From an uncultured Verrucomicrobia subdivision 3 bacterium (GTDB lineage Bacteria > Verrucomicrobiota > Verrucomicrobiia > Limisphaerales > UBA11358): DNA of 58,066 nt. The DNA is taken from NCBI GenBank assembly GCA_903875465.1, contig CAIQWB010000001.1, forward strand, positions 1 to 58,066, given 5' to 3'. The notes below the pieces were generated by a model. That model was given only the letters and a program-made list of their open reading frames with translations, was not told the DNA's origin and did not search any database. The position numbers and the translations under genes are program-made. Shown here in pieces: positions 1 through 58,066 of the stretch (within the stretch, counting starts at the first letter, position 1; each line of letters opens with the position of its first letter).

Positions 1-119
1 GTGCCGAAAACATCCTCGCCCTCCGCTGCCTGCAGGCCAGCCAACGCCACGACGAGTTCTGGAAATACCGCCTCAATCAACACGCCAAACGCAATGACAC
101 CCTCAGCCTTTCAGAATAA
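1..119 (+). CDS. C-terminal end of an unidentified ORF, possibly a transposase
   Basis: Reading from base 3, the frame is open to a TAA at 117-119 and gives about 38 residues beginning AENILALRCLQAS and ending TLSLSE. The start lies outside the window. The piece (E-N-I-L-A-L-R-C followed by DEFWKYR) resembles the C-terminal end of ISKra4-type transposases as I remember them, where a similar 'lRaxxLsgrwdeFW' stretch occurs. That is recall, not a search. Codon use looks like real coding sequence. A short hairpin (CCCCGG/CCGGGG, 139-158) follows the stop but has no T run. It could equally be the end of an unrelated protein. Confidence 0.4.
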   Translation, partial: AENILALRCLQASQRHDEFWKYRLNQHAKRNDTLSLSE

Positions 120-168
120 TGAAGAATTTTGTCCTGCACCCCGGGCAAAAACCGGGGCATTCGGCAGA

Positions 169-197
169 TTGACACTGCATTTGCCGGTTGTTACCGT
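169..197 (+). promoter_or_regulatory. Possible sigma70-like promoter of ileS
   Basis: A perfect -35 box TTGACA (169-174), a 17-nt spacer and a weak -10 TACCGT (192-197) precede the ileS ATG at 209. Transcription would begin around 203-205, leaving a leader of only a few bases. This fits the lack of a Shine-Dalgarno sequence before that ATG. The -10 match is poor, so this is tentative. Confidence 0.35.
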
Positions 198-208
198 GTT
201 TTTTTGCG

Positions 209-3019
209 ATGGAATACAAAGACACACTCAATTTGCCGCGCACGGACTTCGCGATGAAGGCCGATCTCGTGACGCGCGAGCCGCAACGTTTGGAAAAATG
301 GCAGCAGGCCGGCCTCTATGAGGCCATCCAGGCCGCCCGGGCCGGCGCGGACAAGTTTGTGCTGCATGACGGTCCGCCCTTTGCCAATGGTGATGTGCAC
401 ATCGGCACCGCCCTGAACAAAATTCTCAAGGACATCGTCGTGAAGTACCAGACCCTGCGGGGCAAAAGCGCCCCGTACATCCCGGGCTGGGACTGCCACG
501 GGCTGCCCATTGAATTCAAGGTCAGCCAGGACATGCGCAAAGCCGGCGATACCAGTGCCGATGCCGCCACCATCCGCAGCGCCTGCGCGGCCCACGCCCG
601 CAAATATATTGATTTACAGCGCACCCAATTCAAGCGCCTGGGCATCCTCGGCGACTGGGAAAACCCGTATCTGACGCTGAACAAGGAATACGAGGCGGAT
701 GAACTGCGCCTGTTTGCGGATATCGTGGAAAAAGGCTTTGTTTACCGGGGCAAGAAACCGGTGTACTGGAGCATTCCGTGCCGCACCGCCCTGGCGGAGG
801 CGGAGGTGGAATACGCCGATCACGTCAGCCAAAGTGTGTTCGTGAAGTTTCCGGTAGTTGGCCAGCCCGGTAACTTCGTGGTCATTTGGACCACTACCCC
901 CTGGACCCTGCCCGCCAACCTGGCCGTGGCTTACAACGACAAGTTTGCTTATGTGAAAGTCACCGTGGGCAGCGAGCATTACCTGTTGTTTCAAGGCTTG
1001 CTCCCGGTGGTGGCGCAGAAATGCGGCTGGACGGAATACACCCAGGCCCCCTTCCCCACCGAAGAACTGGCCACCCTGCAATACCAGCATCCGTTCTGCC
1101 ATCGCACCGGCCGGTTGCTGGCGGCGGATTTTGTGACGAGCGACACCGGCACGGGGTTTGTGCACATCGCACCCGGCCACGGTCTGGACGATTATAATCT
1201 CGGCCGCCAGAACGGCCTTCCGATTTATTCCCCGGTCAACGACGACGGCGCGCTCGCCCACAGCAACGAGTTGCCGGTGGACCAGCAGATGCCCGCCGAA
1301 CTGCTGGGCAAATCCATTTTGGAAAAACACGGCAAGAGCGATGCCAACGAAGCGGTGCTCCATGAATTGCGCACGCGCCACGCCCTGCTCCACCAGGAAA
1401 ATTATCACCACAGCTACCCGCACTGCTGGCGCAGCAAAACGCCGGTGATCTTCCGCGCGATGGACCAATGGTTCATCAAGATTGATCAGGCCGTGGGCGC
1501 GGAAACCTTCCGGGCCACCGCCCTCGCCGAAATTGACAAGGTAAATTGGATTCCCGAATGGGGTGTCAACCGCATCAAGGGTGCCGTGCAATCGCGCCCG
1601 GACTGGTGCATTTCGCGCCAGCGCACCTGGGGCGTACCGATCCCGGCATTTTACAACGCCCAGAGCGAACCGATGCTCGATGCCGGCATCGTGCGCAATA
1701 CCGCCGATTTGATTCAGCAACATGGGTCGAACGTCTGGTTCGACAAACCGGCCGCCGAATTGTGGGCGCTGGTGAAACCCGCGAATTGGTCGGGCCCGGA
1801 TGCCACCGCCAAATCCAATGACACGCTGGACGTTTGGATTGATTCGGGCTCCTCCTCCCGCGCCGTGTTGCAGCAACGTTCCGAATTAAACCATCCCACC
1901 CGAACCGGGGCCGGTGCCTGGCAGGCGGATGTATATTTGGAAGGCAGCGACCAGCATCGCGGCTGGTTCCAATCGTCCCTGCTGCTCTCCCTGGCTGGCA
2001 ATGGGGCCGCGCCCTTCAAAACCGTGCTGACCCACGGCTTCATGGTGGACGCCGACCGCGAGAAAATTTCCAAGAGCAAGCAAGGCTCTTACGAAAAACC
2101 ACAGACCTCCGAGGCCTATGTTAAAAAATATGGCGCCGACGTGGTGCGCCTTTGGGTAGCCTCGCAGGATTATCGCAACGACATTGTGGTGAGTGAGGAG
2201 CGCATCAACAAAGTGGGCGAAACCTACCGCGGCATCCGCAACGCCCTGCGCTACCAGCTCTCGAACTTGTATGATTTTGATCCGGCCACGCAAACGGTGC
2301 CGGATGACCAATTGACCGGGTTGGACCGCTGGGTGCTAGGGGAATTCTCCAAGCTGGAAACGGATGTCATCGCGGCTTACGACAATTACGAGTTCCACGT
2401 CGTGTATCAAAAGGTTAGCCAATTCATCGCGGTAGAGCTATCTTCCATCTATCACGACGTCATCAAGGACCGGATGTACACGGATCCGGCGAATTCACAG
2501 CGCCGCCGCTCGACGCAAACCGCGCTGCATCGCCTGGTCACCGGCCTGTGCCAGCTGCTGTCGCCCATCCTGGCCTTCACCACGGATGAGGCGTGGGAAT
2601 TTGTGCCGGGGAAATTGACGGGGTCGGTGCATGGCAGTGAATTTAAACGGTTGGGTTCCCCATTGATGTTTGATGATATTAACCGATGGGTATGGCTAAA
2701 GGATTGGCGCGAAAAGATTCTTCCGGAACTGGAAAAAGCGCGTCAGGTGAAAACTATTGGCAAATCACTGGATGCCAAAGTGGAACTCCTAATTCCCCAA
2801 GCTCAATGGCAGATTTCCGACAAGGAATTATTGCGTGAACTGGTCAATGTTTCTGCGCTGACCATTACGGTTGGCGAACCCATCGGCGTAACCGTCACCA
2901 AAGCCGACGGTCAAAAATGCGAGCGCTGCTGGCATTGGGAAACAGACATCGGGCAGCACGCCGGGCATCCAACCCTGTGTGGTCGATGTGTGGAGGCAGT
3001 GAAGCCGTTTCAGCTGTAA
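209..3019 (+). CDS. ileS: Isoleucyl-tRNA synthetase
   Basis: Cytoplasmic class I aminoacyl-tRNA synthetase that charges tRNA-Ile, with an editing domain against valine. 936 residues, the usual length for the bacterial type that has a C-terminal zinc site. The frame opens at TTG 188, but ATG 209 gives the canonical N-terminus (MEYKDTLNLP, then F-x-M-K-x-D-L-x-x-R-E-P). Seen: signature 1 as GDVHIGTALNK (about 64-67, with Thr where the last His of HIGH normally stands), the WTTTPWTLPA editing-domain block, CISRQRTWGVPIP, signature 2 KISKS (about 619-623), an anticodon-binding region, and a C-terminal Cys4 zinc finger starting KCERCW (about 904-930). Identity is certain. Confidence 0.97.
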   Translation: MEYKDTLNLPRTDFAMKADLVTREPQRLEKWQQAGLYEAIQAARAGADKFVLHDGPPFANGDVHIGTALNKILKDIVVKYQTLRGKSAPYIPGWDCHGLPIEFKVSQDMRKAGDTSADAATIRSACAAHARKYIDLQRTQFKRLGILGDWENPYLTLNKEYEADELRLFADIVEKGFVYRGKKPVYWSIPCRTALAEAEVEYADHVSQSVFVKFPVVGQPGNFVVIWTTTPWTLPANLAVAYNDKFAYVKVTVGSEHYLLFQGLLPVVAQKCGWTEYTQAPFPTEELATLQYQHPFCHRTGRLLAADFVTSDTGTGFVHIAPGHGLDDYNLGRQNGLPIYSPVNDDGALAHSNELPVDQQMPAELLGKSILEKHGKSDANEAVLHELRTRHALLHQENYHHSYPHCWRSKTPVIFRAMDQWFIKIDQAVGAETFRATALAEIDKVNWIPEWGVNRIKGAVQSRPDWCISRQRTWGVPIPAFYNAQSEPMLDAGIVRNTADLIQQHGSNVWFDKPAAELWALVKPANWSGPDATAKSNDTLDVWIDSGSSSRAVLQQRSELNHPTRTGAGAWQADVYLEGSDQHRGWFQSSLLLSLAGNGAAPFKTVLTHGFMVDADREKISKSKQGSYEKPQTSEAYVKKYGADVVRLWVASQDYRNDIVVSEERINKVGETYRGIRNALRYQLSNLYDFDPATQTVPDDQLTGLDRWVLGEFSKLETDVIAAYDNYEFHVVYQKVSQFIAVELSSIYHDVIKDRMYTDPANSQRRRSTQTALHRLVTGLCQLLSPILAFTTDEAWEFVPGKLTGSVHGSEFKRLGSPLMFDDINRWVWLKDWREKILPELEKARQVKTIGKSLDAKVELLIPQAQWQISDKELLRELVNVSALTITVGEPIGVTVTKADGQKCERCWHWETDIGQHAGHPTLCGRCVEAVKPFQL

Positions 3020-3031
3020 ATCGTCCGGTGT

Positions 3032-3078
3032 TTTGCCCGGGCGGGGCAAATGGAAATTAGCCAGCCACAGGGTGGCTG
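3032..3078 (+). terminator. Two tandem hairpins after ileS, possible weak terminator
   Basis: Downstream of the ileS stop are TTTGCCC/GGGCAAA (3032-3050, 5-nt loop) and CCAGCCA/TGGCTGG (3061-3078, 4-nt loop). Neither is followed by a T run, so termination here is only a suggestion. The rest of 3020-3231 shows nothing recognisable. Confidence 0.3.
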
Positions 3079-3231
3079 GTGAAAGTGGAAATATCCATGC
3101 GTCCCGTAAAGGAGGCTGGAAAATGCCGCGGTGTTTGGCCTGGTGTGCTGAACATTCTCCGAAGCTAGGATGATCACCATTTTGTTGCTGACCCAATTAG
3201 CAAGCGGGCCATTGAAATATTTCGTGAAGCT

Positions 3232-4758
3232 TCAGCGCCCAAGCCCAAGAATCTTCTCCACCCGTGCCTTCACGGCCTGATCCATCTTGATGATCGGGGG
3301 CCAGGGCCGGTTAAAACCTTCGCCGGGGATTTTACGGGTGGCATCGATGCCCAGTTTGCTGCCGCTGCCAATGTCGCTGGTGGCGTGGTCCAGCACATCG
3401 GACGGCCCCTTGGTGAACATGCTGTCGCGCTGCGGGTCGGTGTCGGCAGTGAGGTGGAAGAGCACCTGGCTGGTGTTGTGCACATCCACATCGTGGTCCA
3501 CCACCACGATGTACTTGGTGAACATCATCTGGCCCATGCCCCAGAGGCCGTGCATGATCTTGTAGGCCTGCATGGGATAGGTTTTTTTGATGCTCACAAA
3601 GACGAGATTGTGGAAAACACCTTCGGCCGGCAGGGCAATGTCCACGATCTCCGGGAAGTTCATCTTAAAGATGGGCAGGAACAGTTTCACGCTGGCACCG
3701 CCAATGTAAAAATCCTCCATCGGCGGAATGCCCACGATGGTGGCCGGATACACCGCATCCTTCCGGTGGGTGATGGCGGTGAGGTGCAGGACTGGATAGG
3801 GCTCCGGCAGGGTGTAGTAACCGGTGTGATCGCCAAAGGGCCCTTCCATGCGCAGGGGCTCGGTGGGATCGACATAGCCTTCAATGACAAAGTCGGCATT
3901 CGCGGGCACTTCCAGGTCATTGGTCTCGCATTTGATGAGTTCCACGGACTTTTTGCGCAGGTAACCGGCGAGCAAAAATTCATCCAGCCCGTCCGGCATG
4001 GGGGCGGTGGCGGCGAAGGGGAACATGGGATCCCCGCCGATGAAGATGGCCACGGGCATGCGCTGGCCGGTCTCGTAATAACGCCGGCCATGGCGCGCGG
4101 CGACTTTTTGCAACTGCCAGTGCACCCCGGCGCTCTTTTCATCGTATATCTGAATGCGGTACATGCCCAAATTGCGCTCGCCGGTGTCGGGATCGCGCGT
4201 GACGACACAGGGCAGCGTAATGAAACGGCCGCCATCCAGCGGCCAGCATTTCAAGATGGGGAGGTTGAGCAAGGTGGCGGGATGCGGCTCGGTGCCCTTT
4301 TTCCAGTCCGGCGCCGGGGGCCAGCTCGTGGCGGGGACGGGGGCGTCAAATTTATGAATCACGTCCTTGCACGGACCGGAGCGCACGGTTTTGGGTTTGG
4401 CATGGCGCAGGTCAAGGGCCAGGGAGAGCAGTTTGATGGCTTCCTTGAAACTCGTGGGCGGCTTGGCCTTCATCAGCGCACCCAGCTCGGCGGCCACAGC
4501 ATCCACGGACTCCGCCCCCATGCTGAAGGCCATCCGTTTGTGCGAGCCCAGGGTATTGACCGCCACGGGAAAGGGGGAGACCACGCCATTGACGGTGGGC
4601 TTTTCAAACAGCAACGCTTTGCCGCCACCGGGCAGCTTCATTTCGCGGTCTGCAATTTCGGTAATTTCCAGCTCGGTCGCCACCGGCTGGGAAATGCGTT
4701 TCAGCTCGCCCGCGCGGTCCAGTTGATCGACAAAGTCCCGGAATGATTCAAATGCCAT
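3232..4758 (-). CDS. UbiD-family (prFMN-dependent) decarboxylase, probably of menaquinone biosynthesis
   Basis: 508 residues, full length for UbiD proteins. These remove a carboxylate from an aromatic or unsaturated acid using prenylated FMN. Seen: N-terminal F-x-D-x-L-x-G-E-L-x-R-I block, EITEIADREMK, ALLFEKP, the central EGPFGDHTGYYTLPEPYPV block (about 300-318) and VVVDHDVDVHNTSQVLFHL near residue 420, all typical of the family. Complex I of this window must reduce a quinone, and PVC bacteria usually use menaquinone made by the futalosine route, whose last decarboxylase belongs to this branch. That assignment is inference; the substrate could differ. No UbiX-type flavin prenyltransferase is in the window. 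Convergent with ileS. Confidence 0.85.
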   Translation of the reverse strand: MAFESFRDFVDQLDRAGELKRISQPVATELEITEIADREMKLPGGGKALLFEKPTVNGVVSPFPVAVNTLGSHKRMAFSMGAESVDAVAAELGALMKAKPPTSFKEAIKLLSLALDLRHAKPKTVRSGPCKDVIHKFDAPVPATSWPPAPDWKKGTEPHPATLLNLPILKCWPLDGGRFITLPCVVTRDPDTGERNLGMYRIQIYDEKSAGVHWQLQKVAARHGRRYYETGQRMPVAIFIGGDPMFPFAATAPMPDGLDEFLLAGYLRKKSVELIKCETNDLEVPANADFVIEGYVDPTEPLRMEGPFGDHTGYYTLPEPYPVLHLTAITHRKDAVYPATIVGIPPMEDFYIGGASVKLFLPIFKMNFPEIVDIALPAEGVFHNLVFVSIKKTYPMQAYKIMHGLWGMGQMMFTKYIVVVDHDVDVHNTSQVLFHLTADTDPQRDSMFTKGPSDVLDHATSDIGSGSKLGIDATRKIPGEGFNRPWPPIIKMDQAVKARVEKILGLGR

Positions 4759-4910
4759 ACACCAGTCAGGCTAACACATAATGCGCGGGAGGCAATGCAG
4801 GGGCGGACAAATTAGGGCCAGCCACGAGCAGGGTACGACCCGCTAATAGCGCCGCGCGGCCGCCGCATAATTGACTTGCCAAACCCGCCCCCGGAAAGGC
4901 ATTTTCTGAC

Positions 4911-6473
4911 ATGGCAGCGAACCGTAATTCGACCTTTGACGAACCGTTTTATCAGGCGGCGGATAAATTCTTTCCCAACAACAGCAAAGTTGGCCTCACG
5001 TACGACGACATCACGCTGGCGACCCTCTATTCCGAGGTTCTCCCGCGGGATACCCAGCTCGCCACCATCCTGGCCGACACCCTACCCCTGAACATCCCGG
5101 TGATCTCCTCGGACATGGACACCGTGACCGAATCGCGCATGGCCATCGCGCTGGCCCTCAATGGCGGACTCGGGCTGATCCATTACAATATGCCCGAGCG
5201 GCAGCAACTCTCCGAGGTCAGCCGGGTAAAAAACCATGTTCACGGCCTGATCCAGGATCCCATCAAAATTTCCCCCAACCAGCTCATTGGCGATGTTATT
5301 GACCAGATTGACCAGCGTAAATTCGGCTTCAGCACTTTTCCGGTGGTGGATGAACAAGGCAAGCTCGTGGGCCTCCTCTCCGGCCACGTGGTAAAACCCC
5401 GTTATGCGTCCCGGAAAGTGGCTGAGGCGCTCACGCCCCGCTCCCAAGTGCATTGCATTCTGAAGAAAGAACTGGGCAAGGACCCCATTGCCCGGGCCGA
5501 CAAGTTTTTCACCGAACACCTGGGCATTCACAAACTCTTGGTGGTGGATGACGAGGACCGTTTGCAAGGCCTCATCACCCTCAGCGACGTGGAACGTATC
5601 ACGCTCGAACGGCAGGCGCAATTCAAGCCGGCCCGCGATGAGCAATTCCGCTTGATTTGCGGCGCGGCGGTTTCGGCCACGCGCAATGCCTTCGGCGAAC
5701 TGGACCGTGACCGGATTCTGAACCACGTGGGCGGCCTGATCGAGCGCGGCGTGGACGTGGTGGCGGTGTCCACGGCCCATGGTTTTAGCAAGGGCGTGGG
5801 GGATACCGTCCGCGTGCTGCGGGATGCCTTCCCCAAACTGCCGATCATCGCTGGCAATGTCACCAGCGCCGCCGGGGTGGAATATCTGGCGGAGAGCGGG
5901 GCGAACTGCATCAAAGTGGGTCAGGGACCGGGCTCCATCTGCACCACGCGGATTGTGGCCGGCGTGGGCATCCCCCAAATGACCGCCCTCTATGTTTGCT
6001 CGCGCGCGGCGGCGAAAAAGAAAGTCTCCATTCTGGCGGATGGCGGCATCACCAAATCCGGCGACATCGTGAAGGCACTAACGCTCTCGGAGGCCGTGAT
6101 TTGTGGGGGAATTTTTGCGGGCTGTACGGAATCGCCCGGCGATGTCATTGAAATTAGCGGCAAGATTTACAAGCATTATCGGGGCATGGGCAGCATGGCC
6201 GCCATGAAAGCGGGCTCGGCAGCGCGTTACGGCCACGATAAAAACCCCACGCAAAAAGTTGCGCCCGAAGGCGTGGAAGCCCTCAAGGAATCCTGCGGTT
6301 CGGTCGACCGGGTACTGGCGCAACTCATCGGCGGCATCCAGTCGGGTATGGGTTACCTCGGCGCGGCCAACCTCGCGCAACTTCGGGAAAAAGCCCGCTA
6401 CATCCGCGTGAGCCCGGCCGGCCAGCGCGAAGCCGTCCCGCACGACGTGGTGGAATTAAAGACCGGCCATTGA
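4911..6473 (+). CDS. guaB: IMP dehydrogenase (divergent)
   Basis: Oxidises IMP to XMP with NAD+, the committed step to GTP. 520 residues with the standard layout: N-terminal barrel half ([18 protein letters not shown]), a CBS-pair insert (about 105-235), then the catalytic half with GPGSICTTR (active-site Cys about 344), ILADGGI, the flap [12 protein letters not shown] and an RY pair (SAARYG). Several usually fixed positions differ. The D-S/T-x-H-G segment reads [10 protein letters not shown], so the NAD/IMP-contacting Asp is Ser (about 287), and the phosphate-binding V-G-S is C-G-G. The CBS pair and length exclude GMP reductase. ATG 4911 is preceded by GGAAAGG, a reasonable ribosome site. 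Confidence 0.92.
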
Positions 6474-6620
6474 GGCGGTGCCTCCGGGCGGCGTGGCCCG
6501 AAGCGCGTTTATTTAAGAGCCTTGATATGGGGTGGGTTGCGCCCCGGGCTTGACCTTAACCAGGCAGTAGAAATGCAGGCTGCCAGCCGCCACCGGCACC
6601 TGGCCGGTTCATCCGCCCGC

Positions 6621-7172
6621 TCACGGCGAGGAGGCTGACTCCAAATCGCGCAAGGAGGGTCCAACCATGCCGCTCAGCCGGTCTCCGGCCACATAGAGCG
6701 TAATGGCAAAACTCAGCACGGCCCCGAGCAAAAATAAAAACAACCAGAAATGGCGCCGCTCGTAACGCCGCACTGTCCGGGCGAAGGCCAATAAACCAAA
6801 CAATGCGGAAAGCACAATCACCGCATCTACACTGGCCCGCTGCCAGTAGCTGCCGCCGAGATGCAGCCACATGCCGAATTCATCGAAGGTGAGTCCCATG
6901 GCCAAACCGTAGAACAGCTCGGTGATTTGCGCCCGCCGCCCCACCGGCCGCATAAACACACTGTAGCCGGCGGTGGCGGACAACAAAAAGATGCCATAGT
7001 TTAGGTGATGAACATGGGTGCCCTGCACAAAGCAGTACAGGTTCGGCATGGCCCCGGCCATGATCAAAAACACAAAAACCCGCGCCAGAATGAAGGTGAG
7101 AATGAAACTGAACAGCGACAAGCGCGCAAGCTTATGTGCGGCTTCCCGGGTGATGTGATGGTCAGGATGCAT
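6621..7172 (-). CDS. Small multi-pass membrane protein of unknown function
   Basis: 183 residues with about four or five hydrophobic segments (near residues 20-40, 57-75, 113-130, 140-160). I do not recognise a named family. Two polar motifs lie within or next to the membrane part, HVHHLNYG (about 53-60) and DEFGMWLHLGGSYW (about 96-109). The His cluster and the D-E pair could form a metal or lipid-head-group site, which is speculation. It stands alone between guaB and pyk, both transcribed as separate units. ATG start at 7172; a real gene judging from its codon pattern and conserved-looking motifs. Confidence 0.75.
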   Translation of the reverse strand: MHPDHHITREAAHKLARLSLFSFILTFILARVFVFLIMAGAMPNLYCFVQGTHVHHLNYGIFLLSATAGYSVFMRPVGRRAQITELFYGLAMGLTFDEFGMWLHLGGSYWQRASVDAVIVLSALFGLLAFARTVRRYERRHFWLFLFLLGAVLSFAITLYVAGDRLSGMVGPSLRDLESASSP

Positions 7173-7417
7173 GGCGGACGGCCCAGACTAAGCCTTTGCC
7201 CAAGGCCTGGTCAAGCCATCGCCGCCCGCCAGAACCCATGAGCCGGTCGGAAAATTGAAAGGGGCTCTTCGGCGCGTCTTTTGGCGTTGGCCGGTGTTGG
7301 CCGGTATTGGCTCGGCCATGGCAGCGCGCTGCGGAGATGCGCCGGCCTCGCCGCCTTGGCCACCGTCAAAATCTGCTACCGCAGTCCCACGTTCATTTTT
7401 CAGACAGGCTCTATGGC

Positions 7418-8839
7418 TTACACCGTGCGCATTTGAATGGCATCCACGATTTCGGTGCCAATCGAGATGGCTCCGATAATCACCACCACGTCGCCGGGTT
7501 TCAACCGGCCTTCGACCAGCAGGCGTCTCAGAGCAGCCTCGATGGTGTTTTGGGGTTCAATGAAATCAAACTCCATGACGAAGGAAGTCACGCCCCAGCT
7601 CAGGCAGAGTTCGCTGGCGGATTTCTCATTGTCACAAATGGCGTACACCGGCGAGTAACGCGGGCGCATCCAGGAAGCGTACCGGGCCATGTGACCATGC
7701 CGTGTAAAGGCCAGCACGGCGGCGGCCTTGAGTTCGTTGGCCATTACCACCGCGCTTTTCACGAGCTTTTCCCGGGCGGAAGTCAGTTCTGCCGCATCGT
7801 GGAACAGGGCGTTGCCACTGCGCTCCGTGCGGGTGGCAATGCGGTCGAACACCTCAATGCATTTGATGGGGTATTTGCCCACGGTGGTTTCACCACTGAG
7901 CATGATGGCATCGGCCTCCTCGAACACGGCGTTGGCCACGTCGGTAACCTCCGCGCGGGTGGGCATGGGGGATTCGATCATGCTTTCCAGCATGTGGGTG
8001 GCGACAATCACCGGCCGGCCGATGCGCAGGCACATTTTGACGATGCGCCGCTGGACGATGGGCAATTCCTCATACGGAATCTCAATGCCCAGGTCGCCGC
8101 GGGCAACCATGATGCCATCGGCCTCGCGCACAATGGCCTCCAGATTGGCGAGGGCGGACTGGTCCTCAATCTTGGCGATCACGAAGGGGGCCGGCTTGCC
8201 TTCGTCGAACAATTCTTTGAGCTGGAGCAAATCACGGGACTCGCGCACAAAGGAGAGGGCAATAAAATCCACATTGAGTTCCAGGCCCAACTTCACGTCT
8301 TTGATGTCCTTGGCCGTAAGCGCGGGCAGGCTGACCTTGACGCCGGGCAGGTTGATGTGGCGGCGGCTGCCGAGCTTGCCCTCGGTGAGCACTTCGCATT
8401 CCACCTTGTTACCAGACTTGGCGAGCACCTTCATTTGGATGGTGCCGTTATCAATCAAGACGACGTCGCCGACACTGATGTCGTTGATGAAATTCTCGTA
8501 ATTGACGTCGACGGAATGCTGTTCGGAATCCTTTTCGCCCCGAACCGTGAGGGTGAATTTCTGGCCCGGCTGCAAGTCGAGCGGGGAGGCAATGTCACCG
8601 GTGCGGATGGCCGGCCCCTGGGTATCCATCATGATCCCGGTAAAGCGGCTGCGCCGGGCCGATTCCGCCCGAATGGAGCCGACCACGCGGCGCACCCAGT
8701 CGTGCGGGGCATGGGACATGTTCAGGCGGAAGATGTTCACCCCGGCGTCAATCAATTTGCCGATCATTTCGGCAGAATCCGTTGCGGGGCCCAGAGTGGA
8801 TACGATTTTTGTCCGGCGCACATTACCTCGTTGCATCAT
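7418..8839 (-). CDS. pyk: Pyruvate kinase
   Basis: Transfers phosphate from phosphoenolpyruvate to ADP, the last step of glycolysis. 473 residues, bacterial length. Seen: RTKIVSTLGPAT (about 9-20), IFRLNMSHA with the PEP-site Arg, MMDTQGPAIRTG (usual Lys replaced by Gln in 'DTKGP'), the catalytic-lysine strand PFVIAKIEDQ, MVARGDLGIE with the metal Asp, and PVIVATHMLESM followed by PTRAEVTDVANAV and MLSGET. The last motif has His in place of the more common Gln. A normal C-terminal domain follows. Divergent from the ferredoxin gene. The 245 bases downstream (7173-7417) hold no recognisable feature. Confidence 0.96.
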   Translation of the reverse strand: MMQRGNVRRTKIVSTLGPATDSAEMIGKLIDAGVNIFRLNMSHAPHDWVRRVVGSIRAESARRSRFTGIMMDTQGPAIRTGDIASPLDLQPGQKFTLTVRGEKDSEQHSVDVNYENFINDISVGDVVLIDNGTIQMKVLAKSGNKVECEVLTEGKLGSRRHINLPGVKVSLPALTAKDIKDVKLGLELNVDFIALSFVRESRDLLQLKELFDEGKPAPFVIAKIEDQSALANLEAIVREADGIMVARGDLGIEIPYEELPIVQRRIVKMCLRIGRPVIVATHMLESMIESPMPTRAEVTDVANAVFEEADAIMLSGETTVGKYPIKCIEVFDRIATRTERSGNALFHDAAELTSAREKLVKSAVVMANELKAAAVLAFTRHGHMARYASWMRPRYSPVYAICDNEKSASELCLSWGVTSFVMEFDFIEPQNTIEAALRRLLVEGRLKPGDVVVIIGAISIGTEIVDAIQMRTV

Positions 8840-8922
8840 CGGAATACTTTACCTTTTTCGAGGGAAATTAAAAGAAATTATTCAGCATCGCCATCCCGCC
8901 GGATGGTAATTTAATCTTGCTA

Positions 8923-8950
8923 TTGCGGCTCCGGCGGATAACCATACACT
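8923..8950 (+). promoter_or_regulatory. Possible sigma70-like promoter of the ferredoxin gene
   Basis: TTGCGG (8923-8928), 16-nt spacer, TACACT (8945-8950). Transcription would begin near 8957, giving a leader of about 16 nt before ATG 8973. Matches are moderate. Confidence 0.35.
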
Positions 8951-8972
8951 CCTAAACTTAACTATTTATTTT

Positions 8973-9203
8973 ATGGCTGACATCGCTAACAAATATCCGG
9001 AAAACATCGCAGGCAAGTATTACGTTGACAATCAATGCATTGATTGCGATCTCTGCCGCGAAACGGCCCCGGCAAATTTCAAGCGGAATGATGATGGCGG
9101 CTATTCCTTCGTTTACAAACAACCGGCCGACGAAGGCGAAGCCAAGCTCTGCAAAGACGCCATGGACGGCTGCCCGGTAGAAGCCATCGGCAACAACGGT
9201 TAA
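8973..9203 (+). CDS. Ferredoxin with a single [4Fe-4S] cluster
   Basis: 76 residues, a small soluble electron carrier. Cluster ligands are visible as C22-x2-C25-x2-C28 and C67-P (GCPVEAI). There is one cluster only, unlike the two-cluster clostridial type. The middle (about 33-60) is acidic, as usual for a carrier that docks to basic partners. Cys60 is extra. The gene is monocistronic and followed by a strong intrinsic terminator, so it is probably expressed on its own. Its redox partner cannot be told from the neighbourhood (pyk and a DAHP synthase). Confidence 0.9.
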   Translation: MADIANKYPENIAGKYYVDNQCIDCDLCRETAPANFKRNDDGGYSFVYKQPADEGEAKLCKDAMDGCPVEAIGNNG

Positions 9204-9261
9204 ACCCGTGGTTTGGCTGGTCGTGGCGGAGCAGTGTTGAACTCTTAGTTTTAGAAAAGCG

Positions 9262-9291
9262 AAAAGGAACTTTTTAGGAAGTTCCTTTTTT
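9262..9291 (+). terminator. Intrinsic terminator of the ferredoxin gene
   Basis: Perfect 9-bp stem AAGGAACTT/AAGTTCCTT (9264-9272 and 9279-9287) with a 6-nt loop, followed by a T run to 9291. The flanking A and T runs may also make it work for the convergent DAHP synthase gene. Confidence 0.85.
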
Positions 9292-9375
9292 CATGATTAG
9301 CGGAGGTGACTGGAAAACTTGGATCGGCAGGATTCGAACTCCCCCTGCCCCACCCAATCCGTCTTCAAAAACAGT

Positions 9376-10449
9376 TCAAGCGCTCTTTTTCAGCGCGGCG
9401 TAGCCCCACCGCAACATGCGTTCGGTGGTTTCCCAGCCGACGCAGGAGTCGGTAATGGACACTCCATAGCGCAATTGCCCCGGGGCCTTGGCCATGGGCT
9501 GGTTCCCCTCGTGCAAATGGCTTTCCACCATCAACCCGATCAAGGAACGCGTGCCGGCGACCCGCTGTTCGATCACACTGTGCCAGACGTCCTCCTGCCG
9601 CGCAAATTGCTTCCCTGAATTCGCGTGACTGCAATCCACCATCAGCACCGGAGCGAGCTTCTCGGCGATCAATTTCTCCTCGGCGGCCCGGATACTGGCA
9701 GCGTCATAATTGGTCATGGCCCGCCCCCCGCGCAAGACCACATGAGCGTTGGGATTGCCAGTGGTCCGCACAATGGCGGTGGCTCCATCCTGGTCAATGC
9801 CCAGAAAACTATGCGGATGCCGCGTGGCACCCATGGCGTCAATCGCCACTTGCAAACTGCCATCCGTGCTGTTTTTCAAGCCGACCGGCATCGACAGCCC
9901 GCTGGCCATTTCGCGGTGGGTCTGCGATTCGGTGGTGCGCGCCCCAATGGCGGCCCAACTGATGAGGTCGGCGATGTACTGGGGCACGATGGGATCCAGA
10001 AATTCGGTTGCGGCCGGGAGGCCCAACGCGGTGATTTTTTGCAGGAGCCGACGGGCAATTTTCAAGCCGGTCTCAATGTCTTGGGAACCGTCGAGTTGCG
10101 GATCGTTGATCAAGCCTTTCCAGCCAATGGTCGTCCGGGGCTTTTCAAAATACACCCGCATGACGATTTCCATCTGGTCAGCGAATTCCTCGCGTAAAAT
10201 ATTGAGCCGGGCCGCATATTCCAGGGCACTCTGTTCGTCATGAATCGAGCAGGGGCCGATGACCACCAGCAGGCGGGGGTCGGTCTGATTTAAAATTTGG
10301 ATAATCCGCTCACGACTGCGCGCCACGGTGGCATTCACCGTGTCGCTGGCCGGCGTCGCCGCCTTAATCTGCTGGGGCGTAGACAGCCGGACAATTTCTT
10401 TCACATTCAAATCCTGCGTCCGATACATAGTCGGGGGAGTATAGCGCAT
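9376..10449 (-). CDS. 3-deoxy-7-phosphoheptulonate (DAHP) synthase, class I AroG/F/H type
   Basis: Condenses phosphoenolpyruvate with erythrose 4-phosphate, the first step of the shikimate pathway. Strong similarity to E. coli AroG throughout: [89 protein letters not shown] and [10 protein letters not shown]. The open frame reaches 10527, but the first residues are unlike the family. ATG 10449 has a GAGG five bases upstream and gives 357 residues. ATG 10428 ([12 protein letters not shown]) matches the AroG N-terminus best, so the start may be 21 bases shorter. Which amino acid inhibits it cannot be read with confidence. Confidence 0.94.
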
Positions 10450-10532
10450 TACCGCCTCGCGGAAAGCCAGAAACGCAACAGATTGGACATGCCGGGGATT
10501 TGCTGTATAGTTGGCGACGTGGGGCATTGCAT

Positions 10533-11942
10533 ATGAGCAAGGAAAAACTGGATACGGCGGAAAAGGCGTTGCAAATCAATTTGGACGCCAAAAAATACGG
10601 CACCTTTGCGGAAATCGGCGCCGGCCAGGAGGTGGCCCGCTGGTTCTTTCATGTGGGCAAGGCCTCGGGTACGGTGGCCAAAACAATTTCTGCCTATGAC
10701 ATGGCGGTGAGTGATGCCATCTACGGTCCCGCCGAGCGTTATGTCAGCCGCAAACGCCTCCGTGCCATGCTGGATCTGGAATTCAGCCTCATCCTTCAGC
10801 GCCTCGACAAAACCCGGGGCGACAAATGTCACTTTTTCGCGTTCGCCGACACCGTGGCCACGCGCCGTGATGAGGGGCATGGCTGGCTGGGTGTCAAATT
10901 TCAAACCCAGCACCGGGAGGAACCCTCCTCCATCATCATCCATGTGCGGACTTTGGACAAAGAAAGCGTGGACCAGCAAGAGGCGCTGGGAATTATCGGG
11001 GTCAACCTGATTCATGCCGCCTTTTATCATTATTCCGATCCCACGGAGTTAATCGGCTCGCTGCTGGATGGGTTGAGTAGCAGCCGCGTGGAAGTGGACA
11101 TGATTAAATTTGCCGGTCCCGCCTTCATCGGCGTGGACAACCGCCTCATGGCCCTCCAGTTGGTGCAGCAATGGCTGACCGAAGCTGCCATGTTCACGGC
11201 CGAGGGCGAGAGCGTCATTCCCAGCGAACTGCTTTGGAAAAAACCCGTGCTGCTCGAGCGCGGGAGTTTTCGCCCCCTCACTAATCCCATGCTGGATATG
11301 CTCGATCGGGCCCATGAGCAATTCCTCACCAACCCGGCCCTGCAGGGCATTCCGCCGGTGGTCATGTTCGAGATGACGTTGCGGCAATTACAGGTGGGCG
11401 ATGCCATTAATCATCGCGATTTTCTGGATCGAGTGGACACCTTGAGCGCCTTGGGCAAGCCCGTGCTGATTTCCAATTTCCTGCGCTATCACCGGTTGGT
11501 TACCTACCTGACCCGCCAGACCGACAAACCCATTGGCCTGCCCATTGGCCTGGTACGCCTGCGGGATGTCTTTGACGAAAAATTTTACACCGATCTGCCC
11601 GGCGGCTTGATGGAATCCCTGGGCCAGCTATTCAAGAATGGGGCCAAGCTCTACGTTTACCCTTCGCTGGATCGCAAAAGCGGCAAAATTACCACGGTGG
11701 AAAACCTGGAGGTGGCCCCGCATTTGCGCCATCTTTATGCACATTTGGTGGAAAATAAATTCATCGAAAATATCACCTCCTACAATGCAGACAACCTCGC
11801 CATTTACTCAAGTGAGGTACTGGATAAAATCAAACGCGGGGATGAGGCCTTGGTGAAACTGATTCCGCCGGCAATTTTCGAAGTCATTAAAGCCAAACAC
11901 CTGTTCGGGTGGCCCGCCGGGGAATCCGTGGTGGCGGTCTGA
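10533..11942 (+). CDS. Conserved 469-residue protein of unknown function
   Basis: I do not recognise a biochemical function. I recall near relatives across several bacterial phyla under misleading names (for example 'TonB-dependent receptor'), but the sequence has no signal peptide, membrane segment or beta-barrel character and should be cytoplasmic. Striking segments are [19 protein letters not shown] (about 24-42) followed by [19 protein letters not shown], and later [14 protein letters not shown] and [14 protein letters not shown]. No Walker, Rossmann or zinc motif is obvious. Start ATG 10533 ([11 protein letters not shown]) is chosen over the TTG at 10500, whose extra 11 residues look non-coding. 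Divergent from the DAHP synthase gene and convergent with nuoN. Confidence 0.85.
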
Positions 11943-11999
11943 GTTTTTGCGTGCGCAGGCGTGTCAGAATGGGGATGAAAGCCCACACAATTTTAGATG

Positions 12000-12045
12000 A
12001 GTGGGAGGCTTTAAAGGTCGGGGAGCCTTCAAGGAGCCCACCAAG
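12000..12045. terminator. Imperfect hairpin between convergent units
   Basis: GTGGG-x-GGCTTTAAAGG can pair imperfectly with CCTTCAAGGAGCCCAC across a 10-base loop, between the 469-residue protein gene and the end of the nuo operon. There is no clear T run. It is the only terminator candidate for either unit in 11943-12051. Confidence 0.3.
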
Positions 12046-12051
12046 CGGCGG

Positions 12052-13521
12052 CTAACTGCTAAGAACCTTGGCGGCTTCGGACGCCAGATTCAGGATGGTA
12101 TCAGGGAAAATCCCCAGCCAAAAGATGCCCGCCAGACTGAGCCAGATGCACAACCGAGCCGATCCTGAGATTGCGATGGGCGAGAGATCGGCCGCATCCT
12201 TGGAGAAGTAAATCGCGCGAACCACCCCGAAGTAGTAATAAAGTGAGATGACCACGCCAGCCAGAGCGGTAAACACCAGGCAATAGTAACCTTGATTTAC
12301 CACGCCCAAGGCGATAACGGACTTCAACAATAGAAATTTTCCGAAAAATCCAGCCAGCGGCGGGATGCCGGCAAGCGAGACCATGGCAATGGTCAAAGTG
12401 GCGGCGAGCAACGGTGAACGTTGATGCAGTCCGGCCAAAACCGAAATATCCTCAGTTTGAGAGGTTTTAACGACCAAGGCAATGACCGTGAACGAAGCCA
12501 TCACGGTGAAAAGGTAACCCGCCAAATAATACAAAATCGCGGCTCCCCCGGCCGTGGCGTCATGCACATTACCGGCAATGGCGGCAACACCCAATAGCAA
12601 ATAACCGGCGTGGGCAATACTTGAATACCCCATTAAACGTTTGATATTACGTTGCGGAATGGCGCAGAGATTGCCATAGAGAATTGTGATGGCGGAAATG
12701 ACGATCAGTAAATTCACCCAATGGGCGGCTACGACTGGCAGGGCCACAAACAAAACCCGTAATAGCAGAACAAAACCAGCGGCTTTGGAACCGACCGCGA
12801 GAAAGGCTGTGGTTGGGGTTGGCGCGCCTTGATAAACATCGGGGGCCCAAATTTGGAAGGGAAAGGCGGCAATTTTGAATCCCAGCCCGACCACCACCAG
12901 CAAAATACCCAATAAGAAAATTTTCTCGCCGGTATATTGAGGGGCCACCGCGGCCAGTTCATTGAAATTCAATTTACCAGTCGTCCCCCAAATCAAGGCG
13001 ATGCCATAAATCATGAAGGATGAGGACAGCGCTCCCAAAATAAGGTATTTGACACCGGCTTCCAAGGAGGCGAGGCGGTTGCGTTGAAAACTCACAAGCA
13101 CGTAGAAGGTAATGGTGATGAGCTCGATGGCCACAAACAGCATGGCGAAATTATTGGCGGAGGCAGCAAATAGCATGCCAGCGAGGGCAAAAATCACCAA
13201 GGAGTAGTATTCGGAAATACCGACGGCCAGGCGTTCGGCAAATTCGATGGCGATAAACAGCACCAAAATGGCGGCGATAATAAAAAAGCGCTTGAAGAAC
13301 AAGGAAAGCGCGTCGTTGACAAACATCCCGTTGAAAGCGGTCCCCGCCAGGCTGCAACTTCCGTAACCGCTGAAACTGGCAATCAACAAGGTGGTCAACG
13401 CGGCAATCGCGGCATAGCCGAGAAACTTGCGGCGCTCTGGCGGCATAATCAAATCAGCCAGCAGCACCAGCATGCCGAGGGCCAAAACCGAAATTTCCAA
13501 ACTCATCAGGGAGGCGTTCAT
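12052..13521 (-). CDS. nuoN: NADH-quinone oxidoreductase subunit N
   Basis: Antiporter-like proton-pumping subunit of the complex I membrane arm. 489 residues with about 14 hydrophobic helices. Seen: the conserved E of LFVAIELITITFYVL, FKIAAFPFQIWAPDVYQGAPTP (discontinuous helix 7 region with its Lys), and NIKRLMGYSSIAHAGYLLLG. The open frame starts upstream at 13698, but that part is nuoM in another frame. ATG 13521 (MNASLMSLEIS) overlaps the nuoM stop as TGATG, implying coupled translation. Last gene of the operon. Confidence 0.95.
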   Translation of the reverse strand: MNASLMSLEISVLALGMLVLLADLIMPPERRKFLGYAAIAALTTLLIASFSGYGSCSLAGTAFNGMFVNDALSLFFKRFFIIAAILVLFIAIEFAERLAVGISEYYSLVIFALAGMLFAASANNFAMLFVAIELITITFYVLVSFQRNRLASLEAGVKYLILGALSSSFMIYGIALIWGTTGKLNFNELAAVAPQYTGEKIFLLGILLVVVGLGFKIAAFPFQIWAPDVYQGAPTPTTAFLAVGSKAAGFVLLLRVLFVALPVVAAHWVNLLIVISAITILYGNLCAIPQRNIKRLMGYSSIAHAGYLLLGVAAIAGNVHDATAGGAAILYYLAGYLFTVMASFTVIALVVKTSQTEDISVLAGLHQRSPLLAATLTIAMVSLAGIPPLAGFFGKFLLLKSVIALGVVNQGYYCLVFTALAGVVISLYYYFGVVRAIYFSKDAADLSPIAISGSARLCIWLSLAGIFWLGIFPDTILNLASEAAKVLSS

Positions 13522-15065
13522 CAATTTGAGATTGCCGATGTTGTATTGAGCGCAACCGGCATGACACTGGCCCGGGCCTGTGTCGCCATGCTGACAATGG
13601 GTTTCACATCTGGCTGAATTTTGTCGGTCAGCAATTTGGGAAAGCAGCCGAACAGAAACAGACTGGCCAGCAACAATGCATAGGGTAGCTTGCGCCACAC
13701 ATTATTCGCATCGGCGAGCTGGTTAAACTTTTGCGGAAGCGGACCATGAAGAACATTGCGAATCGCCCGGGTCATGTAAACCGCGCCAATCACCAGGGCA
13801 CCCCAGACGGCGAAGACGGTGGCTGTTTGCAAGGCCGGACGGCTCCAAGCACCGAAAAACACGGTGGCTTCACCCACGAAATTGGCGAAACCCGGGAGAC
13901 CGCAACCTGCCATGGCGGCCATCAAAAGGGCAGTGCCAATGAAAGGGAGTTTACGGCAGAGCCCGCCGAGTTCACTGATTTCCAGCGTACCGGCATGCTT
14001 ATAGATGTAACCGCTCAGCGCAAAGGTGAGCGCCGCCAGGAAACCGTGCGCCACCATGATTAATACTGCGCCAGTAATCCCGATCAGATTGAGGCTGGCG
14101 ATGCCGAGGAAGATGAAGCCCATGTGGGCCACGCTGGAATTGCCAATCAGTAAATTCAAGTCCCGCTGGCGCATGGCGACGAAACCCACATAAATAATAT
14201 TGCCAATGGCCAGCCACGCAATGACCTGCACGTAACACTGGGCCGCTTCCGGCAGCAAAGGCAGGGCAATGCGAATCAAACCGTACAGACCGAATTTTTT
14301 CAAAACGCCCGCATGGAGCATGGCGGTCGGAGCGGGCGCCACACCGTAACCCAGCGGAGCCCAAGAATGGAATGGCCAGAGAGACACCAAGATACCGAAG
14401 CCAAACAGCAGTAACGGGAAAATAAAGTGCTGGGCTTTCACGGCCAGAGGATGATTGTCATCATGGACGTACTTGATGATCGCCGGCAGATCGAAGGTGT
14501 TCGCCCCACATTGAAGGTACAAGGCAATCAAGCCCACCAAGGCGAGCAGCGCACCGATGCTCAGATAAAGGGTAATCTGAAACGTCGCGTAATTCTTGCG
14601 CTCACCCCGGCCCCAAACCCCGATCATAATGAAGGTGGGCACCAAGGCTAGTTCGTGGAGGAAGTAAAAGAAAAATAAGTCGAGCGAGGCAAAAGCCCCC
14701 AGAATACCGCCCGTCATGAGCAGCAACAAAATGTAGAATTCCTTTTCGCGACGCTCAATTTCCCATGAGCAACAGGCGGCGGCAAATCCCACGATGGCCC
14801 CCATCAAGATAAGACCCACATTGATACCGTCCACCCCCACGTGATAGCTAATGCCCAAGGAAGTGACCCAGGGAATTTGCTGCTCAAACTGAAAACCGGT
14901 TTGCCCGGCCTTGAAATGCCAAAACATGCAAATGGCCAAAGCCATGGAGATAAACGTCGCCACGAGCGCCACCAACCGGATGATTACCCGGAAGTTGGAC
15001 GGTACGAATATCAGTAACAATGCCGCCAGCAGCGGCCACCCCGAAATGTAAGTCAGTATGGACAT
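13521..15065 (-). CDS. nuoM: NADH-quinone oxidoreductase subunit M
   Basis: Antiporter-like proton-pumping subunit. 514 residues. Seen: YHVGVDGINVGLILM, the Glu-containing HELALVPTFIMIGVWG, LWPFHSWAPLGYGVAPAPTAM with the central helix-break region, LLIGNSSVAHMGFIFLGI, and GFANFVGEATVF. The ending (VMPVALNTTSAISN) overlaps the nuoN start by one base. Six bases separate it from nuoL. Confidence 0.96.
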   Translation of the reverse strand: MSILTYISGWPLLAALLLIFVPSNFRVIIRLVALVATFISMALAICMFWHFKAGQTGFQFEQQIPWVTSLGISYHVGVDGINVGLILMGAIVGFAAACCSWEIERREKEFYILLLLMTGGILGAFASLDLFFFYFLHELALVPTFIMIGVWGRGERKNYATFQITLYLSIGALLALVGLIALYLQCGANTFDLPAIIKYVHDDNHPLAVKAQHFIFPLLLFGFGILVSLWPFHSWAPLGYGVAPAPTAMLHAGVLKKFGLYGLIRIALPLLPEAAQCYVQVIAWLAIGNIIYVGFVAMRQRDLNLLIGNSSVAHMGFIFLGIASLNLIGITGAVLIMVAHGFLAALTFALSGYIYKHAGTLEISELGGLCRKLPFIGTALLMAAMAGCGLPGFANFVGEATVFFGAWSRPALQTATVFAVWGALVIGAVYMTRAIRNVLHGPLPQKFNQLADANNVWRKLPYALLLASLFLFGCFPKLLTDKIQPDVKPIVSMATQARASVMPVALNTTSAISN

Positions 15066-15071
15066 TGCAAA

Positions 15072-16937
15072 TTATTTTCCCAACATCAGGTACAGCACGA
15101 GCGCCACGCCGAGTGTGAACAGAAAGGCATAGGTCTGAAGATTGCCGGTTTGGAGCAGGCGCAACGAGCGGCCCGACAAATCGGTGCCACCACGGATGAA
15201 GCCAATGGCGAAACCTTCCACCAACCACCGGTCGATCCAATCGGCCAGCGCCGCCAAGGCATCGTGCAAGCGGATGAACGTGGCCTCGTAAATTTCATCA
15301 AAATAAAACCGGTTCTTCATGGCTGTGGCCAGCGCGCCCAGCTTGGCCGGAAGCGGATCCGTCGCCGCTTTGCCGTAAAGGGTATAGGCACAAAACAAAC
15401 CAACCGCCACGGCTCCGATACCCAGGAGCATCGGGACAATGTTCTTCAAAGGTTCCAAGAGTTGTTGCACCACGGTCAACTTTTCCGCGTCCGGGGCAAA
15501 TTGTGAATTGTAAACCGTGGTAATCCCAATGAACCCACCAACCACCGCCAGCACGGACAAAACCATCAGTGGCCCGGTCATAACGAACGGGGATTCATGA
15601 GCATGCTTGGCCTTCTCCGTCCGAGCCTCGCCGAGGAACGCAACGAAGAACAAACGGAACATGTAGAACGTGGTCAACGCGGCAACAAACACCGCCACTC
15701 CGAACAAAATATAATTATGTTGCTCCAACGCCTGAGCCAAAATGGCATCCTTGGAATAAAAGCCGGCAAAGATGGGCACACCGCAAAGCGCCAGCGTGCC
15801 AAAGAAGAATGTCCAAAACGTCACGGGCATGTGCTTTTTCAAACCACCCATTTTCCAGATGTCCTGCTCTTCGTGCAAACCATGGATCACGGAGCCGGCC
15901 CCAAGGAACAGGAGCGCTTTAAAAAAGGCATGCGTGGTGAGGTGGAACATCGCCGGGGTTTGTCCGGCCAAACCAACGGACATCACCATGTAGCCCAATT
16001 GCGAAAGCGTCGAGTAAGCGAGAATGCGTTTAATATCATTTTGCTGAACCGCAATCAAAGCAGCGAGGAGGGCCGTAAACCCACCCACATAAGAGATGAC
16101 ATGCAAAGCATCGGCATTCAGCAGGAAGAACACCCGGCACAACATGTAAACGCCAGCCGCCACCATCGTGGCCGCATGGATCAACGCCGAAACAGGCGTG
16201 GGGCCTTCCATGGCGTCCGCCAGCCAGACGTGCAAGGGGAATTGAGCCGACTTGCCGACCGCACCGCAGAAAATCAAGAGACCCGCAATCGTACCCCCCA
16301 CCTGCAGGGCCGCCGGATTGGCATGAAGGTTGTCAGCCAGCGCGGTAAAATTAAGGGACCCGAGCAACTGCCAGACCATCAAAATACCCAGCAAAAAGCC
16401 AAAATCACCGAGCCGGTTGGTGATAAAAGCCTTTTTGGCGGCATCGCCGGCGCTCGGTTTTTCAAACCAAAAGCCAATCAGGAGATAACTGGAGACACCG
16501 ACCAATTCCCAGAAAATAAACATCTGCACGAAGTTGCTGGCCAGCACGATGCCCAGCATCGAAAAGGTAAACAGGCTAAGGAAGCAGAAAAAGCGGGCCA
16601 TGCTGCGGTCCTCGTGCATGTAGCCAAAGGAATAAATATGAATCGCGCCGCCCACCCCAGTGACAATCAAAAGCATCATCAGACTCAGGCCATCCAATTT
16701 GAGGCCAAATTCGGCTTGGAGCGAACCGATCGAAAGCCAAGCAGTCGAAGTTTCTGATACCGCCGGATGAAAGCCGTTACCGGAAATAAAGGCCAGGGTC
16801 AAAACAAAGCCTGTAACGATGGCACCGATGGAGATCAGGGCGCTGACAGTGCGGTTGCCCAGGGTAAACAAGGCAATCACGGCCGCAGAAAAGAGCGGCA
16901 GGAATAAAATCAACCAAGGTAATATTTCGTATTTCAT
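15072..16937 (-). CDS. nuoL: NADH-quinone oxidoreductase subunit L
   Basis: Largest antiporter-like subunit, carrying the long lateral helix. 621 residues. Seen: LKLDGLSLMMLLIVTGVG, MFIFWELVGVSSYLLIGFW with the proton-channel Glu, AQFPLHVWLADAMEGPTPV with the Lys/His pair, DIKRILAYSTLSQLGYMVM, and HAFFKALLFLGAGSVIH. The C-terminal part (about 520-615), with the FIRGGTDLSGR region and a last hydrophobic segment, fits the lateral helix and final TM. Three-base gap from nuoK. Confidence 0.97.
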   Translation of the reverse strand: MKYEILPWLILFLPLFSAAVIALFTLGNRTVSALISIGAIVTGFVLTLAFISGNGFHPAVSETSTAWLSIGSLQAEFGLKLDGLSLMMLLIVTGVGGAIHIYSFGYMHEDRSMARFFCFLSLFTFSMLGIVLASNFVQMFIFWELVGVSSYLLIGFWFEKPSAGDAAKKAFITNRLGDFGFLLGILMVWQLLGSLNFTALADNLHANPAALQVGGTIAGLLIFCGAVGKSAQFPLHVWLADAMEGPTPVSALIHAATMVAAGVYMLCRVFFLLNADALHVISYVGGFTALLAALIAVQQNDIKRILAYSTLSQLGYMVMSVGLAGQTPAMFHLTTHAFFKALLFLGAGSVIHGLHEEQDIWKMGGLKKHMPVTFWTFFFGTLALCGVPIFAGFYSKDAILAQALEQHNYILFGVAVFVAALTTFYMFRLFFVAFLGEARTEKAKHAHESPFVMTGPLMVLSVLAVVGGFIGITTVYNSQFAPDAEKLTVVQQLLEPLKNIVPMLLGIGAVAVGLFCAYTLYGKAATDPLPAKLGALATAMKNRFYFDEIYEATFIRLHDALAALADWIDRWLVEGFAIGFIRGGTDLSGRSLRLLQTGNLQTYAFLFTLGVALVLYLMLGK

Positions 16938-16940
16938 CCG

Positions 16941-17246
16941 TCAGAGTTTCATCGAGGTCAAATCTTCCACATGGGCCGACTGGCGCTTCCGGAAGAGCGC
17001 GACAATCAGCGCCAGTCCGACGGCCACTTCCGCCGCCGCCACCGTGATGATAAAAAACACCAGCACCTGGCCATCCAGGTTGTTGTTGTAGCGAGAAAAG
17101 GACACGAGCGCGAGGTTGGCCGCGTTTAGCATCAATTCCAGCGACATATACATGACGAGGAGGTTGCGGCGCATGATAACGCCCAGCAGACCGGTGGCGA
17201 ACAACAGGGCACTGATCACCAGATAATGTTGGAGTCCGACTTGCAT
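16941..17246 (-). CDS. nuoK: NADH-quinone oxidoreductase subunit K
   Basis: 101 residues, three transmembrane helices, MrpC-like. Contains the two membrane glutamates expected for proton coupling: Glu in [12 protein letters not shown] (about 37) and Glu in [17 protein letters not shown] (about 73). One base from nuoJ and three from nuoL. Confidence 0.97.
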
Positions 17247-17247
17247 G

Positions 17248-17769
17248 TTATTTCAGATCCTTCTTGCTCAGCGTGATCACACCAATCATGGCCACCAGCA
17301 ACAACACCGAGATGACTTCAAAAGGGAGGGTGTATTTGGTAAACAGCAGCATCCCGAGCGCATGCGTGTCGCTTTCCCCGGCAGTGCTTGCATTCGCAGC
17401 GGCAGGCAAGGCCAGTTTAGCAGTGCTGCCAATTGACTTGAGGAAAACGGATAAAATAATACCCACGGAAACCACCCCGGTAACGAAGCCAAACGCCTTG
17501 ATATGACGGCGCTCCTCCTCCTTCAGATCCAGCAGCATGATGACGAAGACAAACAGTACCATCACTGCCCCGGCATAGACAATGACTTGTACCGCAGCCA
17601 GGAAGAAGGCGTTGAGCAGAACAAACAAGCCGGCCAGGCTGATAATGGTCAGCACGAGAAACATCGCACTGGTGACCGGGCTGCGGCTAAAAGGATTTGC
17701 GACGACCAGCAGGCCGCAAAGCAGCGTTAACGCCGCGAAAATGTAAAACAAAATGTCGGGCAATCCCAT
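17248..17769 (-). CDS. nuoJ: NADH-quinone oxidoreductase subunit J
   Basis: 173 residues, five hydrophobic segments. Contains the typical [28 protein letters not shown] region (about 53-80) with the pi-bulge helix 3 sequence. The segment after it (about 110-140) is a loosely conserved Ala/Ser-rich loop, normal for NuoJ. Twelve bases from nuoI. Confidence 0.96.
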
Positions 17770-17781
17770 GACGTGTATAGT

Positions 17782-18339
17782 TTAAACTTTGACCGGAAAA
17801 TTTTCCTGGGCTTTGGCTTCCTCCAGCTTGTGCTTCCACTTCTGAATGCCACCATGTTCTCCCCCGAGGGCGAGCAACTTTTCCTTGTTGTAAACCAGTT
17901 CTTCGCGACTGGCGGAGGTAATGGAATAATCTTTGAGCAGGAAAATGGCCTCTTCCGGACAAACTTCCTGGCAAAAGCCGCAGTAAATGCACCGAAGCAT
18001 GTTGATCTCAAATTCCTTCGGCATCTTTTCCGCGTTCCCGCGGTCCGCTTTTTGACCGTTGGCTCCGGGCGGCGTGATGCGGATGGCTTTGGGCGGACAG
18101 ACAAATTCGCACAACTGGCAGCTCACACATTTGGTGCTGCCTTCCTGGTCTTTCACCAAATAAGGCGCACCGCGATAATTTTCGGGAAGCGTCCATTTCT
18201 GCTCCGGATATTCCATGGTGACCACCTTGCGCTGTATCAGCGTGGAATAAGCGTGCTTGAGCGTCACCTTCAACCCGCCAATAATGGCCGGGAGGTAAAG
18301 CCTTTCCCAAAACGTCAATGGTCTGCGATCGACAATCAT
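17782..18339 (-). CDS. nuoI: NADH-quinone oxidoreductase subunit I
   Basis: 185 residues. Carries clusters N6a and N6b in the connection between peripheral and membrane arms, seen as CVSCQLCEFVCPPKAI (about 71-86) and CIYCGFCQEVCPEEAI (about 116-131). The N-terminal amphipathic helix (ERLYLPAIIGGLKVTLKHAY) matches the family. The C-terminus has a charged extension with a likely helix (KHKLEEAKAQENF). Two bases separate it from nuoH. Confidence 0.97.
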   Translation of the reverse strand: MIVDRRPLTFWERLYLPAIIGGLKVTLKHAYSTLIQRKVVTMEYPEQKWTLPENYRGAPYLVKDQEGSTKCVSCQLCEFVCPPKAIRITPPGANGQKADRGNAEKMPKEFEINMLRCIYCGFCQEVCPEEAIFLLKDYSITSASREELVYNKEKLLALGGEHGGIQKWKHKLEEAKAQENFPVKV

Positions 18340-18341
18340 AC

Positions 18342-19406
18342 TTATTTAGCCGTTAACCACATCCAAATCGCTGTCACCAAAATATTAAACAATGCCAGGG
18401 GCAGAAAACGCCGCCAGCCCAAATCCATCAACTGGTCATAACGGAAGCGCGGGAACATCCAGCGCACCCAAATGAACAGCACCATGAAGGCCAGCATCTT
18501 CACCATGAATACCAAAATGTGAGCCACGCCCAGCAGCAAGCTCGTGGCCGGCTGGTCCAAACCCCAGAACGGCAGCGTCCAACCGCCAAAAAACAAAGTG
18601 ACCATCATGGCAGCCGACGAAACCATGTTAGAGTATTCCGCCAGGAAAAACAGCGCGAACTTCATTGAACTGTATTCGGTATGATATCCGCCCACCAATT
18701 CGGTTTCTGCTTCGGGCAAATCGAAGGGCAAACGGTTAGTTTCCGCGAACGAAGCCACCAAGAAAATGAAAAATGACAGCGGGGAAAAAAATACCAGCCA
18801 GCCATGGGTGGACTGCCAGCCAATGATGGCGCTGAGATTCAAATTCCCCACAATCATCAGCACAGGAATAACTGACATCCCCATCGAAAGCTCGTAGGAA
18901 ATCATTTGGGCACTGGAGCGAATCCCACCCAGAAATGGATATTTGGAATTGGCAGCATAGCCGGCCAGCACGATGCCGTAGACTCCCAGGGACACAATTC
19001 CAAAGGTGTAAAGGATGCCAACATTCAAATCCGCCATCACCATCTTCTGGGCCCCGAGATTGGAGCCGAACGGAATCACAGCCACCGTGAGCATGGCAGG
19101 AATCACGGCCAGCGCGGGTGCGAGCCAGAAATAAATTTTACGCACACCCGCCGGGGTGAAATCTTCTTTGAGCAGAAATTTAAGACCATCCGCCAGCGGC
19201 TGGAACATGCCGAGACGGGTGAGAAAAGGACCGATGACGGGCACATACTTCATGAAAGGAGGGGCGGTGCGGTTCGGCCCCACCCGGTCCTGAATCCAGG
19301 CGGAAATTTTACGCTCGGCGAGCACCGAGTAAGCGACCAATCCCTGGACCACGCCAACAATGACGGCCAGCTTGACCAAACTGAAAATGATAAAATTCCA
19401 GTTCAT
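18342..19406 (-). CDS. nuoH: NADH-quinone oxidoreductase subunit H
   Basis: 354 residues, about eight transmembrane helices; forms part of the quinone chamber. Seen: AYSVLAERKISAWIQDRVGPNR (about 25-46), LADGLKFLLKEDFTP, SSAQMISYELSMG, FAETNRLPFDLPEAETELVGGYHTEYSSM (about 221-249) with the acidic loop near the quinone entry, and the C-terminal RWMFPRFRYDQLMDLGW. One base from nuoG. Confidence 0.97.
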   Translation of the reverse strand: MNWNFIIFSLVKLAVIVGVVQGLVAYSVLAERKISAWIQDRVGPNRTAPPFMKYVPVIGPFLTRLGMFQPLADGLKFLLKEDFTPAGVRKIYFWLAPALAVIPAMLTVAVIPFGSNLGAQKMVMADLNVGILYTFGIVSLGVYGIVLAGYAANSKYPFLGGIRSSAQMISYELSMGMSVIPVLMIVGNLNLSAIIGWQSTHGWLVFFSPLSFFIFLVASFAETNRLPFDLPEAETELVGGYHTEYSSMKFALFFLAEYSNMVSSAAMMVTLFFGGWTLPFWGLDQPATSLLLGVAHILVFMVKMLAFMVLFIWVRWMFPRFRYDQLMDLGWRRFLPLALFNILVTAIWMWLTAK

Positions 19407-19407
19407 G

Positions 19408-21111
19408 TTAAATAGTTACCGTCACTCCCGTGTCCCCGAGACCCGCCCAGGTCAAACCGGCAAAGCCCGGCACTTCGGCGGCCATTTGATTGAACAAACC
19501 TTCAATCGTCACATAACCATTCTTACCGGTGACATTGTGCACCAGGTCATGCAAAAATTCCCATTCCGCACGGGCATCGCCCGGCGCTTCCACGGCCTTC
19601 ATAAACTTCTGCACCCGGCCCTTGGTATTCGTAAAGGATCCACGCTTTTCGACATGGGCGGCACCCGGCAGCACATAATGAGCCAGTTGGGTGGTGGTGT
19701 TGGGCAAAATATTGCTGACAATCAAGGTGTCGAGCTTCGCCAGCAAATCCGCACCAATCCCCTGGGTGGTGACGTCTTCACCAAAAACAATCAAGGTCTT
19801 GATATTACCGCTCTGAATACCTTGGGCGATTTGGGGCAGGTTTGAACCGATTTCCGTGTAGCAAATACCGTTTAACCGGGCACCGTTGGTATTGGGATTC
19901 TTGTCCGCACTCACCAGTAGACGGTCGGCCTCGCCCGTGTGCTCGACGGAATCACTCAGGGCACCGAGATTTGCTTTCAACTTGGCCAGCAGATACAACT
20001 CTTCGTTGGTTTGCCGGGCCGAAGCGACGATTGCCACCGAACCGGCGGGAGCGCGTTTCAATTTGTCAGAAATATCATTAATCGCCGTGAGCCAGGTGGT
20101 CTTCACCAAGCCCCCCTGCCCGGCTCCACGCATCAGAACATCCTTCAACCGGTCGGAGCGGCCCACCCACTTGTAATTCAAGCGACCGGCATCGCACATC
20201 CACGGACCATTAACCGCATCATTTTCGCGAGGCGTGTAACGGTACATTTTTTCCTCACGCGAACTCACCAGCACATTGCAGCCGGTGCCGCAACTATTGC
20301 AGAGGCTCTTGGTTTCTTTGAGGAACCAGACGCGCATTTGAAAGCGGAAATCCTTGGAGGTCAGGGCCCCCACCGGACAAATATCCACCGTATTCAGGGT
20401 GTAATTATTGTCAAACTGGGTGCCGGGATAGGCGGCAATGGTGTTGTACGAGCCACGATTGACAATGCCCAGCTTGTCATCGCCGGCGACGTCGCGGGTA
20501 AAGCGCACGCACCGGGTGCAAAGAATACAGCGTTCGTCATCGAGCATGATGCGCGGCCCCAGATCCACGGCCTTGGGCTTGTGCACCTTCGCCTCGGCAA
20601 AGCGACTGGTGCTTTGCCCAAAATCAACCGAGTATTCTTGGAGTTTGCATTCGCCGGCCTGATCGCAAATGGGGCAGTCTAGCGGATGATTGATGAGCAG
20701 GAATTCCAGCACGCCTTCGCGCATCTGCTTGACGGTCGGCGTATTGTTGTAAATCTCCATGCCCGGCGAAATGGGCGTGGCACAGGCGATCGCTGGACGC
20801 GGCGATTTGGCAATCTTGGCGGTGCCATCGGGGTTCAAGACCGGCTTGCGGTCCGGGCCGAGGGCCGGGGTGCCGAATTCCACCAGGCACATGCGGCAGT
20901 TGCCCGCGATGGGCAGCTTGGGATGATAGCAATAATGCGGAACATCGGTCTTGGCCAGCTCGCACGCCTGAATCATGGTCGTGGGCGTCAGCTTGCCCGT
21001 CCAGTCAGGCATCAGCTTGGGCACTTCGATTTCGCGCCCGTCCACCTTCACCTTGATTTTTTCAATCGCAGGAGCGGCAGGCTTCGTTTCAATTGTGGCG
21101 GTGGTGGACAT
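19408..21111 (-). CDS. nuoG: NADH-quinone oxidoreductase subunit G
   Basis: 567 residues, shorter than the 700-900 common for NuoG. Seen: N-terminal 2Fe-2S ferredoxin domain (VPHYCYHPKLPIAGNCRMC), HPLDCPICDQAGECKLQ (H-x3-C type cluster N5), CILCTRCVRF with CPVGAL (N4), and a molybdopterin-type 4Fe-4S domain with C-x2-C-x3-C-x27-C (CNSCGTGC to WMCDAG), which is the motif for the extra cluster N7. A shortened pterin-like domain follows. ATG 21111 (MSTTATIETKP) lies 5 bases after nuoF; a TTG at 21120 is in frame but less likely. Confidence 0.95.
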   Translation of the reverse strand: MSTTATIETKPAAPAIEKIKVKVDGREIEVPKLMPDWTGKLTPTTMIQACELAKTDVPHYCYHPKLPIAGNCRMCLVEFGTPALGPDRKPVLNPDGTAKIAKSPRPAIACATPISPGMEIYNNTPTVKQMREGVLEFLLINHPLDCPICDQAGECKLQEYSVDFGQSTSRFAEAKVHKPKAVDLGPRIMLDDERCILCTRCVRFTRDVAGDDKLGIVNRGSYNTIAAYPGTQFDNNYTLNTVDICPVGALTSKDFRFQMRVWFLKETKSLCNSCGTGCNVLVSSREEKMYRYTPRENDAVNGPWMCDAGRLNYKWVGRSDRLKDVLMRGAGQGGLVKTTWLTAINDISDKLKRAPAGSVAIVASARQTNEELYLLAKLKANLGALSDSVEHTGEADRLLVSADKNPNTNGARLNGICYTEIGSNLPQIAQGIQSGNIKTLIVFGEDVTTQGIGADLLAKLDTLIVSNILPNTTTQLAHYVLPGAAHVEKRGSFTNTKGRVQKFMKAVEAPGDARAEWEFLHDLVHNVTGKNGYVTIEGLFNQMAAEVPGFAGLTWAGLGDTGVTVTI

Positions 21112-21116
21112 GGCAA

Positions 21117-22550
21117 TCAATGATGCGCGGCAGCCAATGGTTTGGTTTCGCCCGGCACGGCAACTTCCTTGGCCCGGCGGGCTTCATCGGCCACGCCTTT
21201 GGCGACAAACTCGTCTTTAAACTTGGCGACAAAACTTTGCACCGGCCAGGAGCAGGCTTCCCCGAAGGCGCAAATGGTGCGTCCGCCCGGGATGTTGTCG
21301 GCAATTTTGACCAGATAATCCGCATCACCGGCCCGTCCCTGCCCATGTGCCATGCGTTGCAGGGCCTTGTTCATCCAAAGGGCGCCTTCGCGGCAGGGGG
21401 TGCACTGGCCGCAGCTTTCGTGCGCGTAAAATTCACTCAGGTTAGCCAGGGCCCCGACGATGTCCACGGAGTCATCCATGACAATAATCGCGCTGGAACC
21501 GCTCATCGTCCCGGCCTGAGCCAGGGAGTCAAAATCGTAAGGCAAATCGAGCATGTCGGTTTCCACCAGCACGTCCTTGCCCTCGGCATCTTTCTTCTTA
21601 AGCTTAAATTTCTCACCGGCCTTCAGCACTTTGGAGGAGGATCCGCCGGGAATGATGGCCTTCAATTTCCGGCCGTCCCGCAAACCGCCACCGAATTTGG
21701 GATCATTGATCAATTCACCAATGGTGGCCTTGCCCACTTCAATTTCGTAATAACCCGGACGCTTCACCTGGCCGCTGAGACTGACGATGCGCGTGCCGGT
21801 GTTGTTCGGCGTGCCGAGTCTGGCAAACTCCGCGCCCCCCATTTCCACAATGTGCTTCACATTGCAGAGGGTCTCAACGTTGTTGACAATGGTCGGGCAC
21901 ATCCACAGGCCGAGCACTGCAGGAAAATAGGGCGGCTTGATGCGGGGATACGGGCGTTTGCCTTCGAGGGATTCGATCAAGCCGGTTTCTTCACCGCAAA
22001 TATAAGCGCCCGCGCCGCGGTGCACATACATTTCCAGATCATAACCGGTGCCCAGGATATTTTTACCCAGGAAATTTTTAGCCTTCGCTTCCGCCAGGGC
22101 CTTGATCAAAATCTTTGCGCCTTCGGGCATCTCACCACGAATATAGATATACGCCAGATGAACGTCGTTCGCAAAACAAGAGATGATCATCCCCTCGATC
22201 AACTGGTGCGGATCCTTGTGCATGATCTGCCGGTCCTTGAAGGTGCCCGGTTCAGATTCATCGGCGTTGCAAATCAAATAAATCGGCTTACCGCTCCGGC
22301 GGTCGACAAAGCTCCATTTAAGCCCGCAGGAAAAACCCGCGCCCCCGCGCCCACGCAAACCGGACAGTTTCACGTCATCGCGAATTTGTTCCTGCGGTGA
22401 GGCTTTTTTCCCGTCGGGCAATTCCTTGGGCTGGATGGCGAGTGCCTTCTTAAGGCCTTCATAACCACCGTGACGCAGATAGCAATCAATGTCAGGCGTG
22501 TAACCCGGCTCATCGACATGCTTCAAAATTAATTTGTATTCTTGCGGCAT
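21117..22550 (-). CDS. nuoF: NADH-quinone oxidoreductase subunit F
   Basis: NADH-binding subunit with FMN and cluster N3. Seen: GLRGRGGAGFSCGLKW (FMN), ICNADESEPGTFKDR, GAGAYICGEETGLIESLEG (NADH), and ESCGQCTPCREG with a later TICAFGEAC supplying the fourth ligand. Start ATG 22550 (MPQEYKL) gives 477 residues. The frame extends seven codons to a TTG at 22571. It is separated from nuoE by 127 bases that hold a tRNA gene on the other strand. Neither start has a strong ribosome site. Confidence 0.95.
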   Translation of the reverse strand: MPQEYKLILKHVDEPGYTPDIDCYLRHGGYEGLKKALAIQPKELPDGKKASPQEQIRDDVKLSGLRGRGGAGFSCGLKWSFVDRRSGKPIYLICNADESEPGTFKDRQIMHKDPHQLIEGMIISCFANDVHLAYIYIRGEMPEGAKILIKALAEAKAKNFLGKNILGTGYDLEMYVHRGAGAYICGEETGLIESLEGKRPYPRIKPPYFPAVLGLWMCPTIVNNVETLCNVKHIVEMGGAEFARLGTPNNTGTRIVSLSGQVKRPGYYEIEVGKATIGELINDPKFGGGLRDGRKLKAIIPGGSSSKVLKAGEKFKLKKKDAEGKDVLVETDMLDLPYDFDSLAQAGTMSGSSAIIVMDDSVDIVGALANLSEFYAHESCGQCTPCREGALWMNKALQRMAHGQGRAGDADYLVKIADNIPGGRTICAFGEACSWPVQSFVAKFKDEFVAKGVADEARRAKEVAVPGETKPLAAAHH

Positions 22551-22598
22551 AGCAGCTTGACTCTTATTCAAAAAACTCTAAATTAAACGTCCTTCGAT

Positions 22599-22672
22599 TG
22601 CCCGATGGTGTAACGGTAGCACAGCAGACTCTGAATCTGCTTGTCATGGTTCAAATCCATGTCGGGCAGCCA
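22599..22672 (+). tRNA. tRNA-Gln, anticodon CTG
   Basis: Complete cloverleaf on the plus strand: acceptor TGCCCGA/TCGGGCA (including the weak U1-A72 pair typical of bacterial tRNA-Gln), D-arm GTG..CAC with a TAACGGTAG loop, anticodon stem GCAGA/TCTGC with loop CTCTGAA (anticodon CTG), T-arm CATGG/CCATG with TTCAAAT loop, discriminator G and an encoded CCA (22670-22672). It decodes CAG. It lies between nuoE and nuoF, opposite to the operon's direction, so the nuo messenger carries its complement. Confidence 0.96.
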
Positions 22673-22677
22673 TTTCA

Positions 22678-23163
22678 TCACTTGCATTCCTTCACGATTT
22701 CATCCGCCTTGGCGTGCGTTACCCCTTCGTAAAAGGCATCATTGCACATCATTACGGGCGCGGTGCCGCAACTGGCCAGGCACTCCACAAATTCGACCGT
22801 GAATTTTCCATCAGCCGTGGTCTGGGGCCCATGCTTATGAGCATCCAAACCCAGCTTTTCACAAAAATGGTGATGCAACTGGTAAGCCCCGCCCAGCGCA
22901 CAGCTCAGCGTGCGGCACACCTTGAGTTGATACTTACCCATGGGCTGCTGGCGCAGCATGGGATAAAACGTGAGGATCTCCAGAATGTTGATCGGCTGAA
23001 GTTCCAACTTGGCCGCAGTCCATTCAACGGCTTCTTGCGAAATCCAGCCGAATTGCTCCTGAATGGCATGCAGCACCATGAGCGAGGCCGCGCGCTTCAC
23101 GGGATAATGCGTGATCAGCTCGTCAATCTCCGCCGCCAAATTTGCTGGAACTGTAAAACTCAT
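22678..23163 (-). CDS. nuoE: NADH-quinone oxidoreductase subunit E
   Basis: 161 residues, thioredoxin-like 2Fe-2S subunit (cluster N1a). Cysteine ligands seen as CRTLSC (C-x4-C) and ECLASCGTAPVMM (C-x3-C). The N-terminal helical part (LITHYPVKRAASLMVLHAIQEQFGWIS) matches the family. Fourteen bases from nuoD; its stop lies 5 bases beyond the end of the opposing tRNA. Confidence 0.96.
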   Translation of the reverse strand: MSFTVPANLAAEIDELITHYPVKRAASLMVLHAIQEQFGWISQEAVEWTAAKLELQPINILEILTFYPMLRQQPMGKYQLKVCRTLSCALGGAYQLHHHFCEKLGLDAHKHGPQTTADGKFTVEFVECLASCGTAPVMMCNDAFYEGVTHAKADEIVKECK

Positions 23164-23177
23164 GTTTTCTTCAATGC

Positions 23178-24449
23178 TTAACGGTCGCTCTCACCCATCA
23201 CGAAATCCAAGGAACCCAAAATCACCGGCACGTCGCTGACCATGTGGCCCGGGAACAGGGCCGGCACGATGCTCAAATTAATAAAGCTGGGCGAGCGTAT
23301 TTTCAGGCGATACGGCGTGCCGCCGCCCCGGCTGTTAATGTAAAAGCCCAACTCGCCTTTCGGGTTTTCATGGCCGAAATAAACCTCACCCTTCGGTGCG
23401 TTCACGCCTTCGGTGACGAGCATGAATTGATGAATCAATTCTTCCATGCTCGAAAGCACTTTATGCTTGGGTGGCAAGGTGATTTTCCCGTCCTGAATGC
23501 TGACCGGTTCCTTGCTCTTATTTTCCGCGCCGCCGGGAATTTTATCGAGGCATTGCGCAATGATCCGCATGCTCTGGCGCATTTCTTCCATGCGCACCAA
23601 ATAGCGGTCATAGCAATCGCCGGTGCTGCCCACCGGGATGTCAAAATCCAAATCCTTGTAGCAAAGGTAGGGCTGGTTTTTACGAAGATCGTATTCCACG
23701 CCGCTGCCGCGCAAATTCGGACCGCTCAGGCCGAAATCAATCGCCATTTCCTTGGAAACCACGCCCAAGTCCCGCAACCGGTCCACCCAGATACGATTCC
23801 GGGTCAGCAAGGTGTGCGCTTCTTTCAAGGCCACGTCAAATTCCTTGAGGAACTGGCGGCACATATCCACCCAGTTCGGCGGAATATCCCGGGCCACGCC
23901 ACCAATGCGGGTATAACTGGTGGTCAGACGGGCACCACTCGCCGCCTCGGCGAGATTGTAAATTTTTTCGCGCTCGGTGAAAGTGAGCAGAAACACCGTG
24001 ACTGCGCCGGTATCCATGGCGAAGGCACCCAGACCCAGCAAATGAGCCGAAATCCGCGCCAGTTCCGCGCACATGACGCGAATGTACTGGCAGCGCAGCG
24101 GCAATTTGTCATGAATGCCCAGCAACTTTTCCACCGCCAGTGCATAAGCCACATTGTTGGCCAGAGGCGCGAGATAATCCAGCCGGTCCGTGTACGGAAT
24201 GAACTGGGTGTAAGTCATGTTCTCGGCGATCTTTTCATCGCCGCGATGCAGGTACCCCACGTCCGGTTCCGCCTTGGTGATGACCTCGCCGTCCAGCTCC
24301 AGCAGGATGCGGAGCACGCCATGCGTGGCTGGATGGGAAGGCCCCATGTTCAGCACCATGCGATCGCCCTCAGCGTCCTTCAGATCCTCAACAGCCATCG
24401 CAGTGCGCGTGGCTGAATCCGGTATTTCGATGTCTTGAACTCGGGCCAT
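23178..24449 (-). CDS. nuoD: NADH-quinone oxidoreductase subunit D
   Basis: 423 residues, the 49-kDa type quinone-site subunit related to [NiFe]-hydrogenase large subunits. Seen: LNMGPSHPATHGVLRILLELDGE (quinone-site His and loop), GYLHRGDEKIAE, YTQFIPYTDRLDYLAPL, SGARLTTSYTRIGGVARDIP, and the C-terminal PVILGSLDFVMGESDR, where Ser replaces the Cys usual in MGECDR. Not fused to nuoC. Five-base gap from nuoC. Confidence 0.97.
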   Translation of the reverse strand: MARVQDIEIPDSATRTAMAVEDLKDAEGDRMVLNMGPSHPATHGVLRILLELDGEVITKAEPDVGYLHRGDEKIAENMTYTQFIPYTDRLDYLAPLANNVAYALAVEKLLGIHDKLPLRCQYIRVMCAELARISAHLLGLGAFAMDTGAVTVFLLTFTEREKIYNLAEAASGARLTTSYTRIGGVARDIPPNWVDMCRQFLKEFDVALKEAHTLLTRNRIWVDRLRDLGVVSKEMAIDFGLSGPNLRGSGVEYDLRKNQPYLCYKDLDFDIPVGSTGDCYDRYLVRMEEMRQSMRIIAQCLDKIPGGAENKSKEPVSIQDGKITLPPKHKVLSSMEELIHQFMLVTEGVNAPKGEVYFGHENPKGELGFYINSRGGGTPYRLKIRSPSFINLSIVPALFPGHMVSDVPVILGSLDFVMGESDR

Positions 24450-24454
24450 GGATA

Positions 24455-25030
24455 TTAGTTTTCGGGCGTGCGAACACGCGGTTCACGTTCGATGGCGTCC
24501 CGTCCGGGTGCCGTCACAAACGGTCCCCCTTCCAAGGGAGCTGGCCGGGTAAACGCCAAACCCGGGAGGTCCGTCGGTTTGCCCGCCAAGGGAAAGTCTT
24601 TGCGCAAGGGAAAGTAAGGGTATCCTTCCCACATTAAAATGCGCCGGAGATCCGGATGGCCAGCAAAGCGAATGCCCATCATGTCGTAAATCTCGCGTTC
24701 GTGCCAGTTGGCGGTGCGCCAAACGCCCAACACACTGGGCAACTCCGATTTTTCCTCACTCAACGGGGTGGTTATGCGCAATTCCTCGCCATTTTTGACG
24801 GAGCGCAGATGATAAACCACGGCCCAACGGGGATCCTCGCCATAGTTATCTATGCTGGTGATGTCCACCAAATAATCAAAACCAGCTTGGTGCTTGGCAA
24901 AACTGCACACTTCAAAAATTTGTTGTGCGTCGGCGAGGGTCAGGGAGATTTCACCACGAAACTCAACTGGTTCAGAGATCAAATCTCCAAACTTCGCTTT
25001 AATTTTCTGAGCGGATGCGAGGGCGGCCAC
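24455..25030 (-). CDS. nuoC: NADH-quinone oxidoreductase subunit C
   Basis: 191 residues, 30-kDa type scaffold subunit. Seen: FDYLVDITSIDNYGEDPRWAVVYHL (about 49-73) and WHEREIYDMMGIRFAGHPDLRRILMWEGYPYFPLRKDFPL (about 112-151), the NuoC signature. Six bases after nuoB. The C-terminal extension after the signature (GGPFVTAPGRDAIEREPRVRT) is normal for free-standing NuoC. Confidence 0.97.
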   Translation of the reverse strand: MAALASAQKIKAKFGDLISEPVEFRGEISLTLADAQQIFEVCSFAKHQAGFDYLVDITSIDNYGEDPRWAVVYHLRSVKNGEELRITTPLSEEKSELPSVLGVWRTANWHEREIYDMMGIRFAGHPDLRRILMWEGYPYFPLRKDFPLAGKPTDLPGLAFTRPAPLEGGPFVTAPGRDAIEREPRVRTPEN

Positions 25031-25036
25031 GGTAAT

Positions 25037-25570
25037 TTAGGATTTTGCCGAACCAGTCAGCTGATTGACGATGTTCATCTTCGAAATAACCGGCTGCTTG
25101 CTGATCTTATTTTGAATTTTAATCAACGCATCCAGCACGGCTTCCGGCCGGGGCGGACAACCCGAAATGTAAATATCGACGGGGACGATGTTATCGACGC
25201 CTTGCAACACCGCGTAACTGCGGTACATCCCACCGGTCGAGGCGCAAGCACCCATCGCAATCACCCACTTGGGCTCGGGCATCTGATCATAGACGCGCTT
25301 GAGCACCGGGGCCATTTTGTAAGTGACCGTGCCCGCCACGATCATGCAATCCGCCTGGCGGGGCGAAAAACGCATCACTTCCGAGCCAAAGCGGGAAATA
25401 TCGAAACGGCTGGCCCCCACGGCCATTAATTCGATGGCGCAACAAGCCAGACCCATGGGCATGGGCCAGACAGAGTTCGCACGAAACCAGCTCAGAGCAG
25501 CGTCCACCGTGGTAATCACCACGTCGCCCTCGATCTTGGAATCATAGCCAAATTCGCTTTTGGTTTGCAT
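25037..25570 (-). CDS. nuoB: NADH-quinone oxidoreductase subunit B
   Basis: 177 residues. Holds cluster N2, the last electron donor to quinone. Seen: [12 protein letters not shown] with the tandem cysteines (about 40-41), [10 protein letters not shown], and [19 protein letters not shown]. The open frame reaches 25636, but ATG 25570 ([12 protein letters not shown]) gives the normal N-terminus; the extra 22 codons coincide with the predicted promoter. First gene of the operon: no nuoA upstream or elsewhere in the window. Confidence 0.96.
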
Positions 25571-25605
25571 ATATTGCGGTGCCGATCCTAAAAACAGGTT
25601 GAAGC

Positions 25606-25636
25606 CTAATACCCCCCAAAAAACGAGGCAAGTCAA
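25606..25636 (-). promoter_or_regulatory. Predicted sigma70-like promoter of the nuo operon
   Basis: On the minus strand TTGACT (25636-25631) is followed after 19 bases by TATTAG (25611-25606), or after 18 by GTATTA. The spacer is slightly long, which is common at promoters that need an activator. Transcription would begin near 25599, about 30 nt before the nuoB ATG. Confidence 0.45.
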
Positions 25637-25637
25637 A

Positions 25638-25655
25638 TTGTGATTTTTTTCACAA
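25638..25655. promoter_or_regulatory. Perfect CRP/FNR-family-type palindrome upstream of nuoB
   Basis: TTGTGA-TTTTTT-TCACAA is an 18-bp palindrome that matches the CRP consensus TGTGA-N6-TCACA at every fixed position. It abuts the predicted -35 box of the nuo promoter, centred about 47 bp upstream of the estimated start site, close to a class II activator position. The regulator is unknown; no CRP-family gene is in the window. Confidence 0.5.
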
Positions 25656-26010
25656 GCTCCGGTTTTATGGGGAATTTCGCATTAAAATGGACTTTTCCGA
25701 TTCTCGCCATTCTCTGTGGGGTTTTGTTGGTTTTTAGACCCGATTTTTAGCCATCCTGTTAAAAAAACAACAGCCAAAAGCCCGCAACTGCACTTATCGT
25801 CGGTTGGATTTTATAAGTTTACTGGCAATTTCATTAATTTCCCCACCAAACCCAGGCTGGCATGGCGTTTGCTTTATTAGACTTGCTGGGAGGATTTCGG
25901 TGGGGTTTGGATGGGTGGGGTGGTCCGGTCGGTTGTCAACAGTAATCGTGGGGATTACTCTAGCAATTGGTCGGTGGTGTTGCTGAACAAGCAAGTGTTC
26001 AAGGCAGGTT
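25656..26010. other. Intergenic region upstream of the nuo operon
   Basis: No convincing gene. A 75-codon minus-strand frame (26021-25794) lacks any protein-like character. Notable only is a G-rich stretch 25902-25923 (runs GGGG, GG, GGG, GGGG, GG) that could form a two-tier G-quadruplex. It partly complements CCCACCAAACCC at about 25840-25852. Confidence 0.4.
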
Positions 26011-26120
26011 TTACGACGCACGCGTCAAATTAGTTTGTCCGCAAGTCAACCGTGTTATGAAGCGACGAAGGAGGTCGACGGTGACTGCGGTTGGATTTAA
26101 ATTTTGACGCGTGCGTGTAA
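26011..26120. repeat. 110-nt palindromic element (MITE-like or structured RNA)
   Basis: The ends are perfectly complementary: ACGCACGCGTCAAA (26016-26029) and TTTGACGCGTGCGT (26103-26116). The flanking TTAC/GTAA pairs extend the stem across a single bulged G. Inner segments also pair imperfectly (GCAAGTCAACCGT, 26041-26053, against ACGGTGACTGC, 26078-26088). The whole element can therefore fold into one long hairpin with a roughly 24-nt loop containing GAAGGAGG. It carries no ORF and sits between the RluA-family gene and the nuo promoter. Confidence 0.7.
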
Positions 26121-26199
26121 TTCTTAGCGATAAAAACCACTCCTAAGTCTAATCACCTCACGTTATTTGCAAAATAGTTTAGCTTGTGATTCGCAGTTT

Positions 26200-26958
26200 T
26201 TACACTCTCTCACTCCGGTCAGCAAAGGCCGTAAACCAAAGCTCTGGGTCACAAACATACTCCTTGGGTTGGCTCCGCCATTCGAAGCGCAATGCCCGCG
26301 CATGCAAGGCATGATGTTCAAACACCAGGCGACTCCGCTGCTCTGCCGTCAACCGGCCTTCCACCAATGCCAAATACAAGTCAGGATCCCCGCCGTACAA
26401 TTTGTCCCCCACCAAGGGATGGCCCAAATGCGCCAGATGTAGACGAATCTGGTGCTTGCGCCCCGTGCGCGGCGCCACCCGTAACAATGAAAACGTGGCC
26501 GAACCGGGAGTGCCATCTGGAGGCAGAGCTACGGTCTGCCAAAACCGGCGTTCGACCCAAAAATCCGTGCGGGACAAAGCCCCGTCGGCGCGAACGCAAT
26601 CCTTCACCGCGACGATACTGTGGACATCTTTACCCAAGGGGGCTTCCACCGTCCCCTGCTCGGCCACGACATGGCCATGTACAATTGCCAGGTATTCCTT
26701 GGTTACTGCTCGCGATTCCAGGATTTTGCCCAGTTCTCCGGCGGCCCCGGCATTTTTTGCGGCCAGCACCACCCCGCTGGTCTCGCGATCCAGACGATTG
26801 ATCAAATGGGCACTGGATTCCGGGCCCAAATGCAGTCGAATCCGGCTGATCAGGCTGGAATATTCGTCGCCCTTGGTGGGATGACACACCAACCCGGCCG
26901 GCTTGTTGATCACCAGCAGATCGTCGTCTTCAAAAATAATTTCAAACAATGGTTTCAA
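26200..26958 (-). CDS. RluA-family RNA pseudouridine synthase
   Basis: Converts uridine to pseudouridine in rRNA or tRNA. 252 residues. Seen: IIFEDDDLLVINKPAGLVCHP, the catalytic block HLINRLDRETSGVVLAAKN (Asp about 57, with Asn where 'HRLD' has His), VTKEYLAIVHG, RTGRKHQIRLHLAHLGHPLVGDKLYGG, and a C-terminal HHALHARALRF. No N-terminal S4 domain, so it is the short RluA/C-like form; the target nucleotide cannot be predicted. The 241 bases between it and the divergent palindromic-element/nuo region contain no other gene. Confidence 0.92.
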   Translation of the reverse strand: MKPLFEIIFEDDDLLVINKPAGLVCHPTKGDEYSSLISRIRLHLGPESSAHLINRLDRETSGVVLAAKNAGAAGELGKILESRAVTKEYLAIVHGHVVAEQGTVEAPLGKDVHSIVAVKDCVRADGALSRTDFWVERRFWQTVALPPDGTPGSATFSLLRVAPRTGRKHQIRLHLAHLGHPLVGDKLYGGDPDLYLALVEGRLTAEQRSRLVFEHHALHARALRFEWRSQPKEYVCDPELWFTAFADRSERV

Positions 26959-27109
26959 GCGATTTAAATGGGCAGGTAGCTTCGGGCGACGTCAGCATGG
27001 CACAATTTCCAGACCAATACAGGTGAAATAAATGCTCCGCCGGCTGACTCTCCACTTGAAACTTTCCCCAAATCAGCCAGCCTGCTGCTGACAAACGTTC
27101 TCAGCCTGA

Positions 27110-29335
27110 ATGCCTACTGACCAAGCAATGCCGGCCGCCTTGACCACGGCCATCCAGAGAATAGCCCGGCTGGCCACCCGCCACCCTTACGTGGTCATCG
27201 TCATGCTTTTATTGGCGGGCGTGGGACCCTTTATGAACAAAGCGGTCCATATCGACGATCCGCTGTTTGTCTGGGCAGCGGCACAAATTCAAAAAGACCC
27301 GTTGCACTTTTATAGTTTTACGGTGAATTGGTTTGGCTCGGTCATGCCAATGACCTTGGCCACGTGCAATCCCCCCTTGACCTCCTATGGCTTGGGGTTG
27401 GTCAGGCAATTCTTTGGAACGGGGGAACTCGCGCTCCATGGAGCTTTGCTGCTTGTGGCGTTTTCCGCCGCCGCCGGGGTGTATCGTCTGGCCGGCAATT
27501 GGTGTGCCTGGCCGTTGCTGGCGACAGTCTTGACCATGGTTACTCCGGTTTTCCTCGTTTCCACCACCAATATCATGTGCGACATCCCGATGCTGGCGGC
27601 TTGGATTTGGACCGTGGTGTGCTGGGAACACGCCCTCAAAACCGGCCATCGCCGCTGGTATCTGCTGGCGATGGCCCTGGCGGGTTTGTCGGTATTAACC
27701 AAGTATAGTGCCATGACCCTGCTGCCGCTCCTGCCGTTGCTGGGTGGCTTGCACCGCAGAAAATTAGGGCCGTGGCTCCTTTGGCTGCTAGTGCCGTTGG
27801 GCATGATGGGCCTGTACGAATTATTTACCTCCCAAATTTATGGTCAGGGATTAATCTCTGCGGCCGCCGCTTATGCGAATCAATATCGCTATTTTCTGAC
27901 CGGCGGATGGCCGGGGAAAACAGTGATCGGCTTGGTTTATTTGGGCGGCTGCCTGCTGCCAGCCACCCTGCTGGCACCACTTTTATGGCGCCGCAGAGCC
28001 TTTCTTGGCGGCGCCTTGTTGCTGGTGGGAATTGCAGCCGTGATCCTGGTGCTCCTGCAAATCGGCGCAATGCCGGGGTTTCCCACCTCGGGTGAGGCCC
28101 GGGCTTGGGTACAGGTGGAAATGATCCTGATGCTGGCCGGCGGATTGCATGTGCTGGTGTTAAGCGGGGTGGAACTCTGGAGGCAGCGAGATGTGGTAAC
28201 GACCATGGCCGCGTTATGGATTGGTTCGGGTTTTCTGTTTGCGGCCGTGTTGAACTGGACGGTTAGTTCCCGCAGTTTACTGCCGTTGGTTGCGCCAGTG
28301 GCAATTCTGATCGTGCGTCGCCTGGAGCGCACTCCTGCCCCCGAGTGGAAACCCCAACTTTTGCTGCTGGCGCTCGTTGTTTCCGGCCTGTCCAGCTTGG
28401 GCGTGAGCTGGGCGGATGCGGAATTGGCCGACTCCGGCCGCACCGCCGCCCGGCAGATCGCCGGGGAGTATGCCCCGGCCCCGGCCCGGCTTTGGTTTGA
28501 GGGCCATTGCGCGTTTCAATATTATTTGGAGCCACTCGGCGGCCAGGCCGTGGACTATGGCAATTCTCTGCTCCAGGCCGGAGACGTGCTGGTGGTGCCC
28601 GGCAACAATAGTAACTTGCTGAACCCACCAGCAGACGCAGTGGAGTTACTTGCCACTCCCGGGTTTCCCATCAGTTCCTGGCTGACCACGGTCAGCGCTG
28701 AACTCGGGTCGGGATTTTACGGGGCGGGCGGCTGCCTCCCATTTGTGATCGCTCCGGTGCCAGCGGAAAAATATTACGTGTACAAGGTGATTCGAACGTT
28801 CCAATTTGCCCCGCCGATGGACGCCCAGGCCGTGGGCGGAAGCACTGGAGACGACCGTTTGGCGGCGACTAGTTACAAAGCAATCCTGCGGGCCCATCCC
28901 GAGGATGCCCGCGCCCATGCCAGTTTGGCGGATATTTCGTGCCGGCAGGGCCAGGGCTCTGCCGCGCTGACACATTATCACTCAGCGCTAAGGTTACAGC
29001 CCGGCCAGGCGGTTTGGCTCAATAACCTGGCCTGGTTGCTCGCGACCAGCGGCGACCCCAGCTTGCGCAACGGTGCCGAGGCCGTCCAACACGCGGAAGC
29101 CGCCTGCCAGCTCACACACTACCAAAAAACCATTTTTCTGGGGACGCTCGGCGCCGCCTATGCGGAGGCCGGGCGGTTCGAGGATGCGATGGCCGCGGCC
29201 CAAAAGGCCTGTGCCAATGCCACAGCCTTGGGGGAAACCAATTTATTGGAACGCAACCAGGAATTGCTAGCGCTCTACCAGTCCCACCAACCCTATCACG
29301 AGCCTGCTGAAAAGCTTGTTCCCGCCGCCCGGTGA
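27110..29335 (+). CDS. GT-C glycosyltransferase (PMT/ArnT-like) with C-terminal TPR repeats
   Basis: 741 residues. N-terminal two thirds: about 10-12 transmembrane helices with the acidic first-loop motif HIDDPLFVWAAAQI (about 47-60), typical of lipid-linked-sugar transferases of the dolichyl-phosphate-mannose/ArnT/GT83 fold. A periplasmic segment (about 450-590) follows. The C-terminal part (about 600-720) has TPR-like helices (AHASLADISCRQGQGSAALTHYHSALRLQPG, then NLAWLLATSGD and LGAAYAEAGRFEDAMAAAQKA). It probably moves a sugar from a polyprenyl carrier to a protein or glycan outside the inner membrane. The fusion with TPRs suggests a protein partner. Donor and acceptor are unknown. First of a three-gene plus-strand run. 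Confidence 0.8.
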   Translation: MPTDQAMPAALTTAIQRIARLATRHPYVVIVMLLLAGVGPFMNKAVHIDDPLFVWAAAQIQKDPLHFYSFTVNWFGSVMPMTLATCNPPLTSYGLGLVRQFFGTGELALHGALLLVAFSAAAGVYRLAGNWCAWPLLATVLTMVTPVFLVSTTNIMCDIPMLAAWIWTVVCWEHALKTGHRRWYLLAMALAGLSVLTKYSAMTLLPLLPLLGGLHRRKLGPWLLWLLVPLGMMGLYELFTSQIYGQGLISAAAAYANQYRYFLTGGWPGKTVIGLVYLGGCLLPATLLAPLLWRRRAFLGGALLLVGIAAVILVLLQIGAMPGFPTSGEARAWVQVEMILMLAGGLHVLVLSGVELWRQRDVVTTMAALWIGSGFLFAAVLNWTVSSRSLLPLVAPVAILIVRRLERTPAPEWKPQLLLLALVVSGLSSLGVSWADAELADSGRTAARQIAGEYAPAPARLWFEGHCAFQYYLEPLGGQAVDYGNSLLQAGDVLVVPGNNSNLLNPPADAVELLATPGFPISSWLTTVSAELGSGFYGAGGCLPFVIAPVPAEKYYVYKVIRTFQFAPPMDAQAVGGSTGDDRLAATSYKAILRAHPEDARAHASLADISCRQGQGSAALTHYHSALRLQPGQAVWLNNLAWLLATSGDPSLRNGAEAVQHAEAACQLTHYQKTIFLGTLGAAYAEAGRFEDAMAAAQKACANATALGETNLLERNQELLALYQSHQPYHEPAEKLVPAAR

Positions 29336-29350
29336 ATTATCCTGCTGGCG

Positions 29351-29995
29351 TTGAAAGAGAAGTCCCATCGCTGGTTCGCGGTTGTGTTTTTGGTGCTCGT
29401 GGCGCTGAGCCGCTGGCCGGGCCTGTTTCCGCCGAGTTTCAGCGTGGTGTACGCGCTGGCATTCTGCGGCGGTGTTTATTTCGCCGGCACCCTGGCCTGG
29501 TGGCTGCCCTTGGGCACGCTGATGCTTACTGACGTGGCGTTGAATTTCTACTACCAGTCCAAGGGTTACGATGTCTGGACTTGGGCGGTCGTCAAATACC
29601 AGCTCGTCAATTATATCGGATACGTGTTGATCATTGGTCTGGGACGGCGGCTGAAACCGCAGTCCAAGTTTCTCACCCTGCTGGGCGGTGGTGTGCTGGG
29701 AGCCCTGCTCTTCTACCTGGTCACCAACACCGCCTCCTGGCTTTTAAATCCATTTCAAAATCCCGAATACACCAAAACCTTCTCGGGCTGGCTGATTGCC
29801 CTGGTCAAAGGCACCGGCGGCTGGCCGCAAGCGTGGGAATTTTTCCGGAATACCCTGTTCAGTGGCGGTCTCTTTACGGGCCTGTTCGTTGGGGCCATGC
29901 AACTCAGCGCGGCCGAATCGCCGGCGGATAAAACGGCCGGCACGCAGCCGGAGGAAGAAATCGAAGAAACCCAACCCGAGGAGGCCAGCGCATGA
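29351..29995 (+). CDS. Integral membrane protein, DUF6580-like (possibly ECF S-component-like)
   Basis: 214 residues, five or six hydrophobic helices. Seen: FPPSFSVVYALAFCGGVYF, LPLGTLMLTDVALNFYYQ, then GALLFYLVTNTASWLL, and an acidic C-terminal tail rich in Glu and Pro (about 190-214). It resembles the DUF6580 membrane family as I recall it, whose topology is like substrate-capture (S) components of energy-coupling-factor transporters. That link is inference and no ECF ATPase genes are nearby. The start codon is TTG at 29351 or a later GTG; no ATG is available before the first helix. Its stop overlaps the next gene's ATG (ATGA), and it starts 15 bases after the glycosyltransferase gene, so the three probably form one operon. 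Confidence 0.75.
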   Translation: MKEKSHRWFAVVFLVLVALSRWPGLFPPSFSVVYALAFCGGVYFAGTLAWWLPLGTLMLTDVALNFYYQSKGYDVWTWAVVKYQLVNYIGYVLIIGLGRRLKPQSKFLTLLGGGVLGALLFYLVTNTASWLLNPFQNPEYTKTFSGWLIALVKGTGGWPQAWEFFRNTLFSGGLFTGLFVGAMQLSAAESPADKTAGTQPEEEIEETQPEEASA

Positions 29996-30459
29996 AAATC
30001 GGCGTTATCTCAGACACCCACGACTACTTCGACCCGCATATCCTGCAACTGTTCCATGGTGTGGACCACATCCTTCACGCCGGCGATGTGGGTATGCAGA
30101 TCATTATTTTCGACCTAGAGCAAATTGCCCCGACCACCGCCGTGCTGGGCAATACCGACTTGGGCAACCCGCTGCGGCTGACCGAACTGGTGACGGTGGG
30201 GGAGTTGAAAATTTTAGTGCAGCATATCGTGAATCCCTTCGCCCTCGATGAAAAACTGCAAGCCCGCATCACCCGTTCCCGGCCGGATGTCGTGGTCTTT
30301 GGCCACACCCACAAGGCGTTCAACGAAGTGATTAACGGCGTGCGTTTTTTCAATCCCGGTTATTCCGGCCGCCCCAAGCACGCCACCCCGCGCAGTGTGG
30401 CCATTCTACATTGCGAGGGGAAAAACATCCGCGCGGAGATGCTGCCCCTGGCTCCGTAA
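29992..30459 (+). CDS. YfcE/MJ0936-type metallophosphoesterase
   Basis: 155 residues, the compact calcineurin-like fold with two metals. Metal-binding motifs visible in order: D-x-H in VISDTHD (about 7-10), HAGDVG (about 29-34), GNTD (about 58-61), VQHIV and GHTH (about 105-108). Family members hydrolyse phosphodiesters or phosphomonoesters in the cytoplasm; the physiological substrate is rarely known. It overlaps the membrane-protein gene by 4 bases (ATGA), indicating coupled translation and joint function with that gene or with the upstream glycosyltransferase. Confidence 0.92.
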   Translation: MKIGVISDTHDYFDPHILQLFHGVDHILHAGDVGMQIIIFDLEQIAPTTAVLGNTDLGNPLRLTELVTVGELKILVQHIVNPFALDEKLQARITRSRPDVVVFGHTHKAFNEVINGVRFFNPGYSGRPKHATPRSVAILHCEGKNIRAEMLPLAP

Positions 30460-30489
30460 CCCAGCCACCTAGCTTGCGTGGTTAGGCCA

Positions 30490-30510
30490 GCCTCAATTTG
30501 GTCTTGAGGC
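30490..30510. terminator. Hairpin between convergent phosphoesterase and rnr genes
   Basis: Perfect 7-bp stem GCCTCAA/TTGAGGC with a 7-nt loop, and a second TCCCAA/TTGGGA pair at 30521-30546. T runs are short, so it is a modest bidirectional terminator candidate. Confidence 0.4.
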
Positions 30511-30591
30511 TTGAATCTTCTCCCAATCCGCCATAACCGGTTGGGAGGTGAATGCATTTTAAAATGTGCTCATTGCGGATTCGGCCCTTGG

Positions 30592-33063
30592 TCAACGTCG
30601 TTTACCAAATGACCGGCCACTGCCACTCGCCCGCAGCAAAGGCCGTTGCGCCGTGCTCAATCCCATGCCCGTGCCAGTTTTGCGCGCATCCGGTAGACGC
30701 TCCACCGGCTGCCCCGTTTTGGCCGGCCCACCGGGCCCCGGACGTTTTGCCTGCGGCGGCCGCTCCGGCCGGGCATTGGGGGGCTGACCTGGACGCGGAT
30801 CTTGACGTTTCCCGGGCTTTTGCTGAGAACGCTGACCGGGGCGTGGACCAGGCCGGCGCGCTTGCCCCCGGTCGGGCCGTGTATCCGGACGTGTTGCCTG
30901 GCCCCGTTTGGGACTTGGCTTGGGCACGGTCGGTCGCAGGGCCGATAGTTTGGGCAACACCACGGCGAGTCGAAAATCCACCTGTTTCTTGAACGTATCC
31001 ACTTTGGCCACCTGCACGCTCACCGCGTCCCCCAGCCGGATGATCCGGCGGGTGCGTCGGCCAATCAAATGATTCCGCACCTCGTCGAACACAAAAAAAT
31101 CGTCCTCCACCGTGGAGAGGGGCACCAAGCCGCTCATGGCCAGCCCGGGCACATCCACGAAAAATCCAAAATTGCGCACATCCGTCACCAACGCCGGATA
31201 TTTTTCCGGACGGCCCGACTTCAATTGCGCGTTCAGATAGGCAAACAACTTCACGTCCTTGCTGTCCCGCTCGGCATCGGCCGAATTGCGTTCCGTCACG
31301 GAAATGTGCTCGGCGGTTTCCTTGAGTTTGCCGGCCGGGGCGGCCACTTTATCAAACAAAGCGCGATGCACCACCAGGTCGGCGTACCGCCGGATGGGCG
31401 AGGTGAAATGTGTGTATTTTTTCTTGGCCAGCCCATAATGGCCCAGCGGTTCCACATCGTAACGGGCCCGCATCAGGGATTTCAAAAAGCCGATCTTCAG
31501 CGCCGGCCCGGTGGGCAATTCGTTGAGGCGGTGCAATAATTTTTGCACCTCGCCCGGGGACCTTAAATTGCCACACGGCACGTTCTGGCCCAGCACTTCC
31601 TGCCGGTACTCCTGCAACCGCCGTTCATCGGGCGATTCATGCACCCGGTAAATGGCCGGCCGGGCCAGGCTCATCAATTGGGCCGCCACCGCCTCATTGG
31701 CCAGCAACATGAATTCCTCAATTAACTGGTGGGACACATCGTTCGCGTTCCGTTCGATCCGCAGGATGCGGCCGTGGTCATCCAGCCGGATTTTTGTCTC
31801 CGGAAAATCCAGGTCCAGCGAACCGGCTTTGAACCGCCGGCGCCGAATCTGCTGCGCGAGTCGATGGGCCTCATGCAGCATTTGCTCAATAGGATCCACC
31901 GCCGGTTCCCGTTCGAGAATGGCCAGCACTTCGCCATAGGCAAAGCGGCACTTGGAATGAATAATCGCCGAGTAATATTTGGTGCTCAGCACCCGCCCGT
32001 CATCCGCCACCAGGAATTCCACGCACTTGGTAAGCCGGTCCACCGCCGGTTTAAGCGAGCACAGCTCGTTGCTCAAGGCTTCGGGCAGCATCGGAATCAC
32101 GCGGTCCACCAGGTAGGTGGAATTCCCGCGCTTGCGCGCCTCAACATCCAGTGCGGTGCCGGGCTTCACATAATGCGACACATCGGCGATATGCACCCAC
32201 AACCGCCACTGGCCTGGCTCCACCCGTTCCAGACAGATGGCATCGTCAAAATCCTTCGCGTCATCGGGATCAATCGTTACCACCCGGTGGTCCCGGCAAT
32301 CGACCCGACCCGCGACATCCTTGGGATCCACGGTCTTCCCAATGAGATTAGCCTCATGGAGCACCGCCTTGGGAAAATGCAGGGGCAACTCGTACTGGCG
32401 CAGAACCGAGAGCATGTCCACCCCCTCCTCATCCGGCGCCCCCAGGACCTCAATGATCTCCCCCTCGGGATTCGTGTGGCGGGATTCCCACTCGCGCAAT
32501 TCCACCACCACCTTGTCTCCAATGTGCGCGGGCCGGCCCACATCCCGCGGTTCCGGCACATAGATATCATGGGGAATGCGCGGATCATCGGGGATCACAT
32601 ATAAAAATTGCCGGCCCTTTTGCAAAGTGCCCACCACCTGGGTGCGATGCCGCTCCAAAATCCGCACCACCGATCCCGAGGCGGTCTGCCCGGTGTCCGG
32701 GCGCAGCCCCTTGCTGCGCACATCCAACCGCACCAGCACCCGGTCCTCATGCAAAGCCGTGCCGGTCGCACTTTCCGCAATGGCGATTTCTTTGAGACGC
32801 GGATCGTCTGGCTGCAAGAAGCCCTTGCCCTGCCGGTTCATGCGAATCCGTCCCGGAATAAGATCGGCCTCCACGGATTGAATGTAGCGGTTTCCCTTGA
32901 GCCGGGCGATCTGCCCGGCCCGCTCCAGCTCGCGCAAAATCACCTGCAATTCCTGCTGGCGCGCGAGCGGCAATTGCAGGAGCTGCAACAACTCCGGCAC
33001 ATTCGCCGGCACATAATCCTTGCCCCCCAGCAACGCCACAATTTCTGGCTTTATATCATTCAT
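30592..33063 (-). CDS. rnr: Ribonuclease R with a long basic C-terminal tail
   Basis: 3'-5' exoribonuclease of the RNB family that degrades structured RNA and acts in trans-translation quality control. 823 residues. Order seen: N-terminal helical region, cold-shock domains (DLIPGRIRMNRQGKGFL; GDKVVVELREW), catalytic RNB centre TIDPDDAKDFDDAIC (about 266-280), HYGLAKKKYTHFTSPIRRYADLVVHR, and an S1 domain (YPALVTDVRNFGFFVDVPGLAMSGLV). From about residue 704 there is a roughly 120-residue Arg/Pro/Gly/Gln/Lys-rich tail with repeated RPG, PGQ and RPD units, much longer than the basic tail of E. coli RNase R. smpB, its partner pathway, is also in the window but not adjacent. Confidence 0.95.
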   Translation of the reverse strand: MNDIKPEIVALLGGKDYVPANVPELLQLLQLPLARQQELQVILRELERAGQIARLKGNRYIQSVEADLIPGRIRMNRQGKGFLQPDDPRLKEIAIAESATGTALHEDRVLVRLDVRSKGLRPDTGQTASGSVVRILERHRTQVVGTLQKGRQFLYVIPDDPRIPHDIYVPEPRDVGRPAHIGDKVVVELREWESRHTNPEGEIIEVLGAPDEEGVDMLSVLRQYELPLHFPKAVLHEANLIGKTVDPKDVAGRVDCRDHRVVTIDPDDAKDFDDAICLERVEPGQWRLWVHIADVSHYVKPGTALDVEARKRGNSTYLVDRVIPMLPEALSNELCSLKPAVDRLTKCVEFLVADDGRVLSTKYYSAIIHSKCRFAYGEVLAILEREPAVDPIEQMLHEAHRLAQQIRRRRFKAGSLDLDFPETKIRLDDHGRILRIERNANDVSHQLIEEFMLLANEAVAAQLMSLARPAIYRVHESPDERRLQEYRQEVLGQNVPCGNLRSPGEVQKLLHRLNELPTGPALKIGFLKSLMRARYDVEPLGHYGLAKKKYTHFTSPIRRYADLVVHRALFDKVAAPAGKLKETAEHISVTERNSADAERDSKDVKLFAYLNAQLKSGRPEKYPALVTDVRNFGFFVDVPGLAMSGLVPLSTVEDDFFVFDEVRNHLIGRRTRRIIRLGDAVSVQVAKVDTFKKQVDFRLAVVLPKLSALRPTVPKPSPKRGQATRPDTRPDRGQARRPGPRPGQRSQQKPGKRQDPRPGQPPNARPERPPQAKRPGPGGPAKTGQPVERLPDARKTGTGMGLSTAQRPLLRASGSGRSFGKRR

Positions 33064-33397
33064 ATTCGCACGCTTTTTTCGGCGGCGGGTTCACCCGCGC
33101 CAACGATTCGGCCGTCAACGACAGTGCCTTCGCTCCAGCTTGCGCTTCCCACAGCCCCTTGGCAATGCCGGCCGCGTAAATTTACTGACCATAAAATCAT
33201 GGGTATGCTGTCGGACACCTCCCTGCGTAACGCTTTAACCCCTGGCTCAAACGGGCACACCCCGGCAACCGCCGCCGCGCCAGGCACCCGGAGTTGGAAA
33301 ACCAATTGACCGCCCCCCAGTGGTGCGATTCATTTTGATTACTGGGGCACGGTGGATGCCGCGCTGGCACCAGCCTCCAGCAGCGTTTCCAATCAAG
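33064..33397. other. Intergenic region between rnr and clpB
   Basis: 334 bases without a credible gene. A minus-strand frame (33305-33060) overlaps the rnr start and has no family resemblance. It presumably holds the rnr promoter and the 3' end of the clpB messenger. I see no strong hairpin with a T run. Confidence 0.4.
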
Positions 33398-36013
33398 TCA
33401 TCGAGGGTCTTGCTTGCCCTTCGCAAATTTTAACTCCTCCCCCTTCGCCGTCACATAAATTTTGTCCCCTGGCTTGAACTCGCCCTCCAACAACCGTAAG
33501 GAAAGCGGATTCAGCAACAGCTCCTGAATCGCCCGCTTGATCGGCCGCGCCCCGAATTGCGGATCATATCCCTCATGCGCCAGCAGTTTTTTGGCGGCGG
33601 CATCGAGTTCCAAAGTGAGTTGTTGTTGGGCCAGCCGGGCCGTCAGGCGGCCAAGTTGAAAATCCACAATGCGCGTCAGCTCCTCCTCGTCCAGGCTCTG
33701 GAAGATGATCACATCATCCACCCGGTTCAAAAATTCCGGACGGAAATGCCGTTTGAGTTCCGCCATCACCTTGTCCTCCATAGCGATGCGGCCGCTCTTG
33801 GATTTCTGCGAATCCAGATAAAATTCCTGGATGATCGGCGAGCCCAGATTGCTCGTCATGATGATGATAGTGTTTTTGAAATCCACCGTGCGCCCCTGCC
33901 CGTCCGTAAGGCGGCCGTCATCCAGCACCTGCAACAGCACATTGAACACGTCCGGATGGGCCTTTTCGATTTCATCAAACAACACGACTGCATAAGGCCG
34001 CCGCCGCACCGCCTCACTGAGCTGGCCGCCCTCCTCGTAACCCACGTATCCGGGTGGCGCGCCGATCAGCCGGGCGACTGTGTGTTTCTCCTGGTATTCG
34101 CTCATGTCAATGCGCAGCAGCGCATTTTCGTCATCAAACAAGAACTCCGCCAGCGCCCGGGCCGTCTCGGTCTTGCCCACGCCCGTGGGCCCGAGAAAAA
34201 TGAACGAGCCAATCGGCCGGTTCGGGTCCTGCAAACCACTCCGCGCGCGGCGGACGGCATCCGCCACCGCCTTGATGGCCGCCGACTGGCCGACCACCCG
34301 TTGGGCCAGCCGCTCCTCCATCCTCACCAGCTTCTGCTTTTCGCCCTCCAGCATGCGCGTGACCGGAATATGCGTCCACGCGGCCACCACATTGGCGATG
34401 TCCTCGGCCGTCACTTCCTGGCGCAGCAAAGCCGCGCGAATGGGCGTTTGCGCCGACTGTTTTTCCACCTGGGCCAGCTTCTTTTCTAGATCGGGAATCT
34501 GCCCGTACTGGATCTCGGCCGACCGCGTCAAATCACCCGCCCGTCGGGCTTTCTCCAATTCCGTGCGCGCCGTCTCCAGTTGCGATTGCACAATACTCAC
34601 GGCGTTGATCGCCGCTTTTTCATTCTGCCATTGCGCGGTCAGCGCGGCCGATTTTTCCTTCAAATTCGCCAGGTCCGCCTCAATGCGCTGCAACCGCTCC
34701 TTGCTCGCCGCATCCTTTTCGCGTAACAGCGACGTGCGCTCAATCTGTAGCTGCAAACTCTGCCGGTCCAATTGGTCCAGTTCGGTCGGTTTGGAATCTA
34801 GTTCCATCTTGATGCGCGAAGCCGCCTCGTCCACCAGGTCAATGGCCTTGTCCGGCAAAAACCGGTCGGTCAGATAGCGGTTCGACAGCGTCGCGGCCGC
34901 CACCAGCGCCGTGTCCTGAATGCGCACGCCATGATGCACCTCGTACCGTTCTTTGAGCCCGCGCAGAATCGCGATCGTCGCCTCCACCGTCGGCTCCGCC
35001 ACCTGCACCGGCTGGAACCGCCGTTCCAGTGCCGGATCCTTCTCGATGTGCTTGCGATATTCATCCAGCGTGGTGGCCCCGATGCACCGCAGCTCCCCGC
35101 GCGCCAGTTGCGGCTTCATGATGTTCGCCGCGTCCGCGGTGCCCTCCGATCCCCCGGCCCCCACCAAGGTGTGTAATTCGTCAATAAACAAAATGATCTT
35201 GCCCTCGCTGGCCACAATCTCCTTCAAAAACGCCTTCAACCGGTCCTCGAACTCCCCGCGATACTTCGCCCCGGCGATCATCGCGCTCAAATCCATCGCC
35301 ACCAGCCGCTTGTTCTTCAGCGATTCCGGAACGTCCCCGCTGACAATCCGCCGCGCCAGTCCCTCGGCAATCGCCGTCTTGCCCACCCCCGGCTCCCCAA
35401 TCAGCACCGGATTGTTCTTGGTGCGGCGCGTCAGCACCTGCATCACCCGCCGGATTTCCTCGTCCCGCCCGATTACGGGGTCAATCTTCCCCTGCCGCGC
35501 CAGCGCCGTCAGGTCGCGACCGTATTTGTCCAGCGCCTGAAACTTGGCCTCCGGCTGCGGGTCCGTCACGCGCTGATTCCCGCGCAATTCGGCCAGCGTC
35601 TTCAGAATGGCGTCGCGCTTCAGCCCGTGCTTCGCGAAAATCTTCTTGAGCGAACTCCCGCCGCCCTCCAGCAACCCAAGCAGCAGCATCTCCGTGCTCA
35701 CATAATCGTCCTTGAGCTTGGCCGCCTCCGCCTGCGCGGCCTCCAGCGCCTTCTTCAAATCACTCCCGATGTAAGGATCGCCCGTGCCCTGCACCTTGTG
35801 ACGCCGCGCCAGTTCCGCCGCCAAATCCGGTTGCAACCGCGCGGCTGGCGCCCCAATCCGTGCCAATAAATCAGGAATCAGCCCGTCCGTCTGCCCAATC
35901 AGCGCCAGCGCCAGATGCTCCCCGTCAATTTCCTGATGCGAATGCTCCCGGGCCAGTTGCAGCGCCGCCGCCATGGCCTCCTGGGATTTCAGCGTAAGTT
36001 TTTCCATTTGCAT
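33398..36013 (-). CDS. clpB: ClpB disaggregase
   Basis: Hsp100 AAA+ chaperone that, with DnaK, resolubilises protein aggregates. 871 residues, usual length. Seen: N-domain repeats ([30 protein letters not shown]), first Walker [16 protein letters not shown] and Walker [14 protein letters not shown], arginine-finger region ALERRFQPV, the long coiled-coil M domain (about 405-530, [20 protein letters not shown]), second Walker [32 protein letters not shown], the pore loop GYVGYEEGG, and sensor 2 [13 protein letters not shown] 36013 or 36007 ([12 protein letters not shown]) could be the start; neither has a ribosome site. Confidence 0.97.
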
Positions 36014-36019
36014 ACTTAA

Positions 36020-36047
36020 TCAATATTCCGATTACTCAATTCGTCAA
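36020..36047 (-). promoter_or_regulatory. Predicted promoter of clpB
   Basis: Minus-strand TTGACG (36047-36042), 16-base spacer, TATTGA (36025-36020). The start site would fall near 36013, at the first ATG itself, so the messenger may be leaderless. No CIRCE element or clear sigma32 consensus is seen. Confidence 0.4.
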
Positions 36048-36475
36048 GTACGGGATTTCCCCCTTATGGTGTGCGGCATGCAGGTGGGTTAGCCCATGCA
36101 CGGTGGGGGCATTTGCAGGCTGAGCGCGCATTGCCGGGGACTAATCCAGACGGCGAGGGCCATGCTGGCCACTGGAAACCAAAAACATCGCGTCCAGTCG
36201 GAGTTTCTGCTTTCGCTGAAAGGTTATGGCAAACGCGATGGCGGACGGGCTGCACAGTGTGGGTGTGGAGCAGCACGATTGGGCTGGTGGAGGGTTAATC
36301 CGCGAATTTCGCGAATGGGCGCGAATTTTTGGAGGGGCGCGGATAGGTCCGCGCTTGCGGATTTGATGATCCCGTGGGCGAGGCGGGAACTGGTCGCAGA
36401 CCTACCCCCTTGACGGGCCTTGACGGTTTTTTGCCGGATTGCTGGCAACCGGCTCATTTACAAGTACTTGCTTCA
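36048..36475. other. Intergenic region between clpB and the insertion sequence
   Basis: About 430 bases without a gene. It contains small repeats around 36295-36360 (CGCGAATTTCGCGAATGGGCG; GGATAGGTCCGCGCTTGCGGAT) that look like decayed dispersed repeat sequence. No coding frame with family resemblance is seen. Confidence 0.4.
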
Positions 36476-36483
36476 TTATTAAG

Positions 36484-37811
36484 GGTTCCTCGCTGTTTTC
36501 GGTGGCATGGCCTGCTAAAGTTTGGGCATGACATCTGAACGGTTATTTCACGAATTGCTGGGTTTAGGCTTGAACTGGGAAGTAATGGAGAGCCGCTTTG
36601 ATGCGGCGAGCGGGACCGTTTTTCTGGAAATTCGGGAGACCCCCAAGCTCTGGGAACTGGTGCGGTGCCCCAAAGATACGAGTTACGCGACGTGCCATGA
36701 CCACACCGAAGTGATGACCTGGCGGCATCTGAATGTGTTCCAACACCGCTGTGAAATCACCTGCCGGCTGCCCCGGGCCCAGTGCCGGGTCTGTGGGCAT
36801 ACCTTCCGGGTGCGGCCACCCTGGGAAGGTTTGAGCACGCATTTTACCAAGGAGTTTGAAGCCTTTGCGCTCTTGCTCATGCGCGAGATGCCCATGCGCA
36901 AGGTGGCGGAAATCGTGGGGGAGACGGACACGCGGTTGTGGCGGATGCTCTTCCGGCAGGTGGACCGGGCTTATGCCGAGGCGGACTTCAGCAACACCTG
37001 CTGTGTGGGCGTGGATGAAATGAGTGTGCGCAAGGGACATGAATATATCAGCGTGTTCGCCGATTTGGTGGCCAAGCGGGTGCTCTTTGCCACCGCGGGC
37101 AAGGACCAGGAAACCTGGGTAAAATTTGTGGCCGAACTGGAAAAACACAATGGCCATCGGCATGCGCTGACCCAGGTGAGCATGGACATGAGTCCCGCCG
37201 ATCAGGCCGGGGTGGCGGAAAACTGCCGCAACGCCCAAGTGGTGTTCGACAAGTTTCATGTGGTGCAAAATGCCAACAAGGCCGTGGACCAAGTGCGCCG
37301 GGCCGAAGTCCGGACCGGCGCTTCAGGCGTGTGGGAGGCGCTGCGCCAGACCACTTTTATCTGGCGCAAAAACCCCGAAAATCTCACCGAACCGCAACAG
37401 GCCCAACTGGCCAAAATTAAAAACAAGAACCTCGCCACGGCCAAGGCGTATCAAATGCGGCTGGTGCTGCAAGACTGCTATCGGTGCCCCACCATGAGCG
37501 AGGCCCGGCACCGTTTCAAGGTGTGGATCCGCTGGGTGCGCTGGGTGGCCCACGTGGCCAGGCAGGGCCGCCTCCAGACCCCCATGCTCAAACTGGCCCA
37601 AATGGTGGCGACCCATTTGCCGGGCATCTTGGCCCATTGGAAATCGGGCCTGACCAACGCCTTCATGGAAGGCCTCAACAGTGTCTTTAGCGCCACCAAA
37701 CGCAAAGCCCGGGGTTATCGGTCCACCACCTATTTAATCGCCATGCTCTATTTTACCGCCGGCAAACTCCGCCTGCCCCAGCTCTAATTCCACTGGAAAC
37801 AGCGAGGAACC
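36484..37811 (+). mobile_element. Complete ISL3-family insertion sequence, 1328 bp
   Basis: Both ends are present. The left terminal repeat begins GGTTCCTCGCTGTTTTCGG (36484-36505); the right end (37790-37811, inverted) begins GGTTCCTCGCTGTTTCCAG. The two match at 20 of 22 positions. The element is flanked on both sides by the identical 8-bp sequence TTATTAAG (36476-36483 and 37812-37819), the target duplication size of the ISL3 family. One intact transposase gene fills it. Intact ends, duplication and ORF indicate a recent and possibly active insertion. Confidence 0.95.
36528..37787 (+). CDS. ISL3-family transposase
   Basis: 419 residues, full length. Seen: N-terminal zinc-ribbon-like cysteines (RCPKD..CHDH; RAQCRVCGH), a helix-turn-helix-like segment (EMPMRKVAEIVGETDTRLWRML), and the DDE catalytic core: VGVDEMSVRKGHEYISVFAD (first Asp), VSMDMSPA (second Asp), VFDKFHVVQ, and FMEGLNSVFSATKRKARGY (Glu). 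Start ATG 36528 (MTSERLF) is preferred over the TTG two codons upstream. The only gene in the element; its stop lies just inside the right terminal repeat. Confidence 0.95.
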   Translation: MTSERLFHELLGLGLNWEVMESRFDAASGTVFLEIRETPKLWELVRCPKDTSYATCHDHTEVMTWRHLNVFQHRCEITCRLPRAQCRVCGHTFRVRPPWEGLSTHFTKEFEAFALLLMREMPMRKVAEIVGETDTRLWRMLFRQVDRAYAEADFSNTCCVGVDEMSVRKGHEYISVFADLVAKRVLFATAGKDQETWVKFVAELEKHNGHRHALTQVSMDMSPADQAGVAENCRNAQVVFDKFHVVQNANKAVDQVRRAEVRTGASGVWEALRQTTFIWRKNPENLTEPQQAQLAKIKNKNLATAKAYQMRLVLQDCYRCPTMSEARHRFKVWIRWVRWVAHVARQGRLQTPMLKLAQMVATHLPGILAHWKSGLTNAFMEGLNSVFSATKRKARGYRSTTYLIAMLYFTAGKLRLPQL

Positions 37812-37819
37812 TTATTAAG

Positions 37820-38453
37820 CCGGTTTAGGGGGTTGACGGGGTTTTACGACACTGCCCCTGTTTAGCTAGGAATAGCGCTGAATTAACCGGATGAGGCTGT
37901 CCGGCGGAATTGGCACTTTGCTCTGGACACCGGGGCCTGCTGCCGGCTGGCTACCTGCAATGATTATCGACGAGGATGTCAAAGAACACCTGCGCTGGGC
38001 TAAGCCAATCATGTGGGCTTTGGTCGATTTGCATTTGGGCATTACCCTGAGCACAGACAGCAAAATCATCAATTTTTTACTACTCTTTTGGTTAGCATAA
38101 CCCCAGTTCGCCGGTCCGTCAAGCGGCAGCGCGAGGATCGACCGGCTTCAAGTCCAGATTTGGCACTGCGCCGGGCCAGGGGAGGCGGTGGGGATGGCAG
38201 AAACTGGAGCCTCACGACCAGATAATAAGAGCGGGGCGCGCAGAGTCGCAGAGGACGCAGAGTTGGGTTGATTATGGGATTGCGGCACTTTGAGCCGGGT
38301 GCGAGGAGGAATGAGGAGGGGTGCAAGGCAACTGGCAAAATTATTTTCAAATCGTGCGTAAACGGATTCTTTATGGCAGATTGGTTTGGGGCGGGTGGGG
38401 AAAATCCAGCCGGGCCGGTGACTTAAGGAATTAAAAAACCAATCCATTATCGA
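37820..38453. other. Gene-free region with a small heptamer repeat
   Basis: 634 bases between the insertion sequence and the nitroreductase. No credible gene; a 68-codon minus-strand frame (38072-37866) ending SLIRLIQRYS has no known relatives that I can name. At 38239-38262 the heptamer CGCAGAG occurs three times at 8-9 base spacing, a degenerate repeat of a kind I recall as dispersed in Verrucomicrobiota genomes. The sequence before the nitroreductase has no obvious ribosome site at a usable distance. Confidence 0.4.
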
Positions 38454-39152
38454 ATGAATTTTTTTGAAGCAGTTGAGGCACGGCGGTCGGTGCGGAAATA
38501 CCGGCCGGAGCCAGTGCCCCGGGAAGTGATTGATCAAGCCTTGCAGGCGGCCCTGCTGGCTCCCAACAGCTCCAATCTGCAACCGTGGGAGATGTATTGG
38601 GTGACAAGCGCGGACAAGAAGGCGCGACTGGTCACGGCGTGTCTGGACCAAAGCGCGGCGGCCACGGCGGCGGAGTTGGTGGTGTTTGTGGCGCGCACGG
38701 ACACGTGGCGGCGGAATCGGGACATGATCCTGGCGGCCTTGCAGCAGCGGGGGAATCCCGCACCGCAGCAATTAAACTATTACCGGAAGATTGTGCCGCT
38801 CTTTTATGCGCATGGGTGGCTGGGGGTGGTGGGGCTGGTGAAGCGGCTGGTGTTTCCCATCGTGGGCTGGTTCCGGCCGGTGCCGCGCGGTCCCTTCTCC
38901 CAAGCGCAACTCAAAGGGACGCTGAGTAAAACGGTGGCGCTGGCGTGCGAAAACTTCATGCTGGCGATCACAGCGCAGGGGTATGCGACTTGTCCGATGG
39001 AGGGCTTTGATGAGCAGCGGGTGAAAAAAATCCTGGGGCTGGGTGGCGAGTCCGCCATTGTGATGGTGATTTCGGTGGGCCAGGAGGATCCGGCGGGGGT
39101 TTATGGGGCCAGGTTGCGGTTGGATCCGAAACTGTTCGTGTTTGAGGTCTAG
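38454..39152 (+). CDS. Nitroreductase-family flavoprotein
   Basis: 232 residues. Family members bind FMN and use NAD(P)H to reduce nitro groups, quinones or other acceptors. Seen: the N-terminal FFEAVEARRSVRKYRPEPV with the FMN-phosphate Arg-Ser, ALLAPNSSNLQPWEMYWV (about 32-49) with the flavin-contacting Ser-Asn-Gln-Pro-Trp, and a late glycine-rich segment IVMVISVGQEDPAGVYGARLRLD. A central insertion (about 95-160, LNYYRKIVPLFYAHGWLGVVGL) is hydrophobic and longer than in the minimal fold. True substrate unknown. Single gene ending at a strong bidirectional terminator. Confidence 0.9.
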   Translation: MNFFEAVEARRSVRKYRPEPVPREVIDQALQAALLAPNSSNLQPWEMYWVTSADKKARLVTACLDQSAAATAAELVVFVARTDTWRRNRDMILAALQQRGNPAPQQLNYYRKIVPLFYAHGWLGVVGLVKRLVFPIVGWFRPVPRGPFSQAQLKGTLSKTVALACENFMLAITAQGYATCPMEGFDEQRVKKILGLGGESAIVMVISVGQEDPAGVYGARLRLDPKLFVFEV

Positions 39153-39176
39153 GACGGGCGGGCCAGAGGAAAATAA

Positions 39177-39208
39177 AAATGGCGGCAAACGCAGGTTTGC
39201 CGCCATTT
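39177..39208. terminator. Strong bidirectional terminator
   Basis: Perfect 14-bp stem AAATGGCGGCAAAC/GTTTGCCGCCATTT with loop GCAG, an A-rich run on one side and a T-rich run on the other. It sits between the convergent nitroreductase and skp genes and should serve both. Confidence 0.85.
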
Positions 39209-39232
39209 GATTTAAATTAGACTGAGCCTCGA

Positions 39233-39874
39233 TCAGGGATTGGTGGCGGGCACGCCCGCGGGCAGGGTCAGGTTACTGTTGGTGGAGGTGGACGGGCTGA
39301 GATCGATGGGGGCGCCAGCATTGAGCTGGGCCAGCACATCGGCGGTCAAATCGGCATCGCCTTTGTCATAAATGACGGAGTCGCTGGTGGAATTGAGCAC
39401 GAGGGAATAGCCGGCGAGCTTGGCCTTGGTTTTGATGGCGGCCTGGATATCGGCCAGCAGATTGGACGTCATGCGCTGGACTTGGTCCTGCAACTGCACC
39501 TCGGCCTGACGGCTGAACTGCTCGTAGGCGGCCTTGGAGTCATTGATCTGCTTGCCTTTCTCGCTGACGGCCTGTTTGCGGCGGGAGCGTTCCACATCAG
39601 AAATGGTGGGGTCATCAGACTGGGTCAAGAGTTGCTTGTAATCGGTCTGGGCTTTGTCGAGACCATCGGCCATGTCTTTGAGTTCCTTGCGCAAATCGGT
39701 CTTGCGGGTTTCCAGGGCGGCGTTGGCCTGCTTGGTTTTCCAATAGCCGTTGAGGAGCTTGCGCATGTCCACCGTGGCGATTTTGGTTTGGGCATGGGCG
39801 GTCAGGCCCAGGCCGGGGGCGGCGAGCAAGGCCAGCACCAAGAGGGCCGGAAGCAAGGTACGAATCAATTTCAT
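39233..39874 (-). CDS. skp: OmpH/Skp-family periplasmic chaperone
   Basis: 213 residues from ATG 39874 (MKLIRTLLPAL); the frame extends upstream but without a signal. Clear signal peptide with cleavage after AHA (about residue 28). The mature protein begins with the family strand KIATVDMRKLLNGYWKTKQA and continues with a long coiled coil (about 50-150, charged heptads with ELKDMADGLDKAQTDYKQLL and SEKGKQINDSKAAYEQF). It then returns to YSLVLNSTSDSVIYDKGDADLTADVLAQLN, the Skp core end. It guides unfolded outer-membrane proteins to BamA. Last gene of the dnaB-bamA-SBBP-skp run, 61 bases after the SBBP gene, followed by the terminator at 39177. Confidence 0.9.
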   Translation of the reverse strand: MKLIRTLLPALLVLALLAAPGLGLTAHAQTKIATVDMRKLLNGYWKTKQANAALETRKTDLRKELKDMADGLDKAQTDYKQLLTQSDDPTISDVERSRRKQAVSEKGKQINDSKAAYEQFSRQAEVQLQDQVQRMTSNLLADIQAAIKTKAKLAGYSLVLNSTSDSVIYDKGDADLTADVLAQLNAGAPIDLSPSTSTNSNLTLPAGVPATNP

Positions 39875-39935
39875 AAGCGGGTGGGAATAAAGCAGAAACC
39901 GCCCAAAACGCCAGTCCAAAATCGGCGGCGGAGGG

Positions 39936-42428
39936 TTAATTAGGGTTGTTCGTATTGTGCAGACGGAAGAACTGGTACGCGTTGGTGGCCGGCAGGCTGA
40001 TGCTGTAAATGCTATTCGTGAGGGTCAAGCCGTTGGTCAGGTTCACCCAGTTGGTGGTCAACAAATTGAGTTTGCCCTGCAGCACATATTGAGCCATGGC
40101 CGGGTCAATCACAGGGCTGTAAGGCCAGGACAAAGCCACGGTGTTGGTCTTTCGGAAGGCATTGATATCCAAGTTGCGGGGGAAATTTAATTGGATTTTT
40201 GAGAGGAAGGCGTCGCTCGCACCATTGAGGGTTGAAGTTTGGGCGGTAGTCACCGGGAAATTGGTCACGGCGGTGGTCACCGGGAAATTACCGGAGTAGG
40301 TCTGCCCCACAACATATGCGGAGCTGTTTTGATCCACGGCAATCGCGTTCCCAAAGTCATTCAGTGTGCCGCTGAGGATGACGGAATAGAGCAGTTGGGT
40401 GGCATTGGTGTTAAAGGCGGTAATGAAGACGCCATTGTCCCCGATATTGACCGCCTTGAGCCAGCCGAAGGCATTGGTGGTGGGAAAGGTGGGGGAACAG
40501 GTGGAGCCCACCACAAAGGCATTGCCCGCCGGATCCAGCGCCACACCCGCAGCCGAATCCAGCAAAAGGCCGCCAAAGACGGCGGAGTAAGCCAGGCTGG
40601 ACGCATTCTGGGCATTGGTGGTGATGATTTTAGCCAGAAAGGCGTTGGTGGTATAAATCAGGCCGTTGATATTATTAGCCATGCCATTGGCAATAATATT
40701 GGTGGCGGTGTTGGGAAAGCCAGGCGAGGTGGTCCAGCCAGTGACATAAACGCCGGTGTTATCCACGGCCAGGTGCTGGGCGGCATCCGAGTAAGTGCTG
40801 CCCAGAAACGTGGAATACAGCAAATTAAGGCCGCCGGTGTTGGTCGGAGCCAGCTTGGCCACGTAGGCGTCAAAGCCCCCGGTGGGAATGGAACTTTGAT
40901 TCAAATTGGTCTGAAACGCATTCAGATTGGGAAAATTGGTGGAGGCGGTGTAGCCAGTGACATAAACATTGCCGGCGGCATCCACGGCAATGCCGGTGCC
41001 AACGTCGAAATTGCCGCCACCGAAGTAAGTCAGGTAATCCAAATTGGTGCCCCCATGGCTGATGCGGGCGATAAAGGCGTTGCAGGTGGAATAAGTATAA
41101 GGGCAGGCGAGATAATTTAAATACTGGTTGGTCTGGCCGCCCGGCTGGCTGGCGAGTTGAAAACGCAACGCATTTTTAGCCGGCAGGTTGGTGGACTGGG
41201 TGTAGCCGGTCAAATAGACGTTATCCGAACTATCGAGCGCCAAGGCCAAAACGGCATCGGAAAGATTACCGCCCAGATAGGTGGAATAAATCAAATTGGC
41301 ACCATTGGTTGCCAATTCGGCCACAAAGCCGTCGACCAAGTAGGAGTTGAGCCCGGGTAACCGCGAGCCACTAATGTGGTTGGTAATCCCCGGCACGCCG
41401 GGCAAGCCCAACACACTGTTGGTGACGGGGAAATCCGTGGAATCCGTGTAACCGGCAACGAAGGCATTGCCCGCCTTATTTACGGCCAGAGCCAAAGCGG
41501 TGTCCTCGCCGCTGCCGCCGAGATAGGTGAGGTACTGGACGTTGAAATTGGGGTCAAATTTGGCCACAAAGGCATCGCCGAGATAAGTGCCGCCATGGAA
41601 GGTGGTCTGCCAGGCATTGGTGGTGGCCAGTTTGGGGGAAAGGGTGGCACCGGCGACGAAGATGGAACCGTCGTTGGGATTGACCGCCACGGCCCAAGCG
41701 GCATCGCCGGAGGAGCCGCCGAAGTAGGTGGAATAATTCAGGATGGGGTCAATGATCAGCGGCTGGGTGTGGTCGTACTCCCCAATGGTAAAAGCCACCG
41801 TGCGGGCATCCACCAACCGGTAGCCGCCGGCGATCGACTGGCGGGCACCGGCGAGCATCTGGTAGATCACCGGTTTGGGCTGGCGAATCTCGCCAGGCCC
41901 GACCGCCAAAGCCAGGTCGCCCTGGGCATCGAGAGAAATTTTATCCGCGCCGGCAAAGCGCATTTGGATTACCGATGGACTGGTGCCGGGGGCCACGGCG
42001 AAATCATATTCCAGGCGTTCCTGATTGCCATAGTAAATGGCGCTGATGCCGGGGTAGAGGTTCTCCACGCGCACCTGGCCATACATGGGCACTCCGGTGC
42101 GCCAGAAGGCGGCGCGATTGCCCTGAAGGTAATTCACCTTGCCGGCCAGTTCAGCGGCCCCGTGCAGGCGTGCTTGCGGGCTGGCCCCGACCATTTGGGC
42201 CGAGACTGACTGATGGTTGCGCAGGGTGAGGTGAATCGCATCCGGCGAAATCAACACCTGGCTGGCACCGCCACTGGCCAGAAATTGCGGGAGACCGTCC
42301 ACCGCAGGCTGTTCAGCAAAGAACAGCGGCACGCGCCCCAAGACCGGCTGGGCGGGTGCCGGGGCGCCAACGGAGGTGGAAACCGCCACGCAACCAGCGA
42401 GCAGCAAATGGAAGGTGAAACGAGTCAT
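39936..42428 (-). CDS. Secreted SBBP-repeat beta-propeller protein
   Basis: 830 residues from ATG 42428 (MTRFTFHLLLAGCVAVS), one base after the bamA stop. N-terminal signal peptide (about 1-22). Residues about 30-240 form a conserved leader domain (RVPLFFAEQPAVDGLPQF; YPGISAIYYGNQERLEYDFAVAPG). Then come seven SBBP repeats, each about 55-65 residues with a Y-S/L-T-Y-L/F-G-G...A-V-D..G-N-A/V-Y-V-x-G-x-T-x-S..F-P pattern, from YSTYFGGSSGDAAW to YSVILSGTLNDFG. Seven units fit one seven-bladed propeller. The C-terminal 110 residues resemble a small sandwich domain (NAFRKTNTVALSWPYSP; LTNGLTLTNSIYSISLPATN). Function unknown; an extracytoplasmic binding role is inference. Confidence 0.88.
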   Translation of the reverse strand: MTRFTFHLLLAGCVAVSTSVGAPAPAQPVLGRVPLFFAEQPAVDGLPQFLASGGASQVLISPDAIHLTLRNHQSVSAQMVGASPQARLHGAAELAGKVNYLQGNRAAFWRTGVPMYGQVRVENLYPGISAIYYGNQERLEYDFAVAPGTSPSVIQMRFAGADKISLDAQGDLALAVGPGEIRQPKPVIYQMLAGARQSIAGGYRLVDARTVAFTIGEYDHTQPLIIDPILNYSTYFGGSSGDAAWAVAVNPNDGSIFVAGATLSPKLATTNAWQTTFHGGTYLGDAFVAKFDPNFNVQYLTYLGGSGEDTALALAVNKAGNAFVAGYTDSTDFPVTNSVLGLPGVPGITNHISGSRLPGLNSYLVDGFVAELATNGANLIYSTYLGGNLSDAVLALALDSSDNVYLTGYTQSTNLPAKNALRFQLASQPGGQTNQYLNYLACPYTYSTCNAFIARISHGGTNLDYLTYFGGGNFDVGTGIAVDAAGNVYVTGYTASTNFPNLNAFQTNLNQSSIPTGGFDAYVAKLAPTNTGGLNLLYSTFLGSTYSDAAQHLAVDNTGVYVTGWTTSPGFPNTATNIIANGMANNINGLIYTTNAFLAKIITTNAQNASSLAYSAVFGGLLLDSAAGVALDPAGNAFVVGSTCSPTFPTTNAFGWLKAVNIGDNGVFITAFNTNATQLLYSVILSGTLNDFGNAIAVDQNSSAYVVGQTYSGNFPVTTAVTNFPVTTAQTSTLNGASDAFLSKIQLNFPRNLDINAFRKTNTVALSWPYSPVIDPAMAQYVLQGKLNLLTTNWVNLTNGLTLTNSIYSISLPATNAYQFFRLHNTNNPN

Positions 42429-42429
42429 C

Positions 42430-44895
42430 TTAGAAATCACGGGTGTAACCGACCCCAAATTGGAATTGTCCGGAGCTGCTATTATAGGAATCGTGGCGGA
42501 TGGGGATGCCATAATCCAAGCGCAGCGGTCCGAGATGCGGGATGTTCAACCGGAGCCCCAAGCCCCAGTTGTCATTGTAATCCGTGGAAAAGGAGTAGGA
42601 TTTGGGAGCGATGGCGCCAATGTCGTAAAACGCGGCAATGCGCAACCCAAAGGAACCGGGCTTTTCAATGATGGGAATGCTGTATTCCAAGGAACCAAAC
42701 CAGGAACTATCCCCGCCGATGGGTTCATTGGGAACCATGCCGGGATTCAAGGGATCCTGGGGCTCACGGGGCGCAATGTTACGATATTTAAAGCCGCGCA
42801 AGTTGTACAAACCACCCAAATAATAGCGGTCATAAAAAGGCACATCACCACTGCCAAGAGCCTGGGCGGTGCGTACCTGGCTGCTGACCTCAAGCACATG
42901 ACCTTTTAAAAAGCCCGGGAAGAACCAGTCGTTTTTGGCCTCCAGCTTGTAGAAAGAAGTGTCGCCCTGGCTGACTTCAGTGCTGATTTCAGTGCGCTGG
43001 CCGTGGTTCGGCAATTCCACACTGTTCCGCGTGTCGTAGGCGAGCGATGTGCCGACGCGCTGGAAGACATGCTGGCCGGTCTGGTCCAGAATGGCCTGCG
43101 GCACATTACGCGGTGAAAAGGGCGGGATGGAGCCGAAGTTGGGCTGATAATCATGCCAGCCGCCGTTCAAATCAATCCCCACTTGCTCCACTGTATAGCT
43201 GACACTGCCAATGATAAAATCACTCCACAAGGCGCGGGTAAGGCTGACGCGGGCTCCGAGGCGTTGCTCCCGAAAAATATTGTTGGGGCTTTCGTAATCG
43301 TCCTCGTGCAGATACAGATCCACGCCCAAGGAGAGCTTGCGATTCAAAAACCAGGGTTCAATGAAGGAGAGCTCATAATCCTGGCGCCGGGTGCCCAACT
43401 GCACGCGGATGCGCAGTTTTTGACCGGCTCCCGTGAAATAGGGCGGATGGAACAAATCAAAATTCCCCTGAGTCATTTGCACATAACCCACCAGGGAGTC
43501 CACGGAACTAAAGCCAGCACCGAAGGTCAGATTGCCAGTGTTTTGCTCCTCAACATTGACGACGAGGTTTTTGCGGCCGGTGATGGGGGGGTCGGTGGGC
43601 TCGGGTTGCAAATCCACCTTGTCAAAATATTGCAAGCCTTCCAGGCGCTTCTTGCTGATCTTGACCCGGAACATGTCGAAGGTCTCGCCGGGGGAAATGG
43701 CGAGTTCCCGGCGCAGCACCTTGTCCTTGGTCTTCAAGTTGCCGCGAATATCGATTTTTTCCACCTTGGATTTCAGGCCCTCGTCCACTTGGAACTCCAA
43801 ATCCATGGTGCCAGCAGAAACGTTGGGCGAGCGCACGGCGCGCAAGGCTTGTCCCTGCGCCACTTCAATGTGGCCTTTGCTCCCGTAAAAATCCTGAACC
43901 TTCTCGGCGTCCTTGGTAAAGCCGGAGGGACTGAAGACATCGCCGGTGTCCATGGGCAGACCATTCGGGCCCATCTTGTCGGGGGAATGCTCAAAGGCAT
44001 TGTCCGCCGCGATGCCTTTGCGGATTTCCTCAACCGAGTAAAGCTTGTTGCCAGTGAACTTCACGCTGCCCACCTTGTATTGCTTGCCCTCAAACACCTG
44101 GAATTTGATGATGAGGGAATTCGTGGTGGGATGCACCATCAGCACGTTGTTGATGGTGAAATCCAGGTAGCCGTGCTCATGGTAGTAATCCATGAGGGAA
44201 TCGTGGTCGTGCTCGAAATCATCGCTGTTCAACACGCCGGTGCCCATGATCCAGGACCACATGTTGTGCCGGCTGGTCTTGAGCTGCTTGCGGAGGGTTT
44301 TTTGCGGGAAGGCCGTGGCTCCCTCAAACTGCACATCCACAATGCGCACTTTCGGGCTCTCCACGATGTCAAAGGTGACGACGCCGTGGCCGGTGAGTTC
44401 GTCAATGTCCAGGTGGTATTTGACGGTGGAGTCCGGGTAGCCGTACTTCTGGTACAGAGTCTGCATGTCCTGGGCTGCCGTGAAGAGCTTTTGCTCGTCC
44501 AGGGCCTCGCCCACTTTGGAGGTGATCTTTTTCTTGAGCTTGGAAGCGCTGACCTTCTTGTTGCCGGAAAGCTTGATTTCGGTGATGCGGGGGCGGACCT
44601 GGACAATATACGTCAGGACCATACCACCGTCATTGGCCACATCGGCGGCCACGCGGATATTGAAAAATTCGCCGGTGCCGTAAAGCGAATGGACGTCATC
44701 CTGCGTGAGGTTGGGACGGTAGACATCCCCGGCCTTGAGCCGGATGTTGGAACGAACAAATTGTTCGCTGACGGAGGCAGGGCCGACGAATTTGACATCG
44801 ACACGATCAATCTTGGTGCCAGCGGACTGGCCAAAGGCGGCGGTGGCACAGCCCAGTAAGACGGTGGCCCCGAGGAGGTGGCACAGTTTTTTCAT
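42430..44895 (-). CDS. bamA: BamA outer-membrane protein assembly factor
   Basis: Omp85 protein that folds and inserts outer-membrane beta-barrels. 821 residues from ATG 44895 (MKKLCHLLGATVLLG) with a signal peptide ending about FGQ; the frame runs 18 codons further up into the dnaB end. Five POTRA domains can be followed (start VDVKFVGPASVSEQF; IKLSGNKKVSASKLKKKI; VQFEGATAFPQKTLRKQL; VKFTGNKLYSVEEIRKGI; IDIRGNLKTKDKVLRREL). Then comes a 16-strand barrel with the loop-6 motif GLYNLRGFKYRNI (VRGF/Y type) and a terminal FGVGYTRDF ending in Phe. Five bases downstream of dnaB. Confidence 0.96.
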   Translation of the reverse strand: MKKLCHLLGATVLLGCATAAFGQSAGTKIDRVDVKFVGPASVSEQFVRSNIRLKAGDVYRPNLTQDDVHSLYGTGEFFNIRVAADVANDGGMVLTYIVQVRPRITEIKLSGNKKVSASKLKKKITSKVGEALDEQKLFTAAQDMQTLYQKYGYPDSTVKYHLDIDELTGHGVVTFDIVESPKVRIVDVQFEGATAFPQKTLRKQLKTSRHNMWSWIMGTGVLNSDDFEHDHDSLMDYYHEHGYLDFTINNVLMVHPTTNSLIIKFQVFEGKQYKVGSVKFTGNKLYSVEEIRKGIAADNAFEHSPDKMGPNGLPMDTGDVFSPSGFTKDAEKVQDFYGSKGHIEVAQGQALRAVRSPNVSAGTMDLEFQVDEGLKSKVEKIDIRGNLKTKDKVLRRELAISPGETFDMFRVKISKKRLEGLQYFDKVDLQPEPTDPPITGRKNLVVNVEEQNTGNLTFGAGFSSVDSLVGYVQMTQGNFDLFHPPYFTGAGQKLRIRVQLGTRRQDYELSFIEPWFLNRKLSLGVDLYLHEDDYESPNNIFREQRLGARVSLTRALWSDFIIGSVSYTVEQVGIDLNGGWHDYQPNFGSIPPFSPRNVPQAILDQTGQHVFQRVGTSLAYDTRNSVELPNHGQRTEISTEVSQGDTSFYKLEAKNDWFFPGFLKGHVLEVSSQVRTAQALGSGDVPFYDRYYLGGLYNLRGFKYRNIAPREPQDPLNPGMVPNEPIGGDSSWFGSLEYSIPIIEKPGSFGLRIAAFYDIGAIAPKSYSFSTDYNDNWGLGLRLNIPHLGPLRLDYGIPIRHDSYNSSSGQFQFGVGYTRDF

Positions 44896-44899
44896 CCGT

Positions 44900-46369
44900 C
44901 TATCGGCCCGAAGGCATGTCTTCTTCACTGACTTTGGCTGCGGTTTCAAATCGCGTGTAAGTTTTTAAAAACGTTAAATTAACATCACCCGTCGGACCAT
45001 TACGCTGCTTGGCGATCAACAGATTCACCGGCACACCCTCGGACTCTTCGGGCGGCGGACCCTCGTCCTCCTCCCCGGTGCTGGGCTTGTACAATAGACC
45101 CACCACGTCGGCGTCCTGTTCAATGGACCCGGACTCGCGCAAATCGGACAACCGGGGTTTGCGGCTCTTATCTTTCTCCAATTCGCGGTTTAACTGGCTC
45201 AAGACCAGCACCGGCACCCGCAATTCCTTCGCCAAACCCTTGATGCCGCTGGAAATATCGGCAATTTCCTGCTGGCGGTTTTCTTGCGAACGACGGGCAG
45301 TAGAATGCAGGAGTTGCAGGTAGTCAATCACGAAAAACTTGACGCCGTGCTGCTGGGACATCCGGCGGGCCCGGGCGCGGAGCTGCAGAATGGACAAACC
45401 CGCCGTGTCATCAATGAACAGGGGCGCATTCGCCAGGCGGCCGGCGGCATTCAGAATCTTGGGGAAATCGGCCTCGCTCATGAAGCCTTCGCGGATGCTC
45501 CGCATGTTCACCCGCGCGATGGAGGTCATCATGCGCAGGATCAGGGATTCCGCACTCATTTCCAGGCTGAACACGCCGACCGGGATATTATGATCCAGGA
45601 TCATGTTCTCGACCATGTTCATGGCCAGCGAGGTTTTGCCCATGGAGGGACGGGCGGCGATCACGATCATTTCACTGTGATGCAGGCCGTCGGTCATGCG
45701 GTCCAGATCCGCAAAGCCGGTGGGGATGCCGTTGAGGATGCCTTTGCGGTTGAAATAATTCTCGATGGTGCCAATGGCCAGGTTCACGAGTTCCTTGGTG
45801 CCCAGCACATTGCTTTGGGCGCGGGATTCGCTGATTTTGAGGACATCGCGCTCCACCTCGTCGAGCAGGGCGTCCACCTCCCCCTCGTAATCATAGACGC
45901 GGCCGACCACCTCCGAGCAGGTGGTGATCATCTTCCGGAGCAGAAATTTTTCCCGGACGATTTCGAGGTAATAGCTCAAGTTGGCGGCGCTCGGCACGGC
46001 GTCCTGCAACTGGGTGAGATAGGTGAGGCCGCCGACTTGATCGAGCAATTGCTTGTCTTTCAAGCGCTGCTGGACGGTGATCAAATCCACCGGCTCGCGG
46101 GTGTTGAACATTTCCACGAGTTCCTCGTAAATGGTCTGGTGCCGGAGGTCGTAAAAGGTTTCCTTGCCCTCGTCCTTGAGCTTTTCGACGCATTCGCCAA
46201 TGCATTCGTTGGGGGCCAGCAGGGCACAGCCCAGAACCCCCTGCTCCGCTTCGGGCGAATGCGGGGGCAGGCGGTCGAGTTTCAAGGAGTCCGGCGCGGC
46301 GTTTTTGCGCCGCCGGGTCTTCTTGAAATCCACGGGTCCACCGGTACCTTCTGAAGCTGCATCCATCAT
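44900..46369 (-). CDS. dnaB: Replicative DNA helicase DnaB
   Basis: Hexameric helicase of the replication fork. 489 residues. Seen: a 35-residue basic lead-in (KKTRRRKNAAPDSL), the N-terminal collar domain (LPPHSPEAEQGVLGCALL; HQTIYEELVEMFN; VGGLTYLTQLQDAVPSAANL), then the RecA-like motor: IPTGFADLDRMTDGLHHSEMIVIAARPSMGKTSLAMNM (Walker A about 246-253), FSLEMSAESLILRM, FFVIDYLQLLH, VLVLSQLNRELEKD, RKPRLSDLRESGSIEQDADVV. An acidic insert STGEEDEGPPPEESEG interrupts the C-terminal part. No intein. Its stop lies just 4 bases before the bamA start, an unusual pairing. Confidence 0.96.
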   Translation of the reverse strand: MMDAASEGTGGPVDFKKTRRRKNAAPDSLKLDRLPPHSPEAEQGVLGCALLAPNECIGECVEKLKDEGKETFYDLRHQTIYEELVEMFNTREPVDLITVQQRLKDKQLLDQVGGLTYLTQLQDAVPSAANLSYYLEIVREKFLLRKMITTCSEVVGRVYDYEGEVDALLDEVERDVLKISESRAQSNVLGTKELVNLAIGTIENYFNRKGILNGIPTGFADLDRMTDGLHHSEMIVIAARPSMGKTSLAMNMVENMILDHNIPVGVFSLEMSAESLILRMMTSIARVNMRSIREGFMSEADFPKILNAAGRLANAPLFIDDTAGLSILQLRARARRMSQQHGVKFFVIDYLQLLHSTARRSQENRQQEIADISSGIKGLAKELRVPVLVLSQLNRELEKDKSRKPRLSDLRESGSIEQDADVVGLLYKPSTGEEDEGPPPEESEGVPVNLLIAKQRNGPTGDVNLTFLKTYTRFETAAKVSEEDMPSGR

Positions 46370-46455
46370 GCGTTAATGAAAGCCGTCCGCAGGGTTGATC
46401 GCGAGGAAAAGTTATTGGAGGTTATTAACATCTGCCGACTGGTTTCACCATCGTT

Positions 46456-46500
46456 GAAACTTCAAAATTCAAACTTCAGAGACAATTCGAGCTCCAAGCA
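46456..46500. repeat. Dispersed repeat end, partner of the 55531 cassette arm
   Basis: GAAACTTCAAAATTCAAA, then CTTCAGAGA and CTCCAAGCA. The same three blocks in the same order occur at 55532-55577, where they form the left arm of a four-helix-bundle cassette. Here no such gene follows; the repeat stands alone in the 189-base gap between dnaB and the ThuA gene. Confidence 0.6.
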
Positions 46501-46558
46501 TTAGGGCGGGAACGCGAAGCAAATTTGAGCCCGCAACGGCAAGGCAGATGGAGGTTTA

Positions 46559-47485
46559 TCATTCTCGAACGGTCACTACCGGCGGGCGGATGCTCACGGT
46601 ATTGGTGCCGGGGAAATCGGCGGGGACTGGAAAGGTCACCGGGCGGCGGGCCAGCCATTGGAGGGCGCGGGGGACGATGGTTTGCACCGCGGCGCAACGC
46701 AGGCTTGCCGGCTCCACATCCCCCTTCCAGACATGGCCGAAGGTGGACACGTAAACGCGGCCCTGGCCATAGGTCACCGTCCATTCCACGGGCCATAACC
46801 AGCCCTGGCCGGGCTTGGTATCCCGGCCATAGGAAAGGACCTGTACGTTTTCGGCCGGGCCCCGGGCGAAATAGTAAACTTCCAGCCCCGGGGTGAGCCA
46901 AGAGGGCGGCAGGCCGGCGTGGATGGGATGTTCACCCAGGCAGGTGACCAGGACGGTGCCGCGCTGGCCATGGCCGGTGCCTCTGCCCTGCCCCGGTGGA
47001 ATGCGCAGGAGCTGGCCATCTTCCCGCACCCGGATGGCGGTGCCAAAGTCCTTTTTCCGCCAGCAAAGGCCGACGATAGCCTCATATTCTTTCCAGCCGA
47101 CAAAGGCATTTTCGGCCGAATGAAAAATGTACACCCCGCCACCGCCGCGCACGAAGTCGGCAAAATCCTTTTTCACGGGTTCGGGCCAGCTTGGTCCGCC
47201 GCCGATATCATTACAGGTTTGAATGACTACTTGATAATCGGAAAAATTCGGCCGCCAGCGGCCAAAAGCCTCGACATTGGTTGTATTTGGGGCGGTACTC
47301 ACGGAGACGTCAAAAAGGCCGGTGGGGGCGAGGACACCGCGAATCTGGGCGGTGGTCTGCCGCCAGTCGTGGTTGCTGAAGCCATCGAGGATTAGGACGG
47401 GGATTTTACTCTCCGCGGCAGGGGTGGCAAAGGAAAGCGCAGTGATTGTGACCGCCGCCAGCAAAAACCGGATGGGATTGGTCAT
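46559..47485 (-). CDS. Secreted ThuA-domain protein
   Basis: 308 residues. N-terminal signal peptide (about 1-24, ending TPAAES). The rest is one ThuA-like (class I glutamine-amidotransferase-like fold) domain: IPVLILDGFSNHDWRQTTAQIRGVL (about 28-52), YQVVIQTCNDIGG, FADFVRGGGGVYIFHSAENAF (about 107-127), GEHPIHAGLPPSW, PVEWTVTYGQGRVYVSTFGHVW. ThuA proteins are linked to disaccharide and plant-polysaccharide metabolism in PVC bacteria, often with no demonstrated activity. The ATG overlaps (ATGA) the end of the broken toxin frame upstream, so it may be co-transcribed with that pair. Confidence 0.85.
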   Translation of the reverse strand: MTNPIRFLLAAVTITALSFATPAAESKIPVLILDGFSNHDWRQTTAQIRGVLAPTGLFDVSVSTAPNTTNVEAFGRWRPNFSDYQVVIQTCNDIGGGPSWPEPVKKDFADFVRGGGGVYIFHSAENAFVGWKEYEAIVGLCWRKKDFGTAIRVREDGQLLRIPPGQGRGTGHGQRGTVLVTCLGEHPIHAGLPPSWLTPGLEVYYFARGPAENVQVLSYGRDTKPGQGWLWPVEWTVTYGQGRVYVSTFGHVWKGDVEPASLRCAAVQTIVPRALQWLARRPVTFPVPADFPGTNTVSIRPPVVTVRE

Positions 47486-47769
47486 CTTTGTTCCGCAGAT
47501 TTAATATGAGTTTCTTTCATTTAAGAAACGGCGTGATCTGCCCAATAGGCAATGGCGAAACTGCCGGCAACTTTCATCTCAAGAACCCGGGCTGCCTGAT
47601 CCAAATCCGCAAAGTCACCGGCGATGTTAGGGTTATCAGCCAACCGGCGAATAAATTTCATCACTTCTTCCCGCTGCCGGCCAGATTGAGGGCAGTCCCG
47701 AGTGCGTGTTCGCTGATAAATAGGGTATATGGCCGCATTGAACTTAACGCAAATCCAACCGCCGTTCAA
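47482..47769 (-). pseudogene. RelE/ParE-type toxin interrupted by an in-frame TAA
   Basis: From ATG 47769 the frame runs 82 codons (MNGGWICVKFNAAIYP .. FIRRLADNPNIAGDFADLD .. YWADHAVS) to a TAA at 47523-47521. It then continues in the same frame MKETHIKSAEQR to a TGA that overlaps the ThuA start. Intact relatives that I remember end W-A-D-H-A-V-K-E-V-K-x-T-H-I-K-x-A, so the TAA replaces the Glu codon by a one-base change and cuts off the last strand. The piece before the stop keeps the typical LADNP..GDF..VKV.G.fAI.YWADHAV pattern. It overlaps the antitoxin gene by 26 bases. Either inactive, or a shortened product of reduced activity. Confidence 0.7.
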
Positions 47770-47941
47770 ATTTGTCCAGGGTCAACCACCGGAGGGGTTC
47801 CTGATCGTTGAGCCGCGCAGTGGCTTCACGGTGGAAACTGGCATCCTGCGCGTAGCGAAACTGGAGGGTGAAGGAAATGAGTTCCGTTAGCTGATACTGG
47901 TCCAGCCAAGCGACCGTGCGTTTGATTTGCTCGAAACTCAC
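47744..47941 (-). CDS. Putative antitoxin of a type II toxin-antitoxin pair
   Basis: 65 residues. N-terminal helix MSFEQIKRTVAWLDQYQLTE and a C-terminal half REATARLNDQEPLRWLTLDKF that follows the pattern of small antitoxins found upstream of RelE-like toxins (R-E-x-x-x-K/R-I/L-D-D-x-x-P-x-x-W-x-x-L-x-x-F/L-x-x-R-L). No DNA-binding domain is obvious in so short a protein. Gene order antitoxin-toxin and the 26-base overlap are standard. Function by similarity of pattern and position only. Confidence 0.65.
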   Translation of the reverse strand: MSFEQIKRTVAWLDQYQLTELISFTLQFRYAQDASFHREATARLNDQEPLRWLTLDKFERRLDLR

Positions 47942-48038
47942 AAATCTAGTTTAACCCGAAGACCTCATTGGGCAAGTCCGGGGTTTTTGATCCAGGTCAA
48001 CGGGTTTGGCCGCAATCATCAGGCCCGTCGAATTCAGT

Positions 48039-48938
48039 TCAGCGATCCCGTTTCAATAAATATTCCGCCAGGGCCTCCAACGCCACGGCTTTTCCCTTGA
48101 AGGGTTTCAGCGCGGCAAAGGCTTTGGTGGTGAGCTGGGCGGCAATTTTCCGAGATTTTTCCAGGCCAACAATGGCGGGATAGGTCGCTTTTTGCACGGC
48201 CACGTCCTTGCCGGCGGTTTTGCCGAGTTGCTCGCTGGTTTGGGTGACGTCGAGAATGTCGTCGATCACCTGGAAGGCCAGGCCGACATGGTAACCGAAA
48301 TCCGTGAGGGCTTTGAGCTGGGCCGGGGTGCAGTTGGCGCTCATGCCGCCGAGGCGCACGGAACAGCAGAGCAAGGCGGAGGTTTTGCGTTCGTGAATGT
48401 AACGGAGCTCATTGACCGACAGCTTTTTGCCCTCGCCCTCGAGGTCCGCCACCTGCCCGGCCACCAGTTGCAGGGAACCGGAGGCAATGGCAATTTCCAA
48501 TATTAAATCCCGGTGGGAATAGCGCGGCCAGCCTTTGGCCTGGGCGGCGATCTCAAAGGCCTGAGTCAGCAGGGCATCCCCCGCCAGCACGGCGATGCCG
48601 TCACCAAAAACCTTGTGGTTGGTCGGCTTGCCGCGGCGGAAATCATCATTGTCCATCGCCGGGAGGTCATCATGAATGAGCGAGTAGGTGTGGATGCACT
48701 CCACCGCGCAGGCCAGCGGCAGGGCGTCCGCCTCTTTGCCACCACAGGCGGCGGCGGCGGCGAGCAGCACGGCGGGGCGCATGCGCTTGCCCCCGGCAAA
48801 GAGCGAATAGCGCATGGCTTTGTGAATGGTGGCCGGCTTGGTTTTTTCACTCGGCAGAAAACGGTCCAGCGCGGCATTCACGGATTCCGTGCGGCTGGCA
48901 AGGTAGGCGGACAGGTCAAAGGCGGGTTTGGTGGCCAT
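48039..48938 (-). CDS. ispA: Polyprenyl (farnesyl/geranylgeranyl) diphosphate synthase
   Basis: Chain-elongating trans-prenyltransferase of isoprenoid synthesis (precursors of menaquinone side chains and undecaprenyl phosphate). 299 residues, IspA length. Seen: AGGKRMRPAVLLAA (isopentenyl-PP binding), first Asp-rich motif IHDDLPAMDNDDFRRG (about 92-107, DDxxxxD form of bacterial FPP synthases), GDALLTQAFEI, ERKTSALLCCSVRLGG, and the second motif FQVIDDILDVT (about 221-231). Residues before the first motif (CAVECIHTYSL) suggest a short C15-C20 product, but exact chain length is not certain. Confidence 0.9.
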   Translation of the reverse strand: MATKPAFDLSAYLASRTESVNAALDRFLPSEKTKPATIHKAMRYSLFAGGKRMRPAVLLAAAAACGGKEADALPLACAVECIHTYSLIHDDLPAMDNDDFRRGKPTNHKVFGDGIAVLAGDALLTQAFEIAAQAKGWPRYSHRDLILEIAIASGSLQLVAGQVADLEGEGKKLSVNELRYIHERKTSALLCCSVRLGGMSANCTPAQLKALTDFGYHVGLAFQVIDDILDVTQTSEQLGKTAGKDVAVQKATYPAIVGLEKSRKIAAQLTTKAFAALKPFKGKAVALEALAEYLLKRDR

Positions 48939-48999
48939 AAATTTCCGGTAAGTTTTAGAAAATGTGGCGACTGGCGCAAGGTTTTAGGTGATTTTTTTA

Positions 49000-49027
49000 T
49001 TGCAATGGTCCCGGGAAAGGGTACTCT
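49000..49027 (+). promoter_or_regulatory. Possible promoter of rpoZ
   Basis: TTGCAA (49000-49005), 16-base spacer, TACTCT (49022-49027), with a predicted start near 49034 and a leader of about 20 nt before GTG 49053. Confidence 0.4.
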
Positions 49028-49052
49028 ACCCCGCTAATTTGATTTAAAAATT

Positions 49053-49304
49053 GTGAACGCTGAACTTTGCAAACGGGCTAACGAAAAAGTGGGGAATCCG
49101 AATGTCCTCATCAACATCATTTCCCGCCGGGTGCGCCAGTTGAATTCTGGCGGGGGCGGTTTGAGCCGTCCGCTGATTGCCGATGTCGGCAACCTGGGGC
49201 TTGCGGACATTGCCCTGCGTGAATTGCTGGAAGACAAAATCGGCTGGGACATGCCGGAACTGGCCGAAGTGGTGCGCCAGCCGAAAAAGAAGAAAAAGCG
49301 CTGA
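49053..49304 (+). CDS. rpoZ: RNA polymerase omega subunit
   Basis: 83 residues, starting with GTG. Small subunit that assists assembly of beta-prime. Seen: NPNVLINIISRRVRQLNSGG, corresponding to the 'R-x-x-L-V-x-x-x-A-x-R-A-R-Q-L' helix of omega, and DIALRELLEDKIGW matching the 'A-L-R-E-I-x-x-G-K-I' region, with a Lys-rich C-terminus. It is divergent from the standard Ala-Lys-Arg-Ala form, so the call rests on both motifs and length. Ends at a strong terminator. smpB follows with its own start. Confidence 0.82.
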   Translation: MNAELCKRANEKVGNPNVLINIISRRVRQLNSGGGGLSRPLIADVGNLGLADIALRELLEDKIGWDMPELAEVVRQPKKKKKR

Positions 49305-49350
49305 ACTGCTCAATTGCCGCATTGACCGACCCATTTTGGTATTTTTTACC

Positions 49351-49380
49351 GGCCGGAAGACTTTCTTCCGGCCTTTTTTT
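49351..49380 (+). terminator. Intrinsic terminator of rpoZ
   Basis: Perfect 10-bp stem GGCCGGAAGA/TCTTCCGGCC with a 3-nt loop CTT, followed by seven T. Confidence 0.92.
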
Positions 49381-49418
49381 ATCCGTGTCTTCCGCCGCTT
49401 TTGTGGCTAAATTTAAGT

Positions 49419-49874
49419 ATGTCTGACATCGTGACCAACCATAAGGCCCGGCGCGATTATCATATCCTGGAGACGTACGAGGCGGGCATCGTCCTCCACG
49501 GCACCGAGGTGAAGGCGCTGCGCGCGGGCAAGGGGCAGATTGCCGATGCCTTCGCGCGGGTGGAGGGCGACCAGGTGTTCCTGCACAATGCCCACATCGA
49601 CGAATACACGCACGGCAACAGCCAGAATCATCAGCCCAAAGGCGTGCGCAAGCTGCTGCTGCACAAGACCGAAATCCGCAAGCTGACCGCCCTCGCCGCC
49701 GTGAAGGGAAATGCCCTGATCGCGCTCTCGTTTTACTGGAAGAATGGCAAAGTGAAAGTGAGCTTGGGCGTGGGCAAGGGCAAACACGAATTTGACCGCC
49801 GCGATGACCTGCGCGAACGGGATGCCGACCGCGAACTCAAGCGGGCGACGATGAAGTACTCCAAGAATAAGTGA
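49419..49874 (+). CDS. smpB: SsrA-binding protein SmpB
   Basis: Binds tmRNA and carries it into stalled ribosomes. 151 residues from ATG 49419 (MSDIVTNHKARRDYHILETYEAG); the frame begins six codons earlier at TTG. Seen: N-terminal block as above, LHGTEVKALRAGKGQIADAF, VFLHNAHIDEYTHGN, RKLLLHKTEIRKL, and a C-terminal basic tail (GKGKHEFDRRDDLRERDADRELKRA) that enters the decoding centre. The tmRNA gene itself is not in the window. No Shine-Dalgarno is seen before the ATG, only the AT-rich TAAATTTAAGT. Confidence 0.96.
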   Translation: MSDIVTNHKARRDYHILETYEAGIVLHGTEVKALRAGKGQIADAFARVEGDQVFLHNAHIDEYTHGNSQNHQPKGVRKLLLHKTEIRKLTALAAVKGNALIALSFYWKNGKVKVSLGVGKGKHEFDRRDDLRERDADRELKRATMKYSKNK

Positions 49875-49989
49875 TCGGGGACGGAAAGTTCGATTCCGCT
49901 GGATCGGGACCAACATTCAGGGAACATTCAAGCTCAAAGGCTCAAGCGGCGGCGGCGGGCTGATTTATCCTGGACCGATAAAAGCAAAT

Positions 49990-50015
49990 CGTCAAACGGG
50001 CGAACCCGTTTGACG
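49990..50015 (-). terminator. Intrinsic terminator of rpmB
   Basis: On the minus strand CGTCAAACGGG-TTCG-CCCGTTTGACG: an 11-bp perfect stem closed by a UUCG tetraloop and followed by ATTTGCTTTTA. It lies 25 bases after the rpmB stop. Confidence 0.85.
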
Positions 50016-50039
50016 ACTTGGCTAAGAGGTTAATGGCGT

Positions 50040-50363
50040 TTAGGCCTTCTTGGCGGCTTTAGCAGCCTTCGGGGCCTTGGCCACGGGCTTGGGAGCCTCG
50101 GCCTTGACTTCCGGCTTCACCCAAGTGCGTTTCGGCGCCTTGGTGACCAGGCCCTTTTTGAGGGCGGCGGCCGTCACGCGCAGATAGCGCACTTCGCCGC
50201 TGGGCAGGATCGCCTTCACGCGCTGCAAGTTCGGCAGGAACCGGCGCTTGGTGATGGCCGTCACGTGCGTGCCGATACCACCGCTTTTCTTGGATTTACC
50301 ACTGCGCCAGATGATGCTGCCCTTGATGGGGGCTTTGCCGGTTAATTCACAAATTTTCGCCAT
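50040..50363 (-). CDS. rpmB: 50S ribosomal protein L28 with an Ala/Lys/Pro tail
   Basis: 107 residues, longer than the usual 60-80. The L28 core is clear: ICELTGKAPIKG at the start, KRRFLPNLQRVKAILPSGEVRYLRVTAAALKKG in the middle (about 39-71). The last 35 residues (PEVKAEAPKPVAKAPKAAKAAKK) form a histone-like Ala/Lys/Pro tail, common among ribosomal proteins of PVC and Bacteroidota relatives. A SGKSKKSGGIGTH insert replaces the usual N-x-x-S-H-A loop. Single gene with its own terminator. Confidence 0.92.
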   Translation of the reverse strand: MAKICELTGKAPIKGSIIWRSGKSKKSGGIGTHVTAITKRRFLPNLQRVKAILPSGEVRYLRVTAAALKKGLVTKAPKRTWVKPEVKAEAPKPVAKAPKAAKAAKKA

Positions 50364-50481
50364 AAATTCTTTCGTTAAAGAGTCGCTGATACTACCAGTG
50401 AAATCCCACTATGCAAGCCCTATTTCAGTAAATTCTGCGTGCCATTCCCACCCCCCTGGCGTATGCTGTTCCTTCAATTTT

Positions 50482-51696
50482 ATGGCTACCATCAAACCTT
50501 TTGCCGCCCTGCGTCCCCAACCAGAACTCGCCGCGCGTATTTGCGAACTGCCGTACGACGTCATGTCCTCCGCCGAGGCCCGGCAGATGGCGGCCGGCAA
50601 TCCGCTGAGCTTTTTGCACGTCAGCAAACCGGAGATTGATCTGCCCGTGGATCTGGATGTGCACGCCCCGGAAGTATATGCGAAAGGCCTGGAGAATTTA
50701 ACGAACCTCATCCGTCAGGGTGCGCTGCAGGTCGATACCCAGCCCAATTTTTATCTCTATCGCCAGATCATGGGCGGGCATGCGCAGATCGGACTGGTCG
50801 CCGCCGCGGATTGCGCGGAATACCTCACCGGCATCATTAAGAAGCACGAACTGACCCGGGTGGACAAGGAAGATGATCGCGTCAAACACATTGAAACCCT
50901 CAATTCCCAGACCGGGCCGGTGTTCCTCACCTACCGCGCCGTGGCCGAATTGGATGCACTCTTTGGCCGCCTGGTAACGGGCACGCCCGCCGTGGATTTC
51001 ACCGCCACGGACGGCGTCCGGCACACGGCCTGGGTGGTGGCCGCCGCCGCCGATCAAGCCTTTATCGAGCAAGCCTTCGCCAAGATTCCATATTTATACA
51101 TCGCCGACGGCCACCACCGCAGTGCCGCCGCCGGCCGGATTTTTCAATCGCGCCAAGGTGCCGGCCAGAGTGCCCGGTTTCTGACGGTGATCTTTCCGCA
51201 CAATCAAATGCAGATTCTGCCCTACAACCGGGTGTTGAAAGATTTGAACGGCCTGACTCCGGCCGCGCTGTTGGAACGGCTGTCCAAAGTGTTCGCCATC
51301 AAAACCCCGGGCCAGCCGCGGCCCACTGGCAAGCATGAACTGGGCTTTTACTTCCAAGGCCAATGGCACACCCTGACTTTCCTGCCCGCCCTCACTGCCA
51401 CGAATGATCCGATCGAAAAACTGGACGTGACGCTCTTGCAGAAAAACGTCCTGGCCCCGCTCTTCAACATCGACGATCCGCGCACCAGCACCCGCATCAA
51501 TTTTGTGGGCGGCATCCGCGGCACCGCGGAACTGGAGAAGCTGGTGGACAGCGGCGAATATGCCTGCGCGTTCAGCATGTTCCCCACGAGTATCGAGGAC
51601 CTGATGGCCATCGCCGATGCCGGCGGCATCATGCCGCCGAAGAGCACGTGGTTTGAGCCGAAGTTACGGGATGCGATGTTTTGTCACATGATTTGA
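50482..51696 (+). CDS. DUF1015-family protein
   Basis: 404 residues from ATG 50482 (MATIKPFAALRPQPELAARI); the frame runs up into the rpmB region but without coding character. Family hallmarks: PYDVMSSAEARQMAAGNPLSFLHVSKPEIDLP (about 22-53), FYLYRQIMGGHAQIGLVAAADCAEY, KKHELTRVDKEDDRVKHIETLNSQTGPVFL (about 115-145), YIADGHHRSAAA (about 210-221), and a C-terminal GIMPPKSTWFEPKLRDAM. DUF1015 proteins are soluble and of unproven activity; in some genomes they sit beside serine-biosynthesis genes, which is not the case here. The HRSAA segment and invariant Arg/Asp residues suggest an enzyme. Confidence 0.9.
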   Translation: MATIKPFAALRPQPELAARICELPYDVMSSAEARQMAAGNPLSFLHVSKPEIDLPVDLDVHAPEVYAKGLENLTNLIRQGALQVDTQPNFYLYRQIMGGHAQIGLVAAADCAEYLTGIIKKHELTRVDKEDDRVKHIETLNSQTGPVFLTYRAVAELDALFGRLVTGTPAVDFTATDGVRHTAWVVAAAADQAFIEQAFAKIPYLYIADGHHRSAAAGRIFQSRQGAGQSARFLTVIFPHNQMQILPYNRVLKDLNGLTPAALLERLSKVFAIKTPGQPRPTGKHELGFYFQGQWHTLTFLPALTATNDPIEKLDVTLLQKNVLAPLFNIDDPRTSTRINFVGGIRGTAELEKLVDSGEYACAFSMFPTSIEDLMAIADAGGIMPPKSTWFEPKLRDAMFCHMI

Positions 51697-51888
51697 ATTT
51701 TGCGGTAGTCATAGAATCCATTGAGATATCGGTTCAGAAGGCTGGCATTGATTGCATTTTGCCGAAAGCCGCCACGCGGGACGGCGGAACTCTTGCAGTA
51801 TTAGTCACCCACCAAAGTAGCGTGGGCAAGGGATGCCAATCGCAATTTAACCTATGCCCAATGACATTCGCGCTGAATTAGGCTGAAA

Positions 51889-51935
51889 CATCCGCCAAGG
51901 CGGCCAGGCAGCCAGCCCTTGCCACCTTGGCGGAT
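51889..51935 (-). terminator. Long hairpin after the outer-membrane protein gene
   Basis: Perfect 12-bp arms CATCCGCCAAGG (51889-51900) and CCTTGGCGGATG (51924-51935) around a 23-nt loop. It lies just past the stop of the minus-strand barrel gene and may terminate it, although no T run follows. The rest of 51697-51957 shows no gene. Confidence 0.45.
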
Positions 51936-51957
51936 GGAACCTTGGAGACGGTTAGCG

Positions 51958-52878
51958 TCAGAACCGGTACTTCACGCTGATCCGCACATAGGGCGAGGGT
52001 TTGAAATTCACCCGCTGGTTCACATCCTTGTAGTTGAGCTCGCGATACACGGAATAACCACCCTCGATTTCCGCCTGCAAGCCGAGCACGATTTTGCACC
52101 CCAGCCCCACTCCCATTTGCAAATCGCGGTAGGAGCCCAGCGCGTCGTGGTAAGCGGTGCCAGTGCCGGGGATGGTCATGGTATCGCTGGTGCGGAAGAT
52201 GGTGCCGCTGTAATTGAGCCCGGTGTAAGCCGCCCACTGCTCATTGAACTCATACGTGAGCCGGGTCTTGGGCACCCCCGCTTGCAGGGTGTAATGTTCA
52301 TTGATGGCCCAGCGCAGACCGGCGATCGGAAAGACCGGGATGTCGCTATCCGGCTCGACCAGCAGGCCGAAGGTCCACAGGTGCGTCCGGTCCTGAATCC
52401 AGGTGCTCAGCACCCCGCCGGTGCCGCCGAAATCGTCCCCGCGCAAGTCCGTGAAACGGTACAATGAGGCACCGCCAAACGCGGTGAACGTCCATTGGTC
52501 GTTCCAGCGATAGCCCATGCCCGGCAGGAACCGCAGGGTGTGAATGTCATCCGGCACGGGCAAATTCGGAACCGTGTCGAGATAGAAGTTGGCGGAGAGC
52601 ACATTCGCCTGGAGAAACCATTTGGGCGAGAGTGGACGGTGCCAGTCGGCCTGAATCGTCAGGGCGGAAGCATCCGACCGCGCGTAATCCTTGCCTTGAA
52701 ACCGCGTGGTTCCCGGGGCGTCGTAGCCATAATCGACGTTGGCCTGAATGCCCTGCTCGAGCAGAATTTTGGGCATCGCCGGCTGCACAATGTCCCGGCG
52801 ATTAGCCGGTTCGTCCTGGGCATGGGCGGCCAGCAGGCAACCCGTCGTGACGGCGCAAAGCGAAAGGAATTTATTCAT
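51958..52878 (-). CDS. Outer-membrane beta-barrel protein (DUF6268-like)
   Basis: 306 residues. Signal peptide (about 1-20, ending AHAQ). The mature protein has alternating polar/hydrophobic strands typical of a barrel of about 12-14 strands (YARSDASALTIQADWHRPL; WFLQANVLSANFYLD; WTFTAFGGASLYRFTD; LQAEIEGGYSVYRELNY) and ends VRISVKYRF with the C-terminal Phe recognised by BamA. Resembles the DUF6268 barrel family as I recall it; channel, receptor or structural role unknown. Preceded by a palindrome overlapping a good -35 box. Confidence 0.82.
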   Translation of the reverse strand: MNKFLSLCAVTTGCLLAAHAQDEPANRRDIVQPAMPKILLEQGIQANVDYGYDAPGTTRFQGKDYARSDASALTIQADWHRPLSPKWFLQANVLSANFYLDTVPNLPVPDDIHTLRFLPGMGYRWNDQWTFTAFGGASLYRFTDLRGDDFGGTGGVLSTWIQDRTHLWTFGLLVEPDSDIPVFPIAGLRWAINEHYTLQAGVPKTRLTYEFNEQWAAYTGLNYSGTIFRTSDTMTIPGTGTAYHDALGSYRDLQMGVGLGCKIVLGLQAEIEGGYSVYRELNYKDVNQRVNFKPSPYVRISVKYRF

Positions 52879-52908
52879 AATCTTTGTACTCCCAAATCAA
52901 GCGCTGCC

Positions 52909-52947
52909 AAACTAAGCTAGGACCCGTAATTGTCAAATAATTTGACA
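52909..52947 (-). promoter_or_regulatory. Promoter with overlapping palindrome for the barrel gene
   Basis: On the minus strand TTGACA (52936-52931) is followed after 16 bases by TAGTTT (52914-52909), about 30 bases before the ATG. The -35 box lies within a perfect 7-3-7 palindrome TGTCAAA-TAA-TTTGACA (52931-52947), a plausible repressor site. Confidence 0.45.
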
Positions 52948-53017
52948 TGGGTTAAAAACCAAAGCCCCGAAATTTGACGTTACCGCCGCGCTGCACCATG
53001 CCCTTCCGCAAGGCGCA

Positions 53018-54268
53018 TCAACGGGGGGTCTGCATCCATCGCATCGTCCGCTCCGCCAACCGTTCAAAGGCAGTTACGCACAGCGCCAGGTGCTCCTCGC
53101 GTGTGTCCTCGATATTATTATGGCTGATGCCGTGCAGGCTCTGCACAAACATCATCACGGTGGGGACGCCCGCCCGCGCCACTTCGGCAGCATCGTGCAA
53201 GGGCCCCGAAGGCAGCCGGTGCGACTCACCGCAGGTTTCCTGAATGGCCGCCTCCGCGAGGTCGATCAACTCGGGATGAAACGGCCGCGGAGCAATGTCC
53301 CACAAGCGTTCCCAGGTCACGGTCACCCCGCCTTCGTGGGCAAAACGCTCGCTCGCAGCGCGCGCCTCGGCCAGCATCACCGCCAGCGCCGGGGCGTCCA
53401 GATGCCGTTGGTCCAAGGTGAGGCGGCATTCCGCGACCACGCTGGTCACAATCCCGGGCTGGGTGGTGCAACTGCCAATCGTGCAAACCCCGCCCCGGCT
53501 CCGCGCGGCGATGGTGTAAATCTCCTGGCACATTTTCGCCGCCGCCAGCAGTGCGTCCCGGCGCCGGTACATCGGGGTGCTGCCGGAATGCGCGGCCTGT
53601 CCGTGAAACGTAATGGCGTGCCGCTCCACCCCGAAGGTGCCCAGCACCGCGCCCAGGGGCAAATCCAGGTCCAGCAACACTGGTCCCTGTTCGATATGCA
53701 GTTCGACATAGGCGGCCGCGTTTTTTAATTCAACTCCACTCTCCTTGACCCGCTCCAAATCCAACCCGACCACATTCAGCGCCGCGGGCAGGGTGATGCC
53801 GGCACGGTCTTTGAGCCTGCGGGCTTCTTCCAGATTCAAATTGCCTGAGCAGGCCGAGGAACCAAACAGGCTTTTGCCAAACCGCGCGCCCTCTTCATCC
53901 GCCCAGTCGACCAACCGGACCGTCACCGGCGGCCGCCCGGCATATTGCTCGTTGAAATGCCGCAAAATTTCCAGGCCGGCCAGCACGTTCAGACAACCAT
54001 CCAGCCAGCCGCCATTGGGCACCGAATCCAGGTGCCCGCCAATGACCAGCACGCGCTCCGACTCGCCCTTCAGCGTGGACCACAAATTGCCGGCAGCGTC
54101 CACGTGGGTTTCCACCGGCAGCGTGGCGAGCTTTTGGCGGAGCCAGGCCCGGGCGGCCACCCAGACCGGGGTGAAGGCCACGCGCTGCGCGCCGTCGGCA
54201 TTGCCCGTGAGGGCCCGCAATTCTTTCAATTCAGCGATGGTCCGGTGGGGATTTGGCGAAATAGTCAT
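53018..54268 (-). CDS. M20-family N-carbamoylase / beta-ureidopropionase-type hydrolase
   Basis: 416 residues, dinuclear metal amidohydrolase of the allantoate amidohydrolase/N-carbamoyl-amino-acid hydrolase group. Start ATG 54268 (MTISPNPHRTIAELKEL); the longer frame lacks protein character. Metal and substrate motifs: VIGGHLDSVPNGGWLDGCLNVLAGLE (about 96-121), DEEGARFGKSLFGSSA, VELHIEQGPVL (about 190-200), FHGQAAHSGSTPM, and SGPLHDAAEVARAGVPTVMMFVQSLHGISHNNIEDT (about 356-391). Beside PreA and a malonate-semialdehyde dehydrogenase the best reading is beta-ureidopropionase, which splits N-carbamoyl-beta-alanine. Other carbamoyl substrates are possible. Confidence 0.85.
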   Translation of the reverse strand: MTISPNPHRTIAELKELRALTGNADGAQRVAFTPVWVAARAWLRQKLATLPVETHVDAAGNLWSTLKGESERVLVIGGHLDSVPNGGWLDGCLNVLAGLEILRHFNEQYAGRPPVTVRLVDWADEEGARFGKSLFGSSACSGNLNLEEARRLKDRAGITLPAALNVVGLDLERVKESGVELKNAAAYVELHIEQGPVLLDLDLPLGAVLGTFGVERHAITFHGQAAHSGSTPMYRRRDALLAAAKMCQEIYTIAARSRGGVCTIGSCTTQPGIVTSVVAECRLTLDQRHLDAPALAVMLAEARAASERFAHEGGVTVTWERLWDIAPRPFHPELIDLAEAAIQETCGESHRLPSGPLHDAAEVARAGVPTVMMFVQSLHGISHNNIEDTREEHLALCVTAFERLAERTMRWMQTPR

Positions 54269-54351
54269 ACAGCAGCCGTTTCGGAAATTATTGTGGCCAG
54301 GGTCGCCAAAGCGAGTTAAAAATAAAAAGCGATTGACCCCACCGCAACGGT

Positions 54352-54381
54352 TTGCGACGTTGCACTTGCAGAAAATATAAG
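54352..54381 (+). promoter_or_regulatory. Possible promoter of the preA-like gene
   Basis: TTGCGA (54352-54357), 18-base spacer, TATAAG (54376-54381). The start would be near 54388, about 20 bases ahead of ATG 54409. The hydrolase gene diverges from the same 140-base gap. Confidence 0.45.
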
Positions 54382-54408
54382 TGCGAACACAATTCAAGGT
54401 CTGACAAT

Positions 54409-55533
54409 ATGCCGACACTAGCCACCCAGGTAGATGGACTATCCCTGCCGAATCCATTTATTATCGGATCCGGTCCGCCGGGAACGAATCTGAACGTCAT
54501 CACCAAGGCGTTCAAGGAAGGCTGGGGCGCCGTGATCGCCAAAACCGTGAGTCTCGATTCCTCCAAGGTGGTCAATGTCACCCCGCGCTACGCCAAACTG
54601 CTCGCGGGCAGCGGCGAGGTGATCGGCTGGGAAAACATTGAACTCATCAGCGACCGTCCCTTCAAAATCTGGGAGGAAGAATTTAAGAAATGCAAGGACC
54701 AGTTCCCTGCCGGTGTGCTGATTGCCTCGGTCATGGAGGAGTATCGCCAGGATGCGTGGATCGAAATCATCCAGCGCTGCGAGGCGGCCGGCGTGGATGG
54801 CTTTGAGCTGAACTTCTCCTGCCCGCACGGCCTGCCCGAGCGCAAGATGGGCGCGGCCATGGGCCAGGACCCGGAGATTCTCCAGGAGGTGTGCGGCTGG
54901 GTAAAGTCCGCCGCCACCAAACCCTTTTGGGCCAAAATGACCCCGAACATCACGCACATTGAGGACCCCAGTCGCGCGGCCCTGCGCGGCGGGGCCACCG
55001 GCCTGAGCGCCCTCAATACCATTCGCAGTGTCATGGGCGTGAATCTCGACACCCTGCGCCCGGAACCCACCGTGGAGGGTTACACCACGCCCGGCGGTTA
55101 TTCCGGCAAAGCCGTCAAACCCATCGCCCTCCGCATGGTCATGGAAATCGCCACCCTGATTCGCACGGAATTTCCGGGCCGCTCCCTCTCGGGTCTCGGC
55201 GGCATTGAGAGCGGGCACGACGCCGCCGAATTTATTCTGCTCGGGTCTGACACCGTGCAAGTTTGCACGGGCGTGATGAAACACGGTTACGAATGCGTGA
55301 AGCCCATGTGCGACGAACTCCTCGCCTTCATGGCCAGGCACAAATTCGAAACCCTCGCCGATTTCAAAGGCAAGAGCCTGGACTACTTCACCACCCACGC
55401 CGACCTCGTCAAACGCCAGGGCGACCGCAAAGCCGCCCAAAAAGCCGCTACCACCGGCAAAACCCTGAAGAGTGACGCCGAATGGAAAGGCGATGAGTTC
55501 GTGAAGCAGTCGGATGCGTTGTCCCGTTCGTGA
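54409..55533 (+). CDS. preA: Dihydropyrimidine dehydrogenase, PreA-like subunit without ferredoxin domain
   Basis: 374 residues from ATG 54409 (MPTLATQVDGLSLPNPF). FMN barrel related to class I dihydroorotate dehydrogenase; reduces uracil and thymine (or the reverse). Seen: NPFIIGSGPPGTNL, WGAVIAKTVSLDSSKVVNV, FELNFSCPHGLPERKMGAAMGQ with the catalytic Cys (about 144), WAKMTPNITHI, GGYSGKAVKPIALRMV, SGLGGIESGHDAAEFILLGSDTVQVCTGVM. E. coli PreA is about 410 residues and ends in a two-cluster ferredoxin domain. Here the C-terminus (KAAQKAATTGKTLKSDAEW) has no cysteines. No PreT gene is in the window. The last bases overlap the GTG of the next ORF. Confidence 0.88.
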   Translation: MPTLATQVDGLSLPNPFIIGSGPPGTNLNVITKAFKEGWGAVIAKTVSLDSSKVVNVTPRYAKLLAGSGEVIGWENIELISDRPFKIWEEEFKKCKDQFPAGVLIASVMEEYRQDAWIEIIQRCEAAGVDGFELNFSCPHGLPERKMGAAMGQDPEILQEVCGWVKSAATKPFWAKMTPNITHIEDPSRAALRGGATGLSALNTIRSVMGVNLDTLRPEPTVEGYTTPGGYSGKAVKPIALRMVMEIATLIRTEFPGRSLSGLGGIESGHDAAEFILLGSDTVQVCTGVMKHGYECVKPMCDELLAFMARHKFETLADFKGKSLDYFTTHADLVKRQGDRKAAQKAATTGKTLKSDAEWKGDEFVKQSDALSRS

Positions 55534-56006
55534 AACTTCAAAATCCAAAATCCAATATTCAGAGAAACTCCAAGCACCAAGCTTCAAAGCCGGTGTCCGT
55601 GGTCTATCCGGAGATTAAGCCGAAGTCGTGGACTTTGGATGAAAATTCCGAGCCTGATGGCTCAACGTTGCACACTTTCGATCTTGAAGAAAGAACTGCC
55701 AAACTTGGCGAGGCCATTATTCGGTTTTGCAAAACAATTCCGAACAACCCAATTGCCAACCGGTTGATTGATCAATTAGTCGGTTGTGGCACAAGCGTTG
55801 GGGCCAACTATTGTGAAGCCAGTGAAAGGGTTTCCAAAAAAGATTTTAAAAACACTATTGCTCGCTGCTCCAAAGAGGCCAAAGAAACCAGATTCTTCCT
55901 GCGCATGATGGCGGCCGCCGAGCCAGGCAAAGCCGAAGAAGCGCGGGAACTCTAACGAGAAGCCAAAGAACTCCACCTGATCTTCGCCGCTATCTATCGC
56001 AAATGA
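55530..56006 (+). pseudogene. Four-helix-bundle (S23/IVP-like) protein with an in-frame TAA
   Basis: From about GTG 55530 (or TTG 55638) the frame gives the family core FDLEERTAKLGEAIIRF, NPIANRLIDQLVGCGTSVGANYCEA, SKKDFKNTIARCSKEAKETRFFLRMM, EEAREL and then TAA (55953-55955). It continues in the same frame REAKELHLIFAAIYRK to TGA 56006. That continuation is the family's normal C-terminal helix, so the TAA (probably from CAA) is a nonsense mutation in an otherwise whole gene. The first 36 codons derive from the cassette's repeat arm and are probably not translated. Related proteins were first known from intervening sequences in 23S rRNA; a function is unproven. It sits between preA and mmsA. 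Confidence 0.8.
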
Positions 56007-56112
56007 AAATCCATAACTTCAAATTTACCAAACAAATGGCCGCAGTGGCCCGGCAACAATTCAATTGGATATTGAGGTTTGAAGTTTCCCTGAAGTTTGA
56101 AGTTTGAAGTTT
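55531..56112 (+). mobile_element. Repeat-flanked four-helix-bundle cassette
   Basis: The left arm GAAACTTCAAAATCC and following blocks (55532-55577) match the lone repeat at 46456-46500. The right arm holds TTTGAAGTTTC followed by tandem TGAAGTTTGAAGTTT (56080-56112), the inverse complement of GAAACTTCAAA. The pair frames the four-helix-bundle gene exactly between the preA stop and the mmsA ATG. No transposase is present, so it would be moved in trans or spread by recombination. The boundaries are approximate. Confidence 0.5.
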
Positions 56113-57591
56113 ATGCACCCTTGCCCCCACTACATCAACGGCGAATGGCTCACTTCCACCGCCCCCACCACCCCCGTTCACAACCCCTCGACCGGTGAGG
56201 TCATCGCGGAGTGCCCAGTCGGCTCGGTCGCGGACGTCAACGCCGCCGTGGCGGCCGCGCACACCGCCTTTCCCGCCTGGATGGAAACGCCCCCGGTGGA
56301 ACGCGCCCGCGTGCTGGCCCGATTCAAAATGCTGCTAGAAGAGCACTTCGAAGAAATCGTCACCAGCAACACCCGGGAACACGGCAAAACTTTGGTCGAG
56401 TCGCGCGGTGACGTGAAACGCGGCATGGAAGTTGTGGAGTTCGCCCTGGGCACCCCTTCCCTGCTTATGGGCGAAGTGCTGGAGAACGTCGCGCGCGGGA
56501 TCGATTGCGAGGCCATCCGCCAACCGCTCGGCGTGTGCGCGGGAATCACCCCGTTTAATTTCCCCGCCATGGTCCCGCTCTGGATGTATCCCATCGCCAT
56601 CGCCTGTGGCAACACGTTTGTCCTCAAACCGAGTGAAAAAGTCCCGCTGACTACCCTGAAAATCGCGAAGCTCCTGGAACGAGCCGGCCTGCCCAAGGGT
56701 GTGCTGAACATTGTGCACGGCGGCCGTGAGGTCGTGGATGCCTTGATCACGCATCCGCAGGTGAAGGCCATTTCCTTTGTCGGTTCCACGCCGATTGCCC
56801 GATACATTTACGAAACGGGCACCAAGCACGGCAAGCGCGTGCAATCCAATGGCGGCGCGAAAAATTACATCATCATCATGCCCGATGCCGATGCCGAGAA
56901 TTCCTCGCGCGGCGTCATTGAAGCCGCCTTCGGCTGCGCTGGCGAACGCTGCATGGCCGGTTCCACGGCCGTCGTCGTCGGCAGCGCGGAAAAATCCGTG
57001 CTCCCCACCGTTGTCGAGGCCACCCGCCGCATCCGCGTGGGCCCCACCGACCGCGAAGCCCAGCCGGACATGGGCCCCGTCATCACCCGCCAGCACCGGG
57101 ATCGTGTGCTGGAATTGATCGAGGCCGGGGTCAGCCAGGGCGCGAAAATCACCGCCGACGGCCGTGGCGTGAAAATTCCGGAAGCCCCCCATGGCTTCTA
57201 CGTTGGCGCCACCATCCTCGACTATGTCCAAACCGGCATGACCGTGGCCACCGAGGAAGTCTTTGGCCCCGTGCTCAACGTCATGCATATGGAAGACCTC
57301 GATGCCGCGATCGAACTCGCCAACAAATCCTTCTACGGCAACGGCGCGTCCATTTTCACCCGGTCCGGCAAAGCCGCGCGCGAATTCAAGCACCGCATCA
57401 ACTGCGGCATGGTCGGCATCAACATCGGCGTGCCCGCCTCCATGGCCTGGTTCCCCTTCAATGGTTGGAACGACTCCTTCTTCGGCGACCTTCACATGCA
57501 AGGCCGCGAAGGCATCCAGTTTTTCACCCAACAGAAGGTGACGACCAGCCGGTGGTTTAGCTATGGCGAGGGGGATATTTGGCATAAGTGA
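56113..57591 (+). CDS. mmsA: (Methyl)malonate-semialdehyde dehydrogenase, CoA-acylating
   Basis: 492 residues from ATG 56113 (MHPCPHYINGEWLTS); the open frame starts three codons upstream at TTG in the repeat arm. Aldehyde dehydrogenase fold that converts malonate or methylmalonate semialdehyde to acetyl- or propionyl-CoA. Seen: ITPFNFPAMVPLWMYPIAIACGNTFVLKPSEKVP (about 136-169), SFVGSTPIARYIYETG, NGGAKNYIIIMPDAD (MmsA-type replacement of the usual ELGGK), FGCAGERCMAGS with the catalytic Cys (about 281), ATEEVFGPVL, and a C-terminal FFGDLHMQGREGIQFFTQQKVTTSRW characteristic of MmsA. Fits the last step of beta-alanine breakdown after the PreA/ureidopropionase pair. Confidence 0.94.
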   Translation: MHPCPHYINGEWLTSTAPTTPVHNPSTGEVIAECPVGSVADVNAAVAAAHTAFPAWMETPPVERARVLARFKMLLEEHFEEIVTSNTREHGKTLVESRGDVKRGMEVVEFALGTPSLLMGEVLENVARGIDCEAIRQPLGVCAGITPFNFPAMVPLWMYPIAIACGNTFVLKPSEKVPLTTLKIAKLLERAGLPKGVLNIVHGGREVVDALITHPQVKAISFVGSTPIARYIYETGTKHGKRVQSNGGAKNYIIIMPDADAENSSRGVIEAAFGCAGERCMAGSTAVVVGSAEKSVLPTVVEATRRIRVGPTDREAQPDMGPVITRQHRDRVLELIEAGVSQGAKITADGRGVKIPEAPHGFYVGATILDYVQTGMTVATEEVFGPVLNVMHMEDLDAAIELANKSFYGNGASIFTRSGKAAREFKHRINCGMVGINIGVPASMAWFPFNGWNDSFFGDLHMQGREGIQFFTQQKVTTSRWFSYGEGDIWHK

Positions 57592-57615
57592 ACACCATGT
57601 GACGAGTGATGCGTG

Positions 57616-58066
57616 ATGAGTGACCAGCTTGCAAGTTCGATGGCGAATGCCACCAGTAAGCCCCAAGGTTATCGGGACTTGCTGGTTCGGCAGAAAGGTA
57701 TTGCCCTGGCAAAAATGATTTATCAGATCACCGAGACTTTTCCGGCGGCGGAAAAATTTGGTTTGATTTCGCAAATGCGCCGGGCAGCCGTATCCATCCC
57801 ATCCAATCTTGCCGAAGGACAAGCCCGGCATACCACTGGGGAATTTGTATTATGCCTTTCCCATGCGGAGGGCTCACTTGCTGAACTCGAAACGCAGTTG
57901 ATCCTGGCCGTGGAGCTAAGAGACTGTTTTAAAATTCAAAGCGGGCCAGCGGCGAGGGATTTTGGCGCTGACCAAGGCGGCGAGGTCCGCGCATCCCCGC
58001 AGCGGGCTGTAAGGACCGAGCCAACGCCGGTCAGCGGCAAAAGACCCGCCGGGGGCTCGGTTGGAA
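57616..58066 (+). CDS. Four-helix-bundle protein, partial, with a foreign C-terminus
   Basis: Open from ATG 57616 to the window edge (150 codons shown). Residues about 18-105 are a normal four-helix-bundle protein: YRDLLVRQKGIALAKMIYQI, FPAAEKFGLISQMRRAAVSIPSNLAEGQAR, EFVLCLSHAEGSLAELETQLILAVEL. At about residue 106, where the family continues with a last helix, the sequence turns into Gly/Pro/Arg-rich residues read from a GC-rich, hairpin-containing segment (57937 onward). The gene therefore seems truncated by an insertion, with readthrough into it. It follows mmsA by 24 bases. The true end lies outside the window. Confidence 0.75.
   Translation, partial: MSDQLASSMANATSKPQGYRDLLVRQKGIALAKMIYQITETFPAAEKFGLISQMRRAAVSIPSNLAEGQARHTTGEFVLCLSHAEGSLAELETQLILAVELRDCFKIQSGPAARDFGADQGGEVRASPQRAVRTEPTPVSGKRPAGGSVG
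57937..58066 (+). repeat. GC-rich repeat-like insertion at the right edge
   Basis: From AGCGGGCCAGCGGCGAGGG onward, base composition and codon use change abruptly inside the four-helix-bundle frame. The segment has its own palindromic structure: ACCGAGCC (58015-58022) pairs with GGCTCGGT (58054-58061), and CCCGC-AGCGGG lies nearby. It looks like one copy of a dispersed non-coding repeat. The right end is outside the window. Confidence 0.5.

Follow-up and report, generated by a model that had tools for sequence, protein, structure and literature searches.

A palindrome upstream of nuoB in a verrucomicrobial genome as the 3' hairpin of a predicted structured RNA with a sigma54-type promoter

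Comparative data indicate that the 110-nt palindrome at positions 26011 to 26120 of the window (the entire stretch of 58,066 nucleotides analyzed here) is the 3' hairpin of a predicted, previously unlisted structured RNA of ~239 nt, encoded on the forward strand from approximately 25884 to 26122. Our favored reading, which we consider quite probable, is that this locus encodes a trans-acting small RNA (sRNA) with purine-rich motifs that would be induced by nitrogen limitation under the joint control of sigma54 and an NtrC-type activator. Comparison across genomes supports a predicted RNA-level structure, its strand, a promoter, an enhancer, and the occurrence of that enhancer at nitrogen genes of sister species.

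The perfect 14-bp ends described in the original prediction are borne out, as the arms at 26016 to 26029 and 26103 to 26116 are complementary at 14 of 14 positions and constitute the only pair of inverted repeats found between 25700 and 26500. Both the TTAC/GTAA extensions and the imperfectly paired inner arms of that description are present. Folding of the whole segment into a hairpin was claimed as well, and the minimum free energy of 25990 to 26140 as RNA is −56.9 kcal/mol, compared with −39.4 ± 3.7 kcal/mol for dinucleotide shuffles (n = 200); this corresponds to a z-score of −4.68, and none of the 200 shuffles was as good. The element was said to lack an open reading frame (ORF), and indeed no ORF of at least 60 amino acids spans it, a 75-amino-acid ORF on the reverse strand overlapping its first 11 bases. 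We refer to the palindrome as hairpin B (26011 to 26120, forward strand), a feature defined by its arms, the shuffle test, a consensus fold, and covariation. The 110-nt extent originally assigned describes a real palindrome but only the 3' half of the predicted gene, the enhancer, promoter, and 5' domain of which lie at 25756 to 26010.

The original prediction named blastn against this genome and its relatives as a check. That search returned a single match in the genome of the window (G000) and, among the 58 other genomes of a first sample, one relative, the Verrucomicrobia subdivision 3 bacterium B4-5_bin-581 MAG (G012), at 81% identity. The two loci are orthologous, each lying ~450 bases before nuoB, and an island at ~25911 to 26121, delimited by eye on the alignment, is more alike between them than is the spacer toward nuoB. 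The gene on the side away from nuoB differs between the two genomes, and the element is kept. A blastn search of the 49 genomes of the genus with positions 25900 to 26130 (E ≤ 1) matched 38 genomes, but, the RNA loci of G000 and G012 aside, no hit was longer than 35 bases.

Covariance models revealed a far larger family. The first model, built from 2 sequences, recovered the RNA in 17 further genomes among the 49 searched (E values of 2.6e-7 to 0.064), at full length in all 17 and once per genome. The second, built from 18 sequences, detected it in 36 of the 49 genomes at E ≤ 1 and in 35 once G032 was dropped (E of 0.40 with this model; 21.4 bits later); 17 of those 35 genomes lay outside its training set and matched at E values of 2.3e-14 to 5.2e-4. 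The third, built from 37 copies, was run over 320 genomes of the order, recovered exactly those 35 genomes at E ≤ 0.01, and found no copy in the 271 genomes of other genera, under stricter filters that may overlook weak relatives. Before counting, we removed antisense hits of loci already represented and a weak match in G067:C65 (E of 0.57). The family thus comprises 37 copies; of the 49 genomes of the genus, 35 carry it and 14 have no detectable copy. It is present as a single copy in 33 of the 35. The two exceptions are G000, with a second copy at C139:122184-122296, and G012, with a second copy on C115.

This distribution bears directly on one half of the original alternative, a MITE- or REP-like mobile element. 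The palindromic shape and the size of the element would suit such an origin, as would the fact that it has moved and is present twice in this lineage. A genome that yields one match by blastn and two by covariance model, however, does not resemble the host of a mobile repeat, nor does a family that is single-copy in 33 of 35 genomes and that in 32 of them sits just before the same neighbor, a menaquinone-biosynthesis gene. The exact-arm pattern is absent from viral contigs and was found among GTDB contigs only in that of G012, the window's own records possibly having been left out of that collection. Compensatory changes, a conserved promoter outside the palindrome, and the orthology of the loci speak against mobility as well, and we consider this explanation exceedingly improbable. 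The other half of the alternative, a structured RNA gene, gains from covariation, from G-U pairs that favor one strand, from the conserved promoter, and from orthology.

Covariation among copies, also proposed at the outset as a check, is extensive. Across the 37 copies, 91.9% of 1,204 alignment cells are paired and 25 of 34 pairs carry changes on both sides, counts that are inflated by the fitting of the alignment to a model of the same structure; none of 500 shuffles reached any of five measures, and pairing falls to 25 to 49% when the partner is slid by 1 to 3 columns. The promoter described below lies outside the covariance model and supports membership in the family independently. Hairpin B has a lower stem, CGCACGCGCC/GGCGCGTGCG, that hardly varies and middle and upper stems that covary. 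Its apical region retains GGAGG in 32 of 37 copies and AAGGAGG in 26 of 37, the latter at 26068 to 26074 on the forward strand of the window. We counted 185 G-U cells versus 40 A-C cells, and the forward strand folds better than the reverse in 36 of 37 copies; this excess and these folds indicate that the RNA runs rightwards. The consensus fold of G000 and G012 alone reaches −60.5 kcal/mol on the forward strand and −33.8 kcal/mol on the reverse. Structure is what the copies conserve: judged by eye, the alignment contains no common reading frame, and a small ORF after AAGGAGG has no conserved start codon.

Both ends of the RNA are predicted. We set the start 12 bases downstream of the GC in the −12 promoter element and the 3' end at the base of the long hairpin; the latter is uncertain, as only 5 of 37 copies have a run of four T residues in the next 15 nt. 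Near the 5' end, at 25913 to 25920 on the forward strand, lies the G-rich motif GGGTGGGG, which takes the form GGRTGGGG in 29 of 36 5' domains; at least two GGGG runs occur in 34 of the 36. A predicted hairpin A (25925 to 25974, forward strand) presents a GTGGGG apical loop. It is drawn from the two-sequence consensus fold, from single-sequence folds, and from the recurrence of the loop motif in alignments, as the consensus fold over 36 sequences failed to yield a structure (−3.4 kcal/mol). The thirty-seventh copy, that of G026 (L065:1501-1609), was omitted from these counts: it has no 5' domain, and its promoter motif lies ~37 bases before the hairpin arm. This natural deletion should be useful for telling which part of the RNA matters.

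Hairpin B might instead be a terminator or a boundary structure between neighboring genes. A gene for an RluA-type pseudouridine synthase (PF00849; 26200 to 26958, reverse strand) is convergent with the RNA, and the hairpin follows its stop codon by 80 bases. The original prediction had this gene starting on the far side, which is wrong, as the stop codon (26200) faces the element. A terminator role was also said to be excluded by the placement of the genes; gene position does not exclude it, and it is unlikely on other grounds. No terminator-like site occurs at the hairpin on either strand, T runs after it are few across the family, and G012 keeps the element despite having a different gene beyond it. 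We assign this explanation next to no probability.

Upstream of the RNA, at 25858 to 25873 on the forward strand, is the predicted promoter TGGCATGGCGTTTGCT. The shared bases GGCA...TGCT were first noticed in 19 copies, and the pattern YGGCAY-N6-TGCT then held in all 37, 18 of which were new. We take this pattern to be the −24/−12 signature of sigma54 promoters. It occurs twice in the 58-kb window when both strands are searched; the second occurrence (13180, reverse strand) falls within a gene that by eye resembles nuoN and was set aside. A gene with a sigma54 DNA-binding domain is present in 47 of the 49 genomes of the genus, this genome among them.

Farther upstream, at 25756 to 25773 on the forward strand, lies the enhancer-like palindrome CTGTTAAAAAAACAACAG, a predicted binding site for an NtrC-type activator, 102 bases before the promoter motif from start to start. 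It is supported by its spacing over the 37 copies, by a combined promoter and enhancer pattern, and by a weight matrix. By a loose rule, which by itself would often match by chance, a CTG-N12-CAG-like palindrome with an A-rich center is found upstream of 36 of 37 copies; the spacing and the strict search described next weigh more. The distance from enhancer to promoter is 69 bases in 1 copy, 79 to 82 in 22, 91 to 92 in 6, 101 to 103 in 6, and 117 in 1 that is probably misassigned; these counts come from related copies and are not independent. Steps of roughly one helical turn are as expected from an activator required to face the polymerase. One of the two copies in G012 has a variant enhancer site.

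To what genes does this regulatory code otherwise belong? We ran a strict pattern, consisting of the promoter, an interval of 55 to 85 bases, and CTG-N12-CAG, over the 49 genomes and obtained 22 matches in 19 genomes, compared with 7 for a reversed control pattern in the same genomes. By position, 12 of the 22 are RNA promoters; 25 of the 37 RNA copies fail the pattern. In this genome the strict pattern has exactly two matches, which are the two RNA copies, and none at the genome's own nitrogen genes. Among the 10 matches elsewhere, 3 (L117, L125, and L130) precede a P-II gene and then an ammonium transporter gene (glnK-amtB). Pfam identified P-II in all three and the transporter in L117; in L125 and L130 the transporter was recognized by eye. 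Two more (L132 and L137) precede a glutamine synthetase gene, recognized by a Pfam match over its cutoff, with NCBIfam GlnII below its own. Another (L120) lies before a regulator and an amino-acid permease, and the remaining 4 (L118, L123, L124, and L136) look like chance matches. With 7 control matches and 4 of 10 that resemble chance, any single strict match means little.

A weight matrix provides a finer ranking. We built it on 35 of the 37 RNA enhancer sites (none was found for L074, and L058 is probably misassigned), scored the 12 inner bases only, and compared the scores with a background of 110 CTG-N12-CAG sites that are unrelated. All 110 rank below the sites of L117, L125 (identical to that of L130), and L137, and 109 rank below that of L132. 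Background sites rank above L120 in 3 cases, L124 in 8, L136 in 10, L118 in 14, and L123 in 62. At the L132 glutamine synthetase locus, in G014, a further enhancer-like site, CTGGTTAAATCCAAACAG, ranks at the top of the 110-site background. Genes for P-II, the ammonium transporter, and glutamine synthetase are classic targets of Ntr, a system treated in two earlier papers (PMC9170634 and PMC6606865). From an enhancer common to the RNA and these sister-species genes, we infer an NtrC-type activator and induction on nitrogen limitation; the predicted link to nitrogen is one drawn from sister species rather than from this genome's own genes.

The position of the RNA beside nuoB is atypical of the family. 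Here nuoB (25037 to 25570, reverse strand) is divergent from the RNA. Elsewhere, 32 of 35 RNA-bearing genomes have the RNA on the same strand as a menaquinone-biosynthesis gene, presumably mqnD (of the mqnA/mqnD type), ~70 to 190 bases before that gene, or ~270 bases in G010. These positions were compared by hand, with PF02621 tested on one genome and the gene match in G010 being partial. In G000 and G012 neither copy precedes this gene, one being beside nuoB and the other after a cytochrome b-type gene, and in G031 the RNA and the gene are on different contigs. When we examined the best 30 nuoB neighborhoods (45 of 49 genomes match, and several of the loci are truncated at contig boundaries), the RNA was found only in those of G000 and G012, and the nuo neighborhood is therefore taken as derived. 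The best reading of these data is that the RNA is usually encoded before the menaquinone gene and was relocated and duplicated in this lineage.

Such a consistent neighbor raises the question of whether the RNA is a structured 5' leader of the menaquinone gene, with a single sigma54 promoter serving both, hairpins that control read-through or translation, and a relic at the present locus. Its same-strand position just before that gene accords with this explanation, as do the lack of an intrinsic terminator at the hairpin in the window and the scarcity of T runs soon after it in other copies. However, both copies in G000 and both in G012 retain the structure, the promoter, and the enhancer although no menaquinone gene lies downstream of them, and the RNA is not always upstream of the PF02621 gene (G000, G012, and, on separate contigs, G031). 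Searching the regions upstream of the menaquinone gene with filters off yielded no score above 14.4 bits, whether in G000, G012, and G031 or in the RNA-less genomes, 12 of 14 of which were covered; G024 and G065 fell outside this search (no such gene was found in G065), and the L100 region spans only 239 bases. A GTGACA block, at its fullest CTTCTCGTCGTGACAG...TTTAAT, precedes the gene in 10 of the 12 RNA-less genomes inspected for it, as well as in RNA-bearing ones. The menaquinone gene thus seems to own a promoter, which favors an autonomous RNA over a leader. We judge the leader unlikely, yet the least unlikely of the rival explanations. A conserved block, CTTCTCGTCGTGACAGC...TGGTTTAATTT, that lies before the gene with or without the RNA (for example, at L074, L101 to L103, and L112) is probably the gene's own promoter.

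An autonomous, nitrogen-responsive sRNA suggests the following scheme. Under nitrogen scarcity, an NtrC-type enhancer-binding protein at 25756 to 25773 would switch the RNA on by rightward transcription from the sigma54 promoter at 25858 to 25873, in concert with glnK-amtB and glutamine synthetase. The RNA of ~240 nt would then act in trans, post-transcriptionally, by offering its purine-rich motifs (GGGUGGGG, the GUGGGG loop, and the AAGGAGG loop) to partner RNAs or to an RNA-binding protein, and its loops may pair with C-rich partners. Transcription itself, the identity of the activator as NtrC, action in trans, and action through the motifs are the conjectural elements of this scheme.

The conserved motifs are similar to the GGA-containing loops of CsrA sponges as well as to a Shine-Dalgarno sequence, and purine-rich, Shine-Dalgarno-like loops would be odd as a seed for mRNA pairing. 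A sponge comparable to CsrB or RsmY, the loop GGA motifs of which titrate CsrA, is one way to account for the GGA and GGAGG sequences in the loops. Within the genus, 15 of the 49 genomes have a CsrA gene and 14 of these 15 are RNA-bearing, a co-occurrence slightly above expectation; 14 of 35 RNA-bearing genomes thus have one, versus 1 of 14 RNA-less genomes (Fisher P = 0.038, uncorrected for kinship). CsrA (PF02599) was not found, however, in this genome, which is 96% complete, in G012, or in a total of 21 of the 35 RNA-bearing genomes, so titration of CsrA is not the general function, and we rate it as highly unlikely; for this genome it is contradicted unless the cell has a divergent CsrA. 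Somewhat less improbable, though still unlikely, is a Shine-Dalgarno mimic under nitrogen starvation, in which base pairing of the AAGGAGG and G-rich loops to the 16S rRNA 3' end, or alternatively to C-rich initiation regions, would dampen translation initiation on a global scale. If true, this would represent a new, CsrA-free coupling of protein synthesis to nitrogen supply in bacteria.

Regulatory RNAs with comparable control are known from other bacteria. In Pseudomonas stutzeri, NfiS is a nitrogen-controlled sRNA with a sigma54 site that is lost in an rpoN mutant and NfiR is one with an NtrC site, and NrsZ of P. aeruginosa is named among nitrogen-controlled small RNAs, according to PMC6606865. 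The verrucomicrobial RNA is likened to these by its predicted nitrogen control; it belongs to another phylum, has two long hairpins with G-rich loops and a CTG-N12-CAG enhancer, and matched no Rfam family. Qrr and CrcZ/CrcY are sRNAs transcribed from sigma54 promoters with enhancer-binding proteins, Qrr responding to quorum and CrcZ/CrcY to carbon quality, and here too the likeness is one of regulation alone. CsrB, RsmY, and RsmZ carry several GGA motifs in loops, as the verrucomicrobial RNA does, but their promoters are of a class different from its sigma54 type, and the CsrA protein is not found in this genome. 6S RNA (RF00013), likewise hairpin-like and matched once in each of two genomes searched, was rejected as an identity: this genome has its own 6S RNA at C33:45834-46013 (72.4 bits), and the region gave no 6S match at E ≤ 10.

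At gathering thresholds, Rfam 15 reports only a tRNA at 22599 in the window; at E ≤ 10 the region and its G012 counterpart gave seven matches, all below the gathering score and none over hairpin B. Among the top-ranked papers listed by full-text searches of the open-licence literature, judged by title and the beginning of the abstract, none describes a sigma54- or nitrogen-controlled sRNA in Verrucomicrobia. The RNA family appears to be new, and sigma54- or nitrogen-controlled sRNAs as a kind are already known. It adds to Verrucomicrobia an RNA family supported by covariation and equipped with a predicted promoter, and its predicted enhancer code for nitrogen control makes a regulon readable from the genomes of these mostly uncultured bacteria. 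A direct test is also within reach, in the form of an ammonium shift, one transcript, and one promoter.

Several further features of the surrounding sequence deserve mention. The tRNA gene (22599 to 22669, forward strand) is situated between nuoF-like and nuoE-like genes (named by eye) on the reverse strand. At 25638 to 25655, ~70 bases before nuoB, the perfect palindrome TTGTGATTTTTTTCACAA is identical in G012; we take it to be CRP-like and thus a candidate site for a CRP/FNR-family regulator of the nuo operon. An imperfect palindrome, GCCTCTGTATTTGC ... GCAAATACAAGGC (L086:1656-1766, forward strand; L087:1806-1695, reverse strand), which is possibly a second structured element, lies downstream of the second RNA copy in both G000 and G012.
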